DNA of 42,965 nt from Halorubrum kocurii JCM 14978 (GTDB lineage Archaea; Halobacteriota; Halobacteria; Halobacteriales; Haloferacaceae), in the NCBI RefSeq assembly GCF_000337355.1, contig NZ_AOJH01000072.1, positions 1 through 42,965 of the forward strand, read 5' to 3'. The notes beneath the pieces are model-generated. The model did no database searches. It saw nothing but the letters and a program-made list of their open reading frames with translations, and was not told the origin of the DNA. Of this stretch, positions 1-42,965 are shown piece after piece (position 1 is the stretch's first letter; the number at the start of each line of letters is the position of its first letter). Position numbers and translations under genes: made by a program.

Positions 1-754
1 CCCGCCGGCTCGGCTCGTCGATCCGCTCCCGGTGGCCCGGGTGGGCCGCGTCGAAGTCGCGCTCGACGATCCGCGCGAGGCTCTCGGCGTAGGCGGCGAG
101 CGGCCCGTCGACCCTGACGTCCGCGCCGCCCACGTTGGGGGTGTATCGCGGGAGGAGCGCGTCGCCGGCGAACAGCTCCTCGGTCGCGTCCGCGCCGGCG
201 ACCGGCTCGTGACCCGGCACCTCGCGCGGGTCGAACGCGAACCCGGTGAGCCCGGCGGTGTGGCCCGGGAGGTGCATCGCCTCGAGGGCGACGCCCCCGG
301 CCTCGATCGCCTCGCCGGCGCCGAACGTCGTCACGTCGGCGGGGCGACCGCTGAGGTCGGCGCTCACCGCGTCGAAGAAGCCGGTCAGTCGCTCCCGGTC
401 GGCCGCCGGCATCCCCCACCGATCGAACGTCTCGCGCTGGAGGTCGCGGTCGGCGAACAGCGGCGTCTCGCTGCCGTCGACGAGCGGCGCGTCCGCCTCG
501 TGGACGTACACGTCGGCGCCGCCGTCGGCCTGTATCTCGCCGGCCAGCCCCGCGTGGTCGGGGTGCCAGTGGGTCAGAACGACCGCGTCGACGTCGGCGA
601 ACCCGACCCCGTGCTCGGCGAGGCCGACCTCCAACTCCTCGCGCACGGCCGGGAGCGCGACGCCGGTGTCGACGAGCGCGGTCGCCTCGCCGTCGAGCAG
701 GTACACGTCGTTCTCGCCCTCGAAGACGGTGTTGCCGAGCTGGATCCGTTTCAC
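1..754 (-). CDS. MBL-fold metallo-hydrolase (3' end cut by window)
   Basis: This is a metallo-beta-lactamase superfamily hydrolase, read on the minus strand from a GTG at 754 and running off the window at base 1, so the C-terminus is missing. After an N-terminal strand (KRIQLGNTVFEGENDVYLL) comes LVDTG, then the metal-binding motif THWHPDHAG around residues 68-76, and later a LPGHTAG motif with another zinc-ligand histidine and a GDALLPR segment with the bridging aspartate. These are the usual Zn2 ligands of glyoxalase II-like hydrolases. The start is supported by an A/T-rich box at 775-784, about 25 bases upstream, as expected for a leaderless haloarchaeal gene. The substrate cannot be told from sequence. 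Confidence 0.85.
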   Translation of the reverse strand, partial: MKRIQLGNTVFEGENDVYLLDGEATALVDTGVALPAVREELEVGLAEHGVGFADVDAVVLTHWHPDHAGLAGEIQADGGADVYVHEADAPLVDGSETPLFADRDLQRETFDRWGMPAADRERLTGFFDAVSADLSGRPADVTTFGAGEAIEAGGVALEAMHLPGHTAGLTGFAFDPREVPGHEPVAGADATEELFAGDALLPRYTPNVGGADVRVDGPLAAYAESLARIVERDFDAAHPGHRERIDEPSRR

Positions 755-774
755 ACGGAAGGGTCGTCGGGAAC

Positions 775-784
775 CCTTTTTAGG
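775..784 (-). promoter_or_regulatory. TATA box of the MBL-fold hydrolase
   Basis: On the minus strand the sequence reads CCTAAAAAGG, the only A/T-rich block in the 86-bp gap between the hydrolase and the histidine kinase gene. It is centred about 25 bases from the GTG at 754, the spacing expected for a leaderless archaeal transcript. Confidence 0.5.
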
Positions 785-840
785 ATTGCCACCGCGGAAA
801 GCGGGGAGACGATTCGGTTCGGGCGACGATCCGGGGCCGC

Positions 841-1899
841 TCAGTCGCGAACGTCGACGCCGGTGAACTCGAACCGAGCGCCGCCGTCCGCGGCGTCGGT
901 GACTCGCACGGTCCAGTCGTGCGCCGCCGCGACGGCCTGGACGATCTCGAGGCCGAACCCGGTCCCGCCCTCGCTCGTCGAGTACCCCGTCTCGAACACC
1001 GCTTCGCGGTCGCTCTCGGGGATCCCCGGGCCGTCGTCGGCGAGGTAAAAGCCGCCGTCGACCGCGCCGACCGTCACCGTGACGGCCCCGTCCGCCCGCT
1101 CGGTGGGTCCGTTGTCTCCCGACCGACCGTGTTCCACGCTGTTCCGCATGAGGTTCTCGAAGATCTGCTTGAGTCGGCTCCGGTCCGCGCGGATCGCGCG
1201 GTCGGTCTCAATCCGGAGCGAGCACGACGCGGTCTCGACGCCCTCCCAGCACGCCTCGGCGACCTCGTGCAGGGGGACCCACTCCGTCTCCTCGACGGCC
1301 TCGCCGTCCCGGGCGAGCGTCAGGAGGTCGTCGATGAGCGTCTCCATCCGCTCGTGGGAGCGCGCGACCGCCTCGAGGTGTTCGGAGTCGTGCTCCTCGC
1401 GGGCGAGGCCCAGCCGCCCCTGGGCGACGTTGAGGGGGTTCCGGAGGTCGTGCGAGACGATGCTCGCGAACTCCTCGAGCCGTTCGTTTTTGCGGCGGAG
1501 CGCCTCCTCGCGCCGCTTCCGCTCGCGGACGTCGCGGATGACGCCGACGCGGTCCAGCTCGTCGCCCTTCTCGCCGGTCAGCCGGGTGAAGCGCATCTCC
1601 ACCGGAAACCGCTCCCCGTCCGCCGTGAGGAACTCGTACTCGACCGTGCCGGCCTCGCGGTCGTCCGACGCCAGCTCGCGGCGGGCCCGCTTGGCCTCCG
1701 CCGCGGTCTCTTCCGTGACCCAGTCGTAGATGTCCGTTCCCAGCAGCTCCTCCCGACTCACCCCCTTCATCTCCGCGTAGCGCCCGTTGACGTACGCGAT
1801 GGTCCCGTCGGGACGCACGGCGTAGACGGCGTCGTCGAGCGAGTCGAGGACCGTCTCGTACCGTCGTACCTCCCTGTCCCGAGGTGAACCGTCCGTCAT
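841..1899 (-). CDS. PAS-domain sensor histidine kinase
   Basis: A 352-residue soluble sensor kinase. An N-terminal PAS domain (about 12-125; VRPDGTIAYVN then a PAC-like end VGVIRDVRERKR) leads by a short coiled segment to the HisKA domain, with the phospho-accepting His150 in SHDLRNPL. The ATPase domain follows: N box NLMRNSVEHG (249-258), G1 DDGPGIP (288-294) and G2 GTGFGLEIV (312-320). There are no membrane segments, so the PAS domain presumably senses a cytoplasmic signal. No response regulator is adjacent, so this is an orphan kinase, as is common in haloarchaea. A GAGGAG purine stretch sits just before the ATG at 1899, so this gene may have a short leader with a Shine-Dalgarno site. Confidence 0.92.
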   Translation of the reverse strand: MTDGSPRDREVRRYETVLDSLDDAVYAVRPDGTIAYVNGRYAEMKGVSREELLGTDIYDWVTEETAAEAKRARRELASDDREAGTVEYEFLTADGERFPVEMRFTRLTGEKGDELDRVGVIRDVRERKRREEALRRKNERLEEFASIVSHDLRNPLNVAQGRLGLAREEHDSEHLEAVARSHERMETLIDDLLTLARDGEAVEETEWVPLHEVAEACWEGVETASCSLRIETDRAIRADRSRLKQIFENLMRNSVEHGRSGDNGPTERADGAVTVTVGAVDGGFYLADDGPGIPESDREAVFETGYSTSEGGTGFGLEIVQAVAAAHDWTVRVTDAADGGARFEFTGVDVRD

Positions 1900-1901
1900 G
1901 A

Positions 1902-1907
1902 CTCCTC
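1902..1907 (-). promoter_or_regulatory. Shine-Dalgarno-like site of the histidine kinase
   Basis: GAGGAG on the minus strand, three bases before the ATG at 1899. A TATA-like CATTTATTAC lies at about 1933-1942, which would give a leader of roughly ten bases carrying this site. Most genes here look leaderless, so the purine run supports this start. Confidence 0.35.
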
Positions 1908-2055
1908 TTGCACGTTCGCTTCAGCCGTTCAGTAATAAATGGGCCGTCGTGGCGGCCGGCCGCGTGTCCCGCTTTCGACGGGCCGTCCCGTCGGACGGAG
2001 GATGACGTCCGCGGGGATCCGGTGTGTTTTCGTCGCCGCACGCCATCGTTGACGT

Positions 2056-2433
2056 ATGGAGTATCAACCGGGCGTGTGCAACATCGGACCGGCTCAACAG
2101 CGGCGGCGGCTCCTCCTCGGGGTCGGATCGCTGTCGGTCGCGGCGGTCACCGTCGCCCTGATCCTCGCGATGGGGTGGCCGCGGTGGACCCTCATCCTGT
2201 CGCTGTTCCCGCTGTACGGCGCCGCGATGGGCTACTTCCAGTACCGCGAGCGGTTCTGCGTCGGGTTCGCCGGGATCGGCATCTTCGACGTCGGCGAGGG
2301 GACCGCGCAGGTGCAAGACCAGGAGGCGCTCGCGGCGGACCGCCGGCGCGCCGTGCGGATGAACACGAAGTCGCTGGCCGTCGGCGCGGTCGGATCGCTG
2401 GTCGTCTACGGCGTTTCGCTCGTCCTGTTTTAG
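2056..2433 (+). CDS. small membrane protein, unknown function
   Basis: A 125-residue protein. It has a short N-terminal stretch with one cysteine (VCNIGPAQQRRR), two closely spaced membrane helices (about 18-40 and 44-60), a cytoplasm-like hydrophilic loop (about 62-103, acidic then basic: DQEALAADRRRAVRMN), and a third helix at the C-terminus (about 105-125). Basic residues before helix 1 suggest the N-terminus is inside. I recognise no family function. It is transcribed away from the histidine kinase and separated from purL by a repeat-bearing gap. Confidence 0.75.
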   Translation: MEYQPGVCNIGPAQQRRRLLLGVGSLSVAAVTVALILAMGWPRWTLILSLFPLYGAAMGYFQYRERFCVGFAGIGIFDVGEGTAQVQDQEALAADRRRAVRMNTKSLAVGAVGSLVVYGVSLVLF

Positions 2434-2480
2434 CCGTCCGTCCGAGCGCGGATGGGCGACGGCGACGCCGCCGGCGACGC

Positions 2481-2520
2481 CACCGCACGCCACCGCACGC
2501 CACCGCACGCCACCGCACGG
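2481..2520. repeat. 10-bp tandem repeat, four units
   Basis: CACCGCACGC is repeated four times head to tail (the last unit ends in G), followed at 2521 by a degenerate CACCGCGAGA. It lies in the noncoding gap between the small membrane protein and purL. It looks like a slippage-prone microsatellite. Confidence 0.85.
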
Positions 2521-2614
2521 CACCGCGAGACGCGTCGGCGTCGATGTCGCACGAGACCACCACGAACGTGCACATAGAAAAGCATTAGAACCGGCTCGAT
2601 AACCACGTAAGTGA

Positions 2615-4861
2615 ATGAGTCTGTCCGAGCCGGACCACGAGCTCGTCGTCGCGGAGCTCGGCCGGGAGCCGACGGCGGCCGAGGCCGCGCTGTTCGAGAA
2701 CCTCTGGAGCGAGCACTGCGCGTACCGCTCCTCGCGCCCCCTGCTGTCGGCCTTCGAGAGCGAGGGCGACCAGGTCGTCGTCGGCCCCGGCGACGACGCG
2801 GCGGTCCTCGCGCTGCCCGAGCCGGACGCCGCAGACGTTCCGGCCGCCGACCGCGACGCCGACGACTACAGCGATCAGTACGTCACCTTCGGCGTCGAGA
2901 GCCACAACCACCCCTCCTTCGTCGACCCGTTCGACGGCGCGGCCACCGGCGTCGGCGGCATCGTCCGCGACACCATGTCGATGGGCGCGTACCCCATCGC
3001 GCTGCTCGACTCGCTGTACTTCGGCGGCTTCGACCGCGAGCGCTCGCGGTACCTCTTCGAGGGCGTCGTCGAGGGCATCTCCCACTACGGCAACTGCATC
3101 GGGGTCCCCACCGTCGGCGGCAGCGTCGCCTTCCACGGCGGCTACGAGGGGAACCCGCTCGTCAACGTCGCCTGCGTCGGCCTCACGAACGAGGACCGGC
3201 TCGTGACCGCGACCGCCCAGGAGCCCGGGAACAAGCTCGTGCTCGTCGGGAACGGCACCGGCCGGGACGGGCTCGGCGGCGCCTCCTTCGCGAGCGAGGA
3301 CCTCGCCGAGGACGCCGAGACCGAGGACCGCCCCGCGGTACAGGTGGGCGACCCCTACGCCGAGAAGCGGCTGATCGAGTGCAACGAGGCGCTCGTCGAC
3401 GAGGACCTCGTCCGCTCCGCCCGCGACCTCGGCGCGGCCGGCCTCGGCGGTGCCTCCTCCGAGCTGGTCGCGAAGGGCGGGCTCGGCGCCCGGCTCGACC
3501 TCGACAGCGTCCACCAGCGCGAGCCGAACATGAACGCGATGGAGATCCTGCTCGCCGAGAGCCAGGAGCGGATGTGCTACGAGGTCGCCCCCGAGGACGT
3601 CGACCGCGTCGCGGCGCTCGCCGAGCGGTTCGACCTCGGCTGCTCCGTCATCGGCGAGGTGACCGACGGGAACTACGTCTGCGAGTTCGCGGGCGGCGAC
3701 GAGGAGTCCGAGGTCGTCGTCGACGTCGACGCCGAGTACCTCGCCGACGGCGCCCCGATGAACGACCTCCCGAGCGAGACCCCCGCCCGGCCTGACCGGG
3801 CCCTCCCGGATCCCGAGCCGTCCCTCGAGGAGGCGGTCGAGTCGGTCGTCGCCGCCCCCTCGACCGCGAGCAAGCGCTGGGTGTACCGCCAGTACGACCA
3901 CGAGGTCGGTGTCCGGACGGCGATGAAACCCGGCGACGACGCCGCGGTCATGGCGATCCGAGAGACGGCGGGAGACGGTGACGCGGACGGCGGCGATCCC
4001 GAGGGCGTCGGCCTCGCGCTCTCCTCCGGCGCGAACCCGAACTGGACCGAGGCCGCGCCCTACGAGGGCGCCCGCGCCGTCGCCCTCGAGAACGCGACCA
4101 ACCTCGCCGCGAAGGGCGCGGTCCCGCTGGCCGCGGTCGACTGCCTCAACGGCGGCAACCCGGAGAAGCCCGCCGTGTACGGCGGCTTCAAGGGAATCGT
4201 CGACGGGCTCGCCGACGCCTGCGCCGACCTCGACACGCCGGTGGTCGGCGGCAACGTCTCGCTGTACAACGACAGCGTCGAGGGCCCGATCCCGCCGACG
4301 CCGACGCTCGCGCTGATCGGCACCCGGAAGGGGTACGACGCGCCGCCCGCCGCCCTCGACGCCGACCGCGCGAGCGACTCCGAACTCCTCCTCGTCGGCG
4401 CCGGCGACGCCGACGGCGGCGCGCTCGGCGGCTCCGAGTACCTCGCGCAGGCCGGCGGAAGCGACCGGTTCCCGACGCTCCCGGACGCGGAGACCGACGG
4501 GCTCGCTGACCTCGTCGCGTCGCTCGCGGCGGTCGCCCGCCTCGAGTCGACGCTCGCGACGCACGACGTGAGCGACGGCGGGCTCGCGGTCGCGCTCGCG
4601 GAGCTCGTGACCGACGACGCCGGCGCCGACGTGACCCTCCCCGACCGTGTCGCCGCCTTCGAGGAGACGCCCGGGCGCCTCGTCGTCCAGACGACCGACC
4701 CCGAGGCGGTCGCCGAGCGCGCCGGCGACGCGCCCGTGCTCCGGCTCGGCGACGTGACGACCGACGGGACGCTCTCCCTCTCGGTCGGCGACGACGGTGT
4801 CGCGCTCGACGCCGACGCGCTCCGGGAGCTCCGCGGCGTCATCGAGCGCGAACTCGCCTAA
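2615..4861 (+). CDS. purL: phosphoribosylformylglycinamidine synthase subunit PurL
   Basis: The synthetase subunit of FGAM synthase, step four of purine synthesis: it converts FGAR, ATP and ammonia from the PurQ glutaminase to FGAM. At 748 residues it is the small archaeal/Bacillus-type PurL, which works with separate PurS and PurQ (neither is in this window). Motifs: [15 protein letters not shown] with catalytic-region His34, GPGDDAAV at 57-64, the ESHNHPS segment at 95-101 followed by [14 protein letters not shown], and [14 protein letters not shown] second AIR-synthase-like half starts near residue 430 with PGDDAAVM. A low-complexity insertion ([12 protein letters not shown]) sits between the halves. 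The ATG at 2615 gives the expected N-terminus. Confidence 0.97.
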
Positions 4862-4932
4862 ATCGGGCTGCCAGCGACCGGCCGGGCCGCCCCTCGATCA
4901 CCGTTACCGCGACGAGAGAGCGAGCGATACGC

Positions 4933-4950
4933 TTTTAGGTTTTCCTAAAA
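4933..4950. promoter_or_regulatory. palindromic DtxR/SirR-type iron operator
   Basis: The sequence TTTTAGGTTTTCCTAAAA is a perfect inverted repeat: 7-bp arms (4933-4939 and 4944-4950) around TTTT. Its core TTAGGnnnnCCTAA resembles the half-site pair bound by DtxR/IdeR/SirR metal-dependent repressors, including the haloarchaeal Idr proteins. It lies 50-67 bases before the start of the ABC ATPase at 5001 and overlaps the only A/T-rich promoter-like block in the gap, so a bound repressor would block TBP/TFB. The regulator assignment is an inference from motif shape. Confidence 0.65.
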
Positions 4951-5000
4951 TACGTAGTCCCAGTTACGGGACGCCGGCCGGTCCGGCGCCCGACACACCG

Positions 5001-6173
5001 ATGGCTCACACGCAACCAGTCAAACGAACGCAGTCGGCCCGGGACGCGAGCGAGTCGCTCGCGGAAGCGAACGAATCGCGCGCCGACGCGAGCACGTCGA
5101 CCGCCGACACGTCGGCGGCCCCGGTGTTATCGCTGTCGGACGTGACGAAGGAGTTCGGCCCGGAGACCGCCCTCGACGGCGTCTCCCTCGACGTCGAGCC
5201 GGGCGAGCTGCTCACCTTCCTCGGCCCGTCCGGCTGCGGGAAGACGACGACGCTCCGGACCATCGCCGGGCTGGAGGAGCCCACCGAGGGCCGGATCACG
5301 CTCGGGGGCGAGACCGTCTCCGGCGACGGCGCGTTCGTCCCCCCGGAGCGGCGCGACGTCGGGATCGTCTTCCAGAACTTCGCGCTGTTCCCCCACCTCA
5401 CCGTCCGCGAGAACATCGCCTTCGGGCTCTCCGACGCCGACGAGGCGGCGACCGCGGCCCGCGTCGACGAGCTGCTTGACCTCGTCGACCTCCCCGAACA
5501 CGGCGAGAAGACGCCGGACCAGCTCTCCGGCGGGCAGAAGCAGCGCGTCGCGCTCGCGCGGTCGCTCGCGCCGGAGCCCGACGTGCTCCTCCTCGACGAG
5601 CCGTTCTCGAACCTCGACGTGCGGCTCCGCGTCGAGATGCGCGAAGAGGTCCGCCAGATCCTGAAGGAGGCCGGCGTCACCGCCGTCTCCGTCACCCACG
5701 ACCAGGAGGAGGCGCTCTCTATCTCCGACCGCGTCGCCGTGATGAACGACGGGCAGATCGAGCAGGTCGGGCGCCCCGAATCGGTGTTCGAGCGCCCCGA
5801 GTCGAAGTTCGTCGCCTCCTTCCTCGGGCGGGCGTCGTTCCTCGAAGGGAAGCTCCGCGACGGGAAGGTCGAGACCGGGATCGGCCGGTTCGACGCCGTC
5901 ACGCTGGAGGGGTACGACACCGTCTACGACGGCGCGCCCGTCGACGTCCTCGTGCGCCCGGACGACCTCCGGGCGACGCCCGCGAGCCCCGAGCTGGCCG
6001 ACGGCGTCATCGTCTCGCGGCAGTACGTCGGCCCGTCGTTCGTCTACCGGGTGGAGCTGGAGTCCGGCGACACGGTCCACTGCCTGCACAACCACGTGGA
6101 GGAGTTCGGGCTCGACGAGTCGGTCACCTTAGAGCTCACCGCCGACCACCCGCTGGCCTGGTACCCGCGGTAG
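5001..6173 (+). CDS. ABC transporter ATP-binding protein, Fe(III)/POT type
   Basis: A 390-residue ATPase of the iron(III)/spermidine/putrescine (FbpC/PotA-like) importer group. An acidic, Ser/Ala/Thr-rich N-terminal tail (1-40) precedes the nucleotide-binding domain: Walker A GPSGCGKT (75-82), Q-loop VFQNFALFPH, signature LSGGQKQR (175-182), Walker B VLLLDEPF (195-202) and H-loop VTHDQEEA. A C-terminal TOBE-like regulatory domain (about 275-390) contains VDVLVRPDDLRATP. The frame stays open upstream to 4797, but the ATG at 5001 is chosen because the operator/promoter lies at 4933-4950. No permease or binding protein is adjacent, so its partners are elsewhere. The operator suggests iron. Confidence 0.88.
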   Translation: MAHTQPVKRTQSARDASESLAEANESRADASTSTADTSAAPVLSLSDVTKEFGPETALDGVSLDVEPGELLTFLGPSGCGKTTTLRTIAGLEEPTEGRITLGGETVSGDGAFVPPERRDVGIVFQNFALFPHLTVRENIAFGLSDADEAATAARVDELLDLVDLPEHGEKTPDQLSGGQKQRVALARSLAPEPDVLLLDEPFSNLDVRLRVEMREEVRQILKEAGVTAVSVTHDQEEALSISDRVAVMNDGQIEQVGRPESVFERPESKFVASFLGRASFLEGKLRDGKVETGIGRFDAVTLEGYDTVYDGAPVDVLVRPDDLRATPASPELADGVIVSRQYVGPSFVYRVELESGDTVHCLHNHVEEFGLDESVTLELTADHPLAWYPR

Positions 6174-6194
6174 GCGCGTCGCTGTCGGCCCTTC

Positions 6195-6212
6195 TCTGTC
6201 GTTTTTAAAAGG
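6195..6212. terminator. possible T-tract terminator between convergent genes
   Basis: The 55-bp gap between the convergent ABC ATPase and small membrane protein genes contains GTTTTTAAAAGG, giving a short T run on each strand. Archaeal RNA polymerase terminates at T tracts without needing a hairpin, so it could end both transcripts. The support is weak. Confidence 0.3.
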
Positions 6213-6228
6213 CGAGCGCCGGCGCCGC

Positions 6229-6378
6229 TCAGAACGTGAACAGGAACGGGATGACGTACGCGACGAGCAGGCCGACGAGGGTGACGGCCGCGCCGATGCC
6301 GACCTCGCGGCTGCCGAATCCCTGCATGGGGGCGGTCACGCGCTCGTCCGGGTCGGGCTCGTGTGAGTGGTCGTCCAT
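6229..6378 (-). CDS. tiny membrane protein, DUF7550-like
   Basis: A 49-residue protein. A hydrophilic, His/Asp-rich head (MDDHSHEPDPDERVTAPMQ) is followed by one membrane helix (about 26-48, ending IPFLFTF at the stop). The start at 6378 is supported by a TATA box (GCTTATATGT on the minus strand, about 6401-6410) with leaderless spacing. Head and helix resemble a small haloarchaeal family I recall as DUF7550; the name is from memory. Function unknown. The short tail-anchored form fits an accessory membrane peptide. Confidence 0.7.
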   Translation of the reverse strand: MDDHSHEPDPDERVTAPMQGFGSREVGIGAAVTLVGLLVAYVIPFLFTF

Positions 6379-6400
6379 GTCCGACGGTCAGTGCGGGGGA

Positions 6401-6410
6401 CATATAAGCG
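6401..6410 (-). promoter_or_regulatory. TATA box of the 49-residue membrane protein gene
   Basis: GCTTATATGT on the minus strand, centred about 27 bases before the ATG at 6378. It is the only A/T-rich block in the local GC-rich DNA. Confidence 0.55.
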
Positions 6411-6516
6411 CATCTGAACAGCGCGCGGCCGAGCGCAAGCCGCGGTGCGGACCCGGAAGCGCTTTCGCGCGACCGACTCGAAACGCGGGTCGAACGACTC
6501 GACGTCGAGGAGCGCT

Positions 6517-6789
6517 ATGAGTGACTCACGAACGCCTGAAGAGGGGTCGGCCGAAGCCGACGACGGCCCCGAGCGACCGCCCCGCTACGAGCAAGTGATC
6601 CGGTGAGCCGAGTACATAAAAGAACAGCCGACCGAGGTGTGGGGACCACAGCAGAACGCGGTCGTGAACGGCCAGATCGAGAGCGCGCGGGCGGTCGACG
6701 TGAGCGCCGAGGACAGAGAGCGAATTCGGGAGTTCGCGGACGAGATCTTGCGGGCGGAAGGTGAGGACAACGAGAACGAAAAAACGGAG
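6517..6789 (+). pseudogene. small acidic protein gene broken by an in-frame TGA
   Basis: From the ATG at 6517 the frame encodes MSDSRTPEEGSAEADDG then PERPPRYEQVIR and stops at a TGA (6604-6606). The same frame then continues with convincing haloarchaeal coding sequence: AEYIKEQPTEVWGPQQNAVV, then an acidic tail (DVSAEDRERIREFADEILRA). One change of TGG to TGA would explain the stop (R-W-A-E-Y). The true end is unclear because the frame stays open, antisense to the next gene, to 7128; I stop at the last plausible codon before base composition changes. Translation could restart at the GTG at 6637, leaving a shortened protein. A sequencing error is the main alternative. Family unknown. Confidence 0.6.
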
Positions 6790-6875
6790 TGTAGATCGGT
6801 CCACGCCTCGTTCCATAGTACCATCAGGGAACCTCGACAGTCTCTTACACTACAACGCCGGTCGGAGGAGAGCGC

Positions 6876-7703
6876 TCAATCACTTCCAACAAAATCATCG
6901 CCAAATGCCTCTTCTGCGCTCGAAGCTGCGATCTCCGACGCAACTCCATCTTCACCTGCTTGGTCGCGCGTGAACACGCCAACCCCGTCGACTCCGATCC
7001 CGACGATTTCGACCCCGTTCTTTCCCCATCCGAAATCTTTCGGACGCAGTTCCTCGCCAGTGGGCCTCTCATCCGATTCAGTCGACTCAATAGATCCCTT
7101 CCCACTCTTGCCGGGTCCACGAATATAGGCTCTCGCATCGATGCCGTCCCCGCTTTCTGTCTCTATCTTCACCTTCCCATTATTCAGAAAGATCACCTGA
7201 GTTCCCACATCGTCTTCCTCTGCGGCCGTACACCTGAACTCGAACGTGCGTGTTTTGTTGACAGTAGCACCACCGGCGTCCCCTACGAATATGAGTGTAA
7301 CCGAGGTCGACTTCGTCTTCTCCGTTTCACATGTGACGGCGACGAATGCCTTCTCACCTGGTATGAGATCGATTCGCTTCTCGTCACCGGTTTCGAGTGA
7401 GTCACCGATCGCTATTCGCTCAATTACCTCCCCTCTGTCTTCGAGCGTTATCGTCAGGGAGAGTCTGTTAGCAAACTTGTTCGTGATTCGTACGAGTTCC
7501 GTTTCCGTGCCACCCTCCACGATCTCGTCGTCTTCCCCTTCGTTTGCTGTGAGATCTTTCAGTCCCAGATACGCGTGCTCGTCCTCGACGACGTTCACCT
7601 CCACGCCGCGATCGGCCTCGACGCTGCTGAACGCACCGGTGCCGACGCTCATCGCACCGGAGCTCGCGCCGCCGAGCAGCAGGATCGCGTGTCGTCGTTT
7701 CAT
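6876..7703 (-). CDS. secreted SipW/TasA-like surface protein (DUF1102-like) 1
   Basis: A 275-residue exported protein. The N-terminus MKRRHAILLLGGASSGAMSV has a basic start and a hydrophobic core, followed by GTGAFSSVEADRGVEVNV and the strand HAYLGL. This pattern recurs in three genes nearby and matches the SipW-dependent signal type of TasA/camelysin-like proteins and archaeal DUF1102. The mature part is beta-rich, with conserved-looking RITNKFANRLSL (about 74-85) and LIPGEKAFVAVTC. A Gly-rich, acidic C-terminal third is absent from the paralogues. Two cysteines occur in the mature region. A GTG at 7730 is an alternative start that fits the TATA box at about 7752-7762. Codon use is A/T-richer than in flanking genes. 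Confidence 0.72.
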   Translation of the reverse strand: MKRRHAILLLGGASSGAMSVGTGAFSSVEADRGVEVNVVEDEHAYLGLKDLTANEGEDDEIVEGGTETELVRITNKFANRLSLTITLEDRGEVIERIAIGDSLETGDEKRIDLIPGEKAFVAVTCETEKTKSTSVTLIFVGDAGGATVNKTRTFEFRCTAAEEDDVGTQVIFLNNGKVKIETESGDGIDARAYIRGPGKSGKGSIESTESDERPTGEELRPKDFGWGKNGVEIVGIGVDGVGVFTRDQAGEDGVASEIAASSAEEAFGDDFVGSD

Positions 7704-7751
7704 GTCCACTGGGGTTCGCTCGTCGCTCACTCGCCACAACGCGTTCCGACC

Positions 7752-7762
7752 CTAAGGTTATG
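7752..7762 (-). promoter_or_regulatory. TATA box of secreted protein 1
   Basis: GCATAACCTTA on the minus strand, between the wHTH gene and secreted protein 1. Its centre is about 27 bases from a GTG at 7730 and 54 from the ATG at 7703. Either the protein starts at the GTG or the mRNA has a leader of roughly 28 bases. Confidence 0.4.
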
Positions 7763-7804
7763 CGGCGCCGGAAACTCGGTACGCGGCGCTTGAAACCCGT
7801 TGCC

Positions 7805-8386
7805 TTACGTCAGTTCCGGTGGCTCTTCCGGTTCGCCGACCTTCATCTCCGCGGTGTAGTACTTGTGCGTGATCGCGGAGAACGAGAACGCCACGACGAT
7901 CGCGACCATCCACGCCATGTCGGGCAGCAGGACGAACGGCCACGCGTCCAGCGCCACCGCGCCGGTGAGCGCGACGGCGACGCCCGAGAGCCCGAGATAG
8001 TACGTGCTCCACGGGATCTCCCTCCCCTCGACGACGTCCATGTACACGTCGATGTCGGTCAGGGCCGGCGTCGGCTCGACCATGCCGCGGTCCTTGTTGA
8101 AGTCGATGACGCCCGCCTTGTCCATCTTCGGCAGGTGCGACTGCTGGAGCGCGGTGTACACGCGCTTGCGCTCGTTGCCCGTGATCTCCGCCGTGTCGAT
8201 CCCGTTCTCCCACGCCGCGATCTGTTCGGCCATGTCGCCGATCGCGACCGCGTCGTCCTCCTCCCGCTTCAGCAGGTGGACCGCGAACCGCCGCCGCTGG
8301 TTCGCTAACACGTCGAAGAGCTCGTCCTCGGAGATGTCTGTCGCCGGTTCTGCACCTCCCCCGTCTACCTGTTGCACCGACGCCAT
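7805..8386 (-). CDS. winged-helix membrane regulator (DUF7344-like)
   Basis: A 193-residue protein from MASVQQVDGGG. The N-terminal half is a haloarchaeal winged-helix domain: ISEDELFDVLANQRRRFAVH, an IGDMAEQIAAWENG helix, and recognition helix and wing in NERKRVYTALQQSHLPKMDK with AGVIDFNKDRG. Two membrane helices follow (about 125-145 and 150-172), so it would be a membrane-tethered DNA-binding protein. The downstream ATG (8386) is preferred to the one at 8401 because the TATA box at 8415-8424 predicts transcription starting near 8392. It lies beside and in the same direction as secreted protein 1 and divergent from three more, so it is the obvious local regulator candidate. That role is inferred from position only. 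Confidence 0.78.
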   Translation of the reverse strand: MASVQQVDGGGAEPATDISEDELFDVLANQRRRFAVHLLKREEDDAVAIGDMAEQIAAWENGIDTAEITGNERKRVYTALQQSHLPKMDKAGVIDFNKDRGMVEPTPALTDIDVYMDVVEGREIPWSTYYLGLSGVAVALTGAVALDAWPFVLLPDMAWMVAIVVAFSFSAITHKYYTAEMKVGEPEEPPELT

Positions 8387-8414
8387 TTCTGTCAGACACA
8401 TATGAGCACGCCAA

Positions 8415-8424
8415 CATAAATCCC
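8415..8424 (-). promoter_or_regulatory. TATA box of the wHTH regulator
   Basis: GGGATTTATG on the minus strand, about 30 bases before the ATG at 8386 and only about 18 before the alternative ATG at 8401, which favours the downstream start. Confidence 0.45.
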
Positions 8425-8847
8425 GTGGTTATGATACCCAGCTAAACTTTCTCGACGTTCAAACAATGGCTGTCGAAGTCGCGCTAGCTCCCGTTATAAG
8501 CCGTCTAAAACCGACAATACGGGGTTCTCGGTGGGTAGCGACGCCGGGATCTCGCTCCCCGTTTCTCAGGTTGTATCAGTTTGACTATCATTGAAACCGC
8601 AACGATTGCCGGTTCAGGACGGGCCTGAACGTGTCCCGAGTGGGTCTCAGACCGAGCCTGAAGCGATCGGATCGGGATTCAGGCAGAGGCGGAACCCGCC
8701 GGTCGGATCTTCAGCCTCGCCCGGAACTGTTTCTGGAAATTCATAACGATATTGGATAGGCCCCATGGGTGTAGTAGAGCGACCCCGGGTGACGCGGGAT
8801 GTCCCGCGTCGGCGGCCCGCGGGTCGTGTGCGGACACTGAGACACCT
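8425..8847. other. 423-bp divergent intergenic region
   Basis: This gap separates the divergent wHTH gene and the tandem secreted-protein genes. I see no convincing gene. It holds A/T-rich patches (TTATAAGCC near 8514; ATAACGATATTGG near 8741-8753, a possible promoter for the tandem genes) and a strong hairpin at 8791-8810. It probably carries the control elements for both directions. Confidence 0.5.
8791..8810. promoter_or_regulatory. inverted repeat in the leader of the tandem secreted-protein genes
   Basis: GACGCGGGA and TCCCGCGTC are perfect 9-bp complements separated by TG. The repeat lies 38-57 bases before the ATG at 8848. If transcription begins near the A/T-rich block at about 8741-8753, it lies inside the 5' leader as an RNA hairpin; otherwise it could be a DNA operator. 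Confidence 0.45.
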
Positions 8848-9411
8848 ATGACAAACCGACGCAAGTTCATGGCCGGATTGGGTGCATTGGCATCAGGAAG
8901 CGCAGCAGCAATAGGTACTGGCGCGTTCTCGAGTGTTGAGGCCGAGCGTGATGTCACCGTTGAGGTTGGCGGAGACAACAGCGCGTACCTCGGACTAGAG
9001 GCAGAGCGCGACGACATCATTAGCGACGACGGTGGCGACGGGCAGCTTAGCCTTGATCTCGGTTCACAGACGACAAAGGAAGGTGGTGACGGGTTCAATC
9101 AGGACGCCGAGACGGAAATTGATGGTGTGTTCAAGATCATCAACCAGGGAACTGAAACCGTCTTCGCTGGATTCTCCGGAAATCCCGACGACTATCTCCC
9201 GTTCGCAGGTATCGAGCCTACTGCGGAACCGATTGCCGGCGTCGAACTTGAGGTTCAGAATTCAACAAACGTTGAGGGAGATATCATCGATGGCGCCGAG
9301 CTTGAACCAGGTGACAGCACGCTCGTTGATGTGACAGTCGACACCCTGAACGAAGATCCAGAAGAGGAGAGCGGAGAAGTGGTTATCGGAGCACTCGTGG
9401 AGGACTACTAA
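8848..9411 (+). CDS. secreted SipW/TasA-like surface protein (DUF1102-like) 2
   Basis: A 187-residue exported protein and first of three tandem paralogues. The N-terminus reads MTNRRKFMAGLGALASGSAA, then GTGAFSSVEAERDVTVEVGG and SAYLGL. The twin arginine looks like a Tat signal, but the conserved block after the hydrophobic core is the SipW-type pattern. The acidic mature domain appears all-beta, with FKIINQGTETVFAGF (the family's N-Q-G-T turn), GAELEPGDSTLVDVTV, and a C-terminal strand GEVVIGALVEDY that could serve as a donor strand if these polymerise. The ATG at 8848 is chosen over upstream in-frame codons because it starts the signal peptide. Its stop is two bases from the next start, so they are co-transcribed. 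Visibly A/T-richer than neighbouring housekeeping genes. Confidence 0.78.
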   Translation: MTNRRKFMAGLGALASGSAAAIGTGAFSSVEAERDVTVEVGGDNSAYLGLEAERDDIISDDGGDGQLSLDLGSQTTKEGGDGFNQDAETEIDGVFKIINQGTETVFAGFSGNPDDYLPFAGIEPTAEPIAGVELEVQNSTNVEGDIIDGAELEPGDSTLVDVTVDTLNEDPEEESGEVVIGALVEDY

Positions 9412-9413
9412 CA

Positions 9414-9974
9414 ATGAACCGACGTAAGTTCATCATCGGTGCGAGTACGGTGGCAACAGGTAGTGCTGCGGCAGTTGGTACGGGAGCATTCTCAAGCGCA
9501 TCGGCAGATCGAAGCGTTAGTGTCGAAGTCGCTGACGACGCCAGCGCGTACCTCGCGATAGAGTCGGATAGCCAGTACGCTGACGAGAGTGGTGACGCGC
9601 TCGAGCTGGACTTCGGTGCGCTGGTTGAGGATGAAGATGGAAACGAACTCGGTTCCAACGTCGGTGAAAATTCAACCATCGTCTTTGGAAGCGGTGCTGC
9701 AGATAGAAACGTATTCACCGTTCAGAACCAGGGTACCAAAAATGTCGAACTGACGCCTGGACAGCAAGTGAAATATTTCGATAGTGGTGGGAATGAAGTC
9801 GGAGAGGAAAGCGATGATATTGAATTGTTGATTAATATTGTGATTGGTTCCGCAGCTGCCACCCCTAAGTTGGAACCTGGTGACACGGCAGGTTACTTCG
9901 TACAAGTTTCTACTGGGGATAGCCCCCCGAGTCAGCTTGAGACCGCGTTCGAAATCAACGCGAACAAAGTCTGA
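9414..9974 (+). CDS. secreted SipW/TasA-like surface protein (DUF1102-like) 3
   Basis: A 186-residue paralogue of the preceding protein. It has MNRRKFIIGASTVATGSAAA, then GTGAFSSASADRSVSVEVAD and SAYLAI. The mature domain carries the same landmarks: FTVQNQGTKNVELTPG (about 102-117), LEPGDTAGYFVQVSTG, and an end strand FEINANKV. It has no cysteines, no membrane anchor, and a strongly acidic composition. It begins two bases after the previous stop and ends 28 bases before the next paralogue. Duplication within the cluster, rather than independent arrival, best explains the shared order of motifs. Function is inferred only from family resemblance. Confidence 0.77.
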   Translation: MNRRKFIIGASTVATGSAAAVGTGAFSSASADRSVSVEVADDASAYLAIESDSQYADESGDALELDFGALVEDEDGNELGSNVGENSTIVFGSGAADRNVFTVQNQGTKNVELTPGQQVKYFDSGGNEVGEESDDIELLINIVIGSAAATPKLEPGDTAGYFVQVSTGDSPPSQLETAFEINANKV

Positions 9975-9978
9975 AACT

Positions 9979-9987
9979 TGTATAAAG
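9979..9987 (+). promoter_or_regulatory. possible TATA box before secreted protein 4
   Basis: TGTATAAAG in the 28-bp gap after secreted protein 3, about 20 bases before the ATG at 10003. This would allow separate transcription of the third tandem paralogue. The spacing is a little short, so co-transcription is also possible. Confidence 0.35.
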
Positions 9988-10002
9988 CCCCACACCTAAA
10001 TT

Positions 10003-10581
10003 ATGAAACGACGCACGTTCGTACTCGGTCTGGGCACGACGGCTACTGGTGCCGGTACGCTGATCGGTAGTGGGGCGTTCTCGAGCGCCGAAGCAGAGCG
10101 AACGGTTAGCGTCGAGACCGCTGACGATGATGACGCGTACTTAGCGTTGATCAAAGGCGAAGGCGCTACTGATGATAGGGCCTACAGAGACGATGGACAA
10201 CTGAACTTCACCTTCCCCGGCCTACGGGAGAGAACTGATGGGCCAATCGACACTAATCCAGAGAATCCCGAAGGACTCGGAGAAGACTCAGTTTACCGAT
10301 TCGGGAGTGAAACTGACGGGGATCCGTTGTTCTTCTCGAGAAACCAGGGAACTCGGACGATCGAACTGTACAGTCGGCAGAATGATACAGAAGGTCTCCC
10401 ACACGTTCAAATATTCAACGTGAACACGGGGGACCTCCTCACCGGAGACGGTACTAGAGCAGTCCTTGAAACTGGTGACTCGGTGCCACTCGGCCTTCAG
10501 ATCGATACGACGGGGGTTGACGCACAAGAGAGTGCGTATAGCATATCGCTGACAATTGTTGGCAAAGCAACGGAACAATAG
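10003..10581 (+). CDS. secreted SipW/TasA-like surface protein (DUF1102-like) 4
   Basis: A 192-residue paralogue, third of the tandem set. It has MKRRTFVLGLGTTATGAGTL, then GSGAFSSAEAERTVSVETAD and DAYLAL. The mature domain keeps the layout: FSRNQGTRTIELYSRQ with the N-Q-G-T turn, VLETGDSVPLGLQIDTTG, and the C-terminal strand YSISLTIVGKATEQ. It differs from the others in a loop rich in Asn and Pro (about 84-98). No cysteine and no anchor. The DNA is again A/T-richer than the genome around it. It is followed by 276 bp without a convincing gene. Confidence 0.77.
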   Translation: MKRRTFVLGLGTTATGAGTLIGSGAFSSAEAERTVSVETADDDDAYLALIKGEGATDDRAYRDDGQLNFTFPGLRERTDGPIDTNPENPEGLGEDSVYRFGSETDGDPLFFSRNQGTRTIELYSRQNDTEGLPHVQIFNVNTGDLLTGDGTRAVLETGDSVPLGLQIDTTGVDAQESAYSISLTIVGKATEQ

Positions 10582-10857
10582 CCAATATAACTCCCCGGGT
10601 TGACGAAACGGAAGAACGCGATTCCGTCTTCGCCTTCTCTGTCGACTCTTGAACTATTGATAGCTTCACACCGATCCGACTCCGCTGGTAGGAATTCAGC
10701 GAGAGACACTGAAGTGGCGATTCTAATTATTGGAACGTATTCTGAGGGGAATCATGCCGTTCGCCTGGCTGACATCTCGTTACAGGAAATCCCTTCAGTC
10801 GTTTCAAGCACCGCGTTATCAAGACCCTACAGGTACAAAGAGGGGTAGACGCAGCCT

Positions 10858-12450
10858 ATGCCCACCGCCCGCCGCACCCTGACCCTCGCCCTACTCCTCG
10901 TAGCCGCAGGGTCGCTCGCGTTCGCCACGGGTGCGGCGGTGATCGACGGTCCGGCCGATACCGTCGCAGATGGCGACCTCGCGGTCCAGCCGGCCGACGG
11001 CCCGAACGGGAAGTACGCCTACCTGAACGACGACGACGAGATCGCGATCGACGTCTCGGCGTCGAATCCGAACATCAAGGACCCCTCCTTCGAGGGCGTC
11101 AACGTCGGAACGACCGGGACGATAGACGACGTGTTCACCGTCACGTACACGGCCGACGAATACGCGCACGTGTGGATCGAGTACGCGAGCGAGAACGTCA
11201 CCTTCGTCGCCGACGGCGGCTCGATCGAGGGCGAGGCGAACAACGTCACGCTCGCGCCGAACGAGACGGTCACGGTCGGCCTCGCGCTCGACACGCGCGG
11301 CGCGACCGCCGGGACGCAGCTGGGCGCCGACGAGTTCTCGATCGAGGCGAAGATCGCTGAGCCCGACGAGATGGAGGGAACGGGCGCGTCGACACAGCAG
11401 ACCGCCGACGGCGGCCCGACCACGACGGTCACTTCGCCGAGCGCGGACCGCCGTGAGTTCGTCGCGAGCGGCGTTGAGCGCGGCGAGGGGGTCCGGTTCC
11501 TCGCCGAGGGGATGGAGATCGCCGGCGACGACGTCACGCTCGAAGGGATCGACCTGGAGGGCGTCCGGAACGAGCGCGTCGAACTGAACGCCGCAGGGAG
11601 TCCGGACCCCTTCGCGAACGGGAGCGCGCTGACCGCGCCGACTGAACCCCGGCCGGTCGGGTACCTCTCGCTCGACTACGACTTCGCGCCCGACGCGGTC
11701 GACGCGATGACGATCCGGTTCAGCGCGGACCCGGCCTACCTCAACGCGACCGGGACCGACCCCGAGGACGTGACGCTCTACCGGCAGACCGACGCGGGCG
11801 ACTGGGAGGAGGAGCCCGTCGAGGTCGTCGACGAGGAAGTCGTCCGGATCCTGGGACTTCCCGAGGACCGCATCCACTTCCGCGCAACGACCGAGACGTC
11901 GTCGACGTTCGCGGTCGCGGCGCGCGAGCCCCGGTTCGATGTGACCGAAACGACACTCGAGACCCCGGCGATCGACCCCGGCGAGGCGGCGACCGTCCGA
12001 GCGACCCTGCGGAACGGCGGCGGCGCGGCCGGCGAGCGGACGGTGACGCTGACCGCCGACGGCGACCCGGTCGCGAACGAGACGGTCGTGCTGGCGCCGA
12101 ACGAGACCGCCACGGTCGTGCTCTCGAGCGCGTTCGAGACCCCGGGCGAGTACGGTCTCGCGGTCGACGGAACGGACGCCGGGACCCTGCTGGTCGGTGA
12201 CCCCGCGGACGGCGGCGGCTCCGGGGATGACGCGGGGATCGGAACGGGGTCGGGAACCGCCGGCGACGCGGGGGACGGCGGCGCGCAGGACGGTGACGGC
12301 GACGGAGACGACGGAGCGACAGGAGAATCGGGGACCGGACCGACCGAGGAGCCGAGCGCCATTGACCTCCTCGAGCTCGGCGGCCTGCTCGCGCTCGTGG
12401 CGATCTCCGCCGCTGGGATCGCGCTCGTCCGCCGACTGCCTCGCTCGTGA
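10858..12450 (+). CDS. membrane-anchored surface protein with TasA-like first domain
   Basis: A 530-residue exported protein. A signal peptide (1-27, ending FATGAAV) is followed by a domain (about 50-160) containing KYAYLNDDDEIAIDVS, VFTVTYTADEYAHVWIEYAS and LAPNETVTVGLALDTRG, the strand and turn order of the small secreted proteins. Then comes an Ig-like region (about 195-355) resembling the PGF-pre-PGF/surface-glycoprotein type, then a CARDB-like adhesion fold (about 360-445: TVRATLRNGGGAAGERTV). An acidic Gly/Asp linker precedes a C-terminal membrane helix (about 500-522) with a basic cytoplasmic end (RRLPRS). Several N-x-S/T sites occur. It could anchor a fibre of the small proteins to the cell; that role is inference. 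Composition returns to high GC here. Confidence 0.68.
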   Translation: MPTARRTLTLALLLVAAGSLAFATGAAVIDGPADTVADGDLAVQPADGPNGKYAYLNDDDEIAIDVSASNPNIKDPSFEGVNVGTTGTIDDVFTVTYTADEYAHVWIEYASENVTFVADGGSIEGEANNVTLAPNETVTVGLALDTRGATAGTQLGADEFSIEAKIAEPDEMEGTGASTQQTADGGPTTTVTSPSADRREFVASGVERGEGVRFLAEGMEIAGDDVTLEGIDLEGVRNERVELNAAGSPDPFANGSALTAPTEPRPVGYLSLDYDFAPDAVDAMTIRFSADPAYLNATGTDPEDVTLYRQTDAGDWEEEPVEVVDEEVVRILGLPEDRIHFRATTETSSTFAVAAREPRFDVTETTLETPAIDPGEAATVRATLRNGGGAAGERTVTLTADGDPVANETVVLAPNETATVVLSSAFETPGEYGLAVDGTDAGTLLVGDPADGGGSGDDAGIGTGSGTAGDAGDGGAQDGDGDGDDGATGESGTGPTEEPSAIDLLELGGLLALVAISAAGIALVRRLPRS

Positions 12451-12498
12451 GCCCCCCTCATCGACAGGTCTTACTCGCCGCTCCGCGAGGGTCGGAGC

Positions 12499-13404
12499 GT
12501 GACGGTCTCCTCGAAGGCGCGGGGCGACAAGCCCGCGGCGGAATCGGACGCCGACGGCTCCGGGTTCGGTCGCGAACTGGCCGCGCGGGTCCGGCTCGTC
12601 GACCTGCTCGCGCTGGCGGCGGTCCCCGCGGTCCTCGCCGCCGTCTTCGCGCTCCCCGAGTCGACCCGCCGGTCGCTCGCGTTCGCGTACGCCGACCCGA
12701 CGGTACGCACCGCGTTCACGGCCCACTACGTCCACCTCGACACGGGGCACCTCGCCGGCAATGTCGCCGGGTACGGCCTCCTCGCCGGCGTCGGGTACGC
12801 GCTCGCGGTGCTGGCGGGGTATCGGCGGTTCTTCGTGGTCGCGTTCGCGACGTTCCTGCTGGCGTTCCCGTTCGCGCTCTCGGCGCTGAACCTCGCCGTC
12901 CCCCGGAACGCGATCGGCTTCGGCTTCTCCGGGATCAACATGGCGTTCGCCGGCCTCCTTCCGCTCCTGCTCGGCGTGTACGCCCGCGAGCGGTTCTTCC
13001 CGGGGGGCTCGCTCAGCGCGCTCCCCGCGGCGTTCTTCCCGCTCGTCGGCTGGATGGCGCTCTTGGCGCTGCCCGTCTCGCCGGGGTCCCTCGACGGCTC
13101 GGGGCTGGCCGGGCTCGCGACGGCCGTCGCCGGGGTCCTTCTCGGACTGCTGTACGCGTCGAGCACCGGGATCCGGGTCCGGAGGGCGCTCCGGGCGTCG
13201 AGCCGCGCCGCGGTCTCGAACCCGGGCTACGGCGACCTGTTCGCGGTCGGCGTCGTCGTGGTCGTCGGCTACCCGGTCGTCGGGTTCCCCGGCGATCCGG
13301 CGGGACCGGGCAGCGTGGTGAACCTCTACGTTCACCTGCTCGGCTTCTGTCTCGCGTTCATCGGCCCCTTCGGGCTACTCGCCGCCGGGGTGTTCGAGGA
13401 GTGA
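12499..13404 (+). CDS. rhomboid-like intramembrane serine protease
   Basis: A 301-residue polytopic protein with six or seven helices. Rhomboid hallmarks are present: HLDTGHLAGNVAGYG (His84 and Asn88 match the TM2 H-x3-N motif), catalytic GFSG with Ser144 in GFGFSGINMAFAG, and a late-helix histidine (His279 in NLYVHLLGF) as the dyad base. The fold departs somewhat from standard GlpG. Rhomboids cut membrane-anchored proteins inside or beside the helix; in Haloferax a rhomboid affects S-layer glycoprotein maturation. The GTG start lies 48 bases after the anchored surface protein gene, so that protein is a plausible substrate. The start is not certain, since the N-terminal 25 residues are low complexity. 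Confidence 0.75.
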   Translation: MTVSSKARGDKPAAESDADGSGFGRELAARVRLVDLLALAAVPAVLAAVFALPESTRRSLAFAYADPTVRTAFTAHYVHLDTGHLAGNVAGYGLLAGVGYALAVLAGYRRFFVVAFATFLLAFPFALSALNLAVPRNAIGFGFSGINMAFAGLLPLLLGVYARERFFPGGSLSALPAAFFPLVGWMALLALPVSPGSLDGSGLAGLATAVAGVLLGLLYASSTGIRVRRALRASSRAAVSNPGYGDLFAVGVVVVVGYPVVGFPGDPAGPGSVVNLYVHLLGFCLAFIGPFGLLAAGVFEE

Positions 13405-13491
13405 CCGCGTCGCGTCCTGCTGCGCCGCGTTGCGTCCCACCGCACCGCGCGTCCCTGGCTGTGTCCCGCCGGCGCGCTGTGCCGAACCACG

Positions 13492-13500
13492 AATTTATAA
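13492..13500 (+). promoter_or_regulatory. TATA box upstream of the signal peptidase gene
   Basis: AATTTATAA is the clearest promoter-like block between the rhomboid and signal peptidase genes. It lies about 215 bases before the ATG at 13713. Transcription from it would give a leader of roughly 190 bases containing an 8-codon reading frame (ATG 13508 to TAG 13534) and the 36-bp repeats. Confidence 0.45.
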
Positions 13501-13562
13501 CGTATCAATGACATTCTCCAGACGCTACTGGTAGGCGACGGATCGACGAACAAGCGACGATC

Positions 13563-13670
13563 GGGCGACGACTGGCGGCCGAGCGACGACCGACGGCTGG
13601 GCGACGACTGGCGGCCGAGCGACGACCGACGGCTGGGCGACGACTGGCGGCCGAGCGACGACCGGCGACC
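13563..13670. repeat. 36-bp tandem repeat, three units, before the signal peptidase gene
   Basis: Units at 13563-13598, 13599-13634 and 13635-13670; the first two are identical and the third differs in its last bases. Each begins GGGCGACGACTGGCGGCC and contains GAGCGACGACC. The array sits 43 bases before the ATG at 13713 in an otherwise noncoding 308-bp gap. The unit length is a multiple of three, so an antisense repeat peptide frame is open, but I do not think it is a gene. Confidence 0.9.
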
Positions 13671-13712
13671 GGGCGACCGCGAACCGCCTCGCTAACCACC
13701 GAGACACGACCC

Positions 13713-14876
13713 ATGTCCCTCAAACGCACTCTCTCAGTAACGTTGCAGGTCGCGGCCGTGCTCGTCGTCGCCTCGCTGATCGTGGGGCAGTACCTCGGAC
13801 AGCCGGTGCTTCTGAGCTACGTCGAGACGGGGAGCATGCAGCCCGTGCTCAATCCGGGCGACGGGTTCATCGCGATCCCGGCGCCGATCGCGGGCGGGAT
13901 CGGCGTCGGCGACGTGGTGACCTTCGACGCCCAGGAGATCGAGGGCGGCGGGCTGACGACCCACCGCGTCGTCGAGGAGACGGAGCGCGGGTACGTCACG
14001 CGCGGGGACAACAACCCCTTCACGGATCAGGACGGCGGAGAGCCGGTCGTGCAGGACGCCGACGTCGTCGCGAAGGCGCTCACGGTCGGGGGGAGCGTGG
14101 TCGTCATCCCGCACCTCGGCACCGTCGCGATGGGGTTCCAGTCGGCGCTCGACTCCGCCCAGACGTGGCTGGCGGTCACGTTCGGCGTCCGGTCGTTACA
14201 GGGGACGCAGGGGCTCGCGTACATCCTCTTCGGGCTCTCGGCGGTCGCGTACGCGGTCGACTGGTACCTCGACAGCGGGCGCCGCGAGACCCGGACGCGC
14301 GACCGTTCCCGCGACGACGGCACCTCGGTGTTCGCGATCGTCGGCGTGCTCGCGCTGGTGCTGATGGCGACCGCGACCGCGGCGATGGTCGTTCCGGCCG
14401 GGACGCAGGAGTACGGCGTCGTGAGCGCCGAGTTCGAGTCCGAGAACCCGACCGTCATCGAGCGGGGCACGAGCCAGGAGCTGGAGTACGTCGTCCCCAA
14501 CGCCGGGCTGGTCCCGGTGTACGCGTACGTCACCCCGCAGAGCCCGGGGGTCGACGTCGACCCGCAGCGCGTCGCCGTCGGCGGGCGGGGCGAGGCGTCG
14601 ACGACGGTGACGCTCACGGCGCCCGACGAGACGGGGTACTACCGCCTGTTCGTCGCCGAACACCGATACCTCGCGGTGTTGCCGGCTTCGGTAATCGACG
14701 AGCTGTACGGGGTCCACCCGTGGGCTCCGCTCGTCGCGATCAACGGGCTTCTCGGCGGCGCGATCGTCGGGCTCGGGGCCCTGTTGCTCCGGGGGGAGCC
14801 CGCTCGGATCCGGTCCCGGGAATCGCGCGCCAAACCCCCGCTGTACCGCCGCGTCCTCCGCGAGATCTACAGGTGA
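13713..14876 (+). CDS. SipW-type signal peptidase I with C-terminal membrane domain
   Basis: A 387-residue type I signal peptidase of the archaeal/ER (Sec11/SipW) class. An N-terminal helix (about 7-27) leads to box B ETGSMQPVLNPGD with nucleophile Ser41, box D LTTHRVVE where His84 replaces the bacterial lysine, and box E RGDNN with Asp99. Sec11-like enzymes usually end soon after this, but here about 230 extra residues follow: a helix (about 165-185), a basic loop (RRETRTRDRSRDDG), a helix (about 204-228), a beta-sandwich-like outer domain (about 235-320), and a last helix (about 338-360). SipW enzymes process TasA-type precursors, and four candidate precursors lie within 7 kb. Its stop is followed four bases later by the next ATG, so the two are an operon. 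Confidence 0.9.
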   Translation: MSLKRTLSVTLQVAAVLVVASLIVGQYLGQPVLLSYVETGSMQPVLNPGDGFIAIPAPIAGGIGVGDVVTFDAQEIEGGGLTTHRVVEETERGYVTRGDNNPFTDQDGGEPVVQDADVVAKALTVGGSVVVIPHLGTVAMGFQSALDSAQTWLAVTFGVRSLQGTQGLAYILFGLSAVAYAVDWYLDSGRRETRTRDRSRDDGTSVFAIVGVLALVLMATATAAMVVPAGTQEYGVVSAEFESENPTVIERGTSQELEYVVPNAGLVPVYAYVTPQSPGVDVDPQRVAVGGRGEASTTVTLTAPDETGYYRLFVAEHRYLAVLPASVIDELYGVHPWAPLVAINGLLGGAIVGLGALLLRGEPARIRSRESRAKPPLYRRVLREIYR

Positions 14877-14880
14877 CCGA

Positions 14881-16203
14881 ATGAGCGAGACACCCCCTAG
14901 CGAAACCCGCCTCCGCCTTCGGGCGGTACTGAACGCACAGTTCACCCTGATCCTCGCGATCTGTCTCGTCGCCGCGGCGGTCGGCGGCGGGCTCGTCTAC
15001 GCGACCCACGTCGACCCGGGAACGACGACCGAGACCCGGACCGTCTCGTCGCTGACCGTCGAGTCGGAGTACGTCCACTCCGCCGAGGTGACCGAGCCGA
15101 ACTCGCTGTTCGACACCGGAACGGTGCTCGACGATCGGAGCACGTACTTCACGCGGGTCGCGCCCGTGCTCGACGTCGCCGTGGAGACGAGCTACGCGGC
15201 CGACGCCGCGAGCGACGTCGACGTCATCTACGAGTCGGTGCTCGTCATCCGCAACGTCGAGAGCGAAGGGGACACCGTCTACTGGGACGAGCGGGAGACG
15301 CTGACGACCGAGACGGTCTCCGGGGTCGAGCCCGGCGAGACGGCGGCCGTGTCGTTCGCGCTCAACAGCACCGAGATCGACGCGACGGCGAGCGAGATAG
15401 AGTCGGACCTCGGCGCTTCGCCCGGCGAGACGGAGACGTTCGTCGCGACGGACGTGACCGTCGAGGGCGCGATCAACGGCGAGTCGACCTCGAACGCGCG
15501 GACGATCGAGATGACGATCGATCACGGCGGCGACACGTACAGCGTCTCGGAGCCGGGGGTCCAGTCGGACACGACTGAACAGACCGAGCAGGTCGCCGTC
15601 GAGCGGAGCTACGGACCGCTCCGCTCCGCGGGCGGACCGCTACTGCTCCTCCTCGGGCTCGCCGGGACGGGAGGGCTGGCGTACGCCCGCCGGGAGGCCG
15701 GGCTCGCGCTCACGCCGGCCGAGCGCGAGTACCTCTCGTACCGCGACGACCGCGCCGAGTTCGCCGAGTGGATCACGGCGATCCGGCTCCCCGAGTCGGT
15801 TCACGAGCGCCCAGAGGCCGAGGCGTCGACCCTCGCTGACCTCGTCGACTTCGCGATCGACAACGACACCGGCGTCGTCGAGGACCCGGCGACGGACGCG
15901 TACCACGCCGTGACCGACGAGTTCGTGTACACCTACACCCCGCCGGCGCTCGCCGTCGGACGCGGTGCCGGAGACGAGACGACCGAGGGAGAAGCGGCGG
16001 CAGGCGCGGTCGCCCCCGACGACGGGGCGGAGCCGGCCGACGTCGGCGAGGCGGGAACCGGCTCGACGGGGATCGACGACGACGTGACCCTCGCCGGCGC
16101 GTGGACGCGGGCCGGACACGACCCGGGGACCGTCCCCAGGGATCGGTTGTCGACTCCGGGGCGGAGGGAGTCGGGGTCGCCGCCGAGAGGCGAGGAAAAG
16201 TAA
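14881..16203 (+). CDS. DUF5305-type membrane protein linked to SipW
   Basis: A 440-residue protein. A cytoplasmic N-terminus with basic residues is followed by a helix (about 20-42), then a long outer domain (about 45-245, beta-rich, many Thr/Ser/Glu; SLTVESEYVHSAEVTEPNSL and YFTRVAPVLDVAVETSY), a second helix (about 250-268), and a cytoplasmic C-terminal region (YLSYRDDRAEFAEWITA and a disordered acidic tail). This matches haloarchaeal DUF5305 proteins as I remember them, which often sit beside SipW-like peptidases. The role is unknown. Its close coupling to the peptidase (four-base gap) suggests an assembly or secretion partner. Confidence 0.75.
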   Translation: MSETPPSETRLRLRAVLNAQFTLILAICLVAAAVGGGLVYATHVDPGTTTETRTVSSLTVESEYVHSAEVTEPNSLFDTGTVLDDRSTYFTRVAPVLDVAVETSYAADAASDVDVIYESVLVIRNVESEGDTVYWDERETLTTETVSGVEPGETAAVSFALNSTEIDATASEIESDLGASPGETETFVATDVTVEGAINGESTSNARTIEMTIDHGGDTYSVSEPGVQSDTTEQTEQVAVERSYGPLRSAGGPLLLLLGLAGTGGLAYARREAGLALTPAEREYLSYRDDRAEFAEWITAIRLPESVHERPEAEASTLADLVDFAIDNDTGVVEDPATDAYHAVTDEFVYTYTPPALAVGRGAGDETTEGEAAAGAVAPDDGAEPADVGEAGTGSTGIDDDVTLAGAWTRAGHDPGTVPRDRLSTPGRRESGSPPRGEEK

Positions 16204-16237
16204 CCTACTTGAGTGCGCGCGGGCAATCGACGAGTGC

Positions 16238-16310
16238 AGTCCCGTGGTGTAGTGGCCAATCATAATGGCCTTTGGAGCCATTGACGGCGGTTCGAATCCG
16301 CCCGGGACTA
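16238..16310 (+). tRNA. tRNA-Gln (anticodon TTG)
   Basis: A complete 73-nt cloverleaf. The acceptor stem AGTCCCG (16238-16244) pairs with CGGGACT (16303-16309), with A as discriminator. The anticodon stem ATGGC/GCCAT encloses the loop CTTTGGA, so the anticodon is TTG, reading CAA (glutamine). The T arm GCGG-TTCGAAT-CCGC is perfect. No intron and no encoded CCA. Its 3' end is duplicated 101 bases downstream. Confidence 0.95.
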
Positions 16311-16413
16311 CTGTGCGCCGAACACGCCCGTGAGGCGCACATATCCTCAGCGGTTCGAACCCAGAGGACGAGAGGATTCGAGTCCTCGCGGTTCGAATCC
16401 GCCCGGGACTACT
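16287..16413. repeat. duplicated tRNA-Gln 3' end, possible att scar
   Basis: A 26-bp block covering the T arm, the 3' acceptor strand, the discriminator and three further bases (16287-16312) recurs exactly at 16388-16413. Between the copies lie two more T-arm-like pieces: AGCGGTTCGAACCC near 16358, and a perfect small hairpin GAGGATTCGAGTCCTC at about 16372-16387. Direct repeats of a tRNA 3' end are the usual attL/attR pattern of integrase-borne elements. Only about 75 bp remain between the copies and no integrase is visible, so this would be a deleted element or nested scars. Confidence 0.6.
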
Positions 16414-16542
16414 CTCACCGACGCCGCCGCGAGAAACGCCCGTACGGACGCGTTTAGCCCGCTCCCGTCGATCGGCGGAGTCGGTCGAACGCGGCTCGCG
16501 ACGCCGATCGAAACGGGGGTGGCACCAGTCGCCGGCATATGT

Positions 16543-16553
16543 GTTATTTTAAT
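16543..16553 (+). promoter_or_regulatory. TATA box of the 157-residue hypothetical gene
   Basis: TTATTTTAATC, centred about 28 bases before the ATG at 16576, supports that start over the many upstream in-frame codons. Confidence 0.55.
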
Positions 16554-16575
16554 CGTCCGGCTCGTGTGGTTGTGT

Positions 16576-17049
16576 ATGGATCACACGCAGTACCGCGACG
16601 CGGTCGCAGAGAACAGACGAAAACACGGCTTCAACACGGTCGAGGGACAGCCGAACGGGTTCGATCCGGTGTGGGAGGCCCGCGACGAGGACGACTCGAT
16701 CGGAGCGGTCACCGTTCTGGCCACCGTGGTCGACGACGATCCGGATCCCGACCCGGACGAGCTCGTCGCCGCCGCGGACGCGTTTCGAGAGGTGCTCATC
16801 GACCGCGTCGACGACCGACGCGAGTCTGTGACGCCCCTCGGCTACATCCTCTTCCCGGTACCGGACCCGGACCCTTCGTTCGTCGACGCGGCGCGGTCGT
16901 ACACCGTCGCCCGCCGTCGGACCAACGTCTTCCCGATCGTGTACGACTGCGAGGCGGAGACGCTGCACCGACACGAGGTCCCGCGGCTGAAGGGCAGGGG
17001 TATCTACCGCCGCCAGGCCGAGGACGCCGAGCGGCTGTTCGACGTTTAA
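16576..17049 (+). CDS. hypothetical haloarchaeal protein
   Basis: A 157-residue soluble, acidic protein from MDHTQYRDAVAENRRKHGFN. Features: an N-terminal helix, a strand GAVTVLATVVDDD followed by a Pro/Asp repeat (DDDPDPDPDE), a helix (ELVAAADAFREVLIDRV), a hydrophobic strand LGYILFPVPDPDPSF, and a C-terminal strand and helix (NVFPIVYDCEAETLHRHEVP). The alternating alpha/beta pattern suggests a small compact domain. No cysteine cluster, nucleotide-binding motif or membrane segment is visible, and I do not recognise the family. It lies between the tRNA scar and the actin operon, convergent with the latter. Confidence 0.75.
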   Translation: MDHTQYRDAVAENRRKHGFNTVEGQPNGFDPVWEARDEDDSIGAVTVLATVVDDDPDPDPDELVAAADAFREVLIDRVDDRRESVTPLGYILFPVPDPDPSFVDAARSYTVARRRTNVFPIVYDCEAETLHRHEVPRLKGRGIYRRQAEDAERLFDV

Positions 17050-17076
17050 ATACGCGTCGAAAAACGGGTCGCCCGA

Positions 17077-18132
17077 TCAGATCAGGCGCTCGGCGATTCG
17101 ACCGGCGCCCTCCGCGGCGGCGGTCGCGGGGTCGTCGGGGGAGACAACCTCGACGTCGCGGTCGAGCTCGGCCGAGAGCCGCTTCTCGAACTCCTCGGTG
17201 AGCCCGGGGATGCAGGCCATCCCGCCGGTCGCCGCGACGGGGCGACCCAGCGCGAGCTGGTACGGCTTCATGTGGTCGTTCGCGAGCTCCGGGAGGAACT
17301 CGTTGGCGACGACGTCGACCGCCTCGTCGATGTACCGGTCGACCGGCTCGCGGACGCCGCGGTCGACGGTGAACTCGTGGCTCCCGCCGCCGGGTTGCTG
17401 GATCACGTCCGTGAACGGCTCGAAGTCGTACACGTCGGCGTGCTCCTCCTTGTACTCCCGGGCGGTCGTCCGGTCGATGTGGACGCGGCCCTGGCTCTCC
17501 TCCTCGACGGCGGCGACGATCCGGCGGTCGACCTCGTTGCCCGTCACCGAGCCGGTCGAGAAGGGCGAGAGCTGCTCACCGCGCCGGTAGGCGCACGCCT
17601 CCAGCGTCGTCGACCCCATGTTGATGGAGACGAACACCTCGTCGATGGCGTCGAGGTCGTCGCCGTAGGCGGGGATCGCCCCGCACAGCGACTCGGGGTA
17701 GCTCCGCGTCTCGACCTGTCCGATTGAGGAGCCCTCGATCACCGACTTGAGGTTGTTCACGCCCGCCTCGTTGTCGATCGTGGGAACGGCGTAAACGACG
17801 GCGCTGTCCTCTGGCACGTCGTGGGCGTCCACGAGCGCCTCGAAGAACCGCTCGGCGTCGGCGACGCTCTCGTCGTCCTCCGGCAGTCCGGAGCGAAGCA
17901 TGAAGCGCACCGTGTCGGGGTACTCGATCGCGGCCTCGTGGCCGAACAACACCTTCTCGTCGCCCGTGATGGCGTCCTCGTAGGTCGCCAGACACGTCAG
18001 CGTCGAGTGTCGTTCGCGGCCGCCCCGCCCGTCGGGGAGGTCGAGCACCGTCCGGGTGCTGCCGAGTTTCACGCCGACCGCTTCGGGGCCGTCTGTACTG
18101 TTGATGTTCGTGGAGTCGTCGTCGTCGCTCAT
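17077..18132 (-). CDS. archaeal actin homologue (salactin/volactin type)
   Basis: A 351-residue actin/MreB/Hsp70-superfamily ATPase. Phosphate 1 loop GVKLGSTRTVLD near the N-terminus, connect region AVVYAVPTIDNEAGVNN, phosphate 2 loop VSINMGSTTLEACAYRRG (about 170-187), and adenosine loop PVAATGGMACIPGL (about 306-319). It most resembles the haloarchaeal actins described as salactin in Halobacterium and volactin in Haloferax, which form dynamic filaments; this assignment is from motif memory. The start at 18132 is fixed by a four-base ATGA overlap with the upstream gene's stop, not the ATG at 18147. Translational coupling makes the FlaD/E-domain protein its likely partner or regulator. Confidence 0.85.
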   Translation of the reverse strand: MSDDDDSTNINSTDGPEAVGVKLGSTRTVLDLPDGRGGRERHSTLTCLATYEDAITGDEKVLFGHEAAIEYPDTVRFMLRSGLPEDDESVADAERFFEALVDAHDVPEDSAVVYAVPTIDNEAGVNNLKSVIEGSSIGQVETRSYPESLCGAIPAYGDDLDAIDEVFVSINMGSTTLEACAYRRGEQLSPFSTGSVTGNEVDRRIVAAVEEESQGRVHIDRTTAREYKEEHADVYDFEPFTDVIQQPGGGSHEFTVDRGVREPVDRYIDEAVDVVANEFLPELANDHMKPYQLALGRPVAATGGMACIPGLTEEFEKRLSAELDRDVEVVSPDDPATAAAEGAGRIAERLI

Positions 18133-18626
18133 GATGTACTCGCACACGAAGCGATCCGGACGATGGAGACGAGGCTGATCCGATGGTCCGCCGGGGTGAA
18201 GGGCCGGTCGTACCGGGGGGCGTCGAACCCCTCAAATCGGCGCCGAAGCGCCTCGACCACGCCGTCGTCGACCCAGCCGAGTTCGGCGTAGTACGACAGC
18301 ACGTCCCGGCTCCGCACGTGGCCGCCGACGTCGACGAGGTAGCCGAGCCACTCGCCGATCTCGCGTTCCGCTTCCGGGGAGGCCGGGATCACCGTCAGGT
18401 ACGGGCGGTCGCCGGCGTCGGATCGGTCTCCGTCGCCGGACAGCCGCGCCCCCCGCTGACGCTGGAGCAGCTCGGTGAACGCGGCCGAGCGGGCGGCTTG
18501 CTCCGCTCGGTTCCGGTTCGGCTGACGAAGCGACCGCTCCCGAGGCGCTTCGTCGGCGCCGTTCCGCGGTGCGTCCGCGATCCGGCGCAGCTCCCGTACG
18601 TCGTATCTCCGTGGATTCAGACTCAT
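18129..18626 (-). CDS. FlaD/E-domain protein coupled to the actin gene
   Basis: A 165-residue protein. A basic, Arg-rich disordered N-terminal half (1-70) is followed by a domain of the archaellum FlaD/FlaE (ArlD/E) type: YLTVIPASPEAEREIGEWLG, then DVLSYYAELGWVDDGVVEAL, and a C-terminal strand RISLVSIVRIASC. In archaella this domain belongs to the cytoplasmic motor/chemotaxis-linking complex, but no arl or che gene is near. It overlaps the actin start by ATGA and so forms a two-gene operon, transcribed first. A role in polar positioning or filament anchoring is possible but inferred. A TATA-like CATATAGG lies on the minus strand about 50 bases upstream (near 18675). Confidence 0.78.
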   Translation of the reverse strand: MSLNPRRYDVRELRRIADAPRNGADEAPRERSLRQPNRNRAEQAARSAAFTELLQRQRGARLSGDGDRSDAGDRPYLTVIPASPEAEREIGEWLGYLVDVGGHVRSRDVLSYYAELGWVDDGVVEALRRRFEGFDAPRYDRPFTPADHRISLVSIVRIASCASTS

Positions 18627-18773
18627 ATTCCGTCCGTCGTTCGCGTCCGTATCGGAACGCTCGCCGGCCGCCTATATGATAGTTGCCACGCAGTTATCAG
18701 GTGTGAGAAACTACTCGCCAACCCCCCGACGGCTTCGGCGCGACCGATCGACCTCCGGGGCGGTCCGGCCGGC

Positions 18774-20201
18774 TCAGGCCATCGACCGTCCGGGGTCGGT
18801 CGACCCGTAGTACTGCCCGTGGAACGCGTACGGGAGGCGGTGCGGGAGCGGGGCGCGCGCCCGCTCGGCGAGCGTCGCCGCGTCGAGACAGAGGAGGACG
18901 GACCGCTCGGCGCGGGCGTCGAGCGCGAGCGAGAGCAGCACGCCGTCGTCCTCGCCGCTCGGCGCCGGGCCCGGGACGAACAGGGGTTCGCCCGGGTAGA
19001 GGTCCGGCTCGGACCACGTCCGGGTCGTCGGCCCGTCGAGGTCGACCTTCGCGACCGCGGTCGGCAGGCTCCCGCGGTCGGTCGCGGCCAGGTAGGCGTA
19101 CCGATACGGCCGGCCGTTGCGTCGCCCGTAGTTGATCGTCGGGAACTCGACGGGCCCGCGGAGCAGGCGTTCGCGGGACGCGCTCCCGCCGTCGAGCGGG
19201 AGCCGGAACCGGACGAAGTCGCCGCGCGGCAGGTCGGGGTCGGCGCTCCGGAGGTTCGACAGCGTCAGGCCGGTGACCGCGGACTCGTCGGCGAACGCCA
19301 CCGCGTCGACGACGAGCTCGTCGCCGTCCTCGTACGCGTTCGCGAAGTGGTAGACGAAGAACGGGTCCGCCGGGACGGCGGCGACGTGCTCGCCGGTGGC
19401 CCTGTCGAGGACGTGGAACGCCGGCTCGGCGTCGCGGGGGCGCATCGCGTCGAGGAACGTCGCCCCCCGAGCAAGCCCCCGGGCGAGCCGACCGAAGTCA
19501 ACGCCGACGGTCGACGCCGGGACGACGGCGTACCGCTCCGTCAGCGCGAACGCGTGCACGTACGGCGGGTGCGAGCCGAAGACGAGTCGGCTCACCGGCG
19601 TCGGCGAACCGCCGGCGTCTCGACGGAACAGAGTGTACGCGCTCCGCCGGCCGAAGTCGGCGGCCAACCCCCACTGCGTCCCGTCGTCGACGTGCGTGTG
19701 ACCGAGCGTGACGTCGGCGTCAACTCCGGCGGTCAGGTCGCGCCGACCGAGCGTCTCGAGCGTCTCGGGGTCGATCTCGATCCCGACCGGGCTCTCGGTG
19801 ACGGCATAGAGGCTCCCGTCGAGCCGCACCACGCCGATCGAGGGGTTGTCCTGAAACGCACCGGTCAGCGCCCGGTACGTCCGGGCTATCACCCCGGCGT
19901 CGGCGGGGGTCCCGGGGAGCGAGCGTCGGATCCGCCCGCGCTCGCGAGCGACGCGGAAGTCCTCGCTCCGGACGAAGCGGTTCGTGTAGCGGACGGCCCC
20001 GTCGTCGAACCGGAACCCGCGGAGCATCGCCAGGGGGTCGAACCAGTGGGTGAGCGCCGTGTCGCCGACCTCGAACTCTCCCGGCCCGTTGCAGACGAGC
20101 GTCCCGTCGAGCCACTCCGGAAACGGTGCCGTCGCGTCGAGGTCGACGTTCCGGACCTCCTCTCGCTGCGTCTCGAAGCCGAGCCGCCATCCGGGCTGCA
20201 T
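18774..20201 (-). CDS. carotenoid oxygenase (RPE65/CCD family)
   Basis: A 475-residue seven-bladed-propeller oxygenase that would cleave a carotenoid or apocarotenoid double bond using a non-haem Fe(II). All four iron-ligand histidines are placed as in the family: His168 in LGHTHVDDG, His216 in PYVHAFALTERY, His285 in FFVYHFANAYEDGDEL and His461 in LPYAFHGQYY next to the C-terminus. Near the start, LDGTLVCNGPGEFEVGD and THWFDPLAML match the family's N-terminal blade. The start at 20201 (MQPGWRLGF) removes an Arg/Pro-rich 30-residue extension that looks non-native. Haloarchaea make carotenoids and retinal, and this could supply retinal or degrade bacterioruberin precursors. Substrate not determinable. 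Confidence 0.87.
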   Translation of the reverse strand: MQPGWRLGFETQREEVRNVDLDATAPFPEWLDGTLVCNGPGEFEVGDTALTHWFDPLAMLRGFRFDDGAVRYTNRFVRSEDFRVARERGRIRRSLPGTPADAGVIARTYRALTGAFQDNPSIGVVRLDGSLYAVTESPVGIEIDPETLETLGRRDLTAGVDADVTLGHTHVDDGTQWGLAADFGRRSAYTLFRRDAGGSPTPVSRLVFGSHPPYVHAFALTERYAVVPASTVGVDFGRLARGLARGATFLDAMRPRDAEPAFHVLDRATGEHVAAVPADPFFVYHFANAYEDGDELVVDAVAFADESAVTGLTLSNLRSADPDLPRGDFVRFRLPLDGGSASRERLLRGPVEFPTINYGRRNGRPYRYAYLAATDRGSLPTAVAKVDLDGPTTRTWSEPDLYPGEPLFVPGPAPSGEDDGVLLSLALDARAERSVLLCLDAATLAERARAPLPHRLPYAFHGQYYGSTDPGRSMA

Positions 20202-20350
20202 GCGCCTCGTTGGGCATCCACACGGATACGTCCACGGGGGGTCCCGCGAGAGCGACGCGGGTCGGCGACCACACGCGGTCCGGGGCGACACGGATCCGCG
20301 ACCGAACGCGATCTGTGGCCGTCCTCGAACGGTACATGCTAACTCTTGGC

Positions 20351-20360
20351 AGGATTTATG
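20351..20360 (+). promoter_or_regulatory. TATA box of PPOX-fold protein 1
   Basis: AGGATTTATG, centred about 29 bases before the ATG at 20385. It favours that start over in-frame upstream codons at 20346 and 20358. Confidence 0.5.
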
Positions 20361-20384
20361 TCACAGTGCGTGTATACGGGGCGT

Positions 20385-20834
20385 ATGGACTCGGAGCTCC
20401 GACCGTTGTTGGGCATAGAGATGGAGGAGTCCGCGATCGACGACGTGCTGACCGACATGGGCGTCGGCGTCCTGTCGATGAGCGCCGACGGGGTGCCGTA
20501 CGGCGTTCCACTGTCGTTCGGGTACGACGGCGACGCCAGGCTGTACTTCGTGTTTCTCGGTGCGACCGCCGATCTGCGGAAAGAGACGTACGCCGACCAG
20601 TCGGACGTGGCGAGCTTCACCACGTTCGCCGTCGATCCTGATGGATCGTGGCGGAGCGTGGTCGTCTCCGGGTCGCTCGACCGGATTTCCCCCGGTGACT
20701 GGGACGCCGCCCGCGAGGCGATGCTCGATAACGCCTACCGATCGAAGCTCCTCGCCGAGCGCGAACTCCGAGAGAACCCGAACGTCTGGGTGCTCGACGT
20801 CGCGGAGCGCTCCGGGCGCGCGGTCGGTCAGTGA
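20385..20834 (+). CDS. PPOX-fold FMN-binding protein 1
   Basis: A 149-residue split-barrel flavin-binding protein of the pyridoxamine 5'-phosphate oxidase-like family. Typical run: ELRPLLGIEMEESAIDDVLT, then GVGVLSMSADGVPYGVPLSF (the barrel strand pair seen in these proteins), LYFVFLGATADLRKE, VASFTTFAVDPDGSWRSVVV, and C-terminal VWVLDVAERSGRAVG. Such proteins bind FMN, F420 or haem and often act as stress-related reductases; the true substrate is unknown. The start at 20385 is set by the TATA box. It is convergent with a second, diverged member of the same family 118 bp downstream. Confidence 0.8.
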   Translation: MDSELRPLLGIEMEESAIDDVLTDMGVGVLSMSADGVPYGVPLSFGYDGDARLYFVFLGATADLRKETYADQSDVASFTTFAVDPDGSWRSVVVSGSLDRISPGDWDAAREAMLDNAYRSKLLAERELRENPNVWVLDVAERSGRAVGQ

Positions 20835-20951
20835 GTCTCCGGCTCTCGCCGCCGCGCGCACTCGAACCGCGCTGCCTCCGTCAGAGCGCCTCGGAGGGAC
20901 CCGCGACCGCGACGTTCGGCGCTTCCGTGCCGCCTGCGTGTGGAGCGCGAC

Positions 20952-21383
20952 TTATTCGACTGTCTCCCTCCCAGTGACGCGCTCCATCTCCAGCTCGTAC
21001 AAGGTGAACCCGACGTTCTCGATCGCTTCGTCGAACAGTCGAAACGGGGGGAACCACTCGTTGAGCGTCTGCTCGTCCGCGTCCCCCTGCCACTCGCGGA
21101 GCGGGCCGCGAACGTGGACGCTCCACGACTCCGTCGCCGACGCCTCGTAGCACACGAACGTGGCGGTCTCGGTCGCCTCGATGAACCGCCCCTTCTCGCT
21201 GTCGTCGTCGTGTTCGCTCACCCGGAGCAGGAGCCGTTCGCCGTCGTAGTGATAGCTCAGCGGGACGGTGTACGCGTCGTCGCCGTCCGCCAGTCCGAGG
21301 ACGCCGTGCTCGCCCGCCCGCAGGTGCTCGTCGACGTCCGACTCGGACATTCCGCTGGTGTACACGTACTCTGCGTGTTCCAT
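20952..21383 (-). CDS. PPOX-fold FMN-binding protein 2
   Basis: A 143-residue member of the same split-barrel family (MEHAEYVYTSGMSESDVDEH, then GEHGVLGLADGDDAYTVPLS, YHYDGERLLLRVSEHDDD, KGRFIEATETATFVCYEA, SWSVHVRGPLREW). Compared with the previous protein it is shorter at the C-terminus and more acidic. I chose the ATG at 21383; the ATG three codons earlier (21392) is also possible. A TATA-like TCTATTTGC lies on the minus strand near 21408-21416. The convergent arrangement implies separate control. Cofactor and substrate unknown. Confidence 0.77.
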   Translation of the reverse strand: MEHAEYVYTSGMSESDVDEHLRAGEHGVLGLADGDDAYTVPLSYHYDGERLLLRVSEHDDDSEKGRFIEATETATFVCYEASATESWSVHVRGPLREWQGDADEQTLNEWFPPFRLFDEAIENVGFTLYELEMERVTGRETVE

Positions 21384-21474
21384 ACGGTCCACACGTGACG
21401 GAGGAGCAAATAGACTCGTCTCCTGTCAGACAGTACTCACGACCGAACGCGCGGACCCGCCGGTGCTGTTCCCC

Positions 21475-22005
21475 CTACTCGGTCTCGCTCCACGGGAGCG
21501 GCTCGGTACACCAGTGGCAGAAGTCGAGGTCGGCGTCGGTCTCCTTGCCGCAGTGCGGGCACTCGATCTCCGCCGGCCCCGCGTCGCTCTCGGCGGCGGC
21601 CGAGGGCGCTGAGTTCGCGCCGGTGAGGCCGTCAGAACGGTCGGCCGCGCCGTCGTCGCCGCTCGCGGCACGGCGGCGGACCGCCTCGGCGGTCGCGTCG
21701 GCCTGCCGCCGCTCGGCCACGTCCGCCCGCCCGACGAGGTAGGCGTCGACAGCGGAGAGGACGTACAGGATCGCGATCGGGAGCGTCACGTCCGTCGGGA
21801 GCGCCGCGGCCGTCTCCGCGGCCTCCGCCGGTGAAACCGTCGAGCCGACGGGCACGTCGTAGAGGGCGAACAGCGCCACGCCGCCGCCCACGATCGTCAG
21901 GTGCCACAGCAACGCCCGCCCCCACCGGCGTAGCGTGAGGTGGCCGAGGCCCGGCAGCGCCATCGCCAGCAGCGCGGCGAGCAGGGGACGGAACTGGTCT
22001 CGCAT
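21475..22005 (-). CDS. membrane protein with C-terminal zinc ribbon (DUF7575-like)
   Basis: A 176-residue protein. Two or three membrane helices (about 8-22, 33-50, 72-90) start from MRDQFRPLLAALLAMALPGL, followed by a charged linker and a disordered Ser/Ala/Asp stretch. It ends in a zinc ribbon with CPHCGKETDADLDFCHWC (C-x2-C-x10-C-x2-C). It resembles a haloarchaeal small membrane protein group I recall as DUF7575. The start at 22005 is supported by a TATA-like CATAAATACC (minus strand, about 22027-22036) with leaderless spacing; the 49-codon extension upstream is Arg/Gly-rich and unlikely. Function unknown. Confidence 0.72.
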   Translation of the reverse strand: MRDQFRPLLAALLAMALPGLGHLTLRRWGRALLWHLTIVGGGVALFALYDVPVGSTVSPAEAAETAAALPTDVTLPIAILYVLSAVDAYLVGRADVAERRQADATAEAVRRRAASGDDGAADRSDGLTGANSAPSAAAESDAGPAEIECPHCGKETDADLDFCHWCTEPLPWSETE

Positions 22006-22150
22006 GTCTCGCCGGTTCGACCGGCCGGTATTTATGCCTGCGGTGTCGACCTCGCCGACCGGCGCCGGGTCGCGCCCTTTCCCGCGTCGCGGCCGCCGCC
22101 CGCCGCCGCGGATAACAACCGTTAATCGACGCCCGCTCCTCCGCCTCGCC

Positions 22151-23062
22151 ATGAGCAGGCAGCGGGCGACCGCGTTCGTTCCCGGTCACGTCACCGCCTT
22201 CTTCAGCGCGCACCCGGCCGAGCGCCCCGCGGCCGCCGGCTCGCGCGGCGCCGGGGTGACGCTCACGGACGGGGTCACGGTCCGGGTGGCGGCGGACGAA
22301 GCGGCCCCGGGAACCGCGCCCGCCGGGTCCCGCACCATCGACGGCGAGTCGGGGACCGTCGGCGCGGTCGAGGACGTGCTCGCGGCGCTCGGGCTGGGCC
22401 GGGACGCCGGCGACCGCCCGGCGGTCGACGTCGCGGTCGAGACGGACCTCCCGATCGGCGCCGGCTTCGGCGTCTCGGGGGCGGCCGCGCTCGGCGCGGC
22501 GCTCGCCGCGAACGACGCCTTCGACCGCGGCCGCTCCGAGAACGAGCTGGTCCGGATCGCCCACGAGGCGGAGGTAGGCCGCGGCACCGGCCTCGGCGAC
22601 GTGGTCGCGCAGGCGCGCGGCGGCGTCCCGATCCGGCTGGAGCCCGGCGCGCCGGGGGTCGGGGAACTCGACGGGATCCCCGCGGACGCGCGCGTCGAGT
22701 ACGTCACGTTCGGCGAGCTGTCGACCGAGCGGGTGTTGGGCGGCGACACCGCCGCGCTCTCGGCCGCGGGGGAGGACGCGCTCGCCCGCCTCCGCGCCGA
22801 CCCGCGGCTCCAGACCCTGATGGACGCGGCCCGGGCGTTCGCCCGCGAGGCGGACCTCCTCGTTCCCGAGGTCGCCGAGGCGATCGCGGCGGTCGAGGAG
22901 TCGGAAGGTGATTCACCCGAGAACTCCGACGACTGCGGCGCCGCCATGGCGATGCTCGGCCGCACCGTCTTCGCGCTCGGCACCGGCCTCTCCGACGCGG
23001 GCTACGACCCCGAGGTCTGCCGGGTCGACGCCGCGGGCGCGCGGCTCGTCGAGCAGCAGTGA
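22151..23062 (+). CDS. pantoate kinase (archaeal CoA synthesis)
   Basis: A 303-residue GHMP-superfamily kinase. Archaeal pantoate kinase phosphorylates pantoate before phosphopantothenate synthetase acts, replacing the bacterial pantothenate kinase route. Seen: FVPGHVTAFFSAHPAERP at the N-terminus, typical of the archaeal family; the GHMP phosphate-binding loop LPIGAGFGVSGAAALGAALA (about 98-117); GRGTGLGDVVAQARGG; and a C-terminal motif AMAMLGRTVFALG. The ATG at 22151 begins just before the conserved N-terminus, whereas the frame is open further upstream. No other CoA gene is in the window. Confidence 0.88.
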   Translation: MSRQRATAFVPGHVTAFFSAHPAERPAAAGSRGAGVTLTDGVTVRVAADEAAPGTAPAGSRTIDGESGTVGAVEDVLAALGLGRDAGDRPAVDVAVETDLPIGAGFGVSGAAALGAALAANDAFDRGRSENELVRIAHEAEVGRGTGLGDVVAQARGGVPIRLEPGAPGVGELDGIPADARVEYVTFGELSTERVLGGDTAALSAAGEDALARLRADPRLQTLMDAARAFAREADLLVPEVAEAIAAVEESEGDSPENSDDCGAAMAMLGRTVFALGTGLSDAGYDPEVCRVDAAGARLVEQQ

Positions 23063-23069
23063 GGTTCTT

Positions 23070-23160
23070 GTGCGGTGGCGTGTGCCTCCGAGTGGCCGAT
23101 AAGCCACGAGGAGCACAGCGAGCGTGCGCGCTCCTCACGGCTGGGGCTTTGGAAGTGTTC
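23070..23160 (-). repeat. intergenic repeat element, short copy (A)
   Basis: Read on the minus strand this element begins GAACACTTCCAAAGCCCCAG at 23160, continues through GCGCACGCTCGCTGTGCTCC, and ends AGGCACACGCCACCGCAC at 23070. Both ends match the larger element at 24826-25079 almost base for base, in opposite orientation, so it is an internally deleted copy. A TTATAA box lies just upstream in the same orientation (23184-23189). Confidence 0.65.
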
Positions 23161-23265
23161 GCAGGCGACCTCCCGTCGATCACTTATAAAAACCTGCCGA
23201 GCCGACGCGTGTAATCGCGACCGCTCCGCCGTCCGCGACGTATCCCTCGGCGACGCCGACGAACA

Positions 23266-23276
23266 AAGCTTTACCG
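23266..23276 (+). promoter_or_regulatory. probable TATA box of srp54
   Basis: AAGCTTTACC region, centred about 29 bases before the ATG at 23300, fits a leaderless start. The stronger TTATAA at 23184-23189 is about 110 bases from the ATG and may instead serve the repeat element. Confidence 0.4.
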
Positions 23277-23299
23277 CGTCGACCGCCTATCTCCGGCAA

Positions 23300-24694
23300 A
23301 TGGTACTCGACGACCTCGGCACGTCCCTCCGGAGCAGCCTCGACAAGCTCCAGGGGAAGTCCCGACTCTCCGAGAGCGACGTCGAGGAGATCGTCAAGGA
23401 GATCCAGCGCTCGCTCCTCTCCGCCGACGTCGACGTCTCCCTCGTCATGGAGCTGTCGGACTCGATCAAGTCCCGCGCCCTCGACGAGGAGCCGCCGGGC
23501 GGCACGACCGCGAAGGACCACGTCCTCAAGATCGTCTACGAGGAGATGGTCGAGCTGGTCGGGGACTCCACCGAGCTCCCCTTAGAGAACCAGACGATCC
23601 TCCTCGCCGGCCTCCAGGGGTCGGGGAAGACCACCTCCGCCGCCAAGATGGCGTGGTGGTTCTCGAAGAAGGGGCTCCGCCCCGCCGTCATTCAGACGGA
23701 CACCTTCCGGCCCGGCGCGTACGACCAGGCCAAGCAGATGTGCGAGCGCGCGGAGGTCGAGTTCTACGGCGACCCCGACAACGACGACCCCGTCGACATC
23801 GCGCGGACGGGACTCGAGGAGACCGAGGACGCCGACGTGCACATCGTGGACACGGCCGGGCGCCACGCGCTCGAAGACGACCTCATCGCAGAGATCGAGG
23901 AGATCGAGGGCGCCGTCGACCCCGACCGCTCCCTCCTCGTCCTCGACGCCGCGATCGGGCAGGGCGCCAAGGAGCAGGCCCGCCAGTTCGAGGAGTCGAT
24001 CGGCATCGAGGGCGTGATGATCACCAAGCTCGACGGGACCGCGAAGGGCGGGGGCGCGCTGACGGCCGTCAACGAGACGGACTCCTCCATCGCCTTCCTC
24101 GGGACCGGCGAGACGGTCCAGGACATCGAGCGGTTCGAGCCCTCCGGGTTCATCTCGCGGCTGCTCGGGATGGGCGACCTCAAGCAGCTCTCCGAGCGCG
24201 TCGAGCGCGCCATGCAGGAGACCCAGGAGGAGGACGAGGACTGGGACCCCGAGGACATGCTGAAAGGGGAGTTCACCCTGAAGGACATGAAAAAGCAGAT
24301 GGACGCGATGAACCGGATGGGGCCCCTCGATCAGGTGATGGACATGATCCCCGGGCTCGGCGGCGGGATGATGGACCAGCTCCCGGACGACGCGATGGAC
24401 GTCACCCAAGACCGGATGCGCAAGTTCGAGCGGATCATGGACTCGATGACCGACGAGGAGCTGACGAACCCCCGCGTCGTCGGCCAGTCGCGCACGGAGC
24501 GGATCGCGCGCGGCTCCGGCACCGACGAGGAGACGGTACAGCAGCTGTTAGAGCAGCACTCGATGATGGAACAGACGATCAGCCAGTTCCAGGGGATGGG
24601 CGAGGGCGACATGCAGCGCATGATGAAGAAGATGGGCGGCGGCGAGGGCGGCGGTCTCGGCGACATGATGGGCGGCGGCAAAGGGCCGTTTTAA
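23300..24694 (+). CDS. srp54: signal recognition particle GTPase SRP54
   Basis: A 464-residue SRP54. It binds signal sequences and 7S RNA and docks the ribosome to FtsY at the membrane. The N domain (1-95) contains [17 protein letters not shown]. The G domain has G1 GLQGSGKTT (104-112), the closing-loop aspartates around [11 protein letters not shown]3 DTAGR (184-188), G4 TKLD (242-245) and the GTAKGGGAL motif. The M domain (about 300-464) is methionine-rich ([25 protein letters not shown]) and ends in a Gly/Met tail. Length and domain order are normal. The ATG at 23300 is chosen because the sequence upstream is not SRP54-like. It is flanked by inverted copies of an intergenic repeat. Confidence 0.97.
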
Positions 24695-24825
24695 ACGGGT
24701 GAGCGAGAGTAGCGTTTGACCGTGGCCGGTCGATATACTATTCGGGACGCAAGGCTCGACACGGTCGCCGTCGACGCTTCAGCCGATCACTTATAAATAG
24801 ATGCCGCCGTCAGCGGATCGACGAC
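24695..24825. other. noncoding gap after srp54 with a promoter-like box
   Basis: No gene is visible. It holds CACTTATAAATAG at about 24789-24801, a strong TATA-like site about 35 bases before the repeat element at 24826 and reading toward it. A copy of the same CGATCACTTATAA string occurs at 23178-23190 on the other side of srp54. Confidence 0.5.
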
Positions 24826-25079
24826 GAACACCGCCAAAGCCCCAGCCGCGAGGCGGGCGCACACTCGTTGCGCTCCTCGCTCGTTCGCTCCGCTCACTCG
24901 CTGCGGTGCTTACGTCGTCTGCGCCCGACTCGCGGCTGCCCCTTTGAGTCCCGCCCCGCACAGCAACCGCACCTCACGCCTCCCCAGCCTCGCGGCTCCC
25001 GCCGCTTCGCTTCGGTCGCCGCGTCCCTCGCGCGTGCTGCTCGGCCGCGAGGCGGCCTCACAGGCACGCGCCACCGCAC
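24826..25079 (+). repeat. intergenic repeat element, long copy (B)
   Basis: A 254-bp noncoding block. It begins GAACACCGCCAAAGCCCCAG, has a run of CGCTC/GCTCG words with palindromic potential (CTCGCTCGTTCGCTCCGCTC), and ends AGGCACGCGCCACCGCAC just before the 3' end of the Cmi4-like gene. Both ends match element A at 23070-23160 in inverse orientation. I see no reading frame with haloarchaeal character. It may be a dispersed repeat or a transcribed noncoding RNA. Confidence 0.6.
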
Positions 25080-25084
25080 ACGTT

Positions 25085-25765
25085 TTATAACTTCGTGTCC
25101 GTCTCCATGTCCTCGGTCGCCGCTTCGAGGCCGTCGTTGCGCGCGGTCTCGGCGTGCGAGCCCTCGATCTCCGCGTCGGTGAGGAGGTCGCGGAGCTCGT
25201 CGCGGAACCGGTCGTTCGTGCGGGTGGAAGTCAGGTCCACGCGGGCGATCCGGGCGTACTTCGCGACGACGTCGGGGTCGACGTCGAGGGCGTCCGCGCA
25301 CTCGACGATCGAGCGCCCCTCGGCCGTCAGCTGCTTCAGGTCGTCGTAGTCGAACGCGGCGTCGTCGACCTCCCTGTCGGCCTCGCGGACGAGGTGGAGG
25401 TCGAGCCGCGCGTCGCGGACCGTGGCTGGCTCGACGACGGGCGCCCCCGCCGACTCGGTCCCCGCTTCGGAACGCTCGCCGTCCTCGTCCGCCTCCCGCT
25501 CCTCGACGAGCGCGGCCGCGACCGCCTCGTCGTCGTCCGCCTCGAAGCGCCCGCGAGCGATCCGTGCGTAAGTCGCGTCGTCGAGGTCGGTCGAGAAGTC
25601 GTACCGCTCGCGCATCGCGGCGACCACCTCCCGGACCCGCTCGTCGACCGCCGCCTCGTCGCGGTCGGTGAGCGTCCCGCGGGACTCCGCCTGCCGCTCG
25701 GTGACCGTCTCCGACCCGGTGGTCTCGACGAAGATGTCGCGGAGCTCGGAGGTCTTCTCGTCCAT
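25085..25765 (-). CDS. conserved haloarchaeal protein, Cmi4-like
   Basis: A 226-residue acidic soluble protein: MDEKTSELRDIFVETTGSET, TLTDRDEAAVDERVREVVAA, and a helical C-terminal part with DYDDLKQLTAEGRSIVECAD and VVAKYARIARVDL, which looks like a helix-turn-helix. I recall this opening from proteins annotated as conditioned medium-induced protein 4 (Cmi4) in haloarchaea. That annotation comes from growth-phase induction and does not give a mechanism. A TATA box (CTTATTTATCG on the minus strand, about 25789-25799) fits the ATG at 25765. The HTH-like end suggests possible DNA binding. Confidence 0.72.
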   Translation of the reverse strand: MDEKTSELRDIFVETTGSETVTERQAESRGTLTDRDEAAVDERVREVVAAMRERYDFSTDLDDATYARIARGRFEADDDEAVAAALVEEREADEDGERSEAGTESAGAPVVEPATVRDARLDLHLVREADREVDDAAFDYDDLKQLTAEGRSIVECADALDVDPDVVAKYARIARVDLTSTRTNDRFRDELRDLLTDAEIEGSHAETARNDGLEAATEDMETDTKL

Positions 25766-25903
25766 GGACGGTGGCGTACGCCCCGGCGATAAATAAGCCT
25801 CGCGTCCGGTCCGAGCCGCCTCCGGCGGTCTCTGCTCTCGCCGTCGGCGCCCTCCCCACCGTCAACCAACATCTTCAAGTCGGTTTACGAGGGTGTCGGA
25901 GAC

Positions 25904-26485
25904 ATGGCAACCAGCACGGAGTCCGTGGATCTCGTCGGCGACGAGGCCGCGACGAACCTCGCCCGCGCGGCGCTGTTCGCCGCGCTCGTCGGCGCGTTCG
26001 CGTACGTGACGTTCCCGAATCCCGTCTCGCCCGTCTCGGTGACGCTCCAGGTCCTCGGCGTGTTCCTCGCCGGGGTCTACCTCGGCCCGGTGTGGGGGGC
26101 CGCGTCGCTCGTCCTCTACCTCGCCGCCGGCGCGGTCGGCGCGCCGGTGTTCGAGGGGGGCTCCGCCGGCGTCGGCGCGCTCGTCGGACAGTCGGCGGGC
26201 TACCTCTGGTCGTACCCGCTCGCCGCCGGCGCGGTCGGCGCGGTCGTCCACCGGGGCGCGGCGCTCCGCGACCTCGATACCGTCGGGCTCCCGACGCTCG
26301 TTGGCGCGATGGCCCTCGGTACCGTCATTATCTACGCGCTCGGCGTCGCCGGGCTCGCGTACGTGCTCTCGCTCGGTCCCGTCGAGGCGGTGACCGTCGG
26401 CGCCGTCGCGTTCCTCCCCGCGGAGGCGCTGAAGATCGCCGCGGCGGTCGGCATCGTGCGCTCCGACGCGGTCGCGGCCGCGTGA
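25904..26485 (+). CDS. bioY: biotin ECF transporter S component BioY
   Basis: A 193-residue integral membrane protein with about six helices, the substrate-binding subunit of an energy-coupling-factor biotin importer. Family signatures: FPNPVSPVSVTLQVLGVFLA (the conserved P-V-x-T-L-Q segment), LGPVWGAASLVLYLAAGAVG, and GAPVFEGGSAGVGALVGQSA containing the G-x-P-V-F and glycine-rich loop. The C-terminal FLPAEALKIAAAVGI is also typical (F-x-P-x-D/E-x-x-K). It is followed 40 bp later by its ATPase and transmembrane partners. No BirA-type operator is recognisable upstream. Confidence 0.93.
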   Translation: MATSTESVDLVGDEAATNLARAALFAALVGAFAYVTFPNPVSPVSVTLQVLGVFLAGVYLGPVWGAASLVLYLAAGAVGAPVFEGGSAGVGALVGQSAGYLWSYPLAAGAVGAVVHRGAALRDLDTVGLPTLVGAMALGTVIIYALGVAGLAYVLSLGPVEAVTVGAVAFLPAEALKIAAAVGIVRSDAVAAA

Positions 26486-26525
26486 GTCGCCACGTGACTT
26501 GCCCCGCGGCCCCCGAGGTGGCGCC

Positions 26526-27299
26526 GTGATCGGCGTCGAGGGCGTCACCCGTCGGTTCGACGGCGGGGCCACCGGGAACGCGGGCGGCGTCGTCGCGGTC
26601 GACGACGTGACCCTCTCGATCCCGGACGGCGAGTTCCTGATCGTCGCCGGCGCGAACGGCTCCGGGAAGACGACGCTCGTCCGGACGTTCAACGGGCTCG
26701 TGACCCCGGACTCGGGGACGGTCACCGTCAACGGGACGCCCGTGCGCGACGACCTCGTCGCCGCGCGGTCGGCGGTCGGAATGGTGTTTCAGGACCCCCG
26801 CGACCAGCTCGTCGCCGCCACCGTCGGCGCGGACGTGGCGTTCGGGCCGGAGAACCTCGGCTGCTCGCACGCCGAGATCGACCGGCGGGTCGACGACGCG
26901 CTCGCGGCGGTAAACATGGCCGACCGCGAGGACGAGCGGATCGCGAGCCTTTCCGGCGGCGAGCGCGAGCGCGTCGCGATCGCCGGCGCGCTCGCGATGG
27001 AACCCGACCACCTCGTCCTGGACGAGCCGTTCACCGGGCTGGACGAACCGGCTCGGCGGTCGGTGCTCGACCGCCTGCGCGACCTCCGCGCCGCCGGTAC
27101 GAGCGTGATCGTCGTGACTCACGACCTCCGCGACGTGCTCGGACTCGCCGATCGGGTGGTGGGACTGTCCGCGGGTCGGGTCGCGGTCGACGACGCGCCG
27201 CGGGGGGCGGCCGCGGAACTGCCGGGGCTGGACGTGCGGGTCCCCGCGGGATTCGACGGTCGGTCCGCGGACGCCGCCGATACCTCGTCCAGTCCGTGA
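26526..27299 (+). CDS. bioM: ECF transporter ATPase BioM
   Basis: A 257-residue ABC ATPase of the ECF A-component family, energising biotin uptake with BioY and BioN. Walker A GANGSGKT (42-49), Q-loop VFQDPRDQLVAATVGADVAF (the F-Q-x-P-x-x-Q form typical of ECF/Cbi ATPases), signature LSGGERERVAIAGAL, Walker B HLVLDEPFTGLDEP, H-loop VTHDLRDV. The start is GTG at 26526, which begins IGVEGVTRRF; further upstream codons add only Arg/Pro. Its TGA overlaps the next gene's start (GTGA), so the two are translationally coupled. Confidence 0.93.
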   Translation: MIGVEGVTRRFDGGATGNAGGVVAVDDVTLSIPDGEFLIVAGANGSGKTTLVRTFNGLVTPDSGTVTVNGTPVRDDLVAARSAVGMVFQDPRDQLVAATVGADVAFGPENLGCSHAEIDRRVDDALAAVNMADREDERIASLSGGERERVAIAGALAMEPDHLVLDEPFTGLDEPARRSVLDRLRDLRAAGTSVIVVTHDLRDVLGLADRVVGLSAGRVAVDDAPRGAAAELPGLDVRVPAGFDGRSADAADTSSSP

Positions 27300-28009
27300 C
27301 CCTCTCGTACGTCCCCGACGACTCGCTCGCTCACCGGCTCGACCCCCGGTCGAAGCTCCTCGTGCAGGCCGGGTTCGCGGCGGCCGCGTACGCGTACACG
27401 ACGCCCCGCGGGCTCGGGGCGCTCACCCTCTTCGCGGTCGCCTGGCTCGCCCTCTCGGGAGGGGGTCCCCGCGATCTGTGGGCTTACCGGTTCGCGCTTC
27501 CGGTGCTCGCCCTCGCGCCGCTCGTCGCCGGCGCGACCCTCGGCGCGCCGTGGTTCCGCGTCGAGCGCGCCGCGACCACGGGGCTCGCGAGCTACCGCGT
27601 CCTGCTGATCCTCGTCGTCGCGGCCGGCTACGTCAGGTCGACGCCGGTCCGGGAGTCGCGAGCGGCGATCCAGCGGTCGGTGCCGGGGAAGCCCGGACAG
27701 TTCCTCGGCGTCGGCGTCGCGCTCGTCTTCCGATTCCTTCCACTTTTGAAGCGGGACCTGCTGACGGCGCGGGAGGCGATCCGCGCCCGCGGCGGCGACG
27801 CGCTTCCGGTCCGCGACCGCATGCGGCTCGTCGCCGTCGCGGGGATCAACCGGGCGTTCGGGCGGGCCGACCGGCTGGGGACCGCGCTGAACGCCCGGTG
27901 TTTCGCGTGGAACCCGACGCTCCCGCGGCTGGCGCTCGGCCCCGCGGACTACCCGGCGCTCGCGGTCGGCGCGGGGCTGCTGGCGGCGGCCGTCGTTCCC
28001 CTCGTGTAG
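27296..28009 (+). CDS. bioN: ECF transporter T component BioN
   Basis: A 237-residue transmembrane coupling subunit (EcfT/CbiQ family). It has an N-terminal DPRSKLLVQAGFAAAAYAYT helix, further helices to about residue 110, and the two cytoplasmic coupling-helix motifs that contact the ATPase, seen as AREAIRARGGD and LNARCFAW (A-R-A/C type). The GTG at 27296 overlaps the bioM stop. One or two hydrophobic stretches end the protein (about 215-237). Gene order bioY-bioM-bioN is the classic arrangement. Confidence 0.9.
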   Translation: MTLSYVPDDSLAHRLDPRSKLLVQAGFAAAAYAYTTPRGLGALTLFAVAWLALSGGGPRDLWAYRFALPVLALAPLVAGATLGAPWFRVERAATTGLASYRVLLILVVAAGYVRSTPVRESRAAIQRSVPGKPGQFLGVGVALVFRFLPLLKRDLLTAREAIRARGGDALPVRDRMRLVAVAGINRAFGRADRLGTALNARCFAWNPTLPRLALGPADYPALAVGAGLLAAAVVPLV

Positions 28010-28048
28010 CCGGCCGGGAAACGCCGGAGGACGTGCCCCGCGTTGTGG

Positions 28049-28058
28049 CAAGTTTTAA
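28049..28058 (+). promoter_or_regulatory. TATA box of the Hdr-like Fe-S protein gene
   Basis: AAGTTTTAAC, centred about 30 bases before the ATG at 28084, in a GC-rich 74-bp gap. Confidence 0.5.
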
Positions 28059-28083
28059 CCCCGCCGTATCCGCCTGATCGATC

Positions 28084-30270
28084 ATGACTCCCCTGCAGGC
28101 GGCCACCCGGGAGACGTTCTGGACGATCGGTCCGGTCGGGAAGGTCGCGTTCTACTGGCTCGCTGCTGTCGCGATCCTCGTATTCCTGTACGGGGTGTAC
28201 GCCCGGTTCGCGGCGTACGCCCGCGGGAGCGAGGACCCCCGCGACCGGCTGTCGGACCTCCCCGCCCGGACCGTCGCGGCGACGAAGACGGTCATGTCGA
28301 ACGAGAACCAGTTCGACAGAGACCTGTACGCCGGCGTGATGCACACGTTCGTGCTGTGGGGCTTCCTCACCCTGCTCGTCGCGACGACCATCCTCGGCTT
28401 CGACATCGACGTGTACCGCCCGCTCGCGGGCGAGTCGTTCTGGGTGGGCGACTTCTACTTAGCCTACCAGTTCACCGTCGACGCCTTCGGGCTGCTGTTC
28501 GTCGTCGGCGTCGGCATGGCGATGTACCGCCGGTACCGGAACCGCGAGGGGCGGCTGTGGGGCAAACACACCTCGCTCGAGGACGACGCGTTCGTCTGGA
28601 CCCTCTTCGCGCTCGGGGTCGGCGGGTTCGTCGTGCAGGCGCTCGGCATCGTCGGCCAACCGGCGCGGGCGGACGAGACGGTGAGCTTCATCGGCATGGC
28701 GATGGCGGCCGGCTTCCGGTGGCTGGGACTGACGGCCGGCGGCGCCGAGGCGATCTACGGTGTCGTCTGGTGGAGCCACTCGCTGCTGGCGTTCGCCTTC
28801 ATCGCGTGGATCCCGTACGCGAAGCCGTTCCACATGATCTCCTCGTTCGCGAACGTCGTCGCCCGCGACGAGAAGGCGGGCGCGCGGCTCCCGAACGTCC
28901 CGGCCGACCTCGACCACACCAACGCCGAGTCGATCGAGGACTTCACCTGGAAGGAGCTGATGGACGGCGACGCCTGCACGAAGTGCGGGCGGTGTACCGA
29001 CGCCTGCCCCGCTGACACGGTCGGTCGGAACCTCGACCCGCGGGACGTAATCTTAGATCTGAAGGCGTACCGCGAGTCCGTGAGCGACGACCCGGTGGCG
29101 GGCGGCGGGAGCGCGGTCGCGACCGACGGCGGCGTGGCCAGCTCCGCCGCCGCCTCCGACGGCGGCACCGTCCCCATCGTCGCCGACGAGGGCGGGGTCA
29201 TCGCCAGCGAGTCGATGGAGTCGTGCATGTCGTGTATGGCCTGCATGGACGCCTGCCCCGTCGACATCGAGCACCTCACCTCCTTCACCAAGCTGAACCG
29301 CCAGCTCGTCGACGAGGGGGCGGTCGACTCCAACCTCCAGGGCGTGTTCCAGGACGTGATGCAGAAGGGGAACACCTTCGGCGAGTCGCAGTCGGCCCGC
29401 GGCGACTGGGCGGACGAGCTGGACGACGTCGAGGTCCCGGACGCCCGCGAGCGCGAGGTGGAGTACCTCTGGTACGTCGGCGACTACCCGAGCTTCGACG
29501 ACCGGAACAAGAAGGTCGCCCGCGCGCTCGCTCGCCTGTTCGACGAGGCGGGCGTCGAGTTCGGGATCCTCTTCGACGACGAGAAGACCGACGGCAACGA
29601 CATCCGGCGGATCGGCGAGGAGTTCCTCTACCTCGAGCTCGCGGGCCACCACGTCGAGACGTTCGCGGACTGCGAGTTCGACACGATCGTCTGTACGGAC
29701 CCACACTCGTACAACACCATCAAAAACGAGTACCCCGAGGTGGACTTCGCGGAGTTCGCGGACGACCCGATGATGCCGTTCGACCGCGAGGAGCCGTGGA
29801 ACGCCGACGGGGAGATCGACGTGTTGCACTGGACGCAAGTGGTCGAGCGGCTGGTCGACGAGGGGCGGCTGAGCCTCGCGGGCGACGAGCTCGACTACAC
29901 CGTCACCTACCACGACCCCTGTCACCTCGGGCGGTACAACGACGAGTACGAGGCGCCCCGCGAGCTGATCCGGGCGACCGGCGCCGACCTCTACGAGATG
30001 CCGCGCTCGCGGAACGACTCGTTCTGCTGCGGCGGCGGCGGCGGCGGGCTCTGGACCGAGCACGAGGAGGACGTCAAGCCGAGCGAAGAGCGCCTCCGCG
30101 AGGCGGTGGAGGACACCGACGCCGGCGACGCTATCGAGAAGTTCGTCGTCGCCTGCCCGATGTGCACGACGATGTTCGAGGACGGGCGGAAGACGGGGGA
30201 CTTCGAGGACGACGTGGAGGTCGTCGACGTCGCGGAGCTGCTGATCGAGGCGGTGGAGGCGGGGTCATAG
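28084..30270 (+). CDS. membrane-bound HdrD/GlpC-like Fe-S oxidoreductase
   Basis: A 728-residue fusion. The N-terminal part (about 20-260) has five or more helices with histidines placed as in haem-b subunits (VMHTFVLWGFLT; WWSHSLLAFAFI), like HdrE/NarI. Two 4Fe-4S clusters follow: CTKCGRCTDACP from Cys298 and CMSCMACMDACP from Cys381, separated by an Ala/Ser/Gly insertion. The C-terminal half carries two CCG-type domains. The second is complete (DPCHLG at Cys613, CCGGGGGG at 648-649, CPMC at 691-694), while the first keeps only fragments such as CTDPHSYNTIKNEYP. Related proteins pass electrons between thiols or flavoproteins and quinone. In haloarchaea an ETF or lactate link is likely but not shown here. 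Confidence 0.87.
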   Translation: MTPLQAATRETFWTIGPVGKVAFYWLAAVAILVFLYGVYARFAAYARGSEDPRDRLSDLPARTVAATKTVMSNENQFDRDLYAGVMHTFVLWGFLTLLVATTILGFDIDVYRPLAGESFWVGDFYLAYQFTVDAFGLLFVVGVGMAMYRRYRNREGRLWGKHTSLEDDAFVWTLFALGVGGFVVQALGIVGQPARADETVSFIGMAMAAGFRWLGLTAGGAEAIYGVVWWSHSLLAFAFIAWIPYAKPFHMISSFANVVARDEKAGARLPNVPADLDHTNAESIEDFTWKELMDGDACTKCGRCTDACPADTVGRNLDPRDVILDLKAYRESVSDDPVAGGGSAVATDGGVASSAAASDGGTVPIVADEGGVIASESMESCMSCMACMDACPVDIEHLTSFTKLNRQLVDEGAVDSNLQGVFQDVMQKGNTFGESQSARGDWADELDDVEVPDAREREVEYLWYVGDYPSFDDRNKKVARALARLFDEAGVEFGILFDDEKTDGNDIRRIGEEFLYLELAGHHVETFADCEFDTIVCTDPHSYNTIKNEYPEVDFAEFADDPMMPFDREEPWNADGEIDVLHWTQVVERLVDEGRLSLAGDELDYTVTYHDPCHLGRYNDEYEAPRELIRATGADLYEMPRSRNDSFCCGGGGGGLWTEHEEDVKPSEERLREAVEDTDAGDAIEKFVVACPMCTTMFEDGRKTGDFEDDVEVVDVAELLIEAVEAGS

Positions 30271-30298
30271 CCGGAGCGAATCGGAGCGCCGGTCCGGC

Positions 30299-30622
30299 TC
30301 AGGCGTTCGAGTCGGCGGGCGACGCCGACCGATCGGCGTCGACCGCGTCGTCGATCCGCCGCAGCAGCGCCCGTCCCGGCGCCCGGTCGCGCACGGGCGC
30401 GTCGCCGAGGTAGTCGATCAGCGCGTCGCGGAGGAGCGCGGCGCCGTCCGGCGTGAGCGCGCGGTCGCGCTCGATGCGCCGGATCGGTCGGCACTGCGGG
30501 GGCGCGTCGTCGCCGTCGTCGACGGCGGCCGCGCCCGCGTCGAGGAGCGCCGCGTGGGCGACCCACGCCTCCTCGCGGGACAGCGAGAGCGGGATCGGGT
30601 TCCCGGTCGTCGGTGGGACCAT
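30299..30622 (-). CDS. small hypothetical haloarchaeal protein
   Basis: A 107-residue protein starting MVPPTTGNPIPLSLSREEAW. A short Pro-rich start is followed by a helix (REEAWVAHAALLDAG), an acidic loop, a second helix region (ERDRALTPDGAALLRDALID) and a charged C-terminus. The ATG at 30622 is chosen over upstream codons because a TATA box (GTATTTTTAA on the minus strand, about 30648-30657) sits at leaderless distance. All-helical, no metal or nucleotide motif. I do not recognise a function. Confidence 0.7.
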   Translation of the reverse strand: MVPPTTGNPIPLSLSREEAWVAHAALLDAGAAAVDDGDDAPPQCRPIRRIERDRALTPDGAALLRDALIDYLGDAPVRDRAPGRALLRRIDDAVDADRSASPADSNA

Positions 30623-30647
30623 GGTCCGGGTCTTCGCACGGAGGGTC

Positions 30648-30657
30648 TTAAAAATAC
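30648..30657 (-). promoter_or_regulatory. TATA box of the 107-residue hypothetical gene
   Basis: GTATTTTTAA on the minus strand, centred about 30 bases before the ATG at 30622. Confidence 0.5.
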
Positions 30658-30706
30658 GGTCGAATCGGACGTCGGTGGCCACACCGCAGGAGACGGTCGC
30701 CGAGCG

Positions 30707-30781
30707 ATCTATATAGAGTATATATCACCGGGGAGCGGTACTGCGTCGGTCGTACCCCTCATAGCATACTACTTATATAGA
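30707..30781 (+). promoter_or_regulatory. A/T-rich double promoter region of the pst operon
   Basis: Two A/T-rich blocks stand out: GATCTATATAGAGTATATAT (30707-30726) and CTTATATAGA (30772-30781). The second is centred 25 bases before the pstS ATG at 30801 and is the likely TATA box. The first could be a second promoter or a regulator site. Between them GGTAC and GTACC form a loose inverted repeat (30737-30741 and 30752-30756). Phosphate-responsive control is expected from the genes but not proven by a known box. Confidence 0.5.
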
Positions 30782-30800
30782 AAACGCTCTCATTCAGGTG

Positions 30801-31835
30801 ATGGCATCAAGCCACGACGCGGATACCGAGGGGATCACGCGGCGGAAATCGCTCGCGGCGCTCGGCGGTGTGGGGGCGCTGGCGCTCGCGGGATGTACGG
30901 AGACCGAGGGGAGCGACGGGTCCGACGGCTCTGACGGGTCCGACGGCTCTGACGGGTCCGACGGCTCCGACTCGCTGTCGGGTGCGATCAACATCGCCGG
31001 TTCCTCGACCGTCTTCCCGCTGATGAGCGCGGTCATGGAGGACTTCGCCGAGCAGCACCCCGACGTCGATCCCGACATCAGTTCGACGGGCTCCGGCGGC
31101 GGGTTCTCGAACTTCTTCTGCGTCGGCGAGACCGACTTCAACAACGCGAGCCGGCCGATCCAGCCGGAAGAGGAGGAGCTGTGCGCGGACAACGGCGTCG
31201 AGTACGTCGAGCTGATCGCCGCGACGGACGCGCTCACGGTCGTGATCAACAACGACAACGACTTCGCGACGGAGATGACCGTCGACGAGCTCTCGCAGAT
31301 CTGGCAGTCCGACGCCGCGGAGCTGTGGAGCGACGTGCGCGACGAGTGGCCCGACGAGGAGATCGAGCGGTTCGGCGCCGCCGACACCTCGGGGACGTAC
31401 GACTACTTCATCGAGAACGTCATGGGCGAGGACGGCCACACCGACGACTACCAGGCGACCGAGCAGGACAACACCATCGCCTCGGGCGTCGAGGGCAGCG
31501 AGTACGCGATCGGCTACTTCGGGTTCGCGTACTGGTTCCAGAACCAGGACCAGGTTACGCCGGTCGCCATCGACAACGGCAACGGTCCGGTCGAGCCCAG
31601 CCTCGAAACCGCGTCCTCCGGCGAGTACGCCCCGCTCTCGCGGCCGCTGTTCACCTACCCGTCGATCGAGTCGCTCGGCGAGGAACACATCGCGGAGTTC
31701 GCCCGGTACTTCGTCGAGCAGACCACCAACGAGGACCTCGTCGCCGGCGACGTCGGGTACGTCCCCGCGACCGAGGAGACGCAGGAAGAGCAGATGCAGA
31801 CCCTCGAAGACGCAATCGAGCAGGCGCAGGGCTGA
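30801..31835 (+). CDS. pstS: phosphate-binding lipoprotein PstS
   Basis: A 344-residue substrate-binding lipoprotein. A twin-arginine signal TRRKSLAALGGVGALALAGC ends in a lipobox with Cys32, followed by a flexible Gly-Ser-Asp repeat linker. The mature protein has IAGSSTVFPLMSAVMEDFAE, the phosphate-loop region SSTGSGGGFSNFFCVGETDF, NNASRPIQ, and the second-lobe motif DTSGTYDYF, all typical of PstS. A preceding GTG (30798) is in frame, but the ATG fits the TATA box spacing. It is exported folded by Tat and anchored by lipid outside the cell. First gene of the pst operon; pstC follows 57 bp later. Confidence 0.95.
   Translation: MASSHDADTEGITRRKSLAALGGVGALALAGCTETEGSDGSDGSDGSDGSDGSDGSDSLSGAINIAGSSTVFPLMSAVMEDFAEQHPDVDPDISSTGSGGGFSNFFCVGETDFNNASRPIQPEEEELCADNGVEYVELIAATDALTVVINNDNDFATEMTVDELSQIWQSDAAELWSDVRDEWPDEEIERFGAADTSGTYDYFIENVMGEDGHTDDYQATEQDNTIASGVEGSEYAIGYFGFAYWFQNQDQVTPVAIDNGNGPVEPSLETASSGEYAPLSRPLFTYPSIESLGEEHIAEFARYFVEQTTNEDLVAGDVGYVPATEETQEEQMQTLEDAIEQAQG
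30905..30967 (+). repeat. 18-bp in-gene repeat encoding the PstS Gly-Ser-Asp linker
   Basis: The unit GGGTCCGACGGCTCTGAC is repeated about three times with small changes, encoding (Gly-Ser-Asp)n directly after the lipidated cysteine. It forms a flexible acidic tether between the membrane and the binding domain and is prone to length change by slippage. Confidence 0.8.
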
Positions 31836-31859
31836 GCCTCGCGCCATGAACCGGTGTAT

Positions 31860-31868
31860 TGATTTACG
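31860..31868 (+). promoter_or_regulatory. possible internal TATA box before pstC
   Basis: TGATTTACG in the 57-bp pstS-pstC gap, centred about 29 bases before the GTG at 31893. It could give the permease genes a promoter of their own besides read-through from pstS. Confidence 0.4.
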
Positions 31869-31892
31869 ACAGCGTTCGATCTCCGACCGTCC

Positions 31893-32867
31893 GTGACAGA
31901 TAGCACCGAGAGTCCCGATCTCCAGCGACGGAGCGGGCTCACACGACTGAAAGAGGGAACATACGGAGGCTTCTTCGCCGTGTGTGCGGCGATCACCCTG
32001 CTCACGACGGTCGCCATTATCGCGACCCTGCTGTCGGACGCAGTGGTGTTTTTCTCCCAGGTACCGATCACCGAGTTCCTGACAAGCACCAGTTGGAGCC
32101 CGAACCCGCGCGGAGGCGGACAGACGTTCGGCATCGTCGCGTTGGTCATCGGAACGCTCACCGTGACGATCACGGCGGGATTCGTCGCGCTTCCGGTCGG
32201 GACGTTGACCGCGATATATCTCAGCGAGTACGCGACACCGAACGCGCGCTCGATACTGAAACCCATGTTGGAGATCCTCGCGGGCATCCCGACGGTCGTC
32301 TACGGGTACTTCGCGCTGGTGTACATCACCCCGGCGCTGAAGGCGACGCTGTTCCCGGGGATGAGCACGTTCAACGCACTGTCGGCGTCGCTGATGGTGG
32401 GGATCATGACGATCCCGATGGTGTCGTCGATCTCCGAGGACGCGATGAGCTCCGTGCCGGACGACCTGCGCCAGGCCGGCTACGGGCTCGGTGCGACCAA
32501 GTTCGAGGTGTCGACGGGGATCGTCGTCCCCGCGTCGATCTCGGGGATCGCCTCGTCGTACATCCTCGCGGTCTCGCGGGCCATCGGTGAGACGATGATC
32601 GTCGTCGTCGCGATGGGCGCGCAGGCGCGGATGCCCGCGGTCCGAGACGGTCTCCTCGGGATCCCGTACATCAACCCCGCCGACACCCTCCTCGAGTCCG
32701 GGATGACGATCACCGTCGCGATGGTACAGATCGCCGGCGGCGACCTGACGGGCGGGACGATCCCGTACGACGCGATGTTCGCGCTCGGCCTCACGCTGTT
32801 CGTGGTGACCCTCGTAATGAACGTTCTCAGTGACATTATCGCGGAACGCTACCGGGAGGAGTACTGA
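31893..32867 (+). CDS. pstC: phosphate ABC transporter permease PstC
   Basis: A 324-residue permease with six helices and a large loop after helix 1 (FFSQVPITEFLTSTSWSPNP, typical of PstC). The ATPase-contact EAA-like loop is visible as GYGLGATKFEVSTGIVVPAS, followed by SRAIGETMIVVVAMGA, the I-G-E-T-M motif of PstC. ILAGIPTVVYGYFAL is also family-specific. The start is GTG. Its TGA shares one base with the pstA ATG, so the two are coupled. With PstA it forms the membrane channel. Confidence 0.94.
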   Translation: MTDSTESPDLQRRSGLTRLKEGTYGGFFAVCAAITLLTTVAIIATLLSDAVVFFSQVPITEFLTSTSWSPNPRGGGQTFGIVALVIGTLTVTITAGFVALPVGTLTAIYLSEYATPNARSILKPMLEILAGIPTVVYGYFALVYITPALKATLFPGMSTFNALSASLMVGIMTIPMVSSISEDAMSSVPDDLRQAGYGLGATKFEVSTGIVVPASISGIASSYILAVSRAIGETMIVVVAMGAQARMPAVRDGLLGIPYINPADTLLESGMTITVAMVQIAGGDLTGGTIPYDAMFALGLTLFVVTLVMNVLSDIIAERYREEY

Positions 32868-34645
32868 TGGCGACCGACACCGACACCGCCCGCGGCGAGG
32901 GGTTCGGGGAGGTGAGCCGCGTCCGCGGCATCGTCTTCGAGTACCTCTCGCTCGGGGCGAGCGTCCTGGGGATCTTCGCGCTCGCGGTGCTGCTCATCTA
33001 CGTCACGATCGACGCCTTCGATCTGGCGAACGCGGACCCCCTGTGGCTGTTGACGTACTTCCTCACGCTCGTCGTTCCGTTCCTCGGATTCTGCCTGTAC
33101 AGCGCCCGCGACCCGGCGTTGACGCGCCGCGCGGTCGCCGTGGCCGGTGGCGGACTCGTCGCGGTCGCCGCGGTTTTCACCGCAATCGAGGCGTTCGTCG
33201 GCGAGGTCCCGAGGCTCAACTGGCAGCTCACGTATCTCTTCGTCGCCGTCATTCCGCTCACCGGATACCTCACGTACATGGGAGCCCGCGGCCGACCCGG
33301 GTCGGTCGGATTCGGGCTCATCGGACGGTTGATCGGCGGGACCGCCATCGGGCTGGCGTTCACCGTCCTCTTTCTGGTGTTCGACGAGCGACTGTGGTTC
33401 CTCGCGTACACGCTCGGGATCGTCCCGGCGCTGCTCGCGTACGCGTACGGTCAACTCCGAGACACGCCGGCCGCCGTGACGGCCGCCCTCCCAGTGAGTA
33501 TCCTCGGGGTGTTGCTCGCCGTGTTCGCCCGGGAAGCCCTCCGGACGTACCCGACGACGGCGTTCATCTACCTCTGGACGCTGGCGATCCCCATCGCGGC
33601 GGCCGGCGCCGTCGTGGTGAACGGTCGAGGGAGCCGGACTGCGGCGCTGACCGCGGGGGGCGTTCCGCTCGCGCTCGCGGCCGCGGTCGGACTGTTCGGA
33701 CGGGCCGCGGGGCTCGGCGTCGGCGGCCCGAACGCGCTGGTAGTCATCGCCGTGACGGGCGTGCCGGTCGCCGTGTACCTCCATCGCGTGTTCGACGCCG
33801 GCGACGGGTTGACGGGACTGGGACTCCCGGTCCTGCTCGCCGCCGGCGCGCTCGCCGGCGCGCTCGTCGTCGAGACGTTTGGGATCCCGACGCCGAGCCC
33901 CTGGGTCAGCGAGACGTTCCTCACTGAGGCGCCGTCCAGAACCGCCTCCGAGGCGGGGCTCTACCCGGCGATCGTCGGCTCGGTGATCATCATCGCGATG
34001 GTCGCCGTGCTGTCGTTCGTCTTGGGTGTCGCGACGTCGGTGTTCTTAGAGGAGTACACCGCGGACAGCGGCGTCGTCGGCGGGTTAACGCGGCTGCTCC
34101 AGATCAACATCGCGAACCTGGCGGCGATCCCGTCCGTCGTCTACGGGCTGCTCGGACTGGGGCTGTTCGCGAACTTCCTCGGACTCGGGTTCGGGACCGC
34201 AGTGACGGTGTCGCTGACGCTGTCGCTGCTCATCCTCCCCATCACGATCATCTCCGCACAGGAGGCGATCCGGTCGGTGCCGGACGACCTGCGCCGGGGG
34301 TCGGACGCGATGGGTGCGACCCGCTGGCAGACGACAAAGAACGTCGTCCTCCCGGAGGCGTTCCCCGGAATCCTCACCGGGACGATCCTCGCGCTCGGCC
34401 GGGCCATCGGCGAGACCGCGCCGCTCATCATGGTCGGTGCGGCGACGACGGTGTTCAGCCCGCCGAGTAGCCTGTTCAGCAAGTTCAGCGCGATGCCGAT
34501 GCAGATCTACGCGTGGGCGAACTTCCCGCAGGCGGAGTTCCGGTACGGCGTCGTCGCCGCAGGCGTTATCACGCTGTTGATCATCCTCATCGGTATGAAC
34601 GGGACGGCGATACTGCTGCGGAACCGTGCGGAGGAGGGACACTGA
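32867..34645 (+). CDS. pstA: phosphate ABC transporter permease PstA, extended form
   Basis: A 592-residue permease, about twice the usual PstA length (near 290). After a first helix (about 24-47) come eight or nine extra helices (about 58-345) with no permease motif and an Ala/Gly/Val-rich composition. The standard PstA core starts near residue 350 ([20 protein letters not shown]), with [17 protein letters not shown], the EAA loop [20 protein letters not shown], and [17 protein letters not shown]. So an additional membrane domain appears inserted between helix 1 and the core. Haloarchaeal PstA proteins are often long. The role of the insert is unknown. The start overlaps pstC by one base. 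Confidence 0.9.
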
Positions 34646-34646
34646 C

Positions 34647-35489
34647 ATGAGCAACACCGAAACCAAGACCGAATCGAGCGACTCGCTCATCACGACGGAC
34701 GTAGAGACCGGATCGAACGACCGAACGGCGCCCTCGAATCGGACCGCGGTCGCCGCGCGCGACCTGAACGTCTACTACGGGGACGAACAGGCGATCGACG
34801 ACGTGTCGATGGAGATCCCCGAAAAACGAGTGACCGCGCTGATCGGTCCCTCGGGCTGCGGGAAGTCGACGTTCCTCCGGTGTATCAACCGGATGAACGA
34901 CATGATCGACGTCTGTCGCGTCGAGGGCGACGTGGAGTTCGGCGGCAAGAACGTGTACGACGGCGACGTCGACCCGGTCGCCCTGCGCCGGAAGATCGGG
35001 ATGGTGTTCCAGAAGCCGAACCCGTTCCCGAAGTCGATCCGCGACAACGTCGCGTACGGCCTGAAGATCCAGGGGTTCGACGGCGACGTCGACGAGCGCG
35101 TCGAGGAGTCGCTGAAGGGCGCCGCGCTGTGGGACGAGGTCAAAGACCAGCTCGACTCCTCCGGGCTCGAACTGTCGGGCGGCCAGCAGCAGCGGCTCTG
35201 TATCGCTCGGGCGATCGCGCCGGACCCGGAGGTGGTCCTGATGGACGAGCCGACCTCCGCGCTCGACCCCGTCGCGGCCTCGAAGATCGAGGACCTCATC
35301 GACGATCTGGCGGAGCAGTACACCGTCATCATCGTCACGCACAACATGCAGCAGGCGGCCCGCATCTCCGACCGGACCGCCGTGTTCCTCACCGGCGGGC
35401 GGCTCGTCGAGTACGACGACACGACGAAGATCTTCGAGGACCCGGAGGAGCAGCGCGTCGAGGACTACATCACGGGGAAGTTCGGATAG
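34647..35489 (+). CDS. pstB: phosphate ABC transporter ATPase PstB
   Basis: A 280-residue ATPase powering PstCA. An acidic, Ser/Thr-rich tail (1-33) precedes [20 protein letters not shown], Walker A GPSGCGKS (67-74), [11 protein letters not shown] (the PstB-specific segment), Q-loop [13 protein letters not shown], signature [14 protein letters not shown], Walker [14 protein letters not shown], and H-loop [12 protein letters not shown]. The ATG at 34647 is one base after the pstA stop; an in-frame start at 34626 lies inside pstA and is not needed. The stop abuts the phoU ATG. Confidence 0.96.
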
Positions 35490-36194
35490 ATGCCCCGAGA
35501 GAACTACCAGGAGAAGCTCGACCAGCTCCGGGACGACGTCGTCGCGATGGGCGAGCTGGTGGGCGAGCGGTACGACGCGGCGATCGAGGCGGCGGCGACC
35601 GGCGACGACGAGCTCGCGCGGGAGGTGATCGAGGGCGACCACGAGGTGAACGAGACGTACCTCGGCCTCGAGGACGACTGCACCGAGCTGCTCGCGCTCC
35701 AACAGCCCGTCGCGGGCGACCTCCGGTTGGTGACCGCCTCGTTCAAGGTGATCACCGACCTCGAGCGCGTCGCCGACCTCGCGACCAACCTCGCGGGGTA
35801 CGGCGGTCCGGACGGGGGCGTCCACCCCGCCGTGGAGTTCCGCGAGCTTGGCGAGGAGGCCGCCGAGATGGTCGCCGACGCGGTCGCGGCCTACGAGGCG
35901 GGTGACGCCGACGCCTGCCGCGAGATCGCGGCCCGCGACGACGAGTTCGACGAGCGGTGCCGGCGGGCGAGCGAGGCGGTCGTCCGCGAGCTGCTGGAGG
36001 CCGACCGCGCCCGCAACGAGGCGGCCGCGGAGGGCGGGGCCGACGCCGACGCGGAGGCGCTGGAGGCCTCGCTCGACGAGGTGTCCCGCGCGCTGCTCGC
36101 GGTGCGCGACCTCGAACGCGTCGCCGACCACGCGGTCAACGTGGCGGCGCGCACCCTCTACATGGTCGAGAACGACGACGAGCTGATCTACTGA
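35490..36194 (+). CDS. phoU: phosphate signalling protein PhoU
   Basis: A 234-residue all-helical protein with two three-helix-bundle repeats. Each repeat holds the metal-binding PhoU motif, seen as VITDLERVADLATNLAGYGG (about 90-109) and AVRDLERVADHAVNVAARTL (about 206-225), both E/D-R-x-x-D-x-A-x-N type. PhoU inhibits Pst transport when phosphate is sufficient and connects it to signalling. A low-complexity Ala/Glu stretch (NEAAAEGGADADAEALEA) sits between helices. It begins immediately after the pstB stop, and its TGA overlaps the next ATG by one base. Confidence 0.95.
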   Translation: MPRENYQEKLDQLRDDVVAMGELVGERYDAAIEAAATGDDELAREVIEGDHEVNETYLGLEDDCTELLALQQPVAGDLRLVTASFKVITDLERVADLATNLAGYGGPDGGVHPAVEFRELGEEAAEMVADAVAAYEAGDADACREIAARDDEFDERCRRASEAVVRELLEADRARNEAAAEGGADADAEALEASLDEVSRALLAVRDLERVADHAVNVAARTLYMVENDDELIY

Positions 36195-36613
36195 TGCGGA
36201 CCACCCTCACCTTCATGTGCGTCCGCAACGCCGGCCGGAGCCAGATGGCGACCGCCTTCGCGGAGCGCGAGCGCGACCGGCGCGGCCTCGGCGACGCGGT
36301 CGAGATCGTGACGGGCGGTACGATGCCCGCCGACAGCGTCCACGACGTGGTCGTCGAGGCGCTCGCGGAGGTCGGCCTCGACGTGAACGGCCGCGAGCCG
36401 CGACACGTCTCCGACGAGACGCTCGCCGCGTCCGACTTCGTCGCGACGATGGGCTGTTCGACGCTCGAACTGGACGGCGTCGACACCGACGACTGGGACC
36501 TCGACGACCCGGGCGAGCGCCCGATCGAGGAGGTCCGCCCGATCCGCGACGAGATCGAGCGCCGCGTGGTCGCCCTCTTCGACGAGCGGTTCGGCGAGCA
36601 CGACGGCGAGTAG
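36194..36613 (+). CDS. low-molecular-weight phosphatase / arsenate reductase-like protein
   Basis: A 139-residue protein of the LMW-PTP/ArsC fold. The active loop is FMCVRNAGRSQMA with Cys9 and Arg15 in C-x5-R spacing. The N-A-G-R-S-Q-M-A run is typical of arsenate reductases. A later ERPIEEVRPIRDEIERRV region replaces the usual D-P general-acid loop (GMDDPGE-like sequence is seen as DLDDPGERPIEE). It overlaps phoU by one base, so it is made as part of the pst operon. Possible jobs are reducing arsenate that leaks in through Pst or dephosphorylating a regulator. The sequence alone cannot decide. Confidence 0.82.
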   Translation: MRTTLTFMCVRNAGRSQMATAFAERERDRRGLGDAVEIVTGGTMPADSVHDVVVEALAEVGLDVNGREPRHVSDETLAASDFVATMGCSTLELDGVDTDDWDLDDPGERPIEEVRPIRDEIERRVVALFDERFGEHDGE

Positions 36614-36662
36614 GCTGTTCGCCTCCGGAACCCATAATCGCGTCCGGGCTCATGGTCCGGAC

Positions 36663-37715
36663 GTGACCGTACTGCAGGAGCTCATCGGAGACCAGTCGCT
36701 CGCCGTTTGGATCGTGTTCGGCGCGATCGGGTTCCTGCTGACCTGGAAGGGCGCGAACGTCATCGAGTCGACGACCTCGAAGATCAGCGACCACTTCGGC
36801 GTCTCACAGGCTATCCAAGGCGGACTCATCGTCGCGGCCGCGACGTCGTTCCCCGAACTCGCCATCATCCTCATCTCGGTGGTCTTCCTCGGCGACTTCG
36901 GCGTCGGCGCCGGCGCGCTCATCGGGACGGCTGTGTTCAACATACTCGTCATCCCGGCAGCCGTCTCCATCACGAGCGGCGACACGACGACGACGCAGGG
37001 GATCGTCTACCGCGACGCCATCTTCTACATGGTCGCCGTCCTCGCACTCTTCGGCGTGATCGCGCTCGGCGTCCTCGGGACCGACGGGCGGGAGCTGGCG
37101 CGGATCTCCCCGCAGATGGGCGTCGGCCTGCTGGTGTTGTACGGCGTGTACGTCATCTTACTCGCCGGCGGGAAGAGCGGCGCGTCGGACCTGAAGCGGG
37201 CCGAGTCGACGAACGTCCCCAAACAGGCCGGGCTGTTCGCGGCCGGGCTGGTCGTCGTGCTCGTCGGCGTCGAGTCGATGGTCACCATGACGGTACAGAT
37301 CTCGGAGGCGCTCGACGCGCCGTCGTTCCTCGTCTCCGTGACGGTGTTGTCGGCGCTGAGCTCCTTCCCCGATCTGCTCGTCGGCGTGAAGATGGGCAAG
37401 GCCGGCGACAAGCGGGCGGCGATCGCGAACGTCTTCGGGACGAACACGTTCAACCTCGTCGCGGCGCTGCCGATCGGCGTCATCCTCGCCGGCGGCGTTT
37501 CCATCGGCTTCCTCACCTCTGTGCCGCTCCTGCTGTTCCTGTTTTACACAACTCTCGTCGTGGTGGTGATGGCCGCGACGGACTTCGAGATCACCACCGA
37601 GGAGGGGTACGTCTTCCTCGCGATGTACGTCGCCTTCCTCGGCTGGATGACGACCGAGGCGCTCGGGGTCACCACGCTCCTGACGGAGTCGACGCTCCGG
37701 ACGATCGTCGGGTAA
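36663..37715 (+). CDS. Ca2+/cation:sodium exchanger (CaCA family)
   Basis: A 350-residue antiporter with about ten helices and the two inverted alpha repeats of the CaCA superfamily: alpha-1 GGLIVAAATSFPELAIILIS with GTAVFNIL, and alpha-2 SVTVLSALSSFPDLLVGVKM with GTNTFNLVAAL. The acidic ion-ligand positions E (TSFPE) and D (SSFPD) are present; YrbG-type exchangers usually have E at both. A hydrophilic loop (GGKSGASDLKRAESTNVPKQ) separates the halves. The start is GTG, with a weak TATA-like CATAATCG about 30 bases upstream. Probably Ca2+ export driven by Na+, but the ion is inferred. Confidence 0.87.
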   Translation: MTVLQELIGDQSLAVWIVFGAIGFLLTWKGANVIESTTSKISDHFGVSQAIQGGLIVAAATSFPELAIILISVVFLGDFGVGAGALIGTAVFNILVIPAAVSITSGDTTTTQGIVYRDAIFYMVAVLALFGVIALGVLGTDGRELARISPQMGVGLLVLYGVYVILLAGGKSGASDLKRAESTNVPKQAGLFAAGLVVVLVGVESMVTMTVQISEALDAPSFLVSVTVLSALSSFPDLLVGVKMGKAGDKRAAIANVFGTNTFNLVAALPIGVILAGGVSIGFLTSVPLLLFLFYTTLVVVVMAATDFEITTEEGYVFLAMYVAFLGWMTTEALGVTTLLTESTLRTIVG

Positions 37716-37762
37716 GCGGGCCGTGAGGCGACTCGGGTCACGATCGCATGCGGGCCGCTCGG

Positions 37763-38662
37763 CTACGGCGTCCGGACCCGGACCTCATTCCCGTCGGCGT
37801 CGGTGACGGCGACCCCGTCCGCTCGCTCTTCGACCGCGAACTCGACGTCGCCGTCGGCCGCGACCGCCTCGAGCCGGTCTCGCACCGCTCTGACGGCGGC
37901 CGCGCCCGGGACCACGACCTCGAACCACGCCAGCCCGCGCCCCGCCGCGGGGGTCGTCCGCCCCCGCCACGTGTTCGCGCCGAGGTGGTGGTGGTAGCCG
38001 CCGGCCGCGACGAACCGGATGTCCGGGCCGGTCATCCCGACCTCGAAGCCGAGGCCGTCGACGTAGACGGTCTCAAACGCCGACAGCGAAGTGACTTCGA
38101 GATGCACGTGACCCACGTCGGTGCCGGACGGCGCGCGGTCGACGACGTGGCCTTCGGAGGCCCCCTCGCCCGCCGCCGCGGCGACGCCCTGCGCGTCGAG
38201 CGGATCGGTCGTCATCCGCACCGTCCCGTCGTCGGCGACCGGCCACTCTTCGCGGGGGCGGTCGCGGTAGATCTCCACGCCGTTCCCCTCGGGGTCCTCG
38301 AGGTACAGCGCCTCGCTGACGAGGTGGTCGGAGGCGCCGTCGAGCCGCCACCGGTCCCGCACGCGGGCCAGCGCCTCGCCGAGCGCGGCGCGAGAGGGGA
38401 CCCGGAACGCTGTGTGGAAGAGGCCGGCGTCGGTCCGGCCACGCTCCGGGCGGTCGGGGTCGCGTTCCAAGACGAGCAGGGGCGCCCCGTCGACGCCGAG
38501 GGTCGTCCGCTCGTCGCCGGGGTCGAGGACGGCGAGACCGACGGCGTCGCGGTAGAACGCGGTCGTTTCGTCGAGGTCGGCGACCCGAAGCGCAGCGCGG
38601 CCGACCCGCGTCTCCGGGGGGAGCCGGTCGGCGGGGGCGTCGCCCGCGGCGTCGGTGTCCAT
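37763..38662 (-). CDS. VOC-family dioxygenase-like protein (catechol 2,3-dioxygenase type)
   Basis: A 299-residue protein with two glyoxalase/VOC modules: RVGRAALRVADLDETTAFYR up to LYLEDPEGNGVEIYRDRPRE, and GTDVGHVHLEVTSLSAFETV onward. Metal-ligand candidates are His in LFHTAFRVPS, His in VGHVHLEV and Glu in EIYRD, plus the YHHHLGANTWRG segment seen in CatE-like extradiol enzymes. The C-terminal part ends DADGNEVRVRTP, the usual barrel-closing strand. The ATG at 38662 is preferred over a TTG at 38692. Ring-cleavage or isomerase/glyoxalase-type activity is possible; no aromatic-degradation gene is near. Confidence 0.82.
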   Translation of the reverse strand: MDTDAAGDAPADRLPPETRVGRAALRVADLDETTAFYRDAVGLAVLDPGDERTTLGVDGAPLLVLERDPDRPERGRTDAGLFHTAFRVPSRAALGEALARVRDRWRLDGASDHLVSEALYLEDPEGNGVEIYRDRPREEWPVADDGTVRMTTDPLDAQGVAAAAGEGASEGHVVDRAPSGTDVGHVHLEVTSLSAFETVYVDGLGFEVGMTGPDIRFVAAGGYHHHLGANTWRGRTTPAAGRGLAWFEVVVPGAAAVRAVRDRLEAVAADGDVEFAVEERADGVAVTDADGNEVRVRTP

Positions 38663-38782
38663 GCCGGTCGGTAGCGGCGCCGGTGCGTTCAACGCGTCGG
38701 TCGCGGAGGGGCGGGCGGCGCCGGAACCGAACTCTCCTGAACTTCCGTTAGAATCAAACGGTCACGCGACGGAGAGTCGGGT

Positions 38783-39202
38783 ATGAGCGCCGAACAGGAG
38801 ACGCGAGCCGTCCGCTGTCTGGTCGCGAAGGTCGGACTCGACGGCCACGATCGGGGTGCACACGTGATCGCGCGGGCGTTCCGGGACGCCGGGTTCGAGG
38901 TCGTCTACTCAGGGCTCCACCGCGCGCCCGAGGAGATCGTGCAGGCGGCGGTCCAGGAGGACGTGGACGTGCTCGGCATCTCCATCCTCTCGGGGGCGCA
39001 CAACACCCTCGTCCCGAAGGTGATCGAGGGGCTCAAAGAGTACGACGCGTTCGAGGACACCCTCGTGTTGGTCGGCGGGATCATCCCCGACGACGACGAG
39101 ACCGAGCTCAAGGAGCTCGGCGTCGCCGAGGTGTTCGGCCCCGGGACCCCGATGGAGGAGACGATCGAGTTCATCCGGAACAACCTCCCGGAGCGAGCGT
39201 AG
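38783..39202 (+). CDS. methylmalonyl-CoA mutase B12-binding subunit
   Basis: A 139-residue cobalamin-binding Rossmann-like domain. The B12 signature D-x-H-x-x-G is at 20-25 (LDGHDRGAH, with His22 as lower axial ligand), followed by LGISILSGAHNTLVPK and the glycine loop LVLVGGIIPDDD, then VFGPGTPMEETIEFI. In haloarchaea the mutase is split into a large catalytic and this small subunit. The large subunit is not in the window. Its stop abuts the MeaB start, so the two are an operon. It serves propionyl-CoA and odd-chain or amino-acid carbon entry into succinyl-CoA. Confidence 0.94.
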   Translation: MSAEQETRAVRCLVAKVGLDGHDRGAHVIARAFRDAGFEVVYSGLHRAPEEIVQAAVQEDVDVLGISILSGAHNTLVPKVIEGLKEYDAFEDTLVLVGGIIPDDDETELKELGVAEVFGPGTPMEETIEFIRNNLPERA

Positions 39203-40342
39203 ATGGGCCGGTCGGACGCAACCGCGCTCGGCGACGGCGACGCCGAGCTCGTCGAGGACCTCCTCGCCGGGAGCCACCGGGCGCTCGCGCGCGTCATCAC
39301 GCGGATCGAGAACCGCGCGGCCGGCTACCGCGGGATCGTCGCCGCGCTCCACGAGCACACCGGCGGCGCGGACGTGATCGGCGTCACCGGAGCGCCCGGC
39401 GCCGGGAAGTCGACGCTGGTCGACAAGCTCGCGGCCGCCTACCGCGACCGCGGCGACACCGTCGGCGTGGTCGCGGTCGACCCCTCCTCGCCGTACACCG
39501 GCGGCGCGGTGCTCGGCGACCGGATCCGGATGGCGTCGAACGTCGGCGACATGGACGTGTTCTTCCGGTCGATGAGCGCGCGCGGCCAGCTCGGCGGGCT
39601 GTCGATGGCGACCGCGGACGCCGTGAAGGCGCTCGACGCCTTCGGGAAGGACGCCGTCATCATCGAGACGGTCGGGGCCGGTCAGAACGAGGTCGACGTG
39701 GTCCGCACGGCGGACACGGTCGCGGTGCTGGTCCAGCCCGGGTCTGGCGACGACGTACAGACGCTGAAGGCCGGCATTCTGGAGATCGGCGACGTGTTCG
39801 TCGTCAACAAGGCGGACATGGACGGCGCGGAGCGAACCCTCGCCGAGTTGGAGGAGATGGTCCACCGGCGCGAGAGCCCGACGAAGGGGCTCGACGGGGG
39901 GCACCACGGCTTCGAGGTCCCCGATCACCCGGACGACGGAGACGGGACCGACGGGGACGACGGAGGCGGGGAACCGGAGTGGACTCCCGAAGTGCTCCGC
40001 ACCGTCGCGAACACCGGGGAGGGAGTACCGGAGCTGATCGAGGCGTTCGACGCCCACGCGACCCACCTCCGCGAGTCGGGCGCGATCGAGTCGACGAAGC
40101 GGCGCCGCTACGCCGAGGAGATCCGCACGCTGGTCCGCTCGGACGTCGGCGCCCTCGCGAGCGCGGAGATCGAGCGCCGAGGCGGGATCGACGCGCTCGC
40201 CGACTCGGTCCGGCGGCGAGAGACGGACCCGTACAGCCTCGCCGCGGAGATCGTCGCGCCGATCGCGGACTGTGTCGAATCCGACGCGGAGGGCGTCGGC
40301 GACGTCGGAGGCGCCGAGCCCGTCGACGGCGACGCAACGTGA
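39203..40342 (+). CDS. meaB: MeaB/ArgK-type GTPase for methylmalonyl-CoA mutase
   Basis: A 379-residue G3E-family GTPase that protects and reloads B12-dependent mutase. Walker A GAPGAGKS (63-70), the base-loop DPSSPYTGGAVLGDRIRM (93-110), switch region ETVGAGQNEVDV (155-166) and NKAD (202-205). An acidic insertion (HPDDGDGTDGDDGGGEPEWT, around 246-265) is not found in bacterial MeaB and is probably a halophilic surface loop. C-terminal helices (about 290-360) form the dimer arm. It starts directly after the mutase subunit stop, confirming the functional pair. Confidence 0.93.
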   Translation: MGRSDATALGDGDAELVEDLLAGSHRALARVITRIENRAAGYRGIVAALHEHTGGADVIGVTGAPGAGKSTLVDKLAAAYRDRGDTVGVVAVDPSSPYTGGAVLGDRIRMASNVGDMDVFFRSMSARGQLGGLSMATADAVKALDAFGKDAVIIETVGAGQNEVDVVRTADTVAVLVQPGSGDDVQTLKAGILEIGDVFVVNKADMDGAERTLAELEEMVHRRESPTKGLDGGHHGFEVPDHPDDGDGTDGDDGGGEPEWTPEVLRTVANTGEGVPELIEAFDAHATHLRESGAIESTKRRRYAEEIRTLVRSDVGALASAEIERRGGIDALADSVRRRETDPYSLAAEIVAPIADCVESDAEGVGDVGGAEPVDGDAT

Positions 40343-40396
40343 GCGCGACGCGAGCGCAACGCGGATCGCGGACCGCGAACGGCTCGCGAGCCCACG

Positions 40397-40405
40397 TGAT
40401 ATAAG
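40397..40405 (+). promoter_or_regulatory. TATA box of the alpha/beta hydrolase gene
   Basis: TGATATAAG, centred about 29 bases before the ATG at 40430. Confidence 0.55.
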
Positions 40406-40429
40406 TCGCCCGCGGACCAACAGGTTTCT

Positions 40430-41386
40430 ATGAAGCTCAGGAACCTCGCGGGGACGGCCCTCCTCGGCGTCGGCGCGATCGCCGCCCTCAACACCGGTCT
40501 CCGGTACGAAGGGGAGTTGGAGTCGCCGCTCGACGGCGACGACGGCACGTTCCGCTGGCGCGGCATGAACGTGGCGTACACCGAGGCCGGCGACCCCGAC
40601 GACCCGGACCTCGTGCTCCTCCACGGCGTCAACGCCGCGGGCTCGTCGGGCGAGTGGCGCGAAGTGTTCGGCGACTTGGCCGCGGAACACCACGTCGTCG
40701 CGCCCGACCTGCCGGGCTTCGGTCGCTCGGACCGACCGCCGCTGCGCTACTCCGCGGCGCTGTACGAGGACTTCGTCCGCGACTTCCTCGCCGACTTCGA
40801 CGAGCCGGCCGTCGTCGCCTCGTCGCTGTCGGCGGCGTACGCGGCCGCGGCGGTCGACCTCGACGGCTCGGCGGCGGACGGCGTGGCGGTCCGCGGGTTC
40901 GTCGGCGTCTGCCCTACGACGGTCGCCGGGCCGAGCCCGCCGAAGTCGTGGCTGCGGGAGCTGATCCGGGCGCCGCTGCTCGGCGACGCGCTGTTCAACG
41001 TCATCGCCTCGAAGCCCTCGATCCGCTATTTCAACGCGGACCACGGCTACGACGACCCGACGAACCCGAGCGACGAGTGGCTCGACTACGAGTGGCGGAC
41101 GAGCCACGTCGAGAACGCGCGGTTCGCGCCCGCGTCGTTCATCTCCGGGTACCTCAACAGCGACCTCGACCTCGCGGGCGCGTTCGCGTCGATGGACGCG
41201 GCGCCGACGATCGTGTGGGGCCGCGAGGCGGAGGTGAGCCCGCTGGCCGACGGGCGCGACCTCGCCGACGCGTCCGGCGCCCGCCTCGTCGTCTTCGACC
41301 GCGCCAAGCTGCTGCCCCACGTCGAACACCCGGTCCGGTTCGTCGAGACCGTCGAGGAGACCCTCGTCGCGGGCGCGACCGCGTGA
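40430..41386 (+). CDS. alpha/beta hydrolase
   Basis: A 318-residue hydrolase. The N-terminal hydrophobic stretch (about 5-22) may anchor it to the membrane. The core begins LVLLHGVNAAGSSGEWREVF (oxyanion H-G at 65-66) and VVAPDLPGFGRSDRP. The nucleophile elbow is VVASSLSAAYA with Ser132, where the usual G-x-S-x-G is A-x-S-x-S. The acid is probably the Glu/Asp in VWGREAEVSP, and the histidine is His in LLPHVEHPVRF. The changed elbow is worth noting, but the small residues still fit the tight turn. Substrate unknown. The start is supported by the TATA box at 40397-40405. Confidence 0.85.
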   Translation: MKLRNLAGTALLGVGAIAALNTGLRYEGELESPLDGDDGTFRWRGMNVAYTEAGDPDDPDLVLLHGVNAAGSSGEWREVFGDLAAEHHVVAPDLPGFGRSDRPPLRYSAALYEDFVRDFLADFDEPAVVASSLSAAYAAAAVDLDGSAADGVAVRGFVGVCPTTVAGPSPPKSWLRELIRAPLLGDALFNVIASKPSIRYFNADHGYDDPTNPSDEWLDYEWRTSHVENARFAPASFISGYLNSDLDLAGAFASMDAAPTIVWGREAEVSPLADGRDLADASGARLVVFDRAKLLPHVEHPVRFVETVEETLVAGATA

Positions 41387-41452
41387 CCGGTCGGTATCAG
41401 TTCTGAGTATCGGGCGATAAACTGTTTAGCCGGACCCCGCCGACTGTCGGGT

Positions 41453-42268
41453 ATGACGGAAGCACCGCTTCGAGTGCTCTGCGTCGACGACGAGCCGGGT
41501 CTCGCCGAGCTGGTCGCGGCGTACCTCGAACGCGACGACGAGATCGACTGCGAGACGGCCGTCGAGACGGACCCGAAGGAGGCGCTCGACCGGCTCGAAC
41601 GGGAGGCGTTCGACTGCGTGGTCAGCGACTACGACATGCCCGGCCGGACGGGCGTCGAGCTGCTCTCCGCGGCCAGAGAGTACGACCCGGACCTCCCGTT
41701 CCTCCTGTTCTCAGCGACTGAGCCGGACGCCATCGCGGCGGAGATGGTCCGCGCGGGCGTCAGCGACTACGTCACGAAGCGGGGCGGCGCCGACGGCTAC
41801 ACCGCGCTGTTGCGCCGGGTCGAACACGCGGTCGAGGGCGAGGGCGGCCGGTTCGAGGCCGCCTCCGACGGCGAGCGGGGGCGCGACAGCGGTCCGAAGC
41901 CGACGGCTGACCCGCCGCGCGACCCGTCTCGCGACGTGGCGCTCGACGGGGTCTGTACCGTGGCGCCCGACGGCACGTTCGAGTTCGTCGGTGAGGAGTA
42001 CGGCGAGCTGTACGGCTACGACCCGGACGAGCTCGTCGGCGAGCGCTGGCAGCGGCTCCATCCGACCGAGGAGGTCGAGCACATCCGCACGCACATCATC
42101 CCGGCGGTCATGGGGGGCGAGCGGTGGACGGGGACGAGCACCGGGCTCCGCGCGGACGGGTCCACCTTCGCGGAGTCGAAGATGGTGACGACGACGAGCG
42201 ACGACCGCCTCGTCATCTCCGTCTCTGAGTTCGAGGAGGTCGCGTCGGGAGCGCGCGCGGACGACTGA
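41453..42268 (+). CDS. response regulator with receiver and PAS domains
   Basis: A 271-residue signalling protein. A receiver domain (1-125) with the acidic pocket Asp12/Asp13, phospho-acceptor Asp59 in CVVSDYDMPGRTG, Thr/Ser in LLFSATEPD and Lys109 in YVTKRGG is followed by a disordered Arg/Asp/Pro linker. A PAS domain (about 160-262) then reads TVAPDGTFEFVGEEYGELYG and GERWQRLHP. No kinase, DNA-binding or cyclase output is present, so it probably relays to another kinase, as many haloarchaeal receiver-PAS proteins do. A TATA-like CTGTTTAGCC lies near 41423-41432 at leaderless distance. The histidine kinase at 841-1899 lies at the other end of the window. Confidence 0.88.
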   Translation: MTEAPLRVLCVDDEPGLAELVAAYLERDDEIDCETAVETDPKEALDRLEREAFDCVVSDYDMPGRTGVELLSAAREYDPDLPFLLFSATEPDAIAAEMVRAGVSDYVTKRGGADGYTALLRRVEHAVEGEGGRFEAASDGERGRDSGPKPTADPPRDPSRDVALDGVCTVAPDGTFEFVGEEYGELYGYDPDELVGERWQRLHPTEEVEHIRTHIIPAVMGGERWTGTSTGLRADGSTFAESKMVTTTSDDRLVISVSEFEEVASGARADD

Positions 42269-42302
42269 GCCGGTCGTCGCCCTCGCGGACCGACCGCCGC
42301 AC

Positions 42303-42821
42303 TCACTCGTCCCGACGGACGTACACCGTCTTCTCGCAGGCCGCGTGCACCGTCCCCGACTCGTCGACCAGCGAGACGAGGTAGTCGCGATCGGTCGACT
42401 CGCCCGGATCCAGCTCCTCGCGGAGCGTCTCGACCTCGTCGTCCGTGAGCTCGAACTCCGCGTACAGCGCGTCGCGGCCGGGTTCGAGGAACTCGATCGC
42501 GGCGGACTTGTCCCAGACGGTGAACCCGTCACCGAGGGTCCGTCTGAGCATCGTCATGTACACCGGGTCGATCGCGCCGTAGAGGCTCCCGCCGAAGATC
42601 GACCCGACCGCGTTCCGCGTCCGCCAGTTGAACGGGACCCGGATCCGGACGTACCGCCAGTCCCCGCCGATGTGCTCGACTCGGGCGCCGGTGCCGCGGT
42701 ACGAGGGCAGCAGGTTGAATCCGTGGCGCCACAGCCGGGTGCGGAGGCTCTCCGCCGGCGGGTCCTCGCGGAGGGGACTCGGGTCGGGGTCGCGGTCGAC
42801 GCCGGTCGGAGAGTCGGTCAC
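42303..42821 (-). CDS. DUF4442 hotdog-fold (thioesterase-like) protein
   Basis: A 172-residue hotdog-fold protein of the DUF4442/YiiD-C type. Key segments: GFNLLPSYRGTGARVEHIGG, then FNWRTRNAVGSIFGGSLYGA (the N-x-x-G-x-x-x-G-G block where thioesterases bind the substrate), DPVYMTMLRRTLG and WDKSAAIEFLEPGR. Such proteins likely hydrolyse acyl-CoA or bind acyl groups, but activity is unproven for this group. I chose a GTG start (MTDSPTGVDRD) over a TTG at 42848. A near-palindromic TATA block (GTATAAATAAC on the minus strand, about 42899-42909) lies upstream and implies a leader. Confidence 0.8.
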   Translation of the reverse strand: MTDSPTGVDRDPDPSPLREDPPAESLRTRLWRHGFNLLPSYRGTGARVEHIGGDWRYVRIRVPFNWRTRNAVGSIFGGSLYGAIDPVYMTMLRRTLGDGFTVWDKSAAIEFLEPGRDALYAEFELTDDEVETLREELDPGESTDRDYLVSLVDESGTVHAACEKTVYVRRDE

Positions 42822-42898
42822 GTCAACGGGTGACGGCGCCCCGGTCAAACCCGTGTCGGAACCGGCGACAACGCGCGGGCGGTTGTCGGCGTCGGACG

Positions 42899-42909
42899 GT
42901 TATTTATAC
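42899..42909. promoter_or_regulatory. near-symmetric TATA block at the window's end
   Basis: GTTATTTATAC on the plus strand reads GTATAAATAAC on the minus strand, so it could drive the DUF4442 gene leftward or a gene beyond the window rightward. The distance to the DUF4442 start (about 83 bases to the GTG) means a leader of about 55 bases if it is that gene's promoter. Confidence 0.4.
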
Positions 42910-42965
42910 CGATCGCGGTGGCGCGCCTGCGAGCGGCCGCCACCGGCGGCCGCGAGCCAGCCCGC

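Follow-up and report, generated by a model that had tools for sequence, protein, structure and literature searches.

What kind of surface structure is encoded where several small secreted proteins stand beside a signal peptidase of their own in a haloarchaeal genome? We address this question for one locus of Halorubrum kocurii JCM 14978, within a window of 42,965 nucleotides that spans positions 1 to 42,965 of contig NZ_AOJH01000072.1. A preliminary description had read the locus as a fibre system related to TasA, with four secreted proteins sharing the N-terminal pattern RR...G[TS]GAFSS..A[DE]R, a membrane-anchored protein, a rhomboid-type protease, a SipW-type peptidase and a DUF5305 protein. 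A gene-by-gene check finds all of these (the last four being P0006-P0009), and nine genes are confirmed at positions 6876-16203 with unchanged coordinates: four Tat-type proteins, a membrane wHTH protein, an anchor, an intact rhomboid, a SipW-like signal peptidase and DUF5305. We give a probability of about 0.8 to the reading that the locus encodes a pilus of the Tafi (Tat-fimbria) type, related as a sister to the canonical tafA-F genes, and works by the steps proposed below. Its features are as follows.

6876-7703, minus strand: P0001, 275 aa, Tat/SipW-type and pilin-like, with a long C-terminal extension, in a TafC-like position beside the wHTH gene.
7805-8401, minus strand: P0002, DUF7344 wHTH protein with C-terminal hydrophobic (membrane) segments (Pfam PF24035, 104 bits).
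8848-9411, plus strand: P0003, Tat-type pilin, whose mature form is predicted to begin after GTGA with Phe27, numbered on the Met-1 protein (codon 8926-8928).
9414-9974, plus strand: P0004, Tat-type pilin (PDB 9P0A, E=5.3e-13; GC3 0.50).
10003-10581, plus strand: P0005, Tat-type pilin, 94% identical to H. yunnanense and about 30-40% to near relatives.
10858-12450, plus strand: P0006, TafF-like anchor with a DUF1102 N-domain, more beta domains (one CARDB), a disordered linker and a C-terminal TM.
12337-12447, plus strand: C-terminal tail of P0006, GPTEEPSAIDLLELGG-TM-RRLPRS, of EEPxG[IF] type.
12499-13404, plus strand: P0007, rhomboid-family serine protease with catalytic Ser144 (12928-12930) and His279 (13333-13335).
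13713-14876, plus strand: P0008, SipW/ER-type signal peptidase (Ser41/His84/Asp99-Asp105) with a C-terminal extension, in a TafD-like position.
14881-16203, plus strand: P0009, DUF5305 membrane protein, proposed peptidase partner (PF17231, 192 bits).
8848-11900, limits approximate, plus strand: apparent exchange unit of P0003-P0005 and the N-terminal two thirds of the anchor gene, bounded by breaks in identity and GC3.

The pilins carry the main evidence for this reading. The N-termini of P0001 (GTGAFSSVEADR), P0003 (GTGAFSSVEAER), P0004 (GTGAFSSASADR) and P0005 (GSGAFSSAEAER) are each preceded by an RR Tat-type motif; this putative Tat signal is invariant in RR across 54 aligned pilins, which diverge strongly downstream of the N-terminal strand. 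The pilin profile matches PDB 9P0A, by its title the Tafi pilus of Natrinema sp. J7-2, over nearly the whole length (E=1.8e-39, positions 2-180 of 196), with the same signal and N-terminal strand, although the solved pilin comes from another species and another locus and P0003 is only 19% identical to it in the structural alignment. Of the 215 aa in the 9P0A chain 188 residues are modelled, consistent with a mature protein that begins with the Phe in GTGA|FSS. A literature search found no publication on 9P0A or the Natrinema pilus. The AlphaFold model of P0003, at moderate confidence (pLDDT 72), forms a beta-sandwich of pilin type and so escapes the refutation by structure that the preliminary description had set; its best fold matches (TM-scores about 0.3-0.5) include FimA, the bundling pilus of Pyrobaculum calidifontis (7UEG), 9P0A, and the Sulfolobus thread (7PNB). 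Both 7UEG and 7PNB are donor-strand archaeal fibres, but their identity to P0003 is low (9-11%), and for the thread subunit PMC9715654 describes export by Sec.

Tafi are thus the nearest known system, and the kind of system encoded here is already known. According to PMC12687288, citing Galeva et al. 2025 (iScience 28:111793), tafA-F of haloarchaea specify Tat-fimbriae that are demonstrated fimbriae; further details of Tafi used here come from the names in NCBIfam, the title of PDB 9P0A and our own reading of gene order. The canonical order is DUF5305, TafF, TafE, TafA, wHTH, TafC, SipW. Our locus holds counterparts of the wHTH, the SipW-like peptidase, TafC, TafE, TafF and DUF5305 together, and shares with canonical Tafi the Tat-type RR precursors with G[TS]GAFS. 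P0001 and P0003-P0006 all match NCBIfam TafE, TafA, TafC or TafF profiles, but below the equivalog cut-offs: the best scores are 59.5 bits for TafE (cut-off 155), 42.7 for TafA (190), 38.9 for TafC (410) and, from P0006, 49.8 for TafF (420). For P0001 the TafE and TafC scores are 39.7 and 38.9 bits, with a GC3 of 0.61, and a search of the genome for TafA gave no match at E<=1e-12. TafE-profile matches number nine in the whole 3.6-Mb genome, in three clusters, and four of the nine lie at this locus, so that their grouping is more than chance.

The locus departs from canonical Tafi in several respects. The gene order differs, with a block of anchor, rhomboid, SipW and DUF5305; up to three TafE-like pilins stand in a row; the anchor has a single TM and an EEPxG tail; and the signal peptidase belongs to a separate clade. 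In the signal-peptidase tree the canonical taf loci form one group, and the locus type of P0008 a clade of 38 rows (100/99). Both locus types occur together in genomes G016, G020 and G021, and some Halorubrum genomes are among the double holders. The low Taf scores, the peptidase clade of its own and the coexistence of both locus types in some genomes argue for a sister system, and scores so far below the equivalog cut-offs mean that its products may differ from Tafi in shape or role. The block of wHTH, pilins, anchor, rhomboid, SipW and DUF5305 is syntenic in Halorubrum, Halobellus, Haloparvum, Halobacterium, Halospeciosus and Haloarcula-type genomes, which bears out the conserved neighbourhood with SipW that had been predicted for other haloarchaea. 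The sister Tafi system is conserved across Halorubrum, a genus commonly met in hypersaline waters. The first description of Tafi pili dates only from 2025, and our results point to a second version widespread in this genus. The new points are the divergent sister version itself, the exchangeable cassette of its pilins, and an anchor tail tied to a rhomboid.

Two other readings of the secreted proteins have to be weighed against a Tafi-type pilus. One is a biofilm matrix fibre whose SipW-processed proteins are directly related to Bacillus TasA/CalY. The SipW-like peptidase and beta-sandwich precursors speak for it, and one of the donor-strand relatives, the bundling pilus of archaea, has been called TasA-like (PMC9674648). 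Bacillus TasA/SipW/TapA, as outlined in PMC9674648 and the abstract of PMC10269814, has a Phe just past the cleavage site and an N-terminal donor strand, and the locus resembles it in both and in the dedicated SipW-type peptidase. However, the signals here are of the Tat-type RR kind and not ordinary ones, TasA/camelysin is absent from the Pfam matches, the PDB sequence search and the 50 fold matches listed, and the sequence search leads directly to Tafi, so direct kinship with TasA is highly unlikely. The early proposal of a fibre system largely holds, in that a SipW-type peptidase of its own, an anchor, a protease and a conserved neighbourhood are all present, with Tafi replacing TasA as the closest system. 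The other reading takes the products for independent surface proteins or adhesins that have a signal peptide and a peptidase of their own in common and do not polymerise; they do diverge strongly past the N-terminal strand. This too is improbable, since the relative 9P0A is a solved pilus, a donor-strand pilin needs just such a conserved N-terminal strand after its cleavage site, and the related gene set is named for fimbriae that PMC12687288 presents as demonstrated.

P0008 matches the NCBIfam archaeal/ER signal peptidase profile TIGR02228 (56 bits, cut-off 51.85), besides a weak similarity to SipW, and Ser41, His84, Asp99 and Asp105 are conserved, giving a Ser-His dyad with Asp in place of Ser-Lys. 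Of 116 genomes, 72 have DUF5305 and 73 a SipW-like gene, with 72 having both, and for 95 of the 99 DUF5305 genes a SipW-like gene stands no more than 8 kb away. Together with the synteny, this upholds a SipW-type peptidase proper to the locus, and DUF5305 is most likely its obligate membrane partner. Some SipW-like genes stand at other loci, with no pilins or anchor nearby. The wHTH between the divergent units is a DUF7344 protein and a standard component of taf loci rather than an incidental one: the P0002 family stands between tafA and tafC in canonical ones.

The analysis shows which genes are present, their homologies, catalytic residues and synteny, the predicted fold, a mosaic pattern of identity and the association of tail and rhomboid; the following course is proposed. 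P0003-P0005, and probably P0001, would fold in the cytoplasm and leave by the Tat pathway, and P0008, with P0009 as its likely partner, would cut the precursors at G[TS]GA|FSS. The freed strand FSSxxAxRxVxVxV would insert in the beta-sandwich of the next subunit, and this donation would polymerise the pilins head to tail. P0006 would cap the base of the fibre, its C-terminal helix holding it in the membrane, and P0007 would recognise the EEPxG[IF]-TM-RRxP tail and cut it to release or transfer the fibre. P0002 may regulate the locus, and the pilins with the matching part of the anchor would be a cassette moved between species on a conserved chassis. Roles can thereby be proposed for DUF5305 (peptidase partner), DUF1102 (anchor), the DUF7344 protein of this locus and the rhomboid.

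In P0006 both DUF1102 and CARDB score above the Pfam cut-off, and its predicted model (pLDDT 84) gave only unspecific beta-domain matches in the fold search; the PDB sequence search with the anchor gave no significant match. P0007 has no Pfam rhomboid match, and its GxSG serine, HxxxxHxxxN and distal histidine, the marks of a rhomboid protease, do not vary in any of 43 aligned relatives. Bacterial rhombosortase/GlyGly-CTERM systems pair a rhomboid-family protease with a short motif-TM-basic C-terminal tail. The locus has the same pairing, but scores far below the cut-off of 84 bits for rhombosortase TIGR03902 (12.9 bits for P0007; 17.2 bits, E=0.0039, for its relative in L122). None of the CTERM models exceeds its cut-off on the P0006 tail; an archaeosortase substrate of PGF-CTERM type is rejected, TIGR04126 giving 9.0 bits against a cut-off of 24.5, whereas a true PGF tail, that of L165, reaches 45.5. 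In its own genome the tail is the sole strong match (66 bits; next best 20.8). Across loci the form EEPxG[IF]-TM-RRxP tracks an adjoining rhomboid, with exceptions: the motif is missing from six loci with a rhomboid, one locus with the motif has no rhomboid, and in the canonical loci L157 and L164 TafF is without the tail despite a rhomboid gene close by. This association and the near uniqueness of the tail suggest a dedicated pair of protease and substrate, which narrows the trimming protease first supposed to a candidate rhomboid acting on the anchor tail and allows a direct test of how an archaeal rhomboid recognises its substrate. More tentatively, at somewhat less than even odds, there may be an archaeal rhombosortase-like system, in which a rhomboid specific for an undescribed EEPxG[IFL]-TM-basic tail on fibre anchors and giant surface proteins detaches or transfers them, and in which the pilin cassette is exchanged like an antigen or virus-receptor module.

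The second component of that proposal concerns the pilin genes themselves, which are low in GC3. They are about 30-45% identical to those of near relatives with a 92-96% identical peptidase, and up to 94% identical to those of a more distant species. Identity that crosses over against the peptidase, together with low GC3, implies exchange of the cassette: species seem to trade fibre genes with one another, whereas the machinery for export and anchoring remains constant. Such a cassette is a concrete case of diversification of archaeal surface fibres, plausibly under selection by viruses or cell contact.

Each of these two readings has a rival. The rhomboid could be a general-purpose membrane protease, its link to the tail reflecting the shared ancestry of one operon, and this has a considerable chance, if a little short of even, as most tail-bearing anchors fall in one orthologous family, the loci are not independent and exceptions are known. 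Against it, similar pre-TM tails occur on differing neighbours of rhomboids, namely two proteins in L069, others in L071 and L171, and a convergently transcribed 2271-aa protein in L162; the TafF of L081, which adjoins a rhomboid, ends in an ELAGFG-type tail, whereas that of L078, with no rhomboid, lacks one; and the H. kocurii genome has but one strong tail. For the cassette, low GC3 and pilin divergence might instead reflect fast evolution in place; surface proteins commonly evolve fast, and low pilin GC3 recurs in most species compared, so a compositional constraint is possible. This account is unlikely, because the identities cross over: P0005 shares 94% with H. yunnanense, whose peptidase is 86% identical, and 34% with H. 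salsamenti, whose peptidase is 95% identical, and the anchor N-domain is 93% identical to H. xinjiangense and 66% to H. salsamenti, where the CARDB part of the same protein shows 77% and 79%.

The preliminary description placed nine genes at bases 6876-16203, and all of them were recovered there, including four secreted proteins (pilins P0001 and P0003-P0005) with a common N-terminus in which a twin-arginine start is followed by G[TS]GAFSS..A[DE]R.V.V. Pfam assigns the wHTH protein P0002 to DUF7344, the anchor P0006 to DUF1102 and CARDB, and the membrane protein P0009 to DUF5305, and NCBIfam identifies P0008 as an archaeal/ER-type signal peptidase. P0008 is 92-96% identical to counterparts in H. 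halophilum, H. salsamenti, H. lipolyticum and other named species of the host genus Halorubrum, and its Ser41, His84, Asp99 and Asp105 are conserved among 86 aligned sequences (7 rows are gapped at Ser41). The rhomboid P0007 is too divergent for Pfam rhomboid detection, but both of its catalytic residues, Ser and His, are the same in all 43 relatives compared. A tRNA-Gln (ttg) lies immediately downstream of the locus, at 16238-16311, and is a possible recombination landmark.

The products resemble those of the haloarchaeal Tat-fimbriae, or tafi (Galeva et al. 2025, as described in PMC12687288), the system to which the names TafA, TafC, TafE and TafF belong. Canonical taf loci carry the same kit as the window (DUF5305, TafF, TafE, TafA, a DUF7344 wHTH, TafC and a SipW-like peptidase), but the window products fall outside the NCBIfam Taf cut-offs: the pilins give sub-threshold matches to TafE/TafA/TafC and the anchor to TafF. 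Of 293 genomes from the order, 18 have a canonical tafA (above cut-off). Because both kinds of locus coexist in three genomes (G016, G020 and G021), and because the signal-peptidase tree puts canonical loci in one group and the window type in a separate, well-supported 38-row clade, the window locus is a sister system of Tafi rather than canonical Tafi. This kind of system has been known since 2025, as Tafi; what appears to be new is a sister version that is conserved in Halorubrum and scores outside the NCBIfam cut-offs, with a pilin cassette that seems to have been exchanged and an anchor tail that is a candidate rhomboid-specific signal.

The expected conserved neighbourhood does exist: the block is syntenic in Halorubrum, Halobellus, Haloparvum, Halobacterium, Halospeciosus and Haloarcula-like genomes, and the gene grouping in the window is more than chance. 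In a set of 116 well-assembled genomes from the order, 72 have DUF5305, 73 have a SipW-like relative of P0008 and 72 have both; of 99 DUF5305 genes, 95 have a SipW-like gene no more than 8 kb away. These are raw counts that ignore kinship. This joint presence or absence in all but one genome suggests that DUF5305 is an obligate partner of the peptidase. In the host genome, the TafE profile finds nine sites in three clusters (on contigs C82, C40 and C72, the last being the window), four of them in the window locus. The two satellite clusters (contigs C82:51859-53636 and C40:5615-7817) hold Tat/SipW-type pilins and a DUF7344 wHTH, with no SipW, DUF5305 or rhomboid gene adjoining, and presumably rely in trans on the window locus.

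A profile built from 54 pilins has an almost full-length match (E=1.8e-39) to PDB 9P0A, which the fold search names as the Tafi pilus of Natrinema sp. J7-2. Of the 215 residues in the 9P0A chain, 188 are modelled; provided that the model has no other gaps, this agrees with a mature start at Phe28 (GTGA|FSS). The AlphaFold model of P0003 is an all-beta sandwich (pLDDT 72), and its best fold matches, at modest TM-scores of about 0.3-0.5, include FimA, the P. calidifontis bundling pilus, 9P0A and the Sulfolobus thread, all donor-strand fibres. The anchor is modelled as several beta domains, a disordered linker and a C-terminal helix. The sequences themselves show the homologies, the gene content, the catalytic residues and the mosaic pattern described below. 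The steps of the process are inferred and probably run as follows: folded pilins would be exported via Tat, cut by P0008 with DUF5305 as partner and polymerised by donor-strand exchange; P0006 would anchor the fibre, the rhomboid would release or transfer it, and the membrane wHTH P0002 would regulate the locus.

The four pilin genes have a GC3 of 0.50-0.61, against 0.91-0.97 in the other locus genes and two flanking genes tested, and pilin GC3 is lower by >0.1 in 28 of 38 loci, with some pilins missed by the search pattern. In near relatives the peptidase is 92-96% identical, yet the pilins are only ~30-45% identical to P0003-P0005, and bases 9001-10500 of the window hardly align to those genomes. 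H. yunnanense has a peptidase of 86% identity, yet its pilins are 94% (P0005) and 78% (P0003) identical to the window proteins, with 70-93% DNA identity over the same bases. The anchor is itself a mosaic: identity to H. xinjiangense is 93% in the N-domain and 77% in the CARDB part, against 66% and 79%, respectively, to H. salsamenti. On these sequence comparisons, the simplest reading is that a segment beginning with P0003 and reaching roughly 11.9 kb, both limits being approximate, has been exchanged between species. The H. yunnanense locus (L061/L099) holds the pilin set most like that of the window. Since a search for the window's flanking genes PurL, ABC transporter and 17077 ORF did not detect them next to it, that whole locus may occupy a different genomic position.

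P0006-type anchors end in EEP[SG]G[IF][DG]..LGGL-TM-RRxPRS, with EP, G16 and RR unchanged across 22 sequences. Of the 67 loci that have an anchor, 52 also have a rhomboid and 15 do not; this tail occurs in 46 of the former and 1 of the latter. The tail model has one strong match in the host genome (66 bits; the next 20.8), and its further strong matches in relatives are other anchor-family proteins, which lie either beside another P0007-family rhomboid or in or near satellite pilin clusters; these clusters have no peptidase of their own, but their genomes carry the main locus. Similar tails accompany different rhomboid neighbours (L069, L071, L162 and L171); against this, in L157 and L164 the TafF that lies near a rhomboid gene lacks the tail. 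A dedicated rhomboid-substrate pair is a plausible proposal. Known CTERM models stay below cut-off on the tails compared, with the PGF tail of L165 as the exception. Giant secreted proteins (>2000 aa) face or adjoin P0007-family rhomboids in L162, L161, L165 and L071, mostly outside canonical taf loci, and some bear an EEPxG[FL] juxtamembrane tail. One such locus is:

L162:3-6818 and 6849-7535, giant secreted protein and P0007-family rhomboid

The giant protein at L165:3-6503 ends in a classic PGF-CTERM tail (45.5 bits). Its neighbour is a P0007-family rhomboid, which means that signals for archaeosortase and rhomboid may stand side by side there.
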